The notes under the pieces: generated by a model
The model's database searches: none
What the model saw: the letters and a program-made list of their open reading frames with translations, nothing else
Told to the model about the DNA's origin: nothing
Shown: in pieces, positions 1 through 64,000 of the stretch
Layout: every line of letters starts with the position of its first letter
Numbering within the stretch: position 1 is the stretch's first letter
Source of the DNA: Spinacia oleracea
Lineage: Eukaryota; Streptophyta; Magnoliopsida; Caryophyllales; Amaranthaceae
Direction: 5' to 3'
Assembly (NCBI RefSeq): GCF_020520425.1
Contig: NC_079487.1
Coordinates: forward strand, 111,324,141-111,388,140
DNA length: 64,000 bases
Position numbers and translations under genes: made by a program

Positions 1-866
1 GACGACCCGTATTTGTGTTCTAAGGCTGTTTGATGGTGACTAGAAGAATCCCATGTGTGTTATTTTCTTTGTTTGTCATTTGTATTAAGTAAGTTATTTT
101 GTAATTTTTTAAAATTTTCCTCGAAGAATCCTGAGAGGGTTGTGGCTTGTATTGGACTGGGTTGTGAAAATGTAAATTCTAATTATCAACTATGTAATTG
201 TAATGGTCCCGTTCCGGGTATATTAAGTACTAGCCTTTTTTTTCTTGTATCTCATATTCTCATCTCACTGTTTGATGTCACTTGTTACATAATGGGCCAA
301 CAGCCATAGTCAAAAGGAAGTTATATTGCGTTCTACGCAGTAAGTTTCATATACTCCGTACCTGGCTTTTAATTTCACATGGCACAACCGCACAACTAGT
401 AGTCTAGTACTAGTACGAAATTATACACTCTGTTGTGTGTCCCCAAAAACAATCATTGAGTACCTATGAGGATTTCAATGTACATGTACAAGACTATAAG
501 TGAAATAGTATATTATGTTCTTTGGTATTTAAACGGCATGTTCATTTAAAAACAGGATGCAACAGTGAGCATTATTCATCCCGATACTTAAGCCACATCT
601 TGATGTTAATAGGTGAGGATATTTGGAAGATGGTTGAAGGTCTTGAATGGACATTTAACGACACGATTAGTGAAATTTTATCATAGTATTATTAACAGTG
701 CGGTTTGAGAGATGCGTCTTTGACGCATAACATTTACACAATACCATCAAATAACTCAGAATGCAATTCATAGGATTCTCTGAAACATGAGTGGCTCAGA
801 AAATTCGTACCAATCAGACTTACCTGATAAAGCCAGTACTCAGACTCAAATCATAAGCATTTTTTA
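1..866. other. No gene recognised
   Basis: AT-rich sequence with one 84-codon open frame (55-309) that matches no family I know. A possible minus-strand splice donor (cag followed by gtaagt) lies near 820-835, so an exon of an unknown gene or gene scrap could be present, but no recognisable protein is encoded beside it. Confidence 0.4.
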
Positions 867-1695
867 AGGGGCTTACTATTTATCGTCCCATATTACTCAA
901 AATCGTCCCATTTATTTACCCATATACCCTTCTTTATTTACCCCCGCCTTCAACATTTAAGCATATACCCGCCCCAAATTCAACTACCAGCGCCGACCAC
1001 CATCGCCGGCCACTACCATCACGTCGTAGGCGACAAATGCCCGGGTATTCACAAGAGTTTTTTTTGTCCGGATTTTTTTTTAGAAACTTATGCATTTTTA
1101 GCTTGTACCATGGTACAGACTTGTGAGTTTTAAGCTTCGACCATGGTATTAACTTATGCAGTTTAAGCTTGTACCATGGAAGGAGCTAAAAATTCATAAG
1201 CTTGTACCATGGTACTAGCTAAATATTCATAAGTCTATATTATTTAAGATTTTGATTTATTGTTGCATTTGATTTAATGTAATTGGAGAAAAAAAAATAG
1301 AGACTTATGAATTTTTAGCTCCTTCCATGGTACGGACTTATGAATTTTAAGCTCATTTCATGGTACAAGCTTAAATTGCATAAGTCAATACCATGGTCGA
1401 AGCTAAAAAATCATAAGTATGTACCATTGTACAAGCTTGAAATTCATAAGCCTGTACCATGATACAAGCTAAAAATGCATAAATTTCTAAAAAAGAATTC
1501 GGACAAAAAAAAACTCTTGTGAAGACGTGATGGTGGTGGCCGGAGGTAGTGGCCGACGATGGTGGCCGGAGGTGGTGGGGTGGTGTGAGAGAATTGGAAA
1601 GTAAGATTAAATAAGGAAAATAAGGGAAAATAAGGGAAAATAAGGGAAAATAGTGTGGCGATTTTGAGTAATATGGGGCGGCTTTTAGCGCTCCA
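867..1695. mobile_element. Long-TIR non-autonomous element with CCATGG repeats (copy A)
   Basis: The left end (GGGGCTTACTATTTATCGTC) and the inverted right end (near 1625-1695) match over roughly 80 bp. They enclose a GC-rich patch (about 970-1060 and 1505-1580) and a core (about 1080-1490) built from diverged units of about 30-45 bp carrying CCATGG, such as ACCATGGTACAAGCTTAAA, in both orientations. Imperfect T-rich 9-mers flank it, consistent with a degraded MULE-type duplication. It encodes no transposase. The same family recurs at 59315-61561. The open frames across it are not genes. Confidence 0.65.
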
Positions 1696-1719
1696 CTTTT
1701 TTTTTATGTGAATGAAGCC

Positions 1720-3365
1720 ACACCGCACTTATGCGCTCACATCATCGATACTGTGAATATAATGATGCGACTCATCCTTGTGTCTGAGACCCATAATATA
1801 ATAATATCGTACAATATTACAATCACAAGTATACCCTTAATGTCCTCTATTAAAACTCCTTCAATCTGTGCAGGGGGAACCACGTTTAGATTGGACTTAA
1901 AAACTCAAAACGCTGATCTGACAAACCTTTTGTAAAAATGTCAGCGATTTGTAACTCAGTATGTACATAACGTACAACTAAATCACCATGAGCAACACAC
2001 TCCCGAGCTAAATGATAATCTATCTTATGTTTGCTACGATCATGTTGAACCGGATTCACCGCAAGATAGGACGCAAAACATTATCACAAAAGAGCTTCAC
2101 GGATGCGCGGAGGATATTACCCAACTCAGTTAACCAGGAACATATCCAGATAGTATCATGTACTGTGTATGCAACAACACAGTACTCTGCTTCAGTGGAA
2201 GATTTGGAGACCGTGGGTTGCTTCTTCGAGCGACAGGAAATAAGGTTGCCACCAAGAAAAAATGCATAAACAGTGGTGGAACGACAACTACCAGGGCAAC
2301 CTTCCCAATTCGCATTTGAGTACGCAATCATGATTGACATGTCTGGGGCGGGGCTATAAATTGTAGTCTGAAGTACCCTGCAAGTACATGCATATACGCT
2401 TAACAACCAACAAGTAAGATGTGCAGGGTGCATGCATAAACTGAGAAACTAAATGCACAACATATGTAATATCAGTTCTTGTCATAGTCATGTTCTGTAA
2501 AGCCCCAACCATACTGCGATACTCAATAGGATTGGATAATAAATCACTGTCTGTAAGAGAAAGTGTGGTACGACTAGGAAGACGGGTGCGCACAGGTTTA
2601 GCAGTGTGCAGATGGAATTTCATAAGTAAATCATTAACATATTTTTTCTAACGCAAAAATAAACCTTTGGAAGTACGGATCGCCTGCATTCCTAGGAAGC
2701 AGTGTAGATCAGCTAGATCTTTCATAGCAAACTCGGCAGACAAAAGGGATATGAATTTGGCGATCAAAGGAGACGAGTTGCCATTGATGATGATATCACG
2801 ACATAAAGAAGAAGATAAATAATGAATTTGTCACGACGAAAAATGAACATAGAATTATCTAATTGACAACAAAAGAAGCCATGTTATAAACAAAAAAAAC
2901 TGCCGAAGCGAAGATACCAAGCTCTTGTTTCAAACCATAGATTGCTTTCCGAATACAACAAATGTGTTTAGGAAAGTCAGGATGAATGAAACCTGTAGGT
3001 AGTTTCATGTACACCTCCACAATTAAATCACCATGTAAAATCAAAATTTTAATATCTAACTGAAGATGACCCAATTGGAGGAAAGAGCTAAAGAAAAAAC
3101 CAACCGAATAGTAGTTGATTTAACTATAGGGCTAAAAGTCTCAGAATAATCTATACCTTATTGCTGGCCAAACCCAAAAGCAACCAGACGAGCCTTGGGC
3201 CTTATCACATGACCATCTTCGCCGGCTTTTATCTTATAAATCCATTTTGTATCAACCAAGTTCTTTGACGCATGAAGTGGTACTAAATCCCAAGTTTAGT
3301 TAACAAGCATTGCGTTAATCTCTTACAAATTCTGGTGCATATATAAGGGGTTCAACAAATTGTGC
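1720..3365 (-). mobile_element. Ty1/Copia retrotransposon fossil (RT and RNase H part)
   Basis: Minus-strand remains of a Copia polyprotein. In order on that strand come the start of the reverse transcriptase (about 3340-3130), its core with an LHGDL-like stretch (about 3075-2860), the RT-RNase H connection (about 2620-2360) and RNase H with a TEAEY motif (about 2330-1900). A polypurine-tract-like stretch and possibly the beginning of an LTR follow near 1880-1720. No gag, protease or integrase is visible, and no pair of LTRs could be matched. It is a decayed partial copy with several breaks (at least three), so it looks old. It lies between the CCATGG element and a Helitron 3' end. Confidence 0.85.
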
Positions 3366-3680
3366 TATAAGATTATGTGCATGTAGGATGTGTTTTAAGA
3401 AAGAGATTTGAAGTAATTTTGTGCTTATCAGTATCATAAAAGGTATATTCAGGTGTAGTTTATAAGGCATGCCGATATTAGGCTGTATTTCCAAGAAAAA
3501 ATATGTTCAGGAGTAGCTGTTGTGAATGTTAAACACAGATAATGTCACTATTGCAGAAACTTCTGCAGAAAATCGTCCGGTCAACAGAATTTTCTATTCA
3601 TCTTTAGTACTTGGCATTTGCTACTGAGATATAATTGCATATGAAGTGTTTTCGATTAATATTATTTACTTATATTGCAG

Positions 3681-3732
3681 GTGGAGCCAATTCGTAATCT
3701 GTTTGCTGCTCTTTTCCTTATATCAAGTTTCT
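3681..3732 (+). pseudogene. Exon scrap resembling a KEA-type K+/H+ antiporter
   Basis: After an AG acceptor (ttgcag, 3675-3680) an open stretch reads VEPIRNLFAALFLIS. From memory this resembles the conserved membrane segment of plant KEA4/5/6 antiporters, where a similar VEPIRN-FFAALFL stretch precedes SIGMLIH. The similarity then stops; the frame runs on into sequence with no family resemblance and no clear GT donor. No other KEA exon was found nearby. The scrap sits about 270 bp upstream of a Helitron-type 3' end (4000), so capture by a Helitron is a reasonable reading. The match is only about 15 residues, and I cannot exclude chance. Confidence 0.45.
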
Positions 3733-3954
3733 TATTACGGCTTAAATTGACTTATATGCAAATCTCTATTATCAACAGCACAAATTCTTTATTTTGGTAC
3801 TTAGATTTAGATTATTTGTCATGTAAAGGCATGATTATTGTTTTTCACTATTTAGAGGTATGATTGTAAAATATAACCTTATTTTTTTTTAAATATGAAC
3901 TTTGTGAACATTTTTTTTATCTAATATTTATATTTAGTAGTAGTAATACGATTT

Positions 3955-4000
3955 TAAGTTTTTATATAATCCCACACGCATCGCGTGCATATAAAACTAG
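3955..4000 (+). mobile_element. Helitron 3' terminus
   Basis: A short hairpin (CACGC atc GCGTG, about 3974-3986) is followed by ATATAAAACTAG and a host T at 4001, the standard Helitron 3' end (hairpin, then CTRR, inserted before T). The related segment at 25676 onward reads straight through this point without the insertion, which supports the boundary. The 5' TC end was not located and may lie outside the window. The Copia fossil, the CCATGG element and the KEA-like scrap could all lie inside it. Confidence 0.6.
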
Positions 4001-4123
4001 TACTAGAGTAATAGAATGTAATCATATGCTTGTACCAATGTGTTTTCCGCTAGTTTGCTTGTTCTTCTGTGAAATTATAATTGGCATAATTTTTTTTTAG
4101 AGAGAAGCCAATAATAATTCTTT

Positions 4124-6621
4124 TACAAACTTTTCTATAAGACGGTCTTACAGGAAAGACCGCCTTGATGGCCTCCAACATGCCACGTAATTGCTGACAT
4201 CAGCCCGTATATATTTTTTAATAAATATATATATACATTTTTCATTAGGAAAATTTGGTAATATTAATCCAACCTTTGGCAGATTTTCTTTTATTAACCC
4301 CACCTACGACATATTTTTTAATAATCCCACCTTTACTACCCAACGACTTTTATTGGGCTCAACAGGTAATAAACTTGTTGTAGGAGGTAATATATCCCTA
4401 CGTGGTAGTACTCTCTCTCGATATATTCAGTCATCATCATCAATTCATAACCATCTTGTTGACTTTTTCACTGGTTAACGATCATTTAAGCCCAATAAAA
4501 GTCGTTGGGTAGTAAAGGTGGGATTATTAAAAAATATGTCGTAGGTGGGATTAATAAAAGAAAATAGGCCAAAGGTTGGATTAATATTACCAAATTTTCC
4601 TTTTCATTATTTTTCATTTCATTTTCACATTTTCAACCTCAAAATCTGATTCTCTCTCCTCCCTCAGAATTCTGGATATGGCTCTCTCTCCTCCCTCAAA
4701 TTCTCTACCAAATCTTCGCCGTCGCCGCCGCAGTCGGTCTTCGTCGCCGCCGTGTCATCCTCGACGTTATCGTCGCAAGATTAGAAGAGAGGAATGGAGA
4801 TGGAGGAGCACCGTGGGGATGGGAGAAGCAGGGAGCTGAGGCGGCGATTTACCTCGCATCAGCAGCGGCCTGCAGCTGTGGTCTCGGCTTCGGCCTCGGC
4901 GTCATCGGCGGTGGCTGCAACGGAAAGAGAAGCGAGGAGTAGAGCGTCGAATGAATGAGAAGAAGGAGAAGTCGATAACGGTGGTAACGAAGGCCTTCTC
5001 TCGCCACCAAGGCCGTCTGCCTCAGCCACCGGATTCCGCCTTCAAAACAGGTTAGGTTTTCTACAATCTGTAGATTTTCATTTTATTTATATGAATTATT
5101 ATGTTCTTATGCTAGAGTTTTTGGATTTTGATTTTTGATGTAATTAGGTCTTGCGATTTTGTTTTTGATTCGATTAGGTTTTTGTTTCGTTTTGATTGAA
5201 TTGATTAGGTTTTTGTTGTCAATCCTTTGGGTTTTTGGTGTCGATAAGATTGGATTGTTTAGGTTTACTTTTTTTCAGCTTATGTGGATGTAATTGATTT
5301 GTTCTTGTTTCCGACAGGAGGAGGAGGCTTTGCGGTGGTGGCGGTCTGGATGATGGTTGTGATGTGTTGGTGCTGTGGTGTGATGCCGATTATTGTGATA
5401 GAATCGCGTCACACTGTGGATTCGTAGCTGGAAGCACTGGTGTTTTAGGTTTATATTTAGTTAAGAATAATTATGTTTTAGTTTTAGTTATAATTCTGAA
5501 ATAATGATCTTCTCGGTGGAATTGTTGGACAGATTTTCTATGTTTTAGTTATGAATTTTTAAGTTTTAGTCACGATTTTTTTGGTTTTAGTGAAGGTTTT
5601 TTGAGTTTTAGTTACGTATTTTTGAGTTTTCATTCAGGGCTCTAGTTATGATTTTTTGAGTTTTAGTTATGATTTTACCAGTTTAAGTTACGATTTTCTT
5701 GGTTTTAGTTAATATTTTTTGAGTTTTAGTTATGTATTTTTGAGTTTCAGATAACGAATTTCAGATTTTTAGTTAAGGTACAAATTTTTAAGCATTGAAA
5801 ATAATTAGTTGAGCAATTGAATCAATTAGTTAAAAATTAAACTAATAAGTTAAGCTTCAGAACCAATTAGTTAAGCAATGTAATAAATTAGTTAAGTAAT
5901 GTAACATATTAGTTAAACCATGCAACCAATTAGTGAAGCACTAGAATCAATTAGTTATGCACTGGATTTAATTAAGTTATCACTGGAACTATTTAGTTAA
6001 GTTTAAAATTCAATTAGTTAAGCAACGAAATCAATTAGTTATGCAACGAAACCAATTAGTTATGCAACGAAACCAATTAGTTAAGTACTGAACCAATTAG
6101 TTAAGCACTGAAACCAATTAGTTAAGCAATAAAATCAATTAGTTAAGCATTGCAACTAATTAGTTAAGATTTTATGAGTTTTAGTTAATAATAAGTATGT
6201 TTAAAATCAATAACTATTTGGCTCATAAGTGTAACTATTTGTCTTTATACCTTAACTATTTTGTTATTCAATTAAATATGATTTTTATTACTTTTAGTTA
6301 TGTTTTACACTAGTTTAGTTAGTACCAAAAAAAATTCGGAAAAAAAAATTCGAATCGAAAAAAAAATATTTAAGCCTGAAATCCAATTAGTTAAGCCTGA
6401 AATCCAATTAGTTAAGCTTAAAGTCCAATTAGTTAAGCTTGAAGTCCAATTAGTTAAGCCTGAAAAAAATATCAAAAAAAAAAATTTCGAAAAAAAAAAT
6501 TTCAAAAAAAAAGTTACATGCTGACGTCAGTATGACGTCAGCACACGCGCCAACATGGCTGCCAGCAAGAGTGCCAACAAGGCGGTCTTTCCTGTGAGGC
6601 GGTCTCACACAAAAGTTTCTC
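4124..6621. mobile_element. Non-autonomous MULE (2.5 kb), copy 1
   Basis: It is flanked by a perfect 9-bp duplication TAATTCTTT (4115-4123 and 6622-6630). Its ends are inverted: TACAAACTTTTCTATAAGAC on the left, and GAGAAACTTTTGTGTGAGAC read inward from the right, followed on both sides by a shared AGACCGCC block. An empty site exists at about 25795-25810. The interior has a CT-rich leader, a GC-rich gene-like patch (4680-5060), then two minisatellite fields. It encodes no transposase. A sister copy lies at 46204-48717. Confidence 0.93.
5480..6460 (+). repeat. Minisatellite fields inside MULE copy 1
   Basis: 5480-5780 holds about a dozen diverged units of the type TTTTTGAGTTTTAGTTAYGA. 5780-6170 and 6370-6460 hold about twenty units of 18-22 bp of the type ACCAATTAGTTAAGCAATGA. 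The second field gives spurious repetitive open frames on both strands (6300-6524). Confidence 0.9.
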
Positions 6622-7026
6622 TAATTCTTTAATTTAAGAAGGAGGGTGTAAACTTTGGCTCCATTATTCGTACAATTGCAGAAGCACCAAGGCTACCAAC
6701 TAGCAAGAGCAATTATATACGGCGTAACTCAATTTGTAATTTGCCTATTGTATTTGGATTTTTTTGGAATTTTGGAGCAAGTATACTGTACATACTATAT
6801 ATAAATAATATAATGGACAGACAACTTAGGTATCTACATTGAGAGGAAAATTTCTAAAACGTTTAGTACTTATAAAGTCTTTTATTAATGATTTTAGATT
6901 GTTGAAAGAACGTAGGACATTATTTTAACTTGTATTTTTTACAGAAATTATGAAGTAACACACATCTTTTGAAATGTAGAAACAATTTAATTATATTATA
7001 ATTATTGTTATTCTATTCATATTTGT

Positions 7027-7751
7027 TGAAGATTAAAAAAACAAAAAAAAAACCCAATAAAAATTAGAAATTGAATAGTGATAAGGTCCATTAAGAGGCC
7101 AATGGATAATTGTTGCGTTCGTCGTGCTTCCATTATGCGCGGTCATTGACGACATACTTCGGAGCCGGAATAGGCAAAAGATTCTCCGCAGCTTTCTTTG
7201 AAACACGAATAGATTTTCGCCGAGCCTCACCTACTTCAGTCCACTCTCCACAGCTTCCGCATTTCAGCTACCACACAAAATAGCAAACATCAAAACGACA
7301 TTGAAACAAAATTAAAAGAACCCTAAATCTAAGAAAGATGAGAGAGAAACCTCGAAAGACAGCGGGAAGTTATGAGCATTGCAACCACCCATAGGTTGAA
7401 TGGTGGATACATTCTCGTTGTATTCAGCACCTATCATAAGACTGTAGCTCACCACCATTTTTGGCTCCATTACTTTTTCTCTCACTAACGGGCTCTCACT
7501 CTATCTCACTAAAATTTACGCTTTCACTCTCTCTCCTCTTTCGGAAATAAAATGAAGATGATTACGCTTAAACTACAATTCTAGAAGGTGGTAAAATGTA
7601 CGTACACTGTTCCAGGATAACGTCAGCATGTTGAAGTCACGTACTCCCTCTGTTCCATAATGTTCCTCACTTTTCTATTATGCGCGGTCTCCAATGCACT
7701 ACTTTGACCGTTAATAATTTTAATTTCGTATTAGTAAAAATTATAAAAAAT
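7027..7751. repeat. 0.73-kb duplicated unit, copy 1
   Basis: This segment recurs in the same orientation at 9172-9896 with only a few differences, so the duplication is recent. It contains a CZIB/DUF866-like gene fragment on the minus strand, and its right end (from 7644) is a Stowaway-type terminus (CTCCCTCTGTTCC after TA). The copies are 2.15 kb apart. Confidence 0.92.
7133..7470 (-). pseudogene. CZIB/DUF866-like zinc-binding protein fragment, copy 1
   Basis: On the minus strand, exon 1 (7470-7351) encodes 40 residues with MVVSYSLMIGAEYNENV and IQPMGGCN and ends at a GT donor. Exon 2 (7267-7133) follows a tgtggtag acceptor and starts LKCGSCGEWTEV. The order (MLMI-AELEN, LQP-GGC, then KCGNCGE) resembles the N-terminus of the CXXC zinc-binding DUF866 (UPF0587/CZIB) family, recalled from the Arabidopsis and human proteins. 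The second CXXC pair and the C-terminal two thirds are missing; about 30 unrelated residues lead to a stop. The protein would be 84 residues against about 160 in the family. Keeping an intron argues for DNA-level capture, not retroposition. Confidence 0.6.
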
Positions 7752-9171
7752 ATTAGCAAATAAAATTTGAATATATGTGATAATGTAGGTTATGGATCGT
7801 TATTTCATTTAAATTTGTTGTAATTATTTTCGTTATTTCATTTAAATTTGTTGTAATTATTTCATTAAAATTTTAATATTAATTTTAGGTTGACGTGTTA
7901 TTATTTTTGTGATTTGATTATAAAATTGTACAATCATTTTTGGAAAGGTATTTCATATTTCAATTTTTACGGAAATTAAATTAGTAAAATACATAGAGTA
8001 TAAAAAAAACAAACATTTAATTATATGGTTTTGAATTGCAGTTGAATTATAATAACAATTCATAACTCAACTTAATTTTTTATTTATTATATGTCTAATA
8101 AAAATCAAATCTATTGGTATATGAAAAATTCAGTTACGAAATATAATTTGTTTTATTCAATTTTCTGTAAATGATTGTCAAATTGTTAAAAGTATTAAAA
8201 ATATTTACGAAGTATTAATCATCGTACGTTGTACGGGTCCTAAAGTTTGGACACTACAAAAACATTAATACTACAATATTTTTTAACATATGGGATGATA
8301 GTGATTTGATATAGATCGTTTTTTCACGATAACCATTGTAATTATTCCATTAAAATGTTATTAAATATTAGGTTTGTTCATCATTATATTTTTTTTGTGA
8401 CTAACATATTATAATAAATTTTTGGAAAAGTTTTTGTATATATATTAATTTTTATGGGAAATTAAAATAATGCAATATAATGAATCAATCATTTTAATGT
8501 ATATCATTTCACGAAATATATTTTTAATTATTTATTTAGGGATAGTCGTGCCAGTTTTTCAAGGGGCTAACTGTGTAAGTGCTTGAGCGATGACCAATTA
8601 CAATTTATTTTTTCTATTTGATCATGTGCACGGCTTTATTTTTCTTGTCTACTCTCTGTTCTTTATATTTCTCTCCTTTGTAGTTTCATTGGAAGTGTTT
8701 GGAAGGTTAAGGACTAGGCATTCTTTTGACAAATATTTGTATATATATATTTGCATCCCTGTCCAAGTCGACAAACCCTACTCCTTTAATGATCCGAAAA
8801 CTTGGTGATGCATAATTGATCGTGAATGAGCTTTTCGGGGTGAATGAGAATTTAAAAAGAATAAAATAATCGGTTATTCAGGTGGACGGTCATAAGGGAC
8901 CATTAAAAATTAAAAATAGATCCAAAAGGTTGGGTTATTAAGATATATGCCGTATGTGTGATTAATTTAAGAAAAATGACCAAATGTTGCATTATTAGAA
9001 TTAATTAACGGATAACTTTTAAACACTTTGACTGAACTTGAACGAGTATAACTTTTTTTTACCTCATTTATGATGATTATTTTTTTTGATAAAAGAATCT
9101 TACTCCGCCTTAATTAGTCGTTAAATAGAGACGGGGGTACAATTTATGTAAATGAAAATTTAATAATTAGG
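7752..9171. other. AT-rich spacer between the duplicated units
   Basis: Very AT-rich, with no recognisable protein or RNA. The first 250 bp may be the decayed remainder of the Stowaway-like element that begins at 7644. The open frame at 8590-8808 is low-complexity and hydrophobic and is not supported as a gene. Confidence 0.5.
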
Positions 9172-9896
9172 TTGAAGATTAAAAAAATGAAAAAAAAACC
9201 CAATAAAAATTAGAAATCGAATAGTGATAAGGTCCATTAAGAGGCCAATGGATAATTGTTGCGTTCGTCGTGCTTCCATTATGCGCGGTCATTGACGACA
9301 TACTTCGGAGCCGGAATAGGCAAAAGATTCTCCGCAGCTTTCTTTGAAACACGAATAGATTTTCGCCGAGCCTCACCTACTTCAGTCCACTCTCCACAGC
9401 TTCCGCATTTCAGCTACCACACAAAATAGCAAACATCAAAACGACATTGAAACAAAATTAAAAGAACCCTAAATCTAAGAAAGATGAGAGAAACCTCGAA
9501 AGACAGCGGGAAGTTATGAGCATTGCAACCACCCATAGGTTGAATGGTGGATACATTCTCGCTGTATTCAGCACCTATCATAAGACTGCAGCTCACCACC
9601 ATTTTTGGCTCCCTTACTTTTTCTCTTACTAACGGGTTCTCACTCTATCTCACTAAAATTTACGCTTTCACTCTCTCTCCTCTTTCGGAAATAAAATGAA
9701 GATGATTACGCTTAAACTACAATTCTAGAAGGTGGTAAAATGTACGTACACAGTTCCAGGATAGCGTCAGCATGTTGAAGTCACGTACTCCCTCTGTTCC
9801 ATAATGTTCCTCACTTTTCTATTATGCGCGGTCTCCAATGCACTACTTTGACCGTTAATAATTTTAATTTCGTATTAGTAAAAATTATAAAAAATT
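9172..9896. repeat. 0.73-kb duplicated unit, copy 2
   Basis: Near-identical to 7027-7751. Differences include a short indel near 9487 and the substitution that removes the upstream in-frame ATG of the captured gene fragment. It ends in the same Stowaway-type terminus (from about 9787). Confidence 0.92.
9279..9602 (-). pseudogene. CZIB/DUF866-like fragment, copy 2
   Basis: Same two-exon fragment as 7133-7470: exon 1 9602-9495, exon 2 9413-9279. The upstream methionine (MEPK in copy 1) is lost here, so the first usable ATG is the MVVS one. Tyr to Cys and Asn to Ser changes occur in exon 1. The first CXXC (CGSC) is kept and the rest of the domain is absent. Confidence 0.55.
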
Positions 9897-11550
9897 GATA
9901 TTTAGAAAATTTATACTGAAACGAATCCAATGATATCCAACAAGTTAACATTTATACTCTTAATCATACTATTAATAACGGTATCAAGTTGAGTTTGTAT
10001 TTTTGTATTTTAATAATCGAGTGACTCTCGAATTCGCGATAAAAATTCAAATTACATGTCAAATAAAGAATTTTTAGACTTCTATTAATTCACGATAAAA
10101 TTCAAATCACATAATTTATGTCGAAAATAGGATCTGACTAGCAACAATTTGATTGAATTCTGGAAATGCAGGTCTGGTTTTTTGATTGAATTCGGATTCG
10201 GAAATGCAAGTCCAGTTTTTGTCGGATCGGGTTTTTTTTATCGAGTAACAATCGATTTCCGAATATTGCTATCTGATCGGATAGCATCATAGCAGTTCAG
10301 TTTAGTTAAAAGTTATCGGATAAAAATCAGACCGACGTTCAGCTTGTTAGTTGATTTTGTTAGTTGAGGGATCACATTTTGACAGCCCAATATGGCAATA
10401 CTTGGAGCAGGTTAGTAGGTGTGTGAGTATACTAAAATACTTAATGTGTACAATAAAATATTCAAGAATTTGGAGCAGGTTAGTAGGTGTGTGAGTATAC
10501 TAAAATATTCAAGAATAGAGGAAGTATCCTATAAATAAAAGGATTATTCTTGCGTGGACCTGGTCCACAATAATATTAGTGTGGACCCAAAATTAATAGT
10601 TTTCTCTAGCACCCTTTTGACACTCATAGTGACCATTATTGTTCATATAGTAACTATAATAAACTAAACACCAAAATTCATAGACATAGTAACCATTTTT
10701 TGAAGCATAGTAACCCTATATTTTTAAAAGCGAATCGTGGCTTAAAATCACATTATTCAAGCACAAAACATGTATCAACGATACTAATTTACATTTTTAT
10801 CATAATAATCTTAATAATATGCCAAAATAAATTGGGAAAAAGTTGCTGACTTTATTTTAAGACATGGTTCACAATAAATTTAGTATGGACTAAGTCCATT
10901 TAAGAATTAGTGTAAATAAAATATACTAAGACAATGAAGAAGTTATTAAGGATCCCGGCCAAGGGGCATGGGCCTCTGTCAACTTTAAAAAAAAATAGTA
11001 TACCAAATAGGCCTAGTCTAATATGTTATTCATTTTTTTTTATAAATTAGTATACCAAATAGGCTCAGTGTAATTTGTTAATTATTTCCCACGTTCCTAA
11101 ATATTGACTCATTACAATTTTCATCTCACATAAAATTTATTTGGTCCAACCACTTTTATTTATTCTCAATTTCATAGTACAACCAATTCATCACAAACTT
11201 TTATTTATTCTCAATTTCATAGTACAACCAATTCATCACAAAAACATTTTTGGTGCATGCATGGGCAAACAATTACGAACGAAATATCACTACTACTATG
11301 TACGAAATAAATTATAAATACAAACCTATGATCTAAATGGGTATTTTATACTTTTCTTATCGTTTTGGTTGGAGACGTATTTGATACTTTTTTTTTAATT
11401 CTTGTTTCTATTCAATTGTTTCCTTTGAATATAAAATCTATGACCTAGGTTAATATGGAAATTTTGGTTACAGGAAATTTTTTGCTAATAAATATGCACT
11501 TTGTATATTTAGTAATAAAATCCTAGATATTTTATTTTAATTATTTAATT
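9897..11550. other. Intergenic, AT-rich, with short tandem repeats
   Basis: No gene seen. A 68-bp period repeats about 1.5 times at 10402-10515 (unit contains GGAGCAGGTTAGTAGGTGTG). A 45-bp unit is exactly duplicated at 11153-11242. A probable MITE lies at about 10550-10915. Confidence 0.6.
10550..10915. mobile_element. Probable MITE with TGGACC-type ends
   Basis: The left end has TGGACCTGGTCCACAATAAT. The right end, read inverted, has TGGACTTAGTCCATACTAAA followed by TTTATTGTGAACC. The interior carries repeats of CATAGTAACC. The arms are diverged and I could not fix a target duplication. Confidence 0.45.
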
Positions 11551-11562
11551 ATATTAAAAGAG

Positions 11563-11761
11563 AGGCACCAATTGAGGTTAGCATGAGTGATTAAGGGCCT
11601 CTTGCTCCTTAACCAAGATCTCGGGTTCGAGCCTTGGGAAAGGAAAAAATCTCAACTGGGAGGGATGCTACCAATCGAGGTACCCATGCAAACTCCCAAA
11701 CTCCCACGGGAGATTACCTCGCCGAAGGCGGTGGGAACTCCTCGTAGTAGAACCAAAAAAA
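11563..11761 (+). mobile_element. tRNA-derived SINE, copy 1
   Basis: A 199-bp element flanked by a perfect 12-bp duplication ATATTAAAAGAG (11551-11562 and 11762-11773). The head carries an A-box-like stretch (TTAGCATGAGTGATTAAGGG) and a B box (GGTTCGAGCC); the tail is A-rich. A second member at 56320-56511 shares head and body. The 78-codon open frame over it is fortuitous. Confidence 0.9.
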
Positions 11762-11773
11762 ATATTAAAAGAG

Positions 11774-12127
11774 GTAGTAGGAAGGAACAAACGATAACCT
11801 TAACACTCCGGTCGCAAGGTTAATAATTTGGAAAAAAAATCAGTAATTGTGAGTAAAAACTCGAAATTTACCTGTACTAAACATCACGTTTAAGCAAAAC
11901 ACAGGATTTAACTGAAACAAAAGATATGTCTGCAACTCTGCATGTAAGATAATTAATTAAAAAAAGCATTAACATTACATTGAAAATTTAAAATTATTGG
12001 ATATAAAGCATAAGATCAAAGCACCATTAACAACATAAACAAGCTAAGAAAGAAACGGACAATTTACACATTGCAAAACCCAACAAAGAAACTCAAGATT
12101 TGTGCCCCATTTCCCTTATTAATTCGA
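11774..12127. other. Oleosin 3' flank
   Basis: Downstream of the minus-strand oleosin gene; presumably holds its 3' UTR and polyadenylation region. No other feature seen. Confidence 0.5.
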
Positions 12128-12703
12128 TCAAGTCCTACCAGTAGTACCACCAGTAGTAGCACCAGTAGTTCCACTTTCACGAGCTTTACTCTCAATAGTC
12201 TGCCCTACATCCTTAGTCTTCTGCCCAGCAAACGCCGCCATATCCGCCATTCGACGCTTCGCATAGTCCAAATCATCTGGCACATTATGCCCCGCCTGGC
12301 GAAGATACCCAATCACACGGGATAACGACGAAAGCCCGGTGAGCCCGAACGCACCCGATGAGAGAAACCCAGTAACAGCAAGGCCCATGAGGAGGGCAGC
12401 GGGGACAAGAACAGGGCTGAAGAAGAGGAAAACAGGGGTAGCAAGGCAAAGGCCAATGATGGACCCTAGTAGAGTAAGGCCCGCCAAGAAGAGGAGGGTA
12501 CCCGTGACGGGAACTAGAGTTACAAGTGCAACAACTTGAGAAGCTGACGGGCCGTTCATACCGCTGAAACTGGATCCGAACCCGGTACCAGTTGTACCCC
12601 TTACGTTACCGCCATGGAGAGTTGTGTGTTGTGTGTGGACATGGACTTGCCTTGGTTCTCCTCGGAAGTCACGATCGCGGTCGCGGTCTGCCATTGTTGC
12701 CAT
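12128..12703 (-). CDS. Oleosin
   Basis: Intronless 191-residue protein. Oleosins coat oil bodies in seeds, embedding a hydrophobic hairpin in the triacylglycerol core through the phospholipid monolayer. The sequence shows a polar, Arg/Asp- and Gly-rich N-terminus (1-50), a long uncharged hydrophobic stretch (about 56-128) and the diagnostic proline knot P-x5-SP-x3-P at P90, S96-P97 and P101. An amphipathic C-terminus follows (about 130-175, with VPDDLDYAKRRMADM), then a Thr/Gly-rich tail. Length fits the 18-20 kDa seed class. A second in-frame Met lies at codon 4; the first ATG is chosen as the outermost one in frame. The upstream ABRE and RY motifs fit seed expression. No defect is visible. 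Confidence 0.97.
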   Translation of the reverse strand: MATMADRDRDRDFRGEPRQVHVHTQHTTLHGGNVRGTTGTGFGSSFSGMNGPSASQVVALVTLVPVTGTLLFLAGLTLLGSIIGLCLATPVFLFFSPVLVPAALLMGLAVTGFLSSGAFGLTGLSSLSRVIGYLRQAGHNVPDDLDYAKRRMADMAAFAGQKTKDVGQTIESKARESGTTGATTGGTTGRT

Positions 12704-12819
12704 TGTTAAGATAGCTTTATTGATAGATAAAGTTTGAGGTTTTGAATATTATTGTTGAGAAAGAAGAGAGTGGAAGAATGGAAGTAAGTAGGGTGGAAAG
12801 GAAAGGAAAGAGGGTTGTG

Positions 12820-12890
12820 TTATAAGGAAGGGAAAGAGGGGTGATAATACTGATACGTGTAGATACACGTGTTTGTGTAACTTTTGCATG
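12820..12890 (-). promoter_or_regulatory. Oleosin promoter: TATA, G-box/ABRE, RY element
   Basis: Upstream of the oleosin ATG (12703) on its strand: a TTATAA box at 12825-12820, an ACGTG core at 12855-12859, a perfect CACGTG G-box/ABRE at 12866-12871 and a CATGCA RY motif (TGCATG on plus) at 12885-12890. ABRE plus RY is the known pairing bound by ABI5-type bZIPs and ABI3/FUS3 B3 factors in seed-storage promoters. The spacing of RY about 60 bp and G-box about 45 bp beyond the TATA is typical. The use in this plant is inferred. Confidence 0.7.
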
Positions 12891-12956
12891 GACAACAGGT
12901 TTCATTTCGATTCTGCTGTCTTTAACTATCTCTTGCCACATTGTCTTAAGCTTCAA

Positions 12957-14391
12957 TTTCGTTTTTTTTTAATAATTATGATTGGCAAACGAGCTAAGTT
13001 ATTATCCACCGACCTCTTAAAGACTTAAATGTATGGTTTGCCTAATGAAGTTGGTTTAAGTCTTAGTTCTCAATGAAATGATATTAGATACTAATCACGT
13101 TGTGAGATTGATTTGTAGTTGTACCTTTCATGCAATTTTTTTTTTCCCAAGTACAAGTACAATTCGTTGTATCTTGTGCGTTGGTATAACTAAAAACATT
13201 TCTTGTTGATGTATTTGCTTGAAGCTTAGCCTTAGTTTGTAAGGTACAAATTGTTATGCAGTTCGATTGGAACACCTACGTGAGTGTGAAGGGATGACCT
13301 CCTTCTATGAAAAACTGTGTATGTTTTACTAGAGCGCTCACTAGAATTCCAAGGTATTCTGGGCTATGTATGACAAACAATGTCTTTCGTGTACGAATGT
13401 CGTGTCGTGTATGGATTTCATTGAGTGACTGTATAATTTGCCTTCCATGAAATATCATATACATCGCAGAATTGATCATGCTCCTATGGCAAGGTATGTG
13501 TTGTTGGGTCCCTTCTATTATCTAGGAGTTCAATCCTTTGGACACTCTCTACATCGTTGAACACCCCACTCCACTATGTGTTAGTTCAAACCTTTAGGAT
13601 ACTACCATTTAAGTATCGAGCTATTCATTTACTGCTCTGGTTTCTAGGTCTCATGTCCGTATGCATTAGTTGGCAATTGTTGGAAATATAATGCATTCGC
13701 AGGTTTTTTAAAGTTTGGGCCCAGTCGGACTAAATGACCCAGTGGACTGGTAGGACTTGAATCCACCTTGTTTAGTTTCCCTTTCTTGTGAAACATATAT
13801 ATACTCGGATACTCCCTATTATTCTTTTCCTGGAATAATATAATATTCAAATTCATGGAGAGATAGAAATACCAAAACATAAACCCTAAATTTCATTAGA
13901 TATCTGAGCAGTTCTTGAGCAATTTCACATTTTGAATTCGGGTGCACGGATTTGAAGGAGAGTTGGGTTAACCTTGGGGGGCATTCGTCACTTGAAAACC
14001 TGTACCCTTAGTGGCGAAATTTGCTTCTAAGTCAGTGGCCTCCATACCACGACACAACTATTTTCCTATGAGATTGGTAATCGGATAACATCCTATCCTG
14101 TTGTTAATCATAAATTCTTGATTCGACGGTTACTTTTCCTACGATTATTTGATTAGAAAATGCAACTATTTAATAAGTTTTTGTAATTAAATACGAAGTA
14201 TATAACTGGCCAAAGTTATGTATTGTTATTTTTGCAACATAAATACTAGCTACACGAAATTTGGGCTATGCAATATTCAATTGATATCTTATTGTTTCCT
14301 AGCCCATTATTGACGGGCCACAAATCTACTGCGCAAAATTAAGCCCAAGGGTTTAGCCCTTCCCTATTTTCGGACTCCGGCAAAAACGAAT
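12957..14391. other. Intergenic; nothing firm
   Basis: No recognisable gene. Several short minus-strand open frames (13084-13880) have no family resemblance. A TGTTGGAAATATAATG stretch at about 13677 looks like the start of a Copia-type LTR, but no partner end or target duplication was found. Confidence 0.4.
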
Positions 14392-14399
14392 TTCTGGAA
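14392..14399 (+). promoter_or_regulatory. Heat-shock-element core cut off from the sHSP promoter
   Basis: TTCTGGAA is a TTCnnGAA heat-shock-factor dimer site, with further GAA half sites just beside it (14387-14389 and 14407-14409). Taking out the MULE 14417-17356 and one target duplication would place it about 95 bp upstream of the sHSP TATA box at 17445. With the insertion the distance is about 3 kb. The HSE call is inferred from motif and position. Confidence 0.5.
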
Positions 14400-14416
14400 A
14401 GTACAAGAACGTCCTA

Positions 14417-17356
14417 ATTATTAATATATAGATAGGTATCCACCTATCTATATATGCATATGCAACAATACAGCGTCGTTTCATCATTTAATTGGCACGC
14501 GCGAAGCACATGCTTCTTACCAGCAACACGTATAAAACTGCTCCTGACGTCATTGGAAGTGAATTCGACATTTTCTCTCTCCTCAACATCTCGCCATTTT
14601 CTCTCTCATCAAACCTCCCACTCTCTCTCATCAAATCGCCCACTCTCTCACTTCAAACCGCCGATTTCGCTCTATAAAACCTCGATTTGCAGTTCAAAAG
14701 CGCAATTCAGTGACAAAACTGAACATCGAGGCAGTTTCGGAAAATTCGAAACCCTAAAAATGGATCTCCGTGAGGAAGTGAAGCTCAGTAGAACAAAAAT
14801 TACATTAAATAGAGGAAGAACGCAAAAGTAAGTAATGTACATAATTTATCGCGTTTTCCAGATTTTAGTTTGATTTTTGTTCATAATTTTTCGTGTTTTC
14901 CAGATTTTAATTTGATTTTTGTTCATAATTTTTCGCATTTTCCAGAAAAAAGAACAATCGAGTGGAATCGAGTATTGCGGATGCTGTATTGTAAGTGAAT
15001 TTAAGTGTTTAAACATTTTTTACTCAATTTAAAAGTTGTATGTGAATTTACGTTTTGAAATTTATAATGTTCATAATTTTTGACCAAATGTTCATTATCC
15101 TTTACTATAAGATCTGAAGTGTCCCTGCCTAGATATTATCATTGTTCTAGAGCGTGTGGAAACATGAAATATTTTTTTGAAAATATTCATGTTCACAATA
15201 TGAAACAACATGTTCAAAATGTGAAACATCATGTTCAAATAGGTTATAATTTTTTTTGAAATATTCATGTTCTAAATGTGAAACATAATGTTCATAATGT
15301 TCAGATTAGCTGTTGAAATATTCATGTTCAAAATGTAAAACAACATGTTCAAATTTTTTTATAAATTTGGTTTTAATGTTTTGCACATGTTCATATATGT
15401 TATAAAGTTACAATGAATATGAATATTACGTTTTTATAATTGAACAACACCTATAAAGAATTGAACATGAGAATAAAAAGGAAATATACCTTGGCCAATA
15501 ATGTTCAAACTCAGCAACAGTATCACAGCACTTCAGAAGATAACTAAACAACTCAGTAAAACCTTTCATAGCTCTCTGCGTAGCAATATTCTTCTTTGAA
15601 TTCTCTCCAAGATGCCATGTACACAAACGGTGACTAGCACCCGGAAACACATCCCTAATAGCAGCAGCAATGGCAGGAGCTTGATCTGTCATTATAGTTT
15701 GAGGTATTCCACCACCCATTCATCGCAAAAAAGATTCAAACAACCAAATAAAAGAAGGAATACGCTAATTAACCAGGAACCCCAAACCAAAAACAACATT
15801 ATTGCAATGATGATTCATTCCAACAAATGGTGCACATATCATATCATACCGATTTGTCCGGTATGTCGTATCAAACACCAATAAATCACCAAAATATTCA
15901 TAATCCCTTTTCATCCTTCCATCCCTCCAAAAGAAACTAATTAAATGTCCATGTTCATCTAACTCAAAATCATAATAAAAATCACTCTCAGAAGATTGTC
16001 TTTGAGCAAAGTACCTAATTAATTAACTGATTACAGTCTTTACCATCAAGTTTCATTGCCTTTTCAGCAGCCAAAGCGTTGTATGCATCAGCAGTAATAA
16101 ACCCTAAATTAGGAGATCCTCCCACTTCTTTTCTCATTGCACGAAGCAAATCAGACACTCTACAACCATTGGCTTTCATTGAACTAAGATACTTGAGCTG
16201 CTCCCCTGTAATATCTCTTTGAGACCTAAGCAAGTATCTCTTGCCAGCGGGAATCATATGATGATTGTGAGTCATGTTATGCCTCACCACAGTCCAAACA
16301 CCTCCAAACCTGTACGCAAGTCAGACCTCTCATACTTCCTCAACGTTTCCTTCTTGACATCTTTAAAGCCAGAATTAGAACAAAGAAATCTGCGCATAAT
16401 CCACAAACCAGTTCTACGACTAGTCCTAATTAATCTCTTACGAATACTGAAACCCTTCCTAAATGCATAATCATTATACATTTCATAAGCTTCATCATCA
16501 CTCCTAACTTCTTTTAACATTAATTCTGATGCAGATGCTTTTTCAACCACTACTACTTCTTTAGACACTGTTAAAAAATATAGGGAAAAGATGATGTTCA
16601 ATTTAGATTGTACGATGTTCATATATTAAAACCAAATGTTCATAATCATAAACTTCAATAAATGTGTTGCAATAATAACATAATCACAACGAAAAAAACA
16701 TTCACAAAAGTAAATAACAAAAGTCATGTTCATAATATAGGTGAATAATGTTCAAAATCATCAAAAACAACAAGTGTAAATTTTCCAAAAAATTGTAAAA
16801 TCTGAAAATATACAAAATATTAAAAAACGATAAAAAGTTCATCAAACTAAAACCTAATACAACTATAAACGTAAAAAAACAAATATAAAAAGAATTTTAA
16901 TCACAATTGAATCTAATCACAATTGAAAATCAAAATCGCAAAATCAGAATCGCAAAATCAAAATCGCAAAACAAAAGAAAAACAAAAAAAATAATTGAAT
17001 CAAACTCACATTGCTTCATCAACGTAGAGAGTATTGAGGAATTATCAGCATTAATTTCAGCAAGTATAGCATCAATGGAAGCTTTGCTAGTAAAATCATT
17101 CACAGAGCATAATGTTGAAACAGGGGAAGCCATGGAGATTGAAATCAGCAAAATTGAAAGAGAAAAACTGCCTAATGGCTTTAGAAGAGGAGAGAGAAAA
17201 TTTTGAATTGATTTCAGCGTGATCAGCGTGATTACAAAGCAAAAGGAAAATAGGAAACAAATCTGGCGCTAAGAAAAGAAGGTGAGATTGATGCAAAAAA
17301 CGCCAAAACGACGTCGTTGAAAGTCCTATGCATAGGTATCCAGCCAAAAATTTGGG
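14417..17356 (-). mobile_element. FAR1/FRS-type MULE with decayed transposase
   Basis: The 2.94-kb element is bounded by a perfect 12-bp direct repeat AAGAACGTCCTA (14405-14416 and 17357-17368), the right size class for a Mutator-like duplication. The ends are only loosely inverted (ACCTAT, GCATA and CGTCGTTT shared). Inside, on the minus strand, is a FAR1-class transposase remnant. Non-coding parts at about 15060-15420 and 16600-16860 carry many ATGTTCA repeats. It sits between the distal heat-shock motif and the TATA box of the sHSP gene. Confidence 0.85.
15426..17151 (-). pseudogene. FAR1-related MULE transposase, truncated and frameshifted
   Basis: Exon 1 starts at 17151 or at the Met at 17133 (MASPVSTLC) and ends at a GTGAG donor near 17011. 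The next exon begins after the AACAG acceptor near 16570. It carries the FAR1 DNA-binding (WRKY-GCM1-like) region: SDDEAYEMYNDYAFRKGFSI, then SNSGF, then VVRHNMTHNHHM. A frameshift separates the last two parts near 16300. Next come the linker KRYLLRSQRDIT, an in-frame stop near 16015, and the MULE domain with YFGDLLVFDTTYRTNRYD (first catalytic Asp) and IMTDQAPAIAAAI (second Asp), with further stops between. Similarity ends after EFEHYWPRY, so the catalytic Glu and the SWIM zinc finger are missing. Full proteins are 600-800 residues. It cannot encode active transposase. Confidence 0.85.
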
Positions 17357-17444
17357 AAGAACGTCCTACACAGTCCTCTGTTTTCTTCGACTAGAAACAG
17401 ATAGAATGACCGGTAAAACTATTTCCAGATACTTCATTCAATCA

Positions 17445-17450
17445 TATAAA
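17445..17450 (+). promoter_or_regulatory. TATA box of the sHSP gene
   Basis: TATAAA 125 bp upstream of the sHSP ATG, leaving a leader of about 95 bp, usual for class I small HSP genes. A gapped heat-shock-like site (TTC, 5 bp, GAA) lies at about 17387-17398, between the MULE right end and the TATA. Confidence 0.6.
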
Positions 17451-17574
17451 AATATATCAATACCATCTTCCCTTCATCATCAACCAAACACACAAATTTA
17501 CAACAGGATAAAATACTTGTCAATTTCAGAATTCAATTACTTTTAGTTCAGCTATTCATATAATCCGATCGACA

Positions 17575-18002
17575 ATGTCGCTAATCCCAAGCTTCTTCGG
17601 AAACCGACGCAGCAACATTTTCGACATATGGGATCCTCTCCAGTCTCTCTCTTCTAATCACGACACTTCCGCTTTTGCCAACGCCCGAATTGACTGGAAG
17701 GAGACACCGGAGGCGCACGTGTTCAAGGCAGATTTACCCGGATTGAAGAAGGATGAGGTGAAGGTTGAGGTGGAAGACGGGAAGGTGCTTCAGATCAGTG
17801 GAGAGAGAAGTAGGGAACAAGAGGAGAAGCATGACAGGTGGCATCGTATTGAACGGAGTTCTGGAAAGTTCTTAAGGAGGTTTAGGCTGCCGGAGAATGC
17901 AAAGATGGAGGAGATTAAGGCGAATATGGAGAATCTGTCACTGTTCCTAAAATGGAAGAGAAGAAGCCTGAGGTCAAGTCCATTGACATCTCTGCTGCCT
18001 AA
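17575..18002 (+). pseudogene. Class I small heat-shock protein (HSP20) with late frameshift
   Basis: The start [20 protein letters not shown] is the class I cytosolic sHSP signature. Small HSPs are ATP-independent holdase chaperones that form 12-mers. The alpha-crystallin domain is normal up to residue 120: [20 protein letters not shown], then [27 protein letters not shown] and IKANMEN. There, at about 17934-17940, bases corresponding to a GVLSV-type stretch (about ten) are missing and the frame changes. The expected ending ([20 protein letters not shown], stop at 18000-18002) is intact in another frame, while the original frame runs to 18231. The product would lack the last beta strands and the C-terminal IxI-type motif needed for oligomers. 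Usual length is about 155-160. A sequence error could mimic this, but the damaged promoter favours a real pseudogene. Confidence 0.88.
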
Positions 18003-18150
18003 ATGGCTGCTATTGAATTATAATAAAATGATGAATGTCAAATTCGTGTACTTCTCTTTTGTTTGTATGTTAATTACAGTGTGTACAAATTATCGTGTGG
18101 ATTCGTGTCCATTGCACAAATGTAAGAGACCAAGAGCTAATGAGTATAAT

Positions 18151-18328
18151 TTTTTTTTTTTTTTTTTTTTTGTGTACCATCCGGTTCACCTTAGGGATAA
18201 TCCGGATTCGGGGCGAGTTCTGAGTGGATAGGTTCCATTCCCCTCCCAATTGTTGTTGCGGGGGATCGAACACAGGTCCTCCCTACCAAGTTCAGCCTCA
18301 ATCACCACTGAACCAACAGTCAATTGGT
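18151..18328 (-). mobile_element. tRNA-derived SINE in the sHSP 3' region
   Basis: A 178-bp minus-strand SINE flanked by a perfect 16-bp duplication (AGCTAATGAGTATAAT at 18135-18150 and 18329-18344). The poly(A) tail appears as about 20 T at 18151. On the minus strand the head has an A-box-like TGGTTCAGTGGTGATTGA and a B box GTTCGATCCCC. It differs from the SINE family at 11563 and 56320. It lies about 150 bp past the ancestral sHSP stop, within the likely 3' UTR. Confidence 0.9.
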
Positions 18329-18400
18329 AGCTAATGAGTATAATGAAGAAATAAAAATTGTTTATTTCCTGTGAAATTGATACCTGTACATATTATCAAA

Positions 18401-19456
18401 TGGGGGGTTTTTAAACGACGCCCGCATTTTTCTAAAAACGCCCACATTTTACGTGTGAAAATACATATTTGCCCTTTTCTATTCACTCACCCACTCTTTA
18501 CCCCTTAACCCCTCTAATTTATTAGAATAAGTAAATAATCTATACTACAATAAGTAAATAATCTTTTGAAACTAAATAATCTTTTATTTTAGTAATGTTT
18601 TAGTGAGTATATATCTTTGCTTTGTAATGTAAATAATTTAGTCTTACCCTTAATTGTAGCCTTAATTTTAGCTTAGCTTGGCTCGTAAAGGTGCATAATA
18701 TTGACAACATTTTACATTACTAAAATAAAAGATTTTTACTTATTCTAATACCCTTGTCTAATAATAACAAAAGAAGATTATCAAAATAATAATAATAATA
18801 TTCCTAATAATAGTAATAATAATAATAACAAAAGAATTCGTTTTCCTCTTCTTAGTAAACCACCACGGCACAGCCGGCCAACACCACGTCGAAGTAAAAA
18901 TTACAATGTTATTTTTTCTTTCAAAATATCGGTCAGGCACAGATATCGCACCGGCGACACCACGTCCGCGCACGGGAATTGCATCAGCGACATGGTGGCG
19001 GCGCACAAGATCTGCGCGGGTTCCTTGCCGCACGCAATTCCCGTGCGCGGCCCCCATGTCTTCGAAGCTATTCCCGTGCGCGGCCCCCATGTCGTCGAAG
19101 CTATTCCCGTGCGCGGCCGGGTTAACTGAATTTCTTCCGTGTACTTCATTGCATTCATGCCGGCCGGGGTTGGAGAACCATGCTCGTCGACCTGCAATTA
19201 TTATGTGCATAATTATTTGGAAATATCACAGATTCATTGGCAGCCTCGTTCGATTGTACAGTGAAAAATCAAAATGTATTACAAAAGGTGTTCAAGGTCC
19301 TCATAGCAACACAGTTTAGTGATGAATTAATTTATGATGTTTGATTGACCAGGCACTACACAGTTTAGTGATGAAGTGTGTTTCTAAAACAAATTGGTTA
19401 ATTTTTTTAATTTTTTTTATTATCGTAATTATTTTTTGGGGTAAATTATTATCGTA

Positions 19457-19515
<59 letters not shown>

Positions 19516-19588
19516 AAGGGTAAAACCGTATTTTTGTGCTTTAAATACGGGCGTTTTTAGAAAACGCGGGTGTCGAATAACGATACAC
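18401..19588. mobile_element. Non-autonomous TIR element, ACGCCC-type ends
   Basis: The left end (CGACGCCCGCATTTTTCTAA, then AAACGCCC) is inverted at the right (AAACGCGGGTGTCG near 19562-19575). TATCAAA repeats directly at 18394-18400 and 19589-19595. The interior contains a GC-rich patch (18860-19190) with 27-30-bp direct repeats around ATTCCCGTGCGCGGCCCCCA. Its open frames on both strands are a product of these repeats. A clean (ATT)n tract of about 57 bp lies at 19457-19513. No transposase. Confidence 0.7.
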
Positions 19589-19924
19589 TATCAAAGGAAT
19601 CTCTTGTTGCTCTACGCGTATAACTAGGATCTTGAAAAGTTTTACTGACTTGAAAAATTAAGTCGAGGTATGCTAAAAATTATGGTTAATTTTTAATTCT
19701 TTTTAAATAGTAGGTCGAATGTGTGAACGGATAAAAACGGAGAAAACATACACATTAATTCACAAATAACATTAAAAAAAGAAAATATAACGAAAATTGC
19801 TAAGGTTTTGTGAAATAGAGGAAATTAATACAGACGAGGAGAAAGAATCAGAAAGGAACCAATAGCCTAGTCAATTGTGAGTCGACAAGAACTTTTAAAA
19901 GTCAAGTTCAGTCCATGTTATTGT
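19589..19924. other. Intergenic; nothing seen
   Basis: AT-rich, no gene or repeat recognised. Confidence 0.4.
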
Positions 19925-20255
19925 TAAGCAAAAGGTCTTGCATGCACAAGGTGTACAATAAATTTATTGTACACCAATATAATTTTTACTCGATTTTCTT
20001 TAACTTTTATCCAATTTTCTCTAATTTTTATATTATTAAAAAAGAAGTTGATCGATAAACATTTTAAAAGGCTAAATGATGAATTCTATACATTATTAGT
20101 GATTTTGAAGAAATATTTTTTATTAAAATGAAAAATTTAGCAGTAAAAGATAGATAACTTTTACGTATATAAGGGTAACTTTTAAACATTTTACGTTAAC
20201 TTTAACTTCGGTGCACAGTATTTATCGTACAACCCATGTAAATAAGAATTTGTGT
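19925..20255 (+). mobile_element. TGTACAATAAA MITE, copy 1
   Basis: It begins AAGGTCTTGCATGCACAAGG, then a 26-bp palindrome centred on GTGTACAATAAATTTATTGT. The body has units related to TAAAAGTTA, and it ends near CAACCCATGTAAATAAGAAT. Related copies lie at 20840-21140 (inverted), 42560-42885 and 52080-52245. It abuts the SABATH pseudogene. Confidence 0.7.
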
Positions 20256-20257
20256 TT

Positions 20258-20551
20258 CCAAGTGGTGCAAGGCAACGTGAGTGAGCTAATTATACAAAGC
20301 ACTCCATACTTGTTCTCCAAATTGATGTGAAACCAAAACCTCAACGGCCGCCCTTATAGCTTTAGCTATTGTTTCAGACTTTCAGCCCTATCTATAACGT
20401 CATTTATCTCTTCGGCTGCTTTCTCAACGACTGTTACCATTTTCTCAATTGTAAACGATCCTTCTTCAATCACTATTCCCTGGATTTCTTCTTTTGAGGG
20501 ATAGTGTAATGGCATTGCAAACGTGTCTGCTTTCTCTCTCTTAATTAATCC
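20258..20551 (-). pseudogene. SABATH methyltransferase last-exon remnant
   Basis: On the minus strand a cag acceptor at 20554-20552 is followed by GLIKREKADTFAMPLHYPSK, EEIQGIVIEEGSFTIEKM and, in a second frame, FGEQVWSALYN. This matches exon 4 of the intact SABATH gene 6 kb away (LINESKLDAFDFPYYGASKD, IVQEEGSFKIENV, RHFGEDVVELLYQ). The frame is broken near 20378 and a stop follows YN near 20290. Exons 1-3 were not found up to 21.9 kb. A tandem duplicate that lost its 5' part is the simplest reading; the same strand supports it. Confidence 0.88.
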
Positions 20552-20839
20552 CTGATATACAGGTAATGTAATAGATTAACACTGACTTATATATGATCAA
20601 CTTTTAATATTTGTACAATTGTACTTGATAAAGAAGAACTTTATTTAATCTCGTACTTTTTTTTTGAGGGGAAAGATAGAGCTAATGTATCAATTTAGGG
20701 ACAAAATATCTGAGAGTACATAGGGCGAGATTTCCGTAGGACAGAAATTCTCTCAATTTCGTACTTGATAAAGAAGAATGTACGGTTATTACTTTATTTA
20801 TTCTCTTTCTTAAAGTGTGTGTCAAGATAACAAATTCAC

Positions 20840-21140
20840 AAATTCTTATTTACAATGGGTGTACAATAAATATTGTACACCGGAGTAAAAGTTGGCTCAA
20901 AATGCTTAAAAGTTACATTTATATATGTAAAAGTTATCTATTTTTTAATGACAACTTTTTTCATTTGAATAAAAATTATTTCTTCAAAATCACTAATAAT
21001 GTATAAATTAATCATTTAACCCTTTAAAATGTTTATCTATCCACTTTTTAATTTTATAATATAAAAGTTACAGAAAAATAGGTTAAAGTTACGAAAAACT
21101 GCATAAAAGTTATCTTGGCTTGTGCGCGCAAGACCTTTTG
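20840..21140 (-). mobile_element. TGTACAATAAA MITE, copy 2 (inverted)
   Basis: Inverted relative to copy 1: it starts CAAATTCTTATTTACAATGG, then GTGTACAATAAATATTGTAC, and ends near CGCGCAAGACCTTTTG. Copies 1 and 2 therefore flank the SABATH remnant as an inverted pair. The open frame 20815-21006 is fortuitous. Confidence 0.7.
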
Positions 21141-21846
21141 TAACAAATTGGTATTTGTTGAGAAGGTTAACCTACATATGAGTTGAGACTAATTGTCCCA
21201 TATGGTGCTAATTAATTTTAGCATGGATTGAACTCTCCTCATCCTTATTGAGTTACCCAGACACATTTCATATTTCTCTGAAACTTAACAATATTACATG
21301 AAAAACGAAGATTATTTCGTAGGTCTTATGTAATTATTCAAATTAGCTTATTTTGCAACATCAGTTTTAACTTTCAAGTATCATAATAAGTAATGTCTCT
21401 AACCTGAAAAAGACTCTTATATTGGGACGGAGATAGAACAGTACAGAAGTTGAACATAAACATCCAACAATTCAGAAATTGATAATAAACATTAGCGTGA
21501 TGATGGCTCTTTGTTTGGCTTTGTTTCAAATAATGTTTTCCAAGTAATTTTCAGATTAAGGTGGGATAATTTCGGAGGTTAAAATGTCACTGCTTATTGT
21601 TATTTTCTAAATTTGAATTTATCTTTTCCATTTGTATCTGGGAAAGCTGCTTCCGATTCTGACGTGTTGGATTTTTTACATGTAGTATGTTGTATGCAAC
21701 TAAGACGGATGAAGTAATCTATATTAATGTCGTTTTTTTGTTCAATATGTGTTTGAATTCAGGGCATAAAATACACTGCATAAAAATCCAACAAGGAAAT
21801 TACAAAAAAGAAACAGCATATGTATGTTGAATTATCTTATTTGCAG
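21141..21846. other. Intergenic; nothing seen
   Basis: No gene recognised. The sequence leads into the splice acceptor of the ABCG pseudogene at 21847. Confidence 0.4.
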
Positions 21847-23340
21847 GCATATGTGACACAATGTAATATAATCCTAAGAACTTTGACAATAAGAGAGACA
21901 CTTACTCAACATATTTAAGGCTTCCACCAAACTTGACTAAATAGGATCTTTTACCAAACTAGCTACTTTTAAAATTTTATTTACCAAAACGGCTAGTTTT
22001 AAATTGTATTTTCCAAAGTAGCTATTCTTTAATTAGTTTCAAAAAAAAAGTAGCTAATTTTTTACTTTCAATTAAAAACCAATAAACCGGTTTGAGTTTT
22101 TTTAAAACCAATTAACCGGTTTGATTTTTTTACACAGTGAACCGATATGAATTTTTTTATTAATGAACCGATTGACAATTTACTTACGTAGTATATTTTT
22201 AGTCTCTTAGCAACTTCAAAGTTTTTAAAAGACTTGCTCGCAAATATTACAAATATAAAGAAATTAGTTGAACCTTGTTGCAGATATTGTTAATCCGATC
22301 TCTTAGCTACGCGAATTCGTTGTGTTAAACGAATTTGCTTGGCAAACTCGATCAACCAAGAATTTAACATACTCTAAAACCGTGTGCGTGAAAGTGACAT
22401 GAAGGAGAAAAGTAACGCGTGCAATAAATGCGTCTAACAATGCAAATTTTTGCGTCTATTATCCCTACAAGTCGGACCACTATCTTACTATACTCAATTG
22501 TAATTTTTTATTTTTTAAATTACTGTAATTTCTCATTATTAAGTTGAAACTATGAATTGAATAAAAATTAATTAAAATAATTAATTAATAATTAACTTAT
22601 CATTGGAGCAAGAAATATGTAGCAAGTGTGTAAGTTGAGAAGATAATGCGTCATAACAAGCATGCATAATAAAAAAATTCCGACCATTGGAGTTTATATT
22701 GTCAAAAAGTAAACATAATTAAAATATTAAAATGGGTAAAAAAAATGAACTTAAAGTATTAGTATGCTGTATCGTGTATGTATCAAAATTAAACCATCAA
22801 GAGCAACATTTTATATTATTTATGGGCAAATTCAAAAGAAAAATTAATTGGGATTATAAAGTAAACAAAAATAAAAGATAACTAAACCCCCAAAAAGCCG
22901 GTTAACTATACTAAAAAAATGCATCAAACAAAACCAGTTTAATTGTTTTTGCCACAAAATGAAAATAGTCATTTTGGTAAATAAATTATACGTAGTAGCT
23001 AATTTGGTAAATAGATTTTAAAAGTAGCCATTTTGGTAAATAAAATTGTAAAAGTAGCTAGTTTGGTAAAAGATCCGACTAAATAAGAGGTCTAAGCTAG
23101 GGATCGTAGAAGGGGCCAAAATGGAAATGGTCTACAAGAATGTGTTGATACGATAATTGACAACTGGCGTCTGAGGGGGCATAAGTGGTGGAGAGGCAAG
23201 GAGACTAAGAATTTCCCTTGAAATACTTACAGACCCTCGTCTCTTGTTTCTTGATGATCCAACCAATGGGCTTAGACAGTGCCTTCATCTTTCTTGCGTC
23301 CTGAATATTAATTTATTTTGCAGCCTAAAACACCACTGGA
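21847..23340 (+). pseudogene. ABCG half-transporter fragment, interrupted by a MULE
   Basis: After a tttgcag acceptor the frame reads AYVTQCNIILRTLTIRETLT (21847-21906), the plant ABCG pattern AYVTQ-D-LLGTLTVRETI. After the MULE 21944-23076 it resumes with [17 protein letters not shown], a frameshift, ISGGE (ABC signature), then [19 protein letters not shown] (Walker B and D loop), then another shift near 23270. ABCG proteins of the ABCG11/12 type export cutin and wax precursors; this order (AYVTQ, TVRE, GLQ-CADT-IGNW, ISGGE, LLFLDEPTSGL) is theirs. Walker B has Asp where the catalytic Glu is expected. No Walker A exon or membrane domain was found in the flanks. At least three frame breaks plus the insertion make this a dead fragment. 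Confidence 0.85.
21944..23076. mobile_element. Non-autonomous MULE in the ABCG fragment
   Basis: A 1133-bp element with a perfect 9-bp duplication GACTAAATA (21935-21943 and 23077-23085) and ends GGATCTTTTACCAAACTAGC and GCTAGTTTGGTAAAAGATCC. The arms continue as repeated TTTACCAAA-type units (about 130 bp). The interior repeats AACCGGTTTGA. No coding capacity. Confidence 0.95.
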
Positions 23341-24330
23341 TTAAAGACATTGTTTGCTAAAATTATTTCTTTTTGTATCGATGAAAAAAACCGTGTATGT
23401 ACTCTCCTTTTCATTTGAAGCTTGCATTGCATTTTTGAGGTCCTTTCTCACAAATTATTGCTTTTGCAGGGAGATTTTTCAAGAGTGCATGAGAGATCAT
23501 AGAAGTAAGGCTTGCGTCAGACCATGTCACCATAATGGTTGCAGTCTGCTAATGGGCATGGTGGAGATCAATTATCTTGTTATCATGGTAGCAGAGAATG
23601 TGGCTGAGGCAAAATATCTTTTCTACATAAGAGAGCCGATATTCTATCAATGGTCCGATCAATGGATAACATTTTGAGCTACTTTTCTAGCTTGATCATT
23701 GAATTTATTCAATCTTTATTTTCTTTAATCTATTATGTAAATATCTTACTTTGTATACTCCTTCACACTGAACACTCAAATATCCTAGATTTTTCTCCTT
23801 GATCGTCCCATGTAAAAAGGAGTTCTATCACTAATTATGTTAAATTGAGATCAAAATTATGTCAAAAGAAAAAATAAGTATGTCTTTCATAAGGAGGTTG
23901 AAACATCACAGACATATACAAGAATGCATAAGTTGTTGATTAACTCTTAAAGTACCCGAGGCTCAAGGGGCCCGGGACAATTGCTTCTGAAAAGTATGGC
24001 CAAGGAGGAAAGTTTTATCGGGCTCAATGATGAACACAAATTACTATAACACATTATTTGTATAAGAGGAAATGGGGAGAAAAAGAGGGAGGAAAGGGAG
24101 GGGAACAAGCTACCTTGTTTGGATTGAAGGTTGTGGGAAGAAAGGGGAGGGAGGGAGAGGGATACAAATATCTATTTTTCACTGGGGACCTTTCTTATAG
24201 TACTTGCATGAATGAGGAAGAGATAGAGTAGTTTCTTAATAAAGGGTTAGGGATATAAGGGGCATATGATAAAGTTGAGGTACATACAATATAGAAAGAT
24301 TGATAAAAAGTAAGGTGTGGATATGAGAAT

Positions 24331-24365
<35 letters not shown>

Positions 24366-25278
24366 GTTTTGCTTTTGCTAGACTTTAATAATCTAATTCA
24401 TCCTCCGTTTTTTTATTGTGATGGTAGATAAGTTTTATTTGGTCTAAAGTTATTTGGGAGACGGAAGTTTATTGCTTTAGTTAAGATGGGAGTGATTGAA
24501 GTATTGAACTGTTAGTTTTTTTTTTATATGAAATTATGTTTGATGTGAAATGTGGAGATTTATGATACATAGTAATTACTAATTAGGTTGGGTATTTCTT
24601 TAAGTGTCTCACGTTTATTTAAGAACGAATATCCATATATTAAGTTTGAGTCCAAATCTCAGAAGAAGAAAAAAAAAAAAAAGGTGCATGATAAACTAAA
24701 AGAAAATGTGAATGGGTTATTATATTTATCTTCACCTTAATCTCATAAAAATATGTAAACAAATTTAAGATGGAAATTGATGATGATAAAAATCTATATC
24801 CCTTACAAAATTGGAAACTCCGAAATTTATAAAAATTGAATTGGAAGCACCTCCGTAAGGTAACTTCCCTTTATCTGGTGTTTTCATTTGGCCGTTTTTG
24901 ATAAATTTTTAAATTAAATTTAAATGGCTGGAGTGTTAAACGGGTCAGAATGGTACTCCGTATGCTTTTTTTGTAGCCAAGTGTTTCTCATTGTGATGTG
25001 CTAAACTTCGTGGAACTTGATTTCATGATCCTTTTGCAACAGTATATGGAATAGTGTAACAATAACGAAGAGGAGCTTGCACGAGACCGTCTGATCCTCC
25101 AATATGATATAGACTTGCTCATTTCAGAAAGGGTTCTCAATGGAAATGAAAACTTCAAGATAATTCTAGCGAATACCACTATTAAATGTTTTATGGTTTG
25201 TTTGAACTTTTGGGAAAATGTAAGACTTATATTGATCAATGTTCCTCTATGTATTAATCAATGTTCATAGGAAATACC
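23341..25278. other. Intergenic; no gene supported
   Basis: A 107-codon open frame (23354-23677) follows a tttgcag acceptor-like site at 23469 but matches nothing I know. A (GA)n tract of about 30 bp lies at 24332-24361 and an A-run at 24668-24682. The minus-strand frame at 24988-25239 has no family resemblance. Confidence 0.4.
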
Positions 25279-25286
25279 CGTACAGG

Positions 25287-26296
25287 CAATGGCGGATTAT
25301 AAGTCTGGCCTGCCTGGGCCAGGCCCCCCAAACATTAAAATTAAGGTTGGACTTTTCTATTGGGCCCCCCCTGAATTTTTTACACAATGCAGCCCAATTT
25401 TATCCCTTCATACCTACAGAAATAAAAGAGAAAATAAAAATACAACTCAGCAAGATTTTTGATTTCACGTGGGTTGGGTTGGGTTCGCTGGGATGTCAGA
25501 CAAAAAGGCTTACTTTTTACTTTCCCCTTTCTTCACCAGAATAGAAAAATCCAAATTGTAATATTGTACGAAGTATAACATTTTAATTTACTTTGCTGAA
25601 ATTTTGCTTCCCCCATTGCCCAACAAAAAAGAATCTGCTCCTTTAATTAATCTGTCAATTAATGTAATTGATAATTATACTAGAGTAATAGAATGTATAT
25701 GTCTAATCATATGCTTGTACCAATGTGTTTTCCGCTAGTTTGCTTGTTCTTCTGTGAAATTATAATTGGCATAATTTTTTTTTAGAGAGAAGCCAATAAT
25801 AATTCTTTAATTTAAGAAGGAGGGTGTAAACTTTGGCTCCCATTATTCGTACAATTGCAGAAGCACCAAGGCTACCAACTAGCAAGAGCAATTATATACG
25901 GCGTAACTCAATTTGTAATTTGCCTATTGTATTTGGATTTTTTTGGAATTTTGGAGCAAGTAACTGTACATACTATATATAAATAATATAATGGACAGAC
26001 AACTTAGGTATCTACATTGAGAGGAAAATTTCTAAAACGTTTAGTACTTATAAAGTCTATTATTAATGATTTTAGATTGTTGAAAGAACGTAGGACATTA
26101 TTTTAACTTGTATTTTTTACAGAAATTATGAAGTAACACACATCTTTTGAAATGTAGAAACAATTTATATTATAATTATTGTTATTCTAATCATATTTGA
26201 AATTTCATGTTATTTTTGTAGTTCTATGTATGTTAATTTATTTGCCAAGAAAATTTCCTCGGCCCCCCTTAATAATTGGTTCAAGATCCGCCACTG
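25287..26296. mobile_element. Non-autonomous hAT element
   Basis: A 1010-bp element with a perfect 8-bp duplication CGTACAGG (25279-25286 and 26297-26304). The ends are CAATGGCGGAT and, inverted, CAGTGGCGGAT; subterminal GGCCCCCC blocks lie on both sides. The interior segment 25676-26205 recurs at 4001-7026. No hAT transposase. It supplies the empty site for the MULE at 4124-6621. Confidence 0.93.
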
Positions 26297-26324
26297 CGTA
26301 CAGGCGTATAATGATTTCATATTA

Positions 26325-26461
26325 TCTATTACATAAAAATCCAACTTTAGCATATCATTTCTAGTTTTTATTATAAAATAGTGTCTTTCACATAATATTT
26401 TTACAAAATAATTTGTATATCTTGGGGGACCGTACGCGCTAGCGCACGGTCCAACAACTAG
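26325..26461 (+). mobile_element. Short Helitron (3' end clear)
   Basis: The 3' end has a strong hairpin (ACCGTACGCG ctag CGCACGGT-type, 26429-26450) followed by CAACAACTAG and a T. A plausible 5' end, TCTATTACATAAAAATCC after A, lies at 26325. At 137 bp it would be a heavily deleted derivative; the 5' assignment is weaker than the 3' one. Confidence 0.6.
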
Positions 26462-26926
26462 TGAATTAAAAAGTGACATGTGCATATTCTTACCTTCTTA
26501 ATCGGTTAAAATATTGTTGATGGCCGGTTTGACACTAGTTTGAGAAGGATCGCCGAATAGTTGGGGTTATTATTTTAGCTTTAAGGGTAGTTGAGATTAA
26601 GATAAGAAGATTACAAATATTTGAGATAATTCTTGTTAATTTCTCTTAAAAATAAATAAATTATTACTCCGGCCATTTAATACATATGTAGCATGTTTAC
26701 GTTGTTACCTTCTCATAATGATACCGAACGGGTACAAGTTATTGATTAGAACGTCATATATATTCATGTGATAGACTGATAGTCTAGGGTTTACTTCATG
26801 AAGTTCAATTCTACACATAGGCCATGATATAATCCAACACATATTTGCATGACGTATCTTTTATTTTGTACTACGTTTTTATTATGCATTAAAACAAATA
26901 TAATGCAAACAAGAATAATGCACTAA

Positions 26927-29441
26927 TTAAGATCTCTTGAGTAATATGATAATGTTGTGGTGCTCAGCAGATTCTCCATTAGATAAATGCTCACACATAA
27001 GCTGGGTGAATTTCTGATACAATAGCTCCACCACATCTTCTCCAAAGTGACGCGAAATCAAGGATTCAGTAAAGGATCTTGTGAATTTGCTTATGATTTT
27101 TGCCCTTTCCACATTGTCCTCCATTTCATGTGCAACATGTTGCGCTGTTGTATTCACATTCTCAATCTTAAATGACCCTTCCTCTTGCACTATGCTTTCT
27201 ATTTCGTCTTTGCTAGCTCCATAGTATGGGAAATCGAAGGCGTCTAGCTTCGATTCATTGATCAAACCCTGATAAACAACCTTAATTATTTTTTCTAAAC
27301 TTATATTATCTGAACTTATTTTGTCTGCAATAAATCCAAATAAGTCGAACAGAAGAAAGCGTAATTGATACCCCTAGACTTCGATCACCAAGTAATAGTA
27401 ATACATTAAAATTCTTAATGATAAGCTAAACCAGAAATTACCTGTGAAACAAGATGAGTGATGGCCAGAGCCAATATTTGGAGTTCCCACGGCTGCCATG
27501 TCGATGCATCTGAAGAAACTGGCCTACCTCGAAATGTCAAAAGCATACGGCCCTTTGAATACACTTCTTCAGAACGACACTTGAGGAATTTGGTCAAGTC
27601 TTGTTGAAATTGAGCCAAGTAAGCTTTTGCAACAATCTTAGGACTTGTCTTGGATATGTAGATGTTCCCCTTGTTTATCGGCATGCCTTCTTCACTATAG
27701 AGCCCCGGTGGTGCCTTCACAAATCAATCATCTTAGTAACAAATACTACGATCCGTACATGAACGTATGTATTACCGTAGCTAGACATATAAAAAGTCAA
27801 CCTGACCCAAAATCGATCCGAAAATTTTGGCACTTGAACAAGATTTTGTGATATGTAACCCGATTTTATTAGAACGCAAACAACTCGAAAAGTAATACGT
27901 CAAAATCCACCAAATTCGTTTTTGACCCGACTTATTGAAAATCGTTGTATTTATATTAATAAATGAAAATATAAGAAATTTCAAGCCCAATAAACATGTC
28001 GTTACTATCGTTGAGTGTAACATGATTTTGATTTGAGTTATACGGAGTACGTCATTTTATAGTTGAATTTACTAAATATAACTTGTGTATGGAAATTTGT
28101 TAATTTGCGCGCATATTTTGTAAATTTATTATACAAATTAATGAAAACATAATACTCCGTACATGTTTTTAAATCTTTCAACCTGTTAGGTCGACCCGAA
28201 CCCGAAAGTTATATATGTCTTGAACAAGAATTTGTAAACCTAAACCTAAAACTGAAAGGGACCGACCCATATTAACCCAAACCCAAAAGTTATAGGTCTT
28301 GAACAAGAATTTATAAACCCGGACCTGAAATTGACCGACCCATATTAATCCGAACCCGAAAGTTATAGGTCTTGAACAAGAATTAATTTGTAAACCCGAA
28401 CCTAAAAGTACCTACCCATATTAACCCGAACCCGAAAGTAATTTTTTTGATCCAACACGACCGACTCGTTTAACAAGTCTAACTGTAACCATCCAAAATA
28501 CCACCATAATTGAAAAGAAAAGAAGAGAAAACAAACCTGGGATAGCCAGTGAAGGGAGTAATTTGCATGAACAAAGTGCAGGACATTCTTAGGGAAAAGC
28601 CTACCATAGTAGGATCCAGGAGTAGTCATTAAGTAACACAAGGGCACACCATCTTTCCTTTTTAGTAACTCCATTTTCAACAATTCTTTAAATAGCAAGT
28701 TGAAATCATTTGATGGAAGATCATTCAAGAACACAATAATTTCAGGCATTTCATTCTCTTCCCACTTTAATTCCTTGCACTTCTTTTGCACATTTTGTAT
28801 CACCAATGATACTACAGCCAATGGTACTGGGCCCACTCCACAGCCCATATCAGCCACTTTAATTACCTTACTTGGACTTTTAACTTCTGTGATTATGGAT
28901 TGAATTGCACTCTCTAGCATAGGTTGGCCCATTAAACTCACTCCTTTCTGTAACAATCACGTTAATAAAATCAATCAATTAATTATTAAAAAAAAACATT
29001 ATAGGACTCTAAGGCTCCGTTTGGTAGGGCGTAAAACGTTTTCATTGTAAAATGATTTTCCATGGAAAACATTTTTCAAAGGAAAACACAATTCCAAACT
29101 AGTTTTCCTTTGTTTGGTAACTTAAAGGAAAATGAAAGAAGATGGTGAAGATTGAGGGGAAGAAAGGAGAGGGAGGTAAGGAGGAAAAAAGGAAAAGGGT
29201 TTTCCACCTTTGAGGGAGTCATGGAAAATTGTTTTACATCCCTTACCCAACCAAACAACGTAAAATGATTGAAAAGAGGAAAATCGTTTTCCATGAAAAC
29301 GTTTTACACCCTACCAAACGGAGCCTAAGAATACCTAATACAGTATAGGTTGAGTCTTAGTTTTACCTGGACAAAAGAATTCTGAGAATAGCTAAGTTCA
29401 CCATCACCTTCATTCATGTGGAGAAATTCTTGTAAATCCAT
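26927..29441 (-). CDS. SABATH carboxyl methyltransferase
   Basis: SABATH enzymes move a methyl group from S-adenosylmethionine to a carboxyl (salicylate, benzoate, jasmonate, IAA or others). Four exons with GT-AG borders: 29441-29367, 28947-28537, 27714-27442, 27268-26927, giving 366 residues, normal for the family. Residues 1-25 (LHMNEGDGELSYSQNSFVQ) include Gln25, the carboxylate contact in Clarkia SAMT. SAM motif VADMGCGVGPVPL spans 56-68; FLNDLPSNDFN spans 98-108; GSYYGRLFP spans 136-144; SLHWLSQ spans 156-162 (Trp159 in the substrate pocket); APPGLYSEEG follows. The usual GCSSGPNT is replaced by GCGVGPVP, losing the Asn that normally touches SAM, so activity is uncertain. Substrate cannot be read. 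A minisatellite sits in intron 2 and a MITE in intron 1. A dead relative lies at 20258-20551. Confidence 0.93.
28185..28445. repeat. Tandem repeat in SABATH intron 2
   Basis: About 3.3 units of 75-80 bp containing AACCCGAAAGTTATAGGTCT and GAACAAGAATTTGTAAACC. The unit begins and ends in CCCGAACCCGAA. It is intronic and non-coding. Confidence 0.88.
29013..29325. mobile_element. Tourist-like MITE in SABATH intron 1
   Basis: A 313-bp element flanked by TAA (29010-29012 and 29326-29328). Terminal inverted repeats GGCTCCGTTTGGTAGGGCGT continue into AAAACGTTTTC. A 3-bp TWA target and GG(C/T)-GTTTGG ends fit PIF/Harbinger. Second copy at 49617-49956. Confidence 0.92.
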
Positions 29442-31059
29442 TTATCGGCCCCCTATAATTATGTTTTACCATTTAAACCAAAACACCATAGTTTATATCG
29501 ACAGTCTTTGCCGTTATGTGCATGTTATACACGCATACTCAATAATCATGCAACTATGCAAGGGCAGATATTGACAAAATGTCTTACATGATTTCAGACA
29601 TTTCAATGCACATTTTGCAAATGAATGTAAACATTGGTTCAATTGAATTTCATCATTTGTCTAATCGATTATCGTATGACTATTATACTCCGAAGTTAAA
29701 AATTTCATGTGTTACTACTAAAATAAAATTTGAAGACTATATTTTTTTTATTACCCATTTGCTAACACGGTACAAACAATCAAGTATATAGGCAAAGTAA
29801 TATCATTCGTTATAGTATATGCTAGGTACTACCTGTTACTCCGTATATTTTATCAAAAAAAAAGGTACTACATGTTATACGTAGTACATAGACATTTTTC
29901 ACTGAAATTAAGTGAAATGGAGAGGTTACCTTGAGGTAGCCTTGACACAAACAAGATGAGGCAAATATCACAATGATTGATCAGGCTTTTCTTTTCAACT
30001 TTCAAAATTTTGGACTTTTAATGAAAGCATATGGTTTATCACTTACGAAGGTATTATGTTTAGCTTTTATAATAAAATAAAAAAAAAACTAGAGGCAAAT
30101 ATCATGTGTTGTATAAAAATCTCATTGGATTCCTAAAATCAATTAAAGACATAATAGTGTGAAGTGTGAACACACATACACACAAATCATAACAGATTTT
30201 GTAAGTTACTTGAAAACAGACTTTAAAGTTAAAATCCAGCTAATATGTTTCCTTTTCTGAACATTTTAAGAATCAAATCAAGAAAGTATTGTTTGCCAAA
30301 ACATTTTAAGAATTAAATCAAGCTCTATTCAGTTCCCATTCATCCGACTTTACTAGATATAAATACACGTGATGTATGATTCAAATTTCATAAATATACA
30401 CCAATCATTCCATAAAATAACATAAAAAGTAATGTAATGGCACTTTGGTCTTTGAAAACTTGACTTGTATAATAGAGATTAGAATTAATATTTTTTTTAC
30501 TCAACTTTACTAATAAAGATTTAATTTTATTGATTGATGGATGATGATGATGATGATGATTATTACTTTAATTACTCAACACACATCATATTCATCATAA
30601 ATCAAAAGCAAACACAATTTAGCAACCAATCTTAGTGAGTTTCTGCCAAAGAAAAGACTAAAAGAAATTAGAGGAGAGTAATCAGATCTGACAACAAATA
30701 CTATAAGCCAAAAATTAAATAAGCTTTGTAAGCAAAGAAACTGAGTACCTGAGGAAGGTGTTCTACTCATATATTGATATCTTTCTCTCGATTTAGATAA
30801 ACTTTTTTATTGAAGAGGAAGGGTCCTGAGACTCGAACCAATTAATTGATGGAGGACGAAGTTTAATATTATTGATACAATCATACAATGATAATTCTCG
30901 AGAGGATTTCTTATATAAATCCACAAAATATATTGCCGGGATATTAAATACTTCTTCCGTTTCCCGAGCATCACACCATGTTGACTTTTATGTTATTTAA
31001 CTATGCATTTTGATCATCTTTTGAAATTTAAATGTAAGATAAAAAATGTAGTCATGTTA
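29442..31059. other. SABATH upstream region
   Basis: Promoter and distal sequence of the minus-strand SABATH gene; no element I can name with confidence. A (GAT)n-like tract lies at 30538-30560. A Stowaway-like terminus (CTTCTTCCGTTTCCCGAGCA) lies at about 30950 with no matching right end. Confidence 0.4.
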
Positions 31060-31848
31060 TATCTCTTCTCTATTATATAAGTCAGGAGGGGAAGTTCAGT
31101 AACACCATTTTTCGTATCCCAAGCAAAAAGACAAAAATACCCTCAAATACCTCTACTCTAGCGAGGTTGTTTTTTGGGATATCAGATATGTGTGGCAACA
31201 CACATATCAGCTAAAAGACAAATAGCTAAAAGACAAAAAAGGAAGTACCATTTATGTTAAAAAGTATCATTCTGTAAAAAAAAGTACAATTCAGTTAAAA
31301 AAAGTACCATTTTTGTTTAAAAAAGTACCATTTAATTTCTTTTTTGTCATTTTTCTTATTTTGTTTTTTGCTATGATATGCATTTGCCCACACATATCTG
31401 ATATCCGAAAATACTTCCTCTTTGTTGAGCTCTCTCCTCCTCTCACTTTTCTCTCTCCTCACTTTTCCCTCACCAAACAACACTTACCCTTTCTAGGGTT
31501 AGTCTTCAATCGCCTCCATCCTCAATCGCCTCGACGACGGCGTCTCCCTCGAGAGTCGCGACGAACTGACTCGGGTGCTGAAATCGATTCGACTCGCGTA
31601 CGCCGTACGGGTTGTAGATGGAAATGGGTTTTAGGGTTTCTAGGAATTTTTTTCATTGGAGGAGAGAGATTCAAATTGAAACTTTCGTAATAAATAATCG
31701 AATTTAGGGGTTTAAAGAAGGGGATTCGATTATAGATAAGAACAGATTGAAGGTCGACAATGGAGGAGAGAGAAAACGATGGTGGGTGATGGCTCCTTGG
31801 AGGCGGCGGCGACGATGGAGGCTCACCTTCAATTTCATTCTTTCAGGC
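31060..31848. other. Intergenic with gene-leader-like CT-rich patch
   Basis: 31060 begins with TCTCTTCTCTATTATATAAG, which resembles a Helitron 5' end. 31425-31810 is CT-rich, then GC-rich, then carries short ATG frames, like the leader of a captured gene. No protein family was recognised. Repeats of AAAAGTACCATTT lie at 31240-31335. Confidence 0.35.
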
Positions 31849-32338
31849 ACTACTACAAAAACACCTTTGCGAGTCGCCTCTAAATTGCCTTTAGTGTAGG
31901 GACTCTAAAAGTATTTGGTGTTTTAGAGTCGCCCCTTTGAGACGACACGAATACTATTATACATGTCGCCTATTAAAGAAGAGGGGACACTAAAGATATA
32001 TTTTTTTTTAAAAATAATTAATTAATTAATCATGCCGAGTCGTCTATTATACTAAAAGGCGACATGAAAGGTACATTTTAATTATTTTAAAAGAATTATT
32101 TAACCTTTAATGTCGCCTCTAATCTCTATAGGCGACACCAAAAATATTTTACGCAAATATTTTTACAAATTTGTAGTTATAAGAGTTGCCTCTAAAGTTT
32201 ATAGGCGACACGAAAAAAAAATTCGGAATTTTTTTATTAATTTATTAATAATCGAGTCGCCTAAAATACTAAGAGGCGACACTAAAGATGTTTTGATTTT
32301 TTTTTCTGTTAACCATTTTATTGATATTTTTTCCTAGT
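31849..32338. mobile_element. Probable CACTA-type MITE
   Basis: Left end CACTACTACAAAAACACC; right end, inverted, CACTAGGAAAAAATATC. The interior is built of repeated GTCGCCTCTAAA / AGGCGACAC words in both orientations, able to fold. No 3-bp duplication is visible, so the right border is tentative. Confidence 0.5.
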
Positions 32339-32630
32339 GTTAATATTTCGCAATTTAATTTGGCAAATATCTTTTAAATAAATTCACTTTCATGTTGTAA
32401 TGTAAAATGTTTGTGTGTTACATTTGTTTTTATTTTTCTGATGTAATCTAGGGTAAACTAGACAATCACTTTTTTGACGTCATCTCAAGCGTTCCTTTAT
32501 ATAATAGAGATAATTTATATTTATATTTTAAACATAAAATGTGTTGGTAAATCCATTATTGGTTAAAGTAAGTGTTTGTTGAATTATTATTTCAGTTACA
32601 AGTTGATTTTTTTTTCCAACTATTATGCAA
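32339..32630. other. Spacer with a Helitron-like 5' end
   Basis: On the minus strand ATCTCTATTATATAAAGG begins at 32511 and resembles a Helitron 5' end (TC after A). No 3' hairpin could be paired with it. Confidence 0.3.
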
Positions 32631-32967
32631 TCTATGCTTATATATTAAAAGGCTTTATAATGGATTTATAATCTATGCTTAAAGTAAGAGTTGATTTTTT
32701 TTCCAACTCTGATGTAATAATGAGTAATATATGGGGAAACCTTGATGGAGGTTGAGTAATCAACTAATCATGAACACGAGGATTTAACTTTGCTTTGATT
32801 TCCAAATGTGGGTTTTAGACTAGGAAAGTTGTTGACCGGTTGTTGACCTTGTGTCATCATATCACAATCGATGAATGAACCATCTATAAGGGCACCTATT
32901 TTTATTTTTTTAAAAGGTAACCCTAATAAAAGTAAAAATGTGGGGCAATACCCGGGCCTTACACTAG
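32631..32967 (+). mobile_element. Short Helitron
   Basis: 5' end TCTATGCTTATATATTAAAA after A (32630); 3' end CAATACCCGGGCCTTACACTAG before T (32968). Insertion between A and T without target duplication is the Helitron rule. The 3' hairpin is weak (CCCGGG). No RepHel. Confidence 0.7.
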
Positions 32968-33257
32968 TTATGTGTATTATAATGTGGTAACTTTTTAATA
33001 TTTAATAGTATTCACCCAAATATTACCCGATTCACCCGCGGGGTGATGGGTGGACGAATTGTGGTGACGGGTAAACTGGGTAATGGATGGACCAAGTGGA
33101 GGAGATGGATGCGGGTGATGATCCATCCAATCTAAACCTGACTATTTTCATCCTACCTAAGCCGTAGAATAGACGGAAGTACAAAAGTATTTACTTTTCA
33201 AGGGTTGTTCCGATATGTATACGTTTGCAAAAAGAAAAGTTTATCTGTATTTAGAAA

Positions 33258-33580
33258 CTATTCCCTCTATCTCATTTTATTCTTTACTTATTTTGTTTTG
33301 TATGTTCCATTTTAATATTTATATTTGGAATATTTCTTTTTATTTTACCCTGTATTCCGTATAACGTAAAAGTTTATAACATTATGTCAAAAATTATGTC
33401 AATTGATTATTTAAATATATCAATTCATTGTATCGTTAAATCTTTCATACTTTCCCATCGTAACATTAAATGATTCCCACTTTTCTAATTTTAAATTTTG
33501 ACTGTAAGTAAAAATGTTAGTATTAGAAAATATAATTTACATTATTCGAGTCAAAAAAAAAAAATCTTTACTCATATTAA
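33258..33580. other. Possible decayed Stowaway-like sequence
   Basis: TTCCCTCTATCTCATTTTAT near 33262 resembles a MITE left arm and TCTTTACTCAT near 33565 a faint right arm. Otherwise AT-rich with nothing recognised. Confidence 0.25.
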
Positions 33581-34252
33581 TCTATACTTATATCTTAAAA
33601 GGCGTTGAGAAAAAAGTCTATGTGCCACGTAGTACTCTTCCCATGCACCACATCATTCACTCACAAAAATACTAAATGATACGAAGTATATCATATCATG
33701 GACAACCAAAAATCAATGCGTATAATGAGGTTCGACCTTTAGACCTCGAGTGTGGAAGATAGTTCTCATTACCATCTTAACCAACCACCAATTGTAGTTT
33801 ATCTCTTCACATCAATTTATAAATGAAAGTTAACACAAAATCTAAAAACCTAAATTATTATGTGACTTTTTATTTTCTATTGACTATTTTGGAAAAAAAT
33901 AATAATAATTAAATAATTAGGAGAACCATGAATAAACATGATATCATAACTATCATAAGCATCCACTACATAAATGCCTTTCATGGCTGCATGCCTGCAT
34001 ATATCTAATTTGGTGTTTAGTAACTTCAATCATTTAGTTCCTTTTAGAAATCAAATTATACAAATTGTAAGATGGTATAATTGAAAAATCATTTCCCATG
34101 ATAAATAACATAGTGTGTTTGTGTAATAGACTAACTTGATGATGTTTTTCACTATATATTACATGTATTTTATCAAATATCGAGTTCAAGAAAAATTTAA
34201 AATTTTAACTATTCAATGTAGCAATCGGGAGATCGCCCGGGCCACACACTAG
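33581..34252 (+). mobile_element. Helitron (672 bp)
   Basis: 5' end TCTATACTTATATCTTAAAA after A; 3' end with hairpin (CGGGagatCGCCCG, about 34227-34240) then GGCCACACACTAG before T at 34253. The interior near 33725-33795 has a B-box-like GGTCGAACC and an A-box-like stretch on the minus strand, perhaps an engulfed SINE remnant. Non-autonomous. Confidence 0.78.
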
Positions 34253-34264
34253 TCATTTATTATA

Positions 34265-36047
34265 CGGATTTTTCATGAAATACCCCCGAATTATGGCGTA
34301 ATTCACCAAATGCCCCTCGACTTTCAGAAATTCACCAAATGCCCCTCACAAATGACTTAATACCCAAAATACCCTTACTAATGACGCGCCGTTAGTCCTC
34401 CGTTAGCCTAATTTTTAAATTCACCAAATACCCCTATTTTATAACTTATTTCATATAATACCCCTATTCTGAAACTTAATTCACCAAATACACATAACTT
34501 AAAATTACCCATTTTGATGCTCAGCGGCTAGTTTTTATGTTTGAAAATTAGCTGTTGCTTATTGTTTGCTTATAAAAACCCCTTTTCTGACTATTTATTG
34601 TAGTTTTTCTATTGTTTTGTTAATTTCATATCATTTTTGTCATGAGTTTTCTTTCAAAATCATCATCCACACCCATGAATCCACATATGTAAGAGTCCCA
34701 AACAATTTCTAATATTATGGGAGGAAATTTCCATCTGAGGCTCCGATACAACACTCAGTAAGTTTCAATTATGATCCAATAAGTTCAGGCCTCATCCAGT
34801 AAAGACAATGCACTTTAGTTGAGCAAAAGGCCAAAAAACCCCATTTTCAAAGGGATCTTATGTAAGTGAAGCTGAAGTAATTCAATCTAAAGCTAACACC
34901 TTAATTTTCTTATTGTCCGAATGGTAAAGAAACTAAGAAATCAAGTTCAATAACACATACATTTTTATCACAACCTCGATTTCAACTTGGATTCATGATG
35001 TGAAAATCTTGAGTTTGGAGGCAAATCTTTGTGCCAAGATTCATGTTTTTTCACTGGTTCATGAGCTTTGGAACATACCTTAGTTTCATTTTTTTTTTCT
35101 TGTTCCCTCAAATCCAAAAATAGACATTTGTCCATAAATCTGACCATGTCAATAGGACCTAGCTCAAAAGAAAAGTGGGAAAACCTTTATGCCTCGACTG
35201 TAAGGTTGAGAGAAAGTTAGGAGATTGAAGAAAGATGTTTGGAGGCAGTAGAGACAGGAGACAAAAGGGAGTTAACGTTAAATATGTGGCATGGAAGCAA
35301 TAGAAGCCGAGGTAGCTGGAACATATGCGTTAGAATCAAATTAATAAGAGCTTTATTTTTAATCTGTTTGCATATGTTAAAGATATTTCCCATATTGAAA
35401 AAGGAATACCTTCCGATTGCATGGTAAATATAATTAATTGGTCATATAAAGAATAAGGTACAAAAGAAGTAGCTATTTTCTTGAAGAGTTGCGACGTTTT
35501 GAGGTGTTTTTAGGAGTGTTTTATGTTTTAGTGTTGTACCGGAGCTTCAGATTGAGTGTTGTATCAGATATTCGGATGTCAAATTTTCTCCCATGATAAC
35601 AAAATTTATTTGGGACTCTTACATATGTGGACTCATTGGGTGTGGATGATGATTTTGAAAGAAAACTCATGACAAAAATGATATGAAATTAACAAAATAA
35701 TAGGAAAACTACAATAAACCGTCAGAAAAAGAGTATTTATAAGCAAACAATAAGCAACGGCTAATTTTCAAACACAAAAACTAGCCGTTGAGCATCAAAA
35801 TGAGTAATTTTAAGTTATTGGTATTTGGTGAATTAAGTTTCTGAATAAGGGTATTTGGTGAAATAAGTATTAAAATAGGGGTATTTGGTGAATTTGAAAA
35901 TTAGGTTAACGGAGGACTAACGACGCATCATTAGTAAGGGTATTTTGGGTATTAAGTCATTTGTGAGAGGCATTTGGTGAATTTCTGAAAGTCGAGGGGC
36001 ATTTGGTGAATTACGCCAAAATTCGGGGGTATTTCATGAAAAATCCG
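34265..36047. mobile_element. MULE with about 440-bp terminal inverted repeats
   Basis: A 1783-bp element with a perfect 9-bp duplication TTTATTATA (34256-34264 and 36048-36056). Ends CGGATTTTTCATGAAATACC / inverse. The arms (34265 to about 34700 and about 35610 to 36047) are close to identical and contain repeated TTCACCAAATRCCCCT words. The central 900 bp has no recognisable gene. A related, shorter-ended piece is at 61889-62880. The element ends about 175 bp upstream of the ING1 start codon. Confidence 0.95.
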
Positions 36048-36223
36048 TTTATTATATCAGGTACGCGTTGTTCAACGTAAAAAAATAAAAAGAGCATGGA
36101 GGGTGTATTTCGTATGTGAAACGGAGAAACCCGGAAATTTGCCCGCTACAAAGCCCAGCTTGCAGGAGGGAGGATCACGATACTATAATCGGCACTTGGC
36201 GGGAAGAAGCCCTAATTTCTCCG

Positions 36224-39200
36224 ATGACGTCTTTTCTGGACGAATTTCAAGCCAGTAAGTCCTTTTGTTTTGTAGTTTATTCAATCGAACCGTTTCCATC
36301 TCCTGCACGAAACCCTATTCTTTCCGATTTGTCCGATTAATGCCCTAAAATCCCTTAGTTTGTGCAACTAAGTTATGATTCCTGGTTGTTTTCTTCTAAA
36401 TTGTTCGGAATTATGTCTGATTCTGTTTTCCTTTGCTGGAAATTGATAGAAATCATTGTAGATTTTGCATTAATTACCAAAAAAGCCGGCACTTTTAATC
36501 TTTTTGGTGGCTTATTTATGTTCTTTTGATGCTGAATATGTCGAATTCCAATTAATGGTGTGTTATAATGCCAATTTAACTTGAGTAATCGCATTTTCCA
36601 CAAGGCATCATCTGGCAAGAACATTTGACTCGTCACTATCAGAGATTGTTACTATAGTGTTATTGGTAGCTCAAAATTAGGAAATAGCAGATTTTGGAGA
36701 ATCTTTTACATTAGCAGATAAATGTTGAGTGGGTGGTGGGTTAGTGAAGGCGGTGTGATATCTTTGAAAAGGACTCTGCGAAGGAGAACGGGCATCATTT
36801 GAAGGTGTAGGGGCGGCATCATGTATTGATTGATTATATTGTATGACAAAAGAGAAACTACAAGTATCACAAACAATTCAATGAGTTAATTCTGCACCAA
36901 TCCTCAGTGTACAAAAAAAGAAAAGTAATGAAATTGAATGATATGCAATCCCATTGTAGGAGCTTTGACAAAAATCTATGAACTTTATGTGTTACTCATA
37001 TAGTAATATTGTTAGAAACAAACAATTATTGACACTGGCTATCGTTTCCACTTATCTGGATTTGGCGTTTTTGCTATGGTTGGTATTGCGAAATATTGTT
37101 CAGCATTTTTATTTGCTTTCAAATTTTGCTAGTTGATACTTGATAGTGTAAGCTATTCATACCCGTTGCAGACATGGATGATAGATGTAGGGGAGTAAAA
37201 AATTCATAATCTGTTTAGTAGTGTACTTTATCCCGGTTATTTGGTGAACATGTGAATTTGTCAGCATAGTTGTTTATATGTCCTCGTTGTATATTTTGAA
37301 TTGAGAAAGTCCTGCAGATACTAGTGGAAGAGATAATGCTCATAGATTCCTGTTTTAAACTCTATTTCTGTCTAGATTGAGGTTTCAGGTGTTTACTTGG
37401 TCATAAAACTGACAAGCTTCATGGAACGATAGAAGACATACAACTATACAAGTTCCTTTGCTGAGTTTGCTTCATTATAGATCCCGACTTCAATGGCTTC
37501 ATATTTTGAATGTATGCAGATCTTGAGTTGCTTCCAAATATCCTGCAGAGGAAGTATGCATTGCTACGTGATCTTGACAAAAGCTTACAAGGTGTGTTTT
37601 TCACTGTGTTTTGGTAGTCTTTGAAATTATTACCCTCTTTCCTACGGTATTGATTGCTCCATTAGCTGTCTTTGTTCTTGTTTTATGCATATCTTCAAGA
37701 AAACAAGCTTTTGGACTGCTATTGTTACTCCACCCTCCCTACTATAGTGATTGCTCCAGTTATTTGTCTTTGCTGTTTGCTCTTGTTTTCTGCATTCCTT
37801 CAAGAAAATGTTGAAAAGAAGAGCCTATGAGGATATTGAGTTATTGACCTTATGGTTATGAACATCAACTTTATCTTGTGCTCTCAAGCTGAACTGCTTT
37901 TTTTCCCCCTTCTATTGGGATGGGGTATCACGGTCATTGGCATTATCTTCACAGGAATCCTGCGGCAGAATGAACAGCGTTGTGAGCAAGAAATAGAAGA
38001 TATTAAGCAGGGAATGCTATCTGGTTCTATTACACCAGAGTCATCCCGTATCAGATTCTCAGATGAAGCACTTGATGAGCAGAAGCACAGCATCAGGATT
38101 GCTGATGAAAAGGTTGCTTTAGCTGTTCAAGCATATGATTTGGTATGGCGTATATCACCTCTCACTCTTTCCCTCAAATTATTGAAGCAGTACATGCTAC
38201 CATTGTCATGGTTGACTCATTTGTCGGTTCTCATTATAGCGAACTGATAATTGTCTGTTTTCTTGGACACTCAATCTAGTTGATTAGCAGAAACAACAAG
38301 TCATGCTGCTTAAAAAAGGATTTTCTAGCTTACAGCCTTATAGTACAAGCGATCTCTAGTAGGAACACAATACATAATTACGTGTTTCAGTTGACACGAG
38401 GATCAATCCCTCACCATATATGTGAAGAATTTGAGACAATATACAAGTGGTTTCCATTCTTTTTATTAAGTCATTCACCTTTTAGGCTTTGTGGTCAAGG
38501 ACGCCCCGAATCCTTTCACTCTGGTGTCAGCTAGATTTTTGCTCAGGAATAAAAAGTTCCTGCACCCGGATAAAATTGCTGCCCATTTTTTGAATGGTTG
38601 CATTTCAGGGGTCATTCTGCTTTCTAACACAAAAAATCAACGCGAAGATGTTAACCCCCCCCCCCCCCCCCCTCAATACATTTGATTTTAGAAGCTGTAG
38701 AAATTCAGTATTTACATGAAGGGGTCCCGGTGCAGGCATTACTAAAAGCAATGACAACAAAATGGAGGTAGGGACTCGTAGTCTAGTAGTAATATTAATA
38801 ACAATTATGAAAAGTTGAAAATTCTTGAAGGTAAAGGGGCATAAAGTAAACAGACGGGAATGGATTTGGAGGGGGGAAAGGGAAGAAGCACATGCCATTT
38901 AAATATATGAAAAGAGGGGGGGGGGTGCTTGGAGTCAACTACGTAAAGTTGGACAGATTACAATCAAGAGATATGTCCTGAATAAGCTTACGCAGAATTT
39001 GTCTTATCTGAATGCCTTTCGTAGCTCTTTTGGCTTATTATTCTCATGAATACCCCTTATAAAATCTTACATTTTTTACCATGCTTGTATTATCCAAGCA
39101 TCACCAGTCTTCTCTTTCTTAGGAACTTAGGAGAAGTTGATAATCTGAGAATGGGCCTAATGTTTGTCACTGTGTGTGTGTGTGTGTCATATGTAGGCAT

Positions 39201-40205
39201 GTTAAAATCAATGCTTATAAAGTTGACATCGTCATCTTAGTTTTCGGAAGTTTTTGGCTTACCCCACTTATTTCCCCCATCTTTATAATTGTGATTTTGA
39301 TCTGTTTAACATAGGTGGATGCACACATTCAACAACTTGACCAATACCTTAAGACATCCGAGGAGGAGAACCGACGAGGTACTCTGACTTTTACCTTACA
39401 TTTTTCTCCTTTGATAGATCCAGTAACTGCAGCATCCGCTGAGCTATTTAAGTAGTTTAACGAAAATGACCTTGCTTTTTACAGCGAAAGAACTTGCATC
39501 TGTTCCTGCTTCATCTGATGCAAATGGTGATGGTAGCACAAAATCTGGAAGAGGCAGTGAAGGTGGAAGAGGGGGACGTAAAAAGTATAAACTTACTTTT
39601 TGTGAATGCTTAATTGATCTTATTTTACTAGCTGAGTGGACTGACCATCTGTTGTTCTGTACCAACAGTACTTCGGATGGTCTTCCAAATCCTTTTTTCT
39701 TTCTCCCAATATGAAGAATCTTCTAATAAAAGTGTTATTTCTACCTTTTTACAAAACATACCTCCCCTGATCGCCTAATCTACATGTGTCTTTGTTGCTT
39801 GTTCTTGTAAGTTATTTTTAAAGAAAAAACAACTTGTGTCTGCAGAACACGTTATGCAGCAGCAGCTGCTGCTGCCGCCGCAGCTCCTGCAAATCCATCA
39901 AGCATGGACTTGGATATACCAGTTGATCCCAATGAACCCACTTATTGTCTATGTAATCAAGTCAGCTATGGTGAGATGGTTGCGTGTGATAATCCCGATG
40001 TAAGTTGTTTTGTTTAAATTATAGTATATACTATTATCCACTCCTGGTATATTCATAACCGTGATCTGACCAAGGTCAATTTCCGCTCTTGCAGTGCAGG
40101 ATCGAGTGGTTCCATTTTGGATGTGTTGGTTTGAAAGAAAAGCCAAAGGGGAAATGGTACTGTTCTGACTGTGCTGGAACACAGAAACGCCGTAAAGGGA
40201 AGTAA
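36224..40205 (+). CDS. ING1: ING1-type PHD finger protein
   Basis: ING proteins read H3K4me3 and recruit histone acetyltransferase (NuA4-type) or deacetylase complexes. Seven exons with GT-AG borders: 36224-36254, 37520-37591, 37955-38142, 39315-39378, 39485-39584, 39846-39999, 40095-40205, giving 239 residues (Arabidopsis ING1 is about 234). The N-terminal ING helix reads [16 protein letters not shown] then [14 protein letters not shown] and [20 protein letters not shown] Gly-rich basic linker ([13 protein letters not shown]) and an Ala run precede the C-terminal PHD finger (about 184-234). Zinc ligands are Cys186, Cys188, Cys199, Cys204, His210, Cys213, Cys226, Cys229, with Tyr185 and Trp208 placed for the methyl-lysine cage; a KRRKGK tail follows. 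The start [10 protein letters not shown] aligns with MSFAEEFEA; an in-frame ATG at 36116 would add 36 residues and is less likely. Exon 3 uses a GIL junction where Arabidopsis has EN. Confidence 0.95.
38650..38675 (+). repeat. C-homopolymer tract in ING1 intron 3
   Basis: An uninterrupted run of about 19-20 C. It is intronic and of no evident function; G-rich sequence at 38917-38927 lies in the same intron. A likely site of assembly error. Confidence 0.8.
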
Positions 40206-42559
40206 TTTACGGACTACAGCAACAAACATTTGTATCCAAATTTGGTGATATTGAGATCATCCTGAAGGCAAGGAAGATTTTGAGTATGGGATTTGTACAG
40301 CCTTGCTTGCTGATTAATTTGTAGTTGTAGATCAGGTCAGGTATACTGGAAATTGGAGATTCTCTCTCCCTACTCTCTTTGTAGCTGCTATTGGCAATTT
40401 TGTATGCTGTCCTTTACCTTACAAAGGCTTAAAGATTATGTGGCTTGGATTTTGTAATAACTTGTATCCTCTGTAATTTAGTTAACCTTCAGTTGCAGCC
40501 TAATTCACACATTTGACTCTTTATAATTGTAACGTTTAATTTGTTACCATTACAAGGCTACAAGCTTGGCACTTGTAGTTGTCGCAATGCAGTAGTGGTT
40601 GTACGTTTTGTACCAACTGCAGCAAAAAGTGTTAAAAGAGTAGTAAGTTTGTCATCAACTGATAAAATTTGAGTTTGTTTCTAGCTGTTTATTTTATGAA
40701 GCCTATAAGACAAGTTTAGATGACAAAATATGTCAATGTGGATGCTCTTATACACTAGCCAACTTCACTTTCTTCTCAAAATCACAAAAATCACCTACAG
40801 GATACAGCCACATTATTGTGTACATCTTTGTACCTACTCTTGGCCAGAAACACAAAAACACATATGTTCAGTACAACAAGCTGGAGCCTTGCGCGATGGC
40901 CTATGCCAAACACCAAACAAGTTAGCCTTTGCCATATAAGGAACTGTATTTATTATGAGTTTTAGTACCTCTACTTGTGTAACAGTTGCTAGCCTCTAGG
41001 GACTTTGTTTTTTCATTGCTGCCTCATTTTCCTCGATTATGACCTTACCCATTGCGTGGTGTTTAATGGTAGGTGGGGAATTCTAACTGTCAAAATGTTA
41101 GATATGGTATCAAATGTTAGAAATTTTAAAAATTCACCCCAGAAGGTTACAAAAATGCACTGCACTCTCTAGGAAATTCTACTTGTCACATAATGGAGGA
41201 AATTATTTATCGATGTTTATGTAGCCACCAATACAAATTTTATATATACATGTCTTCTAGAAAATAAAACTTCTTATGAATTGCAACTTTTTGAAAGAGT
41301 GATTTATAACACCGAGATAACATCTGAAATGCACCTGAGTGCACCTAATTTTAAGTACAACTCCCTTATCTTTTTCTCACATGTGTTTGAAAGAAAAATG
41401 TGAGAAAATCCACCAATAAACATAAAAATATCATTTGGTGCACATAATATAATTTGTACAATATGAAATGTCACACTTTTGTTTTGGTACTCAAACCTTA
41501 AAACAAAAACAAAAAAAAGTTTGTACCAACTATAATACGATAATGATATGATAAAATAGTGATCCATAACCCAAATTCACCACCAAAAGGTGAAACCAAT
41601 AATTTGCCACTAATTAACAAGCTAATGCATGCCACTAAGGGGGATATAACCTCCCAAATTAAGGGTACACGATCCACACCATTTTAATTTAGAGGGTCCC
41701 CCAAAATTAAGGATCCGATCCCACCAAATGAAGTTTCTTTCCCACTTAATCAATAATAATTAGTATTAAAATGCATTGATGAACTTCCTTAATTGGATTT
41801 CCATCCCATCCCATCAATTGCGGTTCTTCCATTCCACTTCCTCGATTGTTTTATCTTTACAACTCTTTCTTTTTCGGCCTTTTAGGCCTTCTATTCCTCC
41901 TCTAATAACAGTTTTTGTGTCCAACTTTTAAGCTTAATTAATTACTTCTCATTTACCGACAATGTTAATGGCGACAGCATATAAGCCGACGGAATTTGAG
42001 GGCCGGCCTTGATTTCAAGCGTGCCCCTAACAATTTAAACCTAGTACAGTACGAGTACTGTTTTAGGGTTTTGCTTAGCGTAGAAACTGTGGTATTCCTC
42101 CAATTTTGGGAGGAAAGGAAAGTAATTTTTTTATAAAGGAGCTTTCTTTTCAATTCCCTTCCTTTCCCTCCAATTCCCATATAATTATTTGTACCAAATA
42201 CAGGAAACCTTATTTTACCTTTCCTTTCTTTTCTTTTCCTTCCAATTCCTCCCAACCAAATAGAGCCTTAAGTTGGAAAATTGTGACAAAATCACGTGTT
42301 TTTCAATAAATGTTTACTTTAATGAGTATATGTTCTATGAAACCGCCTTATGCTTAGACCACAGACGTAAGGATTTAAAAATATAAATATATGACGGCAA
42401 AATATAAATATGAATAGAAAGTACGAATAGAAAAGAATAGAAAGTATACAAATATTTGATTAGAAAAGAATAACAATTTAGTTGAACACAATACCAGTGC
42501 AGTAGGATCCTTCAATCTTTCATCTTAGCTTCTAAACAAAAAAAATTAGTTGAATACAA
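40206..42559. other. ING1 3' region and intergenic
   Basis: The first 350 bp should hold the ING1 3' UTR. The rest has no gene that I can support. The stretch 42075-42268 is A/G- and C/T-rich and ends CTCCCAACCAAATAGAGCC then TTA, the right end of a Tourist-like MITE (GGCTCTATTTGGTTGGGAGG inverted); the left end is indistinct. Confidence 0.5.
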
Positions 42560-42885
42560 ATTCTTTTACAAGTGATGTACAATAAATATTGTACACCGGA
42601 GAAAAAGTTAACTCAAATGCTTAAAAATTATTTTTATACAGTTAAAGTTGTATATTTTTTAGTGATAATTTTTTTTCATTTTAATAAAAACTATTTATTC
42701 AAAATCACTAATAATGTATAAATTTAATCATACAACCCTTTAAAATGTTTATCCATCAATATTTTTTTAATAATATAAAAGTTAATCAAAAAATATTAAA
42801 AGTTACAAAAAACTAGTTAAATATTATAAAACAAAAACTAGGTAAAAATTATCAATAAATTTATTGTACACCTTATGCATATAGA
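42560..42885. mobile_element. TGTACAATAAA MITE, copy 3
   Basis: Left part GTACAATAAATATTGTACACC, right part CAATAAATTTATTGTACACC, with the TAAAAGTTA-rich body between. The most symmetrical member of the family in the window. Confidence 0.72.
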
Positions 42886-42939
42886 CATTTTATTAATTGA
42901 AAGTATAATTAATAGAATATAATTTGATGGGGTACCAAT

Positions 42940-43212
42940 TAAGAAGTCGAGCTCGAGTGTGATGTGTTGGGTATTGTCATGGCAATTTGCAAGAGGACGA
43001 TTGGAAGAACACCACTGGATTTGATTGTAGAGGACGTATGTTCCTTAAGTTTGTGTCTTAGTTCTTTTAATTGTTATCATGTTTGTAGAGCTGGGAATAA
43101 CGTTGTTCATTTAGCGGCTAGATTAGGCCCCTCTAATGGAGTGGAGCATGTATTTGTGAATTGTTTCCCGCAAGGTATCAAAGCCTTGGCGGATCTTGAT
43201 TTGGTAAACTAG
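42940..43212 (+). pseudogene. LINE-type RNase H fragment
   Basis: An 82-codon frame whose second half, VCRAGNNVVHLAARLGPSNG then FVNCFPQGIKALADLDLVN, is the C-terminal pattern of the plant RNase H-like domain (RVT_3; RxxN--AH-LA, then FP--I--L---D) found at the end of LINE polyproteins and in their host relatives. The catalytic DEDD N-terminal half is not seen. The fragment ends with its own stop directly against the long-TIR element at 43214. No poly(A) tail or target duplication was seen. Confidence 0.7.
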
Positions 43213-43213
43213 T

Positions 43214-44342
43214 AATCAAAAAAGTTTTTTTGAACCACCCAAGTAGACATACAAGTCTTTAAAAATCACCAAAGTCAAAGTTAATATGTCTTGAACACCA
43301 AAGCAGAAATATAAATCTTTAAAAAACACCAAAGTGGATTCACCGAACAAAAAATATAAGGGATTTAAAAACCACTTGATCTATTTTCTAATTAAATTTT
43401 GAATTTAAAATATAAAAAATACGTAGTACATGTTAATTTTTTTAAAATAAGGTTTTATTTTCAAAGAACAAAAAGTTCATCTCAATAAACAATAAGCAAT
43501 AATCATTCATATTCGTCGAGTCAAAAGTTCATCTTAATAATCAATAACTGCGGGATAAAGAAATGAAATTGAAAAGAACATAGGAACTACACTCTAACCT
43601 CAAACTACATAGCCTCGTTTGCAAGAAAAACTTGGTGAATAGACTACAATGGTAAATGATTAGCCGAGCAATACAAATCTTTCATTCTCACAGAAAAACC
43701 ATAATTCGAAGCCCAGACCCACTGATTACCTAAACTAAACAAACAAACAAAAATCTAAAAAAACAAAAAATAAAGAAGTTATTACATCATTTACAAAAAA
43801 AAAAAAGTAAAAAACAAAAAAAGCTTCAACATATACATCCAAATTAAATAGTATCAGAATTACGAATCGACAACTAAACAAAAAAGCACACCACCATACT
43901 TGACAAGAAACCTTGCCGACCGAGAAGAGAACTGATAGCTTGATCAGATCAATACTTCATATTCCACAAAGTATTTTAAAGCTAATTGCAATCGACAATT
44001 CCAACAAAACAAAAAGTACAGTGATTATCTTTCACATTGTTCATCATCTCGACCTTTGAGTACCTATCATCATCTATGATTTAGGATATTATAATCTCAT
44101 CTTGAACTGTACTAACGTCGTGTGCATCCTTTGCTTCACGTGAATTTTACAAAATTAATTTTTTTATTTTAAAAAGTATTTTTTATTTTAAAATTCAAAT
44201 TTAAAAATACCGGCCCTAATTCACTTTGGTGTTTTTTAAAGCTTTATATTTCTACTTGGTGTTCGATATGGATTAACCTTTACTTTGGTGTTTTTCAAAG
44301 ACTTATATATCTATTTTGGTGGCTAAAAAAAACTTTTTTGAT
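43214..44342. mobile_element. Long-TIR non-autonomous element (ATCAAAAAAGTTTTTT)
   Basis: Ends ATCAAAAAAGTTTTTTTGAA and inverse CTTTTTTGAT; arms of about 130 bp carry repeated ACACCAAAGT / ACTTTGGTGT words. The interior (43500-44150) is AT-rich with no gene. Flanks are AT-rich and I could not fix a target duplication; superfamily MULE by analogy only. Confidence 0.75.
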
Positions 44343-46194
44343 TAATAATAGCTCCGCCTTCCCGGCCTTTCCCTCAAAAAAAAATTGATCCCAATGCGTA
44401 ATAATTTGACTGAAAAGTACAATAACTTGGTAATAAGTTGGTCTTATACATAAGAACGTCTTATATAAGTTTTAGTATAGTTGTTTAAACATAACCCTAA
44501 TAAAATCGCCGGTTAGTCCACATATACATGTATTTTTTTAAAGGTAAAAGTAATTTATTAATGAAATAGTCATATGATACTGGAATAGAAATCAAAACTA
44601 GCAAATACAAAGCAATAAACGAAATTTTAATTTAGCAAAACCACGATCTTAGCAGATGGTATGCGACAATAATTAATACCCTCGTACACATCATTGTTTG
44701 ATGTACTCTCCCACATGAATTTTTCGATCCTTATATGACATTTGTTGTAGTTTTGAAGTTGGATTAAATCTAATTCAATTAATTGCAGGCGTAGGACTGA
44801 CACTTGTCATAATACCGTATAAATCTTAATCAATAAATCAATTTTTTTGCGAAATTAAAAATGTAGCTCCAAACTCTCACAAAAAGAGAGATGAAACTCA
44901 ATAAATTGGTAGATATAACTCAATAATTGGGTAGAGAACATATACGGAGTACTCTGTATAAGGCAAAGATAAAGCCTAATAAATGGGAAAATACAACCCA
45001 ATAATTGTATTGAATCTTCAACAATACTTCTTTTTAATTAATAAAGGAAGATGGGAAAATTAAGTTTAGGGATTGTTTTGAATTTGAGTTTTGGATTGTT
45101 TTCCTTGTTATGCTTTGCGGGTTACGTTGTCTTCTTCACATTTACAAATGGTAAAGGACAATGAAGAATCCGACACATTGGCACTTTTACCAATTTCATT
45201 TTAAGTTCGTAGGAAATAGGAGCGATCAATCATGCCTTACGATGGTTAAGATTAGGTAGAGGGAGAAAAACAACAAAAAGTTGTGAAGTTTGTTACTCGT
45301 ATTTCCATTTTCTTTGTTTTAATTATTTTACTAATTTGACTTATTAAGATTTAAAATGTGAATAGTTAATGGTTGAGAGGAATACTTAAAAGATTACCTC
45401 CATTTCACAATGTCTTACTCATTTACTTTAGATTTTGGATATTTCTAGATAAATATGGTAAAGGAGAATAGCCGAATAGGTGTAAGTATTGTAAATCGAT
45501 AGATAATTATTTACCGGAGACAATCAATCAATACCTAGTATTTAAAAAGCGAAATCAATTATCATTCTTTGCCATGTGTCATTCTATTTTTTGTTGTCAT
45601 TTGTCACTTTTGGTTGCCATTTGTCAGTCTACTTTTGGTTGTCATGTGTCAATCTACTATTTTGTTTGCCATGTGTTTTTCAACTCTCTTTTAACTGGTA
45701 AGTGACTCAATGCACTTCTTGCCTTTCACATTCTCTATTTAATATTTTAATTACAATTCCTCTTGGGCTTCATATTCTCCGTGTAACATACTTCATCCAT
45801 AAATTCCTTTAAAGTCTATCACTTAAATAATTGGATATTTTAGTTCTCAATTTACAATTCTTAATTTTGATTTTACCTTTCCAATTTAGATTTTACTGGC
45901 TTTAGAAAATTCGGTTAGAATCATTTCTACCTCATAGACAAAAATTCAAGATGTATTCCCCCATACTATTAAAAAAGGTTACGTATTAATTTTTTTATTT
46001 CAACTTTTCGTATTATTGATAAACCATAGAGGAATTGAAGAGTAATAGGACAAAGGGCGTGGATGATTTTGCAGCATTTCCCTATTGTAGCTATGCACGC
46101 CATCCGCTAGGTATAAATTATTTTTTATTTGTTGGTCATGTAAATGAAATAAATTTTTCCCTATTTCATTAGATTTTTTAAAAATCATACTCCA
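44343..46194. other. Intergenic; short tandem repeat only
   Basis: No gene recognised. About five diverged units of about 25 bp with TTGCCATGTGTCA / TTGTCATTTGTCA lie at 45565-45680. The word CATGTGTC also marks the Helitron at 62104-62596, so this may be a related remnant. Confidence 0.5.
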
Positions 46195-46203
46195 ATATCT
46201 ACA

Positions 46204-48717
46204 TACAAACTTTTGTAAAAGACGGTCTTACAGAAAAGACCGCCTTGATGGCAACCATTATGCCACGTAATTGCTGGCATCAGCATGACCCAACAATTTT
46301 TTTTCAGTGAAAATATATATCAAAATTTTCTTTTAATTTTCATTTCAAAACCCTAATGCATTTCTCTCTCCTCAACCACTCTGCCCCTCTTCTCTCTCTC
46401 CTTCAAATCGCCGCCCCCTCTCATCGAAATTGTTGTCGGAGATGACGAAGCAGGCGAGAGAGATCACGAAGACGACGACGGAGGTAACTCTTCCATCCCT
46501 CTCTCCTCCATTTTTCTTCAATGGTTTAAGGTTTTTGATGTTTCAATTTTCGTTGATCGAAGGTGTGAGGGAGCCAGGCGGCTATGGTTGTGGCTTCCTA
46601 AGAAGTTGAGGTCGTCTCTACGAGCAACAGAAGCAGCGACAACGGCGGTGGCGCCTGAGAGGAGGAAAAGAGGAGAGAGAAAGAGTGGATTACGAGGTTG
46701 AGTCTCAAACCCTAATTTAATGGCTGTTACACCGATTCTTGTCTGCGATCTCTATTCCGGCGATCTCTCTCGGTTGACGTTATCATCGGCTATAGCTTCT
46801 GGCTGCTGCGGTGGATTGATTTGGTGCCTTGCACTCGATTTTTGATCTCGCAATTGGTGGTGGCGAAGGTGAGATTTGGTTTGGTTTGGAGCCGGTTGTG
46901 GTCTCGGCGTTACGCTGGTACTTCTTTCATCACTCCTTTATTTTAGCTTCTTAATTTAGTTAGGTTTCGATTTTTCGATTCATGTGATTTGTATTTCGAT
47001 CGACTTTCTATTCAATTTACCCCGATCTGTTGAATGTTGATGCTAGCTTGGCCCGATATGTTCACCCTGATATAGTGATGATTTTGATTAGGTTTTTGTT
47101 GCAATTAAATTGAATTCGATTAGTTTTTTGTTGTATAGGTCTGTGGTACTATAGATCTCCACTTCGGTTGACAATCCGACCTCTTGTACAAGGAGGAGGA
47201 GGATTTGCGGTGGTGGCGGTCGGTGACAGACTGAGGCTTCGTAGCTGGAAGCACTGTGACAGTTGTTGGTCGAATATACTGGTGTTTTAGTTGTTTTAGT
47301 TTCGTTTTATTTTTAGTTAAGAATTGTAATATTTTAGTTACACTTTTTTTGTATTTAGTAAAGAATAATTATGTTTTAGTTTTAGTTATAATTCTGAAAT
47401 AATGGTCTTCTCAGTGGAATGGCTGGACTGATTTTCTATGTTTTAGTTATGAATTTTTAAGTTTTAGTCACGATTTTTTTTGTTTTAGTTAAGGTTTTTT
47501 GAGTTTTAGTTACGTATTTTGAGTTTTCGTTCAGAGTTTTAGTTATGACTTTTCGAGTTTTAGTTATGATTTTACCATTTTAAGTTACGATTTTCTTGGT
47601 TTTAGTTAAGATTTTTTGAGTTTTAGTTATGTATTTTTGTTTCAGATAATGCATTTTAGAGTTTTATTTAGGATACAATATTTTAAGCATTGAAAATAAT
47701 TAGTTAAGCAATTGAATCAATTAGTTAAAAATGAAACTAATAAGTTAAGCTTCAGAACCAATTAGTTAAGCAATGTAATAAATTAGTTAAGTGATGTAAC
47801 ATATTAGTTAAAGCATGCAACCAATTAGTGAAGCACTGAAACCAATTAGTGAAGCATTGGAAGCAATTAGTTATGCACTGGATCTAATTAAGTTAACCAC
47901 TGAAACTAATTAGTTAAGTTTGAGATTCAATTAGTTAAGCAACGAAATTAATTAGTTATGCAACAAAATCAATTAGTTAAGCAATGAACCAATTAGCTTA
48001 GTTAAGCAATGAAATCAATTAGTTAAGCATTGCAACTAATTAGTTAAGATTTTATGAGTTGTAGTTAATAATAAGTTTGTTTTAAATTAATAACTATTCG
48101 ACTCATAAGTTTAACTATTTGTTTTTATACCTTAACTATTTTGTTATTCAATTTGTTATGATTTTATTACTTTTAGTTATGTTTTACACTAGTTTAGTTA
48201 GTACCCAAAAAATTTGAAAATTTTAATTTCGAAAAAAAAAATTGAATCAAAAAAAATAATTTAAGCTTGAAGTCCAATTAGTTAAGCTTGAAGTCCAATT
48301 AGTTAAGCTTAAAGTCCAATTAGTTAATCCTGAAGTCCAATTAGTTAAGCCTGGAAATCCAATTAGTTAAGCCTGGAAAAAAAATCAAAAAAAAAAAAAT
48401 CGAAAAAAAAAATTTGAAATTTTTTTTTATAAAAAAAAAAACAAAAAAAAAAAAATTTAAGCCTGAAATCAAATTAGTTAAGCCTGAAATCCAATTAGTT
48501 AAGCTTGAAGTCCAATTAGTTATGCCTGAAGTCCAATTAGTTAAGCATGAAAAAAAAATCAAAAAAAAAAATCAAAAAAAAAAATTCGGAAAAAAAAAAT
48601 TCCAAAAAAAATTTTGAAAAAAAATTTTGAAAATAAATTACATGCTGACGTCAGCACATGCGCCAACATGGCTGCCAGCAAGACTGCCAACAAGGCGGTC
48701 TCACACAAAAGTTTCTC
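46204..48717. mobile_element. Non-autonomous MULE (2.5 kb), copy 2
   Basis: Perfect 9-bp duplication ATATCTACA (46195-46203 and 48718-48726). Same ends as copy 1 (TACAAACTTTTGTAAAAGAC / GAGAAACTTTTGTGTGAGAC), same order: CT-rich leader (46360-46420), GC-rich patch (46430-46900), minisatellite fields (47330-47680; 47690-48060; 48260-48550). Copies 1 and 2 differ by many substitutions and indels, so the insertions are independent. Confidence 0.95.
47330..48550 (+). repeat. Minisatellite fields inside MULE copy 2
   Basis: Same two unit types as in copy 1 (GAGTTTTAGTTATGATTTT and CAATTAGTTAAGCAATGAA), with A-runs near 48380-48610. Unit numbers differ from copy 1. The open frames at 48341-48741 are by-products. 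Confidence 0.9.
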
Positions 48718-48726
48718 ATATCTACA

Positions 48727-49616
48727 ACAAAGGATTAGCAATCTTGTGATAAAATTCCTCTTCTAATTTCCTAAAACCAATATCAATTGTTAAAACTTTG
48801 TACTTCTCATTTTGAATTTTTTTCTTATTTGATTATTTGAGTTCGATGCTTTAGTTTTTGAGGGAAAATTTCAATGTTTTAATTTTAATGTAATACCGTT
48901 AATTATAGGAAAACGTTCGCTTTGTTTACATAATAAAAGATTTTTCCAAATTGACAATACATGACTTGGACTCAGTTGAGATGGGTAGCAAATAATTTTA
49001 TGTTGTTGTAGAAATTGCAAGATTTGGGAATATGCGAGAGATGATATTAATATGTTGTTAAGGATCTCCTAATTTCCTATTTTTCAGTGTTTCGGTTCAC
49101 TATCTAGATGCATTGTTTTAAATATGACAAAGTATGAGATTCATCAACATTGTTGTGTTAACATGCAAAACATGTGAATTGTGAAATTTAATAAATTTGA
49201 TAGTGATAAATGAAGTACTTGCAGCGGCTACACACGACTAAAACGGGCGATATTACTTTTGGATTTAAGCAAAACACAATTTGATAATTTTTTTACTCTA
49301 AACTTCAACGCGAAAATCGGTTAATCCCGTAACAAACCACGTGGTCTATATTCATACGTATTGAAAGTAAGGTGTTACTTATAATGTGTAGCAATGTCTT
49401 TTGGTACAATATTATTTGGCAGATAGAAAATTAAGAAAATAAAAAGGTTGCAAATGTATGTCCGTATTGTATACCATTGTTAACGCTAATATATATAAAA
49501 TAAATTATCAAAAAATACATTTTTATCATTTATTGGTGTCTTACGTTACCTTGTGTTTGTACGGGCCAAAAAACTAATTAAAACGATTTATATACGAGAG
49601 GAATTGAAGACATATA
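48727..49616. other. Intergenic; nothing seen
   Basis: AT-rich; no gene, RNA or repeat recognised. Confidence 0.45.
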
Positions 49617-49956
49617 GTCTCCGTTTGGTAAGGCGTAAAACGTTTTCATTGTAAAACGATTTTCCATGGAAAACATTTTTCAAGGGAAAACACAATTCCA
49701 AACTAGTTTTCCGTTGTTTGGTACCTTAAAGGAAAATGGGAGAAAATGGTGAAGGTTGAAGGGAAGAAAGGAGAGGGAGGTAAGGAGGGAAGAAGGAAAA
49801 GTGGTTTCTCTCCCTTTCAAATGGAAAAGGGTTTTCCACCTTTGAGGGAGTCATGAAAAATTGTTTTCCATCCCTTACCCAACCAAACAACGTAAAATGA
49901 TTGAAAAGGGGAAATCGTTTTCCATGAAAACGTTTTACGCCCTACCAAACGAAGCC
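49617..49956. mobile_element. Tourist-like MITE, copy 2
   Basis: A 340-bp relative of the SABATH-intron MITE, with ATA on both sides (49614-49616 and 49957-49959) and ends GTCTCCGTTTGGTAAGGCGT / GGCTTCGTTTGGTAGGGCGT. Confidence 0.9.
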
Positions 49957-49967
49957 ATAATGATATA

Positions 49968-50253
49968 CTTTCTCCGTTTCGTAAATATCACACCATCTTT
50001 TTACACTATTCCCACTACGTACGACTTTAATTTGGCCATTTTTTGTAATTCATACGTAAGAAAATTGTAGTCTTGTGAGGTCATGTAAGATTCATATCGA
50101 TTTATATTTTCTAAAGATTCATATCGGTTTATATTTTCTAAATATCATTTTTTTATAATTTTTACTTACACGCAATTTGAAATATTAATAATCAAAATAA
50201 TATGTTAGAGAAGTAAAGTTAACCATGATGTGATATTTAAGAAACAGAAGAAA
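49968..50253. mobile_element. Stowaway-like MITE
   Basis: TA on both sides; left arm CTTTCTCCGTTTCGTAAATA then TCACACCATC; right arm, inverted, TTTCTTCTGTTTCTTAAATA then TCACATCATG. Begins about 10 bp after the preceding Tourist-like MITE. Confidence 0.75.
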
Positions 50254-50401
50254 TATGTTAAGTTGGGTTGAGATATATATCAACTATCATCCCATCGCGA
50301 TCCTTTGATAATTCGTCGATTTACCATGCAAAACATGGTAAAAAGTTGGTGCTATATATCATTCAAAATTGAAGTTTATTTTATCAATTTCCATCCAAAT
50401 A

Positions 50402-50646
50402 CTTTCTCCGCGTAATTTTATTTTTCACGTTTTCACATTAATTTTATGTCATTAATTACTATCAATGATTACATAATATTAAAAATTATAAAATTTATAT
50501 GTACTTAACATACTTATTGAGATGAACTAAACAAGACAATACATGAATATATTTTTTCTTAGTTATTGGAAAGAATTTAGAAGATTTTCATCATTATTGA
50601 TAGTGTCAAAAATATGATCTGGGACATCATTATGAAACGGAGGGAG
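50402..50646. mobile_element. Stowaway-like MITE
   Basis: TA on both sides; left arm CTTTCTCCGCGTAATTTTAT, right arm, inverted, CTCCCTCCGTTTCATAATGA. Arms diverged beyond about 15 bp. Confidence 0.65.
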
Positions 50647-51714
50647 TAGCATTTTGTGATCAAAATTAGGTTTTGAGGCTGAACAACACAATAAATATAA
50701 AGAGAGTTTGGTCCACTTATAATTTCAAAAGAAATTATCTACTAAAACTAATTGGTAATAGTAAAAGTAACGGCGTTTTTTCTCCAATGGTTAAGGAAAT
50801 GTGGGCGAATATTTAATGTGTATATGAAAGGTTGCGACGTGTCAAAATTTTACATAGCAAGTCATCTTAATGTGCACTCAAATAAGACGAACTAGGAACA
50901 TATAATATGCTCAGAACAATGGTTTTAATAACTGGACCACCAGACAACAGCAACACATGGAGGGGCTACCCTTCCAGCCCAAACGGCTAAGAGAAGTACT
51001 TCAAACTACATGCTATATTTATCCATATTTAAACACGGGAAAAACTCTTTTTTTTTTTCTTTCAATGTGGGACAAACTTATTCCAATTAAATAGTAGACT
51101 TAAAACTCATTATTTTTATTTCTATCAATATGGGACAAGTTTTAAAACACATACGAAGTATTTTGCATTATATCCAACAAATGATAATTAGTAAGATTAA
51201 ATTTATCTAAATCGATCAACTTATTAGAGAACGGAGGAAGTATATAGGTAGCATATGTAGTAATGTAGACGTTACTGGTAGTTTATAAAGGGGTAAATAA
51301 TAGGGTATGTCTGTCTCAACAAAGAAATGCATAGGAAAAGGCAAAATGGTAAGTAGCCGCCGAGCATATAAAGACAGCAAAACGCCTAGGAGTTGGAAGA
51401 GAGGGATGTTGGTCAAGCCAAGTGGTAAGAGACAAAATCATAGTATAGACTTAGCTTAATTGATCCAAACTATGCAAAAAACACGATTGTGGGAATTGTG
51501 TTTTTTGCACGTCCTTCTAATTGACCGTGCTCTTGAGTTAGTAATCACCCTTGAACCTCTCAATTAACTTGATCCAATGCTTTCCCACCATGCTAATCCC
51601 TTATTGAGTTTATGTTTATTTACCAAAATATAAAAAATTTAAAAAATATCCCAATAATAGGTGTTATTTTTGTCACTAGAATAAATTAACATGATTATTC
51701 AACATACTAAGATC
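50647..51714. other. Intergenic; nothing firm
   Basis: No gene. A tRNA-like A-box word (AAGCCAAGTGGTAAGAG, 51415-51431) has no B box after it and is not a tRNA gene. Confidence 0.4.
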
Positions 51715-52063
51715 AAGATTAGCGCTAGTCTGAGCAATAGCCTGAGCAATAGTCTTTTTGAGTATTAACCTAAAACCTCCCATTTATGTGGAAGAGTATG
51801 ACAAAAGTCTGAGCACGAGTCTTGGAATTCCAAGACTATGCGTAAGACATTTAAACAGTAAATTCAATCTTAAATATTATTATTTTTTCTTTTTTCTTTT
51901 ATTATTTTCTTAAGTTTGAGGAGTCTTGAATGAGTACGATGGGTGAAGTGGAAAAATTAAGTAAGTCTGAAAGGGTCTCAACAAGAATCTGAGAAATTAA
52001 AAATAAATAAAAATAAATAAAAAGATGTTGTGGAAGTCTTAGCTTATACTAGCGCTAATCTTG
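51715..52063. mobile_element. MITE with CAAGATTAGCGCTAGT ends
   Basis: A 349-bp element with inverted ends CAAGATTAGCGCTAGT; the subterminal words CTGAGCAATAG and TAAGCTAAGACTT are loosely inverted. No target duplication fixed. Confidence 0.7.
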
Positions 52064-52079
52064 CTTATAATAATGAAAA

Positions 52080-52245
52080 ACGATAACTGTAGCTCTAAAG
52101 TTTGTAAACGATAACTGCAGCTCTAAAGTTTATTAAAATAATTATTCAAAAAAAATTAGGTAAAAATTACAAAAAAATTGGGTAAAAGTTACCTTGATAT
52201 ACAATAAATTTATTGTACACCTTGTACCTGCAAGAACTTGTGTAA
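52080..52245 (-). mobile_element. TGTACAATAAA MITE, truncated copy 4
   Basis: Retains GTAAAAGTTACC, ATACAATAAATTTATTGTAC and the ACCTTGTACCTGCAAGAACT end; the other half is missing. Begins with a duplicated 26-bp stretch (AACGATAACTGYAGCTCTAA at 52079 and 52108). Confidence 0.6.
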
Positions 52246-53585
52246 ATAAAAAAAACTGATCAGGTATATGTATCAAGTTCAAGTCAAAGATCGATTTCCC
52301 CCAAATTATTTCATTTTAATTTTTAAGCTAGTTTTAGTTACGTTATTCCAAATTTTCGCAGTGTTGGAGACTTAGCTAAGTTCTGCCAAGTCAATTTGAA
52401 GAGAACTCGTGATAACAAAAAATGTTGTTCTTAAAAAAAAACCCTTAACTTGTTTAAACTCTATATATATATTCTCAACGCTTCCTACATTAACTTATAC
52501 TCTCATGTTACTAGTTCAAATTATACTACCACACTGTCCATATAATCTCAAATACATGTATGGAGAAAACTAAATTAATCATCTTAAACCAAACGGACAA
52601 GTCCTTGAGTCCAAATGAATTCAACCACAAACATGCTTTTTGTATCATCCCCTAACTAGTAGCTATACATAACTAGTGTGGCCTCCAATTGCAATTGTTT
52701 CAAAAAAGTGTTGGCTTTTTGTAAACTCCTAACATTAACAAATCCAAAAGAGATCATCAAGCATGCAAATTAATATGATCAATAAATATTAATGGGGAAT
52801 ATTGATTAGATATGCTTCAAGACATGAGCCACATGACATAAGAAACTCCAAGTTTTAATTATTATTTTCCCACCATTATTTTATTTCCTTAATTCCTTGT
52901 TTGGTTGGTCCTCAAAATCTTAGTTTGTGTTCCCACACTCTTAAAAGAAGATATGATCCCCACAATTTTTGACTATCAAACACCAAACAACCCTTTATAT
53001 TTTTACCCCCCTAATTGTTTGGTTTGTTTCACTGACAGTCAACCCGATCCATGTCAGTAATCGGATCATGAGATCACAACCGTCTAATTCAGATCAGACA
53101 CTGAAGTTTCTGACTTTCAGTGTAGCTTAAATTGCATAAAATCATATAAATTTCAATTTTTTTTTTTCTTTTTTCTTTTGTTTAAGATAATCATCCACTG
53201 GGAATAGTAATTACTCACGAGAGTCATCGTCCTGGCAGACATAGTCTTCTAATTTATCAACTAACCTTGGATTACATGTATGTCCACACAAGCTCATTCT
53301 TGTTTTTTTTTAATTAATAAAATACAAGTGCTTTTTACTATAAAAAAAGGTTTAAGTACGTTGAAGTAATTTTCTTAAAAGTACAAATTTTTACAGCTAA
53401 ATAACTCATATCTATAATTAAGGACTCTTGGAATGTCTATTGACTATCGGAGACTAAATGCATGAATATGATGAATTGATGAATATAATGTACGTACTTT
53501 TAATTCACTGATACCTAATTATAACAATACACAGTAGTACACGTTACTTTTTATTTTAGAGATGTGAAAAGGATAAAAAAAAAAC
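52246..53585. other. Intergenic; nothing seen
   Basis: No gene, RNA or repeat recognised apart from T-runs near 53155. Confidence 0.45.
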
Positions 53586-53897
53586 GAAAATGATAAAGGT
53601 CGCAACACGCGACCTTTAAGCTGTGTCACAATGATGACATGACATGCTTATGTGTCATGACTTATATAATCCATTATACATGATTCAAAAAAGGTAAGAA
53701 AATTTTAATATTCTAATTTGTTTCCTTTTTTATATCGATTAATCTATTTACATATTTTCATAGTAAATATATTGAATTGATAGTAAAAATATCCTGATGA
53801 CACATAGCTTACGTGGCGCCTATATGTACCAATTAAACTGCGACACGTAAGATTGTGACAACTAAATGTTGTCGCAACTTGCGACCTTTATCATCAC
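53586..53897. mobile_element. MITE with TGATAAAGGTCGCAA ends
   Basis: About 310 bp with ends AATGATAAAGGTCGCAACAC and inverse TTGCGACCTTTATCATCACC, in A-rich flanks. Inner words (GACACATAGC, TGTGTCATGA) are also loosely inverted. Confidence 0.65.
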
Positions 53898-54343
53898 CCA
53901 AAAAAAAAATACTTCGTATTATTACTATTAATTTACGAAATTATAACTAAATTATTTCATTATGAAATTAGTCAATTACTCTCCAATTATCTTAGAGGAT
54001 CTTGTTAAGCCATGTTATTTTGGACTTTATTTCAGCCAAATAAAGCTCAAATAATAGGGGCTTAAAATCAATTGTCAATAGTGCGAGTAATTTTCAAGCT
54101 TATAAATCGGTATTGTATCGATCTCCTCGGCTCTTTCTCCAAGTTAGACAACTAACATGCATGTGAATAACATTGAGTTTCAAGTTTTCAACAAATCCTG
54201 ATTGAAATATATATGATGTACATACTAGATATGAAAACTTCAATTTCTTTAATAAAGACAAACTATGCACTACGTATATTTAGGATTTATGTTCGCACAT
54301 CAACCTCTTTCATATTTCATCTTGAGAGAACTTTAGTTCTATA

Positions 54344-54695
54344 CTCCCTCTGTTCCTAAATACGTGTCCACTTTGGACATGTACACGGTAATTAATAAAA
54401 TTGAATGGTGCGTAAGAGGTAATGATTGTGAATGTTTTTTTTGGGAAAGGAAAAAGTAGATAATTGTTTATTGATAAAGTATAAATAAAAGTGGAGGTGG
54501 TGATTGAAAAGTGAAAAAAGTGTAGAATGTGTAAGAAAATGTAATAATGATGTATAGAAAAGTGGGAAAAGTGTATGGAAAAGTGGGAAAAGTGTATAGA
54601 AAAGTGGAAAAGGTGTATATCCAAAAACGGAAAGTGGACACATAAAAGGGAACGCCATAAATGGGAACTGGACACGTATTTAGGAACGGAGGGAG
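54344..54695. mobile_element. Stowaway MITE with internal tandem repeat
   Basis: A 352-bp element with TA on both sides and near-perfect arms of about 30 bp (CTCCCTCTGTTCCTAAATAC / CTCCCTCCGTTCCTAAATAC). The interior repeats a 17-19 bp unit, AAAAGTGGGAAAAGTGTAT, several times. The 88- and 121-codon minus-strand frames are the translated repeat, not genes. Confidence 0.93.
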
Positions 54696-55762
54696 TACTA
54701 TTTTTTTGACATATGTGTTGCTCCTAGTAGGCTTAATATTAGTGTTATTGATATTTCTTGTCGTGTAACATTATATTAGATAAGAGGTATGAACATCAAG
54801 AGAATGAGACATGGTTTTGCTTTCCATTGATGATATAATTAAATAATGCAAATAAACTAGATTTACCCATTTACATATATAAATATATAATGATTAGTTC
54901 TATGGACTATAACGTCTATACACACCTAGGTTAATTAACAAGAACAATAAATAACCATTTAAGTACTACTCACGTACATTATAATGAAGTAATCAAAATT
55001 AAAATGTGAGCAAATCACAAAATACCACGGTAATCAAAGAAATCTCTTTTATTTTAGGGTTAGACCCAAGACAATGGAGGTGTAGGAAAACAAGAGGGTT
55101 TAAATTAAATTAAATTAAATTAAATTAATATTAAAAAATTGATATAATTTGAAGATGTATGCAAATTTAAGCACAAAGTAAAATTAAAAAAAAGGGGAAA
55201 TAGAAGGAAATAAGCTAAGCTCCTTGTCTGCTGCGCAGACCAAAACGTTGAACACCGTCAACAAGCTTTTTTGCATGTCGCCGAATGCACTTGCTACTTT
55301 GCTACATACTTTTCTCCGTCGATGTTTAAAAATGATTAAACAAGTGAGATTATGGGAGATGAAAGATCAAATCCCCAAATAAAGCACTCACAGACTCACA
55401 GTCTTCTTAGCTCTTCCCTAAATTCAAAGCAGACTCAGTTATATTATTATCCTGTCCTTTCACCCCTATTCAAAGTACTTACACAACATCCGTTGGCCGT
55501 TTTACTCATAAATTGTATTAGTAGAGTTACTTGAGCATAATCTGGTTGGGTTAGGGAGTAAAAGTTTTTAAAGAAATAAGGATTCATTTATGTTTATTTA
55601 AATTACTGAATCATATTGTATGTCATAACCTATGATATGGGTTATGTTGATCTCCTCATAAGTACGGAACACATAATTAAATTAATAAGTTCATGAAATA
55701 AGGTGAATCAAAATACTAGGTAATTCTTAAACTTTACTCCCAAAATATCAACAACGTACTAC
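54696..55762. other. Intergenic, upstream of WOX5
   Basis: No gene seen. An (AAATT)n microsatellite of about 30 bp lies at 55099-55128. Confidence 0.5.
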
Positions 55763-56041
55763 CACTACAAGAAATGGTACTATTAACGACGGGAAATCCC
55801 GTCGCGAAAGGCCAATAATCGTTGATTAACGACGGGATTTTCTGTCGCAAACCCGTCATAAAAGGGGGCCATCGTTGATAGAAATCCCGTCGTAAATTTG
55901 TCGTAAACCCGTCGTAAAAGACATTTGCGACGGTTATTCCCGTCATTGTTTGGTTGTTAGCCCCATCGCAAAAGGCTTTTGCGACGGGATTTTTGACCCG
56001 TCGTAATTAGGTTGTCGTTAAAGATACAAATTCTTGTAGTG
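55763..56041 (-). mobile_element. CACTA MITE upstream of WOX5
   Basis: A 279-bp element with a 3-bp duplication TAC (55760-55762 and 56042-56044) and ends CACTACAAGAA / inverse. The interior is made of CGACGGG / CCCGTCG words in both orientations. It is about 900 bp upstream of the WOX5 ATG and inverted relative to the copy in the WOX5 intron (58002-58281). Confidence 0.95.
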
Positions 56042-56319
56042 TACGTACGTTGTCACCAATTTGACAAAACCTTTCTATTTTAATTTGATGAATTCTTTGT
56101 AACAAAACAGAGCAAATTAGTGTTCAAGATGAACATGTTAGTAGTACTATGTCGTATGATCTGTTGGTTACAATCATATACTACTAGTATGAAGTACCTT
56201 AAAGCTTAATCATTACATAAGTTTGAAAAAGAACATATGAAATCATACATACCTTGACTCGACGTGGCTCATTCTTTATACTACGTAAAATCTAGTATTA
56301 GATAGTCTAGGACTAATTA

Positions 56320-56511
56320 CCAATTGAGGTTGGCATAAGTAGTTAAGGGTCTCTTGATCTTTAATCAAGGTCTCGGGTTTGAGCATGGGTATGGAAAAAA
56401 TCTCAACTATGACGGATGCTGGCCATCGAGATACTCATTACAAATTTTTTTGAGAGATTAATCCACTCGCCGAAAGCTGTGGGAACTCCTTGTAGTAGAA
56501 AAAAAGAATCC
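56320..56511 (+). mobile_element. tRNA-derived SINE, copy 2
   Basis: A 192-bp member of the 11563 family with an 11-bp duplication AGGACTAATTA (56309-56319 and 56512-56522). B box decayed to GGTTTGAGC. About 450 bp upstream of the WOX5 start. Confidence 0.9.
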
Positions 56512-56715
56512 AGGACTAATTAACCATAATCCTAGTGAATCATATAAATTTATAATAGCCAAGACCACAATTAAATAATTATCAATTTGGAGACATACAA
56601 CATAAAAATATATAATAATGGATGAGATGATGGGGTAATAAACTTAATTATAGGAGACAATTATCTAGTTTTCCCCTTAAAAAAAGAAGACAATTAAAGG
56701 CATTACGGATTGCAC

Positions 56716-56722
56716 TATAAAA
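56716..56722 (+). promoter_or_regulatory. TATA box of WOX5
   Basis: TATAAAA 250 bp before the ATG, followed by a long leader. The leader contains a compound microsatellite (CTT)n, T(about 19), (GT)n at 56862-56919, ending about 45 bp before the start codon. Confidence 0.5.
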
Positions 56723-56883
56723 GCAACACCCCCACACTAATTAAGCCAGACTACCTATAGTCCTATACTAATACCCCTTTGGAGTTCAAAACTGCCCTAA
56801 CTTAAACCAAAAAGAGAGAAATCAACAAAAAGCTGAGAACGATCAAGAATCAGAATCATCTTTCTTCCTCTTCTTCTTCTTCC

Positions 56884-56916
<33 letters not shown>

Positions 56917-56965
56917 TATAAGGCCCACAAAAACATAAACTTAATCACAAAAACAATAAATCAAG

Positions 56966-58713
56966 ATGGAAGAAGGAATGTCAGGCTTTTGCATCCAAAC
57001 AACACAAACAGCAAGGACTAGGGCTGCTTCTTACGGAAGCGGAGGCGGTGGGCCGCCTAGTAGCGGCACCAAGTGCGGACGGTGGAATCCGACAGCTGAA
57101 CAGGTAAAGGTTCTTACAGACCTCTTTAGGTCAGGGCTTCGAACACCAAGCACTGACCAGATCCAGAAGATATCAAATCAGTTGAGTTTTTATGGTAAGA
57201 TTGAAAGTAAGAATGTTTTCTACTGGTTCCAAAATCATAAGGCTAGAGAAAGGCAAAAACGACGTCGTGTTTCTAAGGATCATGATGATGCTCCTTGCTT
57301 TCACCTTGATGACCTTCTTAAACCTCATGTTCCTCCTACTAAATGTACGTTTTCTTACCTTTGCTTTTTAATTTTAAATTTAATTAGTTGTTTCTTAATT
57401 CATGTCGACTTTGTTCGTTCATTCCGTCGGTTTTCAATTTTTGTTTTTAAAATTTCAAAAGTTGTAGTAAAACTGATCGACCATTGAAAAATTGGGAACT
57501 ATTTTCTAGTTCTCTAAAACTTCTTTCTGGTTTTTATAGATTGAACTCAAAAGGATAACGAACAAACTGGTAATATAGTTTAATTTGACACATCAAATTT
57601 CTAGCTACCATGCTTTTAAGCTACAAAGTTTCATATTAGTTGGTACAATACGCTGTATTTCCTCCGTTTCAAAAAGATCTTTACACTTACTGATTTGCAC
57701 GGATTCCGGTGTAATGTTTGACTGTTAATATATTCAATTATGTATGGAAGAAAATATAAAAATTTGATATTTATAAAATACATTTTGAGACGAATGTAAC
57801 AAGATATCTCATGATAATTTTTGATAGATATCATAGTGAAAATTTATGGTCAAAAGTTTTGATTTTTTGACACATTTTTCAAAGCGTAAAGAACTTTATC
57901 AAACGGAGGTAGTAGCTCCTTATAATATTTTATTTTATGCAATATTTATTTATTTTATCTTTTCCCACATTCTTTTCAGCTACTTGTTCGAAAGAGTTAC
58001 ACACTACAAGAATTTGTATCTTTAACGACAACCTAATTACGACGGGTCAAAAATCCCGTCGCAAAAGGCTTTTGCGACGGGGCTAACAATCAAACAATGA
58101 CGGGAATAACCGTCACAAATATCTTTTACGACGGGTTTACGACGGATTTACGACGGGATTTTCTATTAACGACGACCCCCTTTTATGACGGGTTCGCGAC
58201 CAAAAATCCCGTCGTTAATCAACGATTATTTGCCTTTCGCGACGGGATTTCCCATCGTTAATAATATAATTTCTTGTAGTGACAATATCTTGATAGCTGA
58301 TTACGTAACTTTTATACCAATGATAGGCTTTCATTCATATGTTTTAACTTTTTACAAAGATGTTATTTTTATGACCCCTTTGAGTTGTTCTTAACGTATG
58401 TTTTGGCTATAATGAAAACAACTTCCCCTAGCTTGGTTTAACAAACAATATGAGTATATATGTTCTTGTCTTGACTTTATTTTTATTTTGTTATTTTGCA
58501 GATTTTGGTGAGATAAATCAAATTCCTTTAGAGACGGAGCGAGCCATCGAAACACTACAACTGTTCCCACTGAACTCATACCATGAACAAGAGACAGATA
58601 AGCTTAGGATGTTCTCAAATGACTGCAAGGAGAACTATGCAACATTTACTGCATACACAATTGGAAGAGACTTCAATCACCCCCCTTTGGATTTGCGCTT
58701 AAGTTTCTTTTAA
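56966..58713 (+). CDS. WOX5: WUSCHEL-related homeobox protein, WOX5/WOX7 type
   Basis: WOX5 is a nuclear repressor that holds the root quiescent centre and stem-cell niche. Two exons, 56966-57344 and 58502-58713, joined through a split TAT codon, give 196 residues. The start [11 protein letters not shown] and the homeodomain (about 36-101) follow the WOX5 clade: [65 protein letters not shown]. The extra homeodomain residues of WUS itself (YYNNAIRSP) are absent. The WUS box TLQLFPLN is at 144-151 and an EAR-like LDLRL is at 189-193, both known to recruit TOPLESS co-repressors. Exon 2 has no homeodomain sequence. The 1157-bp intron holds two MITEs; the upstream region holds a third plus a SINE. 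No coding defect seen. Paralogue choice within WOX5/7 is by similarity only. Confidence 0.95.
57658..57912. mobile_element. Stowaway-like MITE in the WOX5 intron
   Basis: After TA, TTTCCTCCGTTTCAAAAAGA then TCTTTACACTT; right arm, inverted, CTACCTCCGTTTGATAAAGT then TCTTTACGC, followed by TA. About 255 bp. Confidence 0.75.
58002..58281 (+). mobile_element. CACTA MITE in the WOX5 intron
   Basis: A 280-bp element, 3-bp duplication ACA (57999-58001 and 58282-58284), ends CACTACAAGAA / inverse, CGACGGG words throughout. It ends 220 bp before exon 2. Opposite orientation to 55763-56041. Confidence 0.95.
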
Positions 58714-59314
58714 TTACTCCACTAGTTAATCAATGTTATTATTAGAAGCACACTAACTAGCTAGATTAGCATAAGTTATAAAAAGATCAGGATAGAATTA
58801 AAATATTTTCCTTTAAAAGTGTGGTACGATAGAGTCTAAAATTATAAATTTTCCGTCCTGTAATTTGTGTACTATACTTTTTAACTTTTTTTTATTGGTT
58901 GATATTTGTACTTGATTCAATCACATCCAGCACAATCAATATAAAAAAAGTGGTACACAAATTGTCGGACTGATGATTTGTATTCGGTGTAATATTAGTG
59001 TATGCATGCATGGGTTTGATGGGTTTGAGACAAGATTAAATGTAAGAATCAATGGGGGGTTGTGGAAATCGACGAAAAAGCGTAGACATTCTATCCTCTC
59101 TTTGATCCTATGACTTATAAACGAAGTAGTACGGTTTGTTCATTGTTCTCTGTGTTTACTCTGCTGTTTGGATCATTTTTGTTTTTGATTAAATTCAAGA
59201 GGTTGGGAATGCAAATTTGTTCCTTCAAGAAGAAATGTTTGTTTCAATTGCAATTTAATTAATAGTTGTATTTAGCTAGCCATCTAGGTACTAGTTACCA
59301 CTTCAATAATTTTG
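58714..59314. other. WOX5 3' region
   Basis: Presumed 3' UTR and downstream spacer; no other feature seen. Confidence 0.45.
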
Positions 59315-61561
59315 TAGAGCGTTAAATTTAAGCCGTCCCATATTACTCAAAATTGTCTTACTATTTTATCCATGTACTCTCCTTTATTTACCCCCTCATT
59401 CAACATTACCATCCTCTTTTACCCTCTTACCTTCCAACCCCAAACCGGCCAGCACCACCGTCCACTAGGGCTGAGCAAAACTATTTGAAAATCCGAAAAC
59501 CCGATCCGTATCTGATCCGATTTTTTGGATATCCGATCCGAAAAATAATTTCAGATCAGATATCCGATCCGAAAAATCGGATATCGGATACCAATTCAGA
59601 TATTGAATTTAGCATTTTCGGATATCCGATATCCGAAATATTATCCGAATTTTTTAGTAAATATCAAAAAAAAATCACAGCCCACAATATACAAGCCCAA
59701 TATCCGCACACACCTTTCCCTCACCTCTCTAGCCCAACTTCACGTCACCTATTTCCTTCACCCCTGGCAATTCACTATTGTAAGCAAACACAAGAGAAGT
59801 CTTCAACTTCTCTCACTAGGAACCCTAGGAAAATTTAGGGCTTAGCCGCCACCCTTTGACCCTCCTTCATCCTAGAACTAACATTCATCCTACATCATAA
59901 CCTTCTTACCTTCTAGATTTGGTGGTCCATCTACAACAATTTCCTCAGTCAGACCATTGTAGAATAATAACGTTACTGAAACAATCAAATGTCGTGAAAC
60001 ATCTCCTGTATCAATGGAGAGAAATTTATCTAGATGGTCAAATTTGGTCGAAGTAATGTGGTATTGTCTTTACTATGGTCTTTTCTTTCTCGAAATTCCT
60101 AGTCTCGGTTCTGAAACTAGGTAGTCGGCAGAAATGGGTAATTGTCGCCAAATTCCAAGTCTCCATTAATAATTTCATCTCAACTTTGAATTTGTAAATG
60201 CTCATTCAATTGATTTGTTCATGCTGTAACCTTTGTAGATTTTGTATAATTTTAGGTAGTTTTAAGTTTTATTCTTTTGGTTAGTTTTAGATCTGGGTTT
60301 GTAATCTTTGTACTTTAATATATAAATGCTCAATATTTGTATAACAAATATATATGAAATTGCAAATTTGGATTAATTTTATAAGGTTGTTGGTATGAAA
60401 ATTGAAAAAGTAAGAAGACAACCATAGATTGGATGAACGCCAAAATGGCGGATATCAGATATCCGACAATACCCGATTCGAAAATTTTCGGATATCGGAT
60501 AATGGATATCCGAAAATTTCGGATCAGATACGGATATCAGATTTTAGATTTTTCGGATACGGATATCCGATCCGAAACATGATTTCGGATCGGATATCCG
60601 ATCCGTGCTCAGCCCTACCGTCCACCACTGCCGGCCAGCACCGCCACCACCACCGCCGCCACCACATTGCCGGCGACAAAATGCGTTATAATGTTTACAT
60701 GGACGAATCTACCGATGGAACGTCGAATTCACAAGAGATTTTTTTTCCGAAAAAGAATTCAGAAACTTATGCAATTTTAGCATGTACCATGGTACATGCT
60801 TATGAATTTTAAGCTTGTACCATGGTACAGACTTATGAGTTTTTAGCTTCGATCATGGTATAGACTTGTGCATTTTAAGCTCGTATCATGGTATAGACTT
60901 ATGCAGTTTAAACTCGTACCATGGTATAGAATAATGCAGTTTAAGCTCGTATCATGGTACAAGCTTAAAATTCATAAGTTTATACCATGGTCGAAACTAA
61001 AAATTCATAAGTTTCTATTTTTTTTCCAAGTATATTAAATCAAATTGAACAGCAAATCAAAACCTTAAAAAATATAGACATATGCATATTAAGCTCACAC
61101 CATGGCGTAGACTTATGAATTTTAAGCCTCGTCTATGGCACAAGCTTAAACTGCATAAGTCTATACCATGGTCGAAGCTAAAAACTCATGAGTTTGTACC
61201 ATGGTACAAGCTTAAAATTCATCAGCATGTACCATGATATAAGCTAAAAAAACATAAGTTTCTGAAACTTTTTCTGGACAAAAAAAAAAAAAATCTCTTG
61301 TGAATTTGACGTTCCATCGGTAGACTCGACCATATAAACATTACTACACATTTCATTGCCGACAACGTGGTGGCCGACGGTGGTGGACGGGGGTGCTGGT
61401 CGGCGGTGCTGGGCGGGGGTGGTCCGGTTTGGGGTGGGAAGGTAAGAGGGTAAATGAGAATGGTAAATGTTGAATGAGGGGGTACATGCATAAAGGAGGG
61501 TATATGAGTAATTAATAGTAGGGCGATTTTGAGTGATATAGGGCGGTAAATAATAAGCCCC
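59315..61561. mobile_element. Long-TIR element with CCATGG repeats (copy B), carrying a hAT
   Basis: Outer ends match those of copy A at 867-1695 (left AAGCCGTCCCATATTACTCA; right, inverted, GGGGCTTATTATTTACCGCC). Flanks ATAATTTTG and ATAATTTTT agree at 8 of 9 bases, a plausible MULE-size duplication. Without the hAT at 59466-60617 it is about 1.1 kb. The core 60770-61240 is a field of CCATGG units such as ACCATGGTACAAGCTTAAA in both orientations. The long open frames (59353-59838, 60429-60812, 61222-61578) are by-products. Confidence 0.75.
59466..60617. mobile_element. Non-autonomous hAT nested in copy B
   Basis: A 1152-bp element with a perfect 8-bp duplication CCGTCCAC (59458-59465 and 60618-60625) and 11-bp ends TAGGGCTGAGC / GCTCAGCCCTA. 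Both subterminal regions (about 150 bp each) are packed with GGATATCCGATCCGAAA words, the sort of repeat hAT transposases bind. The middle (59680-60420) is unrelated, moderately gene-like DNA with no recognised protein. Confidence 0.95.
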
Positions 61562-61888
61562 ATAATTTTTTTGAGCATTCAGTTTATTTCTAAGTGGACC
61601 TTAATTAAAAATTATTAATTGAAAAATGTTGATTTTTAATTAAAACAATTAAAAAAATGAGTTTGCATTCAGATGCAATAAAAACAATAGAATTATTAGA
61701 GGTCATTAGAGGTTAATAAAAACAATGACCACTTTGTAATTTACGCCCAAATAAATATTTTTGAATCATTATTATTTCCAAGATAAAATTATTAGAGGTT
61801 CTACAACTCAACTTAACAAAACAAAAAAGACACAAAAACATTTGATGTTTAGGAAGGGGAAAAAATGTGCTTTCGTATAATATATATC
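61562..61888. other. Spacer; nothing seen
   Basis: AT-rich, no feature recognised. Confidence 0.4.
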
Positions 61889-62880
61889 AGGGATTTTTCA
61901 TGAAATACCCCTCAATTTTCACGAAATTTACCAAAAGTCCCCCAACTTTCAGAAATTCACCAAATGCCCCTCACCTTTAATATAATACCCAAATTATCCT
62001 TACTAATGACGCGTCGTTAGTCCGCCGTTAGCCTACTTTCTAATTCACCAAATGCCCCTACAATGTAACTTATTTCACCAAATACCCAAATATTAAAATA
62101 TAACTAGCGTTTGAGCCCGTTCAAAGAACGGGCGGTTGTATAGTGGTTATTTAGTCTATCTTTTAAAGTTCTAATTTTATTGAGTTTGTGATTTAAGAGA
62201 GAATATATGATTTAAATAGAGGTAAATTTTGAAAGTTAAAAGAATACATTAATATTGAGTGTTAATCGGGAAGATGGAGTGAAAAATGTTGAATGAATAG
62301 ATTGGTGAATTGATGTTGTATGAGAAAGATGGAGTGAAAGAGGCGATTGGAATTGTATAATATATCAAACAACAAAGAAAAGTAAAATGCAAAACCAAAT
62401 TGATGGAGTAAAGAATGGATGACACGTGTCATCTAATCAAATATGTTGACACATGTCATCTAATCAAATGTGGTTTCCCTTTTTAAATACTAGGTATACG
62501 TGTCATCTAATCAAATATGTTGACACATGTCATCTAATCAAATGTGGTTTCCCTTTTAAAATATTAGGTATAGACTAGGTATAGACTAGGTATAGATTCA
62601 CCAAATGCCCAAATGTAAAAACTACCTTTTAAAAGCCCAACGGCTAGTTTTTGGGATTGAAAAATAGTCGTTGCTTATTGTTTTACTATGAATAACCCTG
62701 TTCTGGGTGTTTATTTAGTCACCAAATTATTTTGTTGTAGTTTCATCTCATTTTGGGTCAGGAATTATCATTCAAAATCATCATCCACACATAATGAGTT
62801 TACGTATGTTAGAGTCCCCAAAAATCTGTTATTGTGGGAGGAAATTTGTCATCCGTAGATCCGATACAACACTCAATCCA
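61889..62880 (+). mobile_element. Fragment of the 34265-type MULE, split by a Helitron
   Basis: 61889-62103 plus 62597-62880 follow the left arm of the MULE at 34265 and continue to its inner sequence (GGGAGGAAATTT near 62836 matches 34719). The opposite arm is absent, so this is a half copy. It is interrupted by the minus-strand Helitron 62104-62596. Confidence 0.85.
62104..62596 (-). mobile_element. Helitron (493 bp) nested in the MULE fragment
   Basis: On the minus strand: 5' TCTATACCTAGTCTATACCT after A; 3' hairpin CCCGTTC ttt GAACGGG, then CTCAAACGCTAG before T. Near its 5' end a unit of about 75 bp is duplicated (GACACATGTCATCTAATCAA words at 62400-62560). Confidence 0.9.
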
Positions 62881-63371
62881 TAAAGGTTATACTACAAGTG
62901 TGATTCATGCAACAATATGAAATGGTGCAAGGGAGTAATTGAGTATGAAAATAGTGGGCATCAACAACAACATGGTTTCCTCCTGAACTTGAGTAACAGA
63001 TGCCGTAACAATCAATAAAGTCAACATTTAAAAATATTATTATTAAGGTATTTAAAACCCAACATTTGTTAACCAAGTCAACTTGCTATCCACATCACAA
63101 GAAGGAATACTGAATTAACTAAAAAGCAATGCTCGTCTTGATAGATCAAATTTAGCTCAAAAAATTTAATCAGCTGATACATGAAGTGAATCGAGTTATC
63201 GTTTTAATTGATCATAAATGCATCAAAGTCATGCACCAATGTGATCTCTAAAAGCCATAATTACTCCTAAAATTGCAAAATTAGAGCTTTGCAACCAAAA
63301 TTTACACCTCAAATTGCATAAACCAATTCAATTCAACAACACCTCAAATTCAACGCCTAAAACATAAAAAG
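62881..63371. other. Spacer; nothing seen
   Basis: No gene or repeat recognised. Confidence 0.4.
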
Positions 63372-63462
63372 TTAATTAATAATTAATAATTAATAATTAA
63401 TAATTAATAATTAATAATTAATAATTAATAATTAATAATTAATAATTAATAATTAATAATTA
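63372..63462. repeat. (TTAATAA)n microsatellite
   Basis: About 90 bp of uninterrupted 7-bp units, roughly 270 bp upstream of the RPN8 start codon. Confidence 0.95.
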
Positions 63463-63479
63463 AACAACAATTTTTGTTA

Positions 63480-63656
63480 TAAATTAGACCCGGCCCGAAA
63501 ATGGCCCGAAAGCCCGTTATTTTAGCCCAAAATAACGGGTTTTGTGCATAAAAATCGGCCCAAAGTTTAGCCCAACCCGGCCCGACATAATGGCCAGTTC
63601 TTTATGCCCTCGGCCCGGACCGAACCCCGCCCGGCCCACCTTTTAATCAGGTCTAA
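63480..63656. repeat. GGCCCG-rich repeat in the RPN8 promoter region
   Basis: Dense GGCCCGA / CGGCCC words in both orientations, bounded by TAGACC (63486) and GGTCTA (63650-63655), as in the GGCCCG-rich MITEs common in plants. It lies directly upstream of the RPN8 leader, so it may contain or replace core promoter sequence. Its nature is uncertain. Confidence 0.45.
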
Positions 63657-63733
63657 GCTGAATCAATGAAAATTGAGATTGGGGTCGGCGAGAAAGAGAA
63701 GCGGAAGTGCAGAGAAAGGAGAAAGAATCAGAA

Positions 63734-63923
63734 ATGGACGTAGTAAAAATCCAGCAAATAAGTTCATCCAAAGCGATTGAGAAGGTGGTCGTTCATCCAC
63801 TGGTGCTGCTGAGCATAGTCGATCACTACAATCGTGTCGCACGCGACACCAAGAAGCGCGTCATCGGTGTTTTGCTGGGAAGCACATTCAAGGGTACCGT
63901 CGATGTCACTAACAGCTACGCCG
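63734..63923 (+). CDS. RPN8: 26S proteasome non-ATPase subunit RPN8 (first exon, partial gene)
   Basis: RPN8 is the MPN-domain partner of the deubiquitinase RPN11 in the lid of the 26S proteasome; it itself lacks the zinc site. The 63 complete codons of exon 1 read [63 protein letters not shown], the strongly conserved start of the plant protein (about 310 residues in full). The exon ends in a split codon before a GTAATT donor at 63924; the rest lies past the window. The ATG at 63734 matches the usual N-terminus; an in-frame ATG at 63707 would add nine residues. No defect seen. Confidence 0.95.
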
Positions 63924-64000
63924 GTAATTTCTTGATCTTAACTTCCAATTAATTAACTTTTGATTATTCTGCTGTTTGCGTACTTAGCTAAGTTTAGGTT

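Follow-up and report, generated by a model that had tools for sequence, protein, structure and literature searches.

Evidence for a defective MULE at the 3′ edge of the distal heat-shock element in the promoter of a frameshifted class I small heat-shock protein gene of spinach

Described systems and the spinach locus

Insertions of P elements and other transposons recur in the heat-shock promoters of Drosophila, and in fly hsp70 promoters the physical disruption itself, whichever DNA of similar length causes it, is said to be what counts (PMC2793543). In rice, a MULE is located ∼0.4 kb upstream of OsPsbS1, within ∼2.7 kb of extra promoter sequence that is carried by japonica with few exceptions and is missing from most indica, and a transient assay showed higher activity for the japonica-type promoter (PMC4178011). 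Among plant MULEs without terminal inverted repeats (TIRs), the KI-MULE of Arabidopsis and families from grapevine carry a Ulp1-like gene, Ulp1 sequences are likewise reported from some Jittery-like (FAR1-related) families, and the grapevine MULEs are described as always producing a target-site duplication of 9 nt, the length given as typical for plant MULEs (PMC2528002). For a chloroplast-sHSP promoter, that of wheat sHSP26, heat-shock elements (HSEs) alone were reported to be insufficient (PMC3548792).

In the 64-kb stretch of spinach DNA analyzed here (the window; C1:111324141-111388140), a heat-shock promoter is likewise disrupted by a transposon, but as a single MULE insertion rather than a recurrent one, and the gene is also frameshifted, unlike the Drosophila cases (PMC2793543). 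As at OsPsbS1, the element is a MULE within a promoter; however, whereas the japonica-type promoter is the more active one (PMC4178011), the spinach insertion displaced an HSE and the gene is broken. The spinach MULE resembles KI-MULE and the grapevine families in lacking TIRs, and in the one long copy examined a Ulp1-like match lies opposite the transposase strand; this match, however, scores below the Pfam cut-off and its part of the element is missing from the window copy, and the duplication is 10 bp at nine of nine sites, in contrast to the 9 nt given as typical for plant MULEs (PMC2528002).

We consider it highly probable that the promoter of a class I small heat-shock protein (sHSP) gene was split by a defective MULE at the 3′ edge of its distal HSE, with a proximal HSE kept and the gene itself frameshifted. 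The event is ordinary in kind and of a known class, and the locus is a clear, well-documented example. A literature screen by title and abstract opening found no prior case of a transposon insertion in a plant sHSP promoter, which is not a claim that none exists. What the locus provides is a base-resolved transposon insertion at an HSE edge in such a promoter, with the proximal HSE left standing, and, in addition, a MULE family whose target duplication was 10 bp at each of the nine sites examined.

The insertion site and the MULE family

The original prediction, that a MULE lies between the HSE and TATA box of an sHSP promoter, was confirmed; the HSE in question is the strongest of this class I sHSP gene. 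The element and its surroundings comprise the following features (window coordinates):

14405..14414, unstranded: target-site duplication, left copy AAGAACGTCC, containing HSE units 4 and 5
14415..17356, minus (transposase strand): MULE, internally deleted and without TIR; family copies terminate at identical bases
14419..14460, unstranded: left terminal hairpin of the MULE, with 19-nt arms (89% complementary) and a 4-nt loop
15369..15404, unstranded: internal-deletion joint zone; family matches end at about element position 952 and restart at 988
15426..15914, minus: remnants of the MULE transposase core (PF10551), spread over two open frames, by profile match
16284..16622, minus: FAR1-type DNA-binding domain of the transposase (PF03101)
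17357..17366, unstranded: target-site duplication, right copy

The element had been placed at 14417–17356, between two copies of a perfect 12-bp repeat taken as its target duplication. The repeat, AAGAACGTCCTA, is present at 14405–14416 and 17357–17368 and the right end was correct, but only 10 bp of it are target duplication, and the left end, as fixed by family copies that start with TA, is 14415; the ends set by these other copies give an extent of 14415–17356, or 2,942 bp. A genome search with the element returned 70 matches, and 40 of 376 candidates were scored. Of ten loci handled as left side, L048 (match from element position 33) and L049 (internal match) were excluded, and of 19 right-side loci, 11 were excluded because they had no left end among the loci taken or fell short of the end; two possible pairs, L029 with C2:37290781 and L037 with C3:117482706, stand outside the duplication count.

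In the eight other left/right pairs that were resolved, the left end is TA followed by ATTATTAAT (starting TAATTATTAATATATAGATAG), regardless of which bases follow the duplication on the right side (TG, TA, TG, TA, TA, CA, AA, and GG). A 12-bp target duplication was thus ruled out, the terminal TA being part of the left end in all eight of these pairs; 12 bp was perceived at first because the right flank begins with TA at four of the nine sites, the window locus included. With the TA assigned to the element, the duplication is 10 bp at every one of the nine sites, within the 8–11 bp range given for MULEs (PMC6446971), and is perfect at eight of them, among them the window locus, and 8/10 at the other; a control with mispaired ends yielded at most 7/10 matches over 72 combinations. 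One right end of the nine, in L026, reads TTTGTA as opposed to TTTGGG elsewhere, and was counted against the best explanation.

The window copy contains a FAR1 domain (PF03101, 3.7e-11, 44 bits; cut-off 28.1) and was identified as a MULE by two matches to the transposase core (PF10551, 4.4e-9 and 2.2e-7; 37.1 and 31.7 bits; cut-off 27.6). Long TIRs are common in MULEs, yet non-TIR MULEs are recognized (PMC6446971, PMC2528002); in the window copy no TIR is present, an ungapped comparison of the first 40 bases with the last 40 in reverse complement giving 18 matches out of 40. The inner part of the one long copy examined, L076, encodes a SWIM zinc finger (21.4 bits; cut-off 19.6) in the same orientation as the transposase and, on the opposite strand, a plant mobile domain (PMD-like gene; E 3e-6, under the curated cut-off) and a weak Ulp1-like match in one open frame (PF02902, E 0.005, 17.1 bits; cut-off 20.7). 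FAR1 in the window copy and SWIM in L076 together correspond to the Jittery/FAR1 type, in which FAR1 is N-terminal and SWIM C-terminal (PMC6446971).

The part with SWIM, PMD, and Ulp1 is missing from the window copy. Other copies contain the left part (element positions 1–952) and the right part (988–2940) of the window copy apart from each other; in the eight resolved pairs, ∼11 to 69 kb separate the outer ends (the longest may contain nested insertions), and no second copy spanning the internal-deletion joint was found among 30 scored candidates. Relative to L021, the window copy has also gained 4 bp near 16016 and lost 31 bp near 16306, both in the transposase region. Because the L076-type inner part is missing and the transposase region carries these further indels, the window element is taken, from its sequence, as a non-autonomous, defective, and internally deleted FAR1-type MULE.

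At the right end, a hairpin (CCTATGCACGC, loop, GCGTGCATAGG) was seen by eye in L024, L028, L030, and L032, with near versions in L021–L023, L025, and L029; at 17325–17336 the window copy has 16 bp fewer than the hairpin copies, with the palindrome CCTATGCATAGG remaining. On the other side of the insertion, an apparent remnant of the 3′ part of a retrotransposon occupies ∼13261–14146 and ends ∼245 bp upstream of the HSE. Its piece 13869–14146 is LTR-like and has no partner inside the window; among the 40 genomic matches listed for it, about 10 same-strand pairs are 4.6–5.7 kb apart.

Heat-shock elements of the split promoter and its paralogs

HSEs were scanned for as alternating GAA/TTC units with 5-bp spacing. 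The promoter features on the two sides of the MULE are:

14392..14414, unstranded: distal five-unit HSE TTCtgGAAagTACaaGAAcgTCC, three perfect units and two of 2/3 (13/15)
17423..17435, unstranded: retained TATA-proximal HSE TTCcaGATacTTC, three units (8/9), from the HSE scan
17445..17453, plus: TATA box TATAAAAAT, 130 bp upstream of the ATG

The heat-shock motif TTCTGGAA, expected directly to the left of the MULE, is found at 14392–14399 as part of the distal HSE, which is the sole five-unit site of 13/15 in the window and its best. When the 300-bp empty-site promoter was Markov-shuffled 3000 times, three shuffles reached a score of 13, and none of 1195 overlapping 300-bp tiles elsewhere did. 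The insertion lies at the edge of this HSE, since the target duplication consists of its final two units; because the duplication copied these two units, the left side has a whole HSE and the right side a two-unit stub. The TATA box is where it had been predicted, 76 bp past the right 12-bp repeat, and its distance from the ATG compares with 107–144 bp for the TATA motifs of five intact paralogs. From the distal HSE to the TATA box is now 3,030 bp, versus 78 bp in the empty site. The proximal HSE is separated from the TATA box by 9 bp; it reaches p = 0.022 within the 45 bp that precede this box, but it is weak, and its value of 0.17 over 300 bp, which is not significant, was held against the best explanation. 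A new HSE carried in by the MULE was rejected as a candidate, with no five-unit site above 10/15 within 500 bp upstream of the ATG (0.58 over 300 bp).

Six paralogs (L002–L007) were tested at the empty site. The L003 promoter aligns over it, including TTCTGGAA, with a local score of 40 (shuffle mean 18.5; 0/1000 shuffles), and that of L007 with a score of 32 (1/1000 shuffles). Two results tell against the best explanation, namely gaps of 3 and 8 bp near the insertion point in the L003 alignment and, for the other four of the six paralogs, alignments that were not significant at 0.05 (L002, 0.17; L004, 0.053; L005, 0.11; L006, 0.116). Aligning all promoters with MAFFT yielded no information and BLAST gave no match under E 0.23, leaving the empty-site local alignment as the only informative one.

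The prediction had also described a heat-shock motif ∼95 bp from the TATA box as the usual class I sHSP arrangement. The distal position is indeed usual in this group, the empty-site HSE ending 78 bp before the TATA box and the distal HSEs of L002, L003 (weak), L004, and L007 ending 83–102 bp before theirs, but a proximal HSE is usual too. Both HSEs are strong in L004 (distal 13/15, proximal 14/15) and L007 (distal 12/15, proximal 13/15), whereas L002 combines a strong distal HSE (12/15) with a weak proximal one (10/15), and L003 a weak distal HSE (four units, 9/12) with a strong proximal one (12/15). The intact L005 (C1:112330449-112333862) has no good HSE, reaching 8/15 within 300 bp and at best 10/15, at −366, in 500 bp, and judging by this promoter may not be heat-inducible. 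L006, with its TATA region apparently deleted, was excluded from the HSE scan.

The frameshifted gene and the history of the allele

Downstream of the split promoter are:

17575..18003, plus: frameshifted gene for a class I small heat-shock protein; span up to the original-frame stop
17934..17935, plus: point of a 10-bp deletion relative to five intact paralogs

The product matches HSP20 (PF00011, 2.5e-22), and its best solved relatives are wheat Hsp16.9B (1gme, 1.3e-45) and an 18.1 kDa class I protein (5ds2, 9.4e-44), versus 5e-20 for the class II protein 5ds1, which places the alpha-crystallin domain nearest to cytosolic class I proteins. The five intact paralogs, likewise class I genes, have open frames of 160–165 codons and are located at 112.24–112.39 Mb on C1, ∼1 Mb away. 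In comparison with them, a frame change anticipated at ∼17934–17940 in the alpha-crystallin domain proved to be the 10-bp deletion at 17934/17935, and the gene also has in-frame deletions, in the N-terminal arm. Past the deletion, the alternative frame is open through to the expected stop. The shifted frame specifies 218 residues, with 98 others substituted after residue 120, and the frame change removes the C-terminal I-x-I/V tail as well as the last strand. Both have a structural role in class I sHSPs when complete, and the frameshifted protein is probably non-functional.

Over 138 shared codons, dN/dS was 0.06 against L002 and 0.10 against L003. On the branch of the window gene, dN was 0.033–0.044 and dS 0.20–0.61 (imprecise, with an outgroup dS of 1.0 to 2.4); this dN exceeds that of L002 (0.017–0.028) and is like that of L003 (0.038–0.046). 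The low dN/dS points to long purifying selection, and the damage therefore looks recent; the gene was probably selected for long and then broken late. In the right part of the element, 21 of 1853 compared columns are private substitutions (1.1%), within the 0.2–2.0% of eight near relatives, and at an assumed rate of 6–7e-9 per site and year a rough upper bound for the insertion age would be 1.6–1.9 million years. The insertion and the 10-bp deletion both look young relative to the gene, and judging by the substitution counts either may have come first.

In the explanation that we favor, the promoter of an ancestral class I sHSP gene would have comprised a TATA box and two HSEs, the proximal one weaker than the distal one, and a defective MULE, presumably mobilized in trans, would have integrated at the 3′ edge of the distal HSE. 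Displacement of the strongest HSF site to 3,030 bp would probably have reduced heat induction rather than abolished it; weakened induction is the safer prediction because the weaker proximal HSE remains, and the promoter does not appear to be simply severed from heat control. By analogy with the disruption result for fly hsp70, some loss of induction at the spinach locus is plausible. The 10-bp deletion late in the alpha-crystallin domain would have shifted the frame and removed the last strand and the tail, a loss perhaps tolerable given the five intact class I paralogs ∼1 Mb away.

This explanation is compatible with either order of the two lesions, not just with insertion followed by loss of induction and decay as first proposed. 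One particular order is quite possible, although we rate it somewhat below an even chance: the coding deletion, or a loss of need for the gene, may have come first, with the MULE arriving later in the promoter of a dead gene. This history is set apart from the favored explanation by its order only; the sequence fits either order, the 1.1% of private substitutions permits a recent insertion, and nothing specific opposes it, except that the deletion also looks recent, the remaining frame being intact. It is rather unlikely that the gene is still well heat-inducible through the proximal HSE, producing the altered 218-residue protein or RNA only, with an insertion that was near-neutral for transcription. 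The proximal HSE is untouched at 9 bp from the TATA box, and L003, L004, and L007 have strong HSEs near the same position, but the site in the window has just three units (8/9), the strongest HSE is 3 kb distant, and over the 500 bp preceding the ATG the MULE supplies no five-unit HSE that scores above 10/15.

That the insertion adjoins the best HSE in the window might suggest that the MULE family targets HSEs, in a manner reminiscent of the buildup of P elements in heat-shock promoters of Drosophila, but such targeting appears extremely unlikely and was unsupported at the eight other insertion sites. None of these has a five-unit HSE of at least 12/15 within 40 bp (best 10/15; background of 467 80-mers, mean 8.45), and a TATA motif lies within 150 bp at only one of the eight. 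That the frameshift is an assembly error is very improbable, as assembly errors would not usually take the form of a 10-bp gap away from any homopolymer.

Spinach has been called a heat-sensitive crop (PMC4746569). If the insertion proves to be polymorphic among spinach accessions, it could serve to test the distal and proximal HSEs for their separate roles. That spinach holds a natural allele series, the defective, internally deleted MULE uncoupling the distal from the proximal HSE with a loss of heat induction that is graded and not all-or-none, is speculative and on balance unlikely, but if true it would be a natural test of the contribution of each HSE. A second broken class I sHSP copy is L006 (C1:109251033-109254317), which has a TGA within its frame; there, L002-like promoter sequence enters mid-gene, and a deletion seems to have removed the TATA region together with the start codon and the N-terminus.
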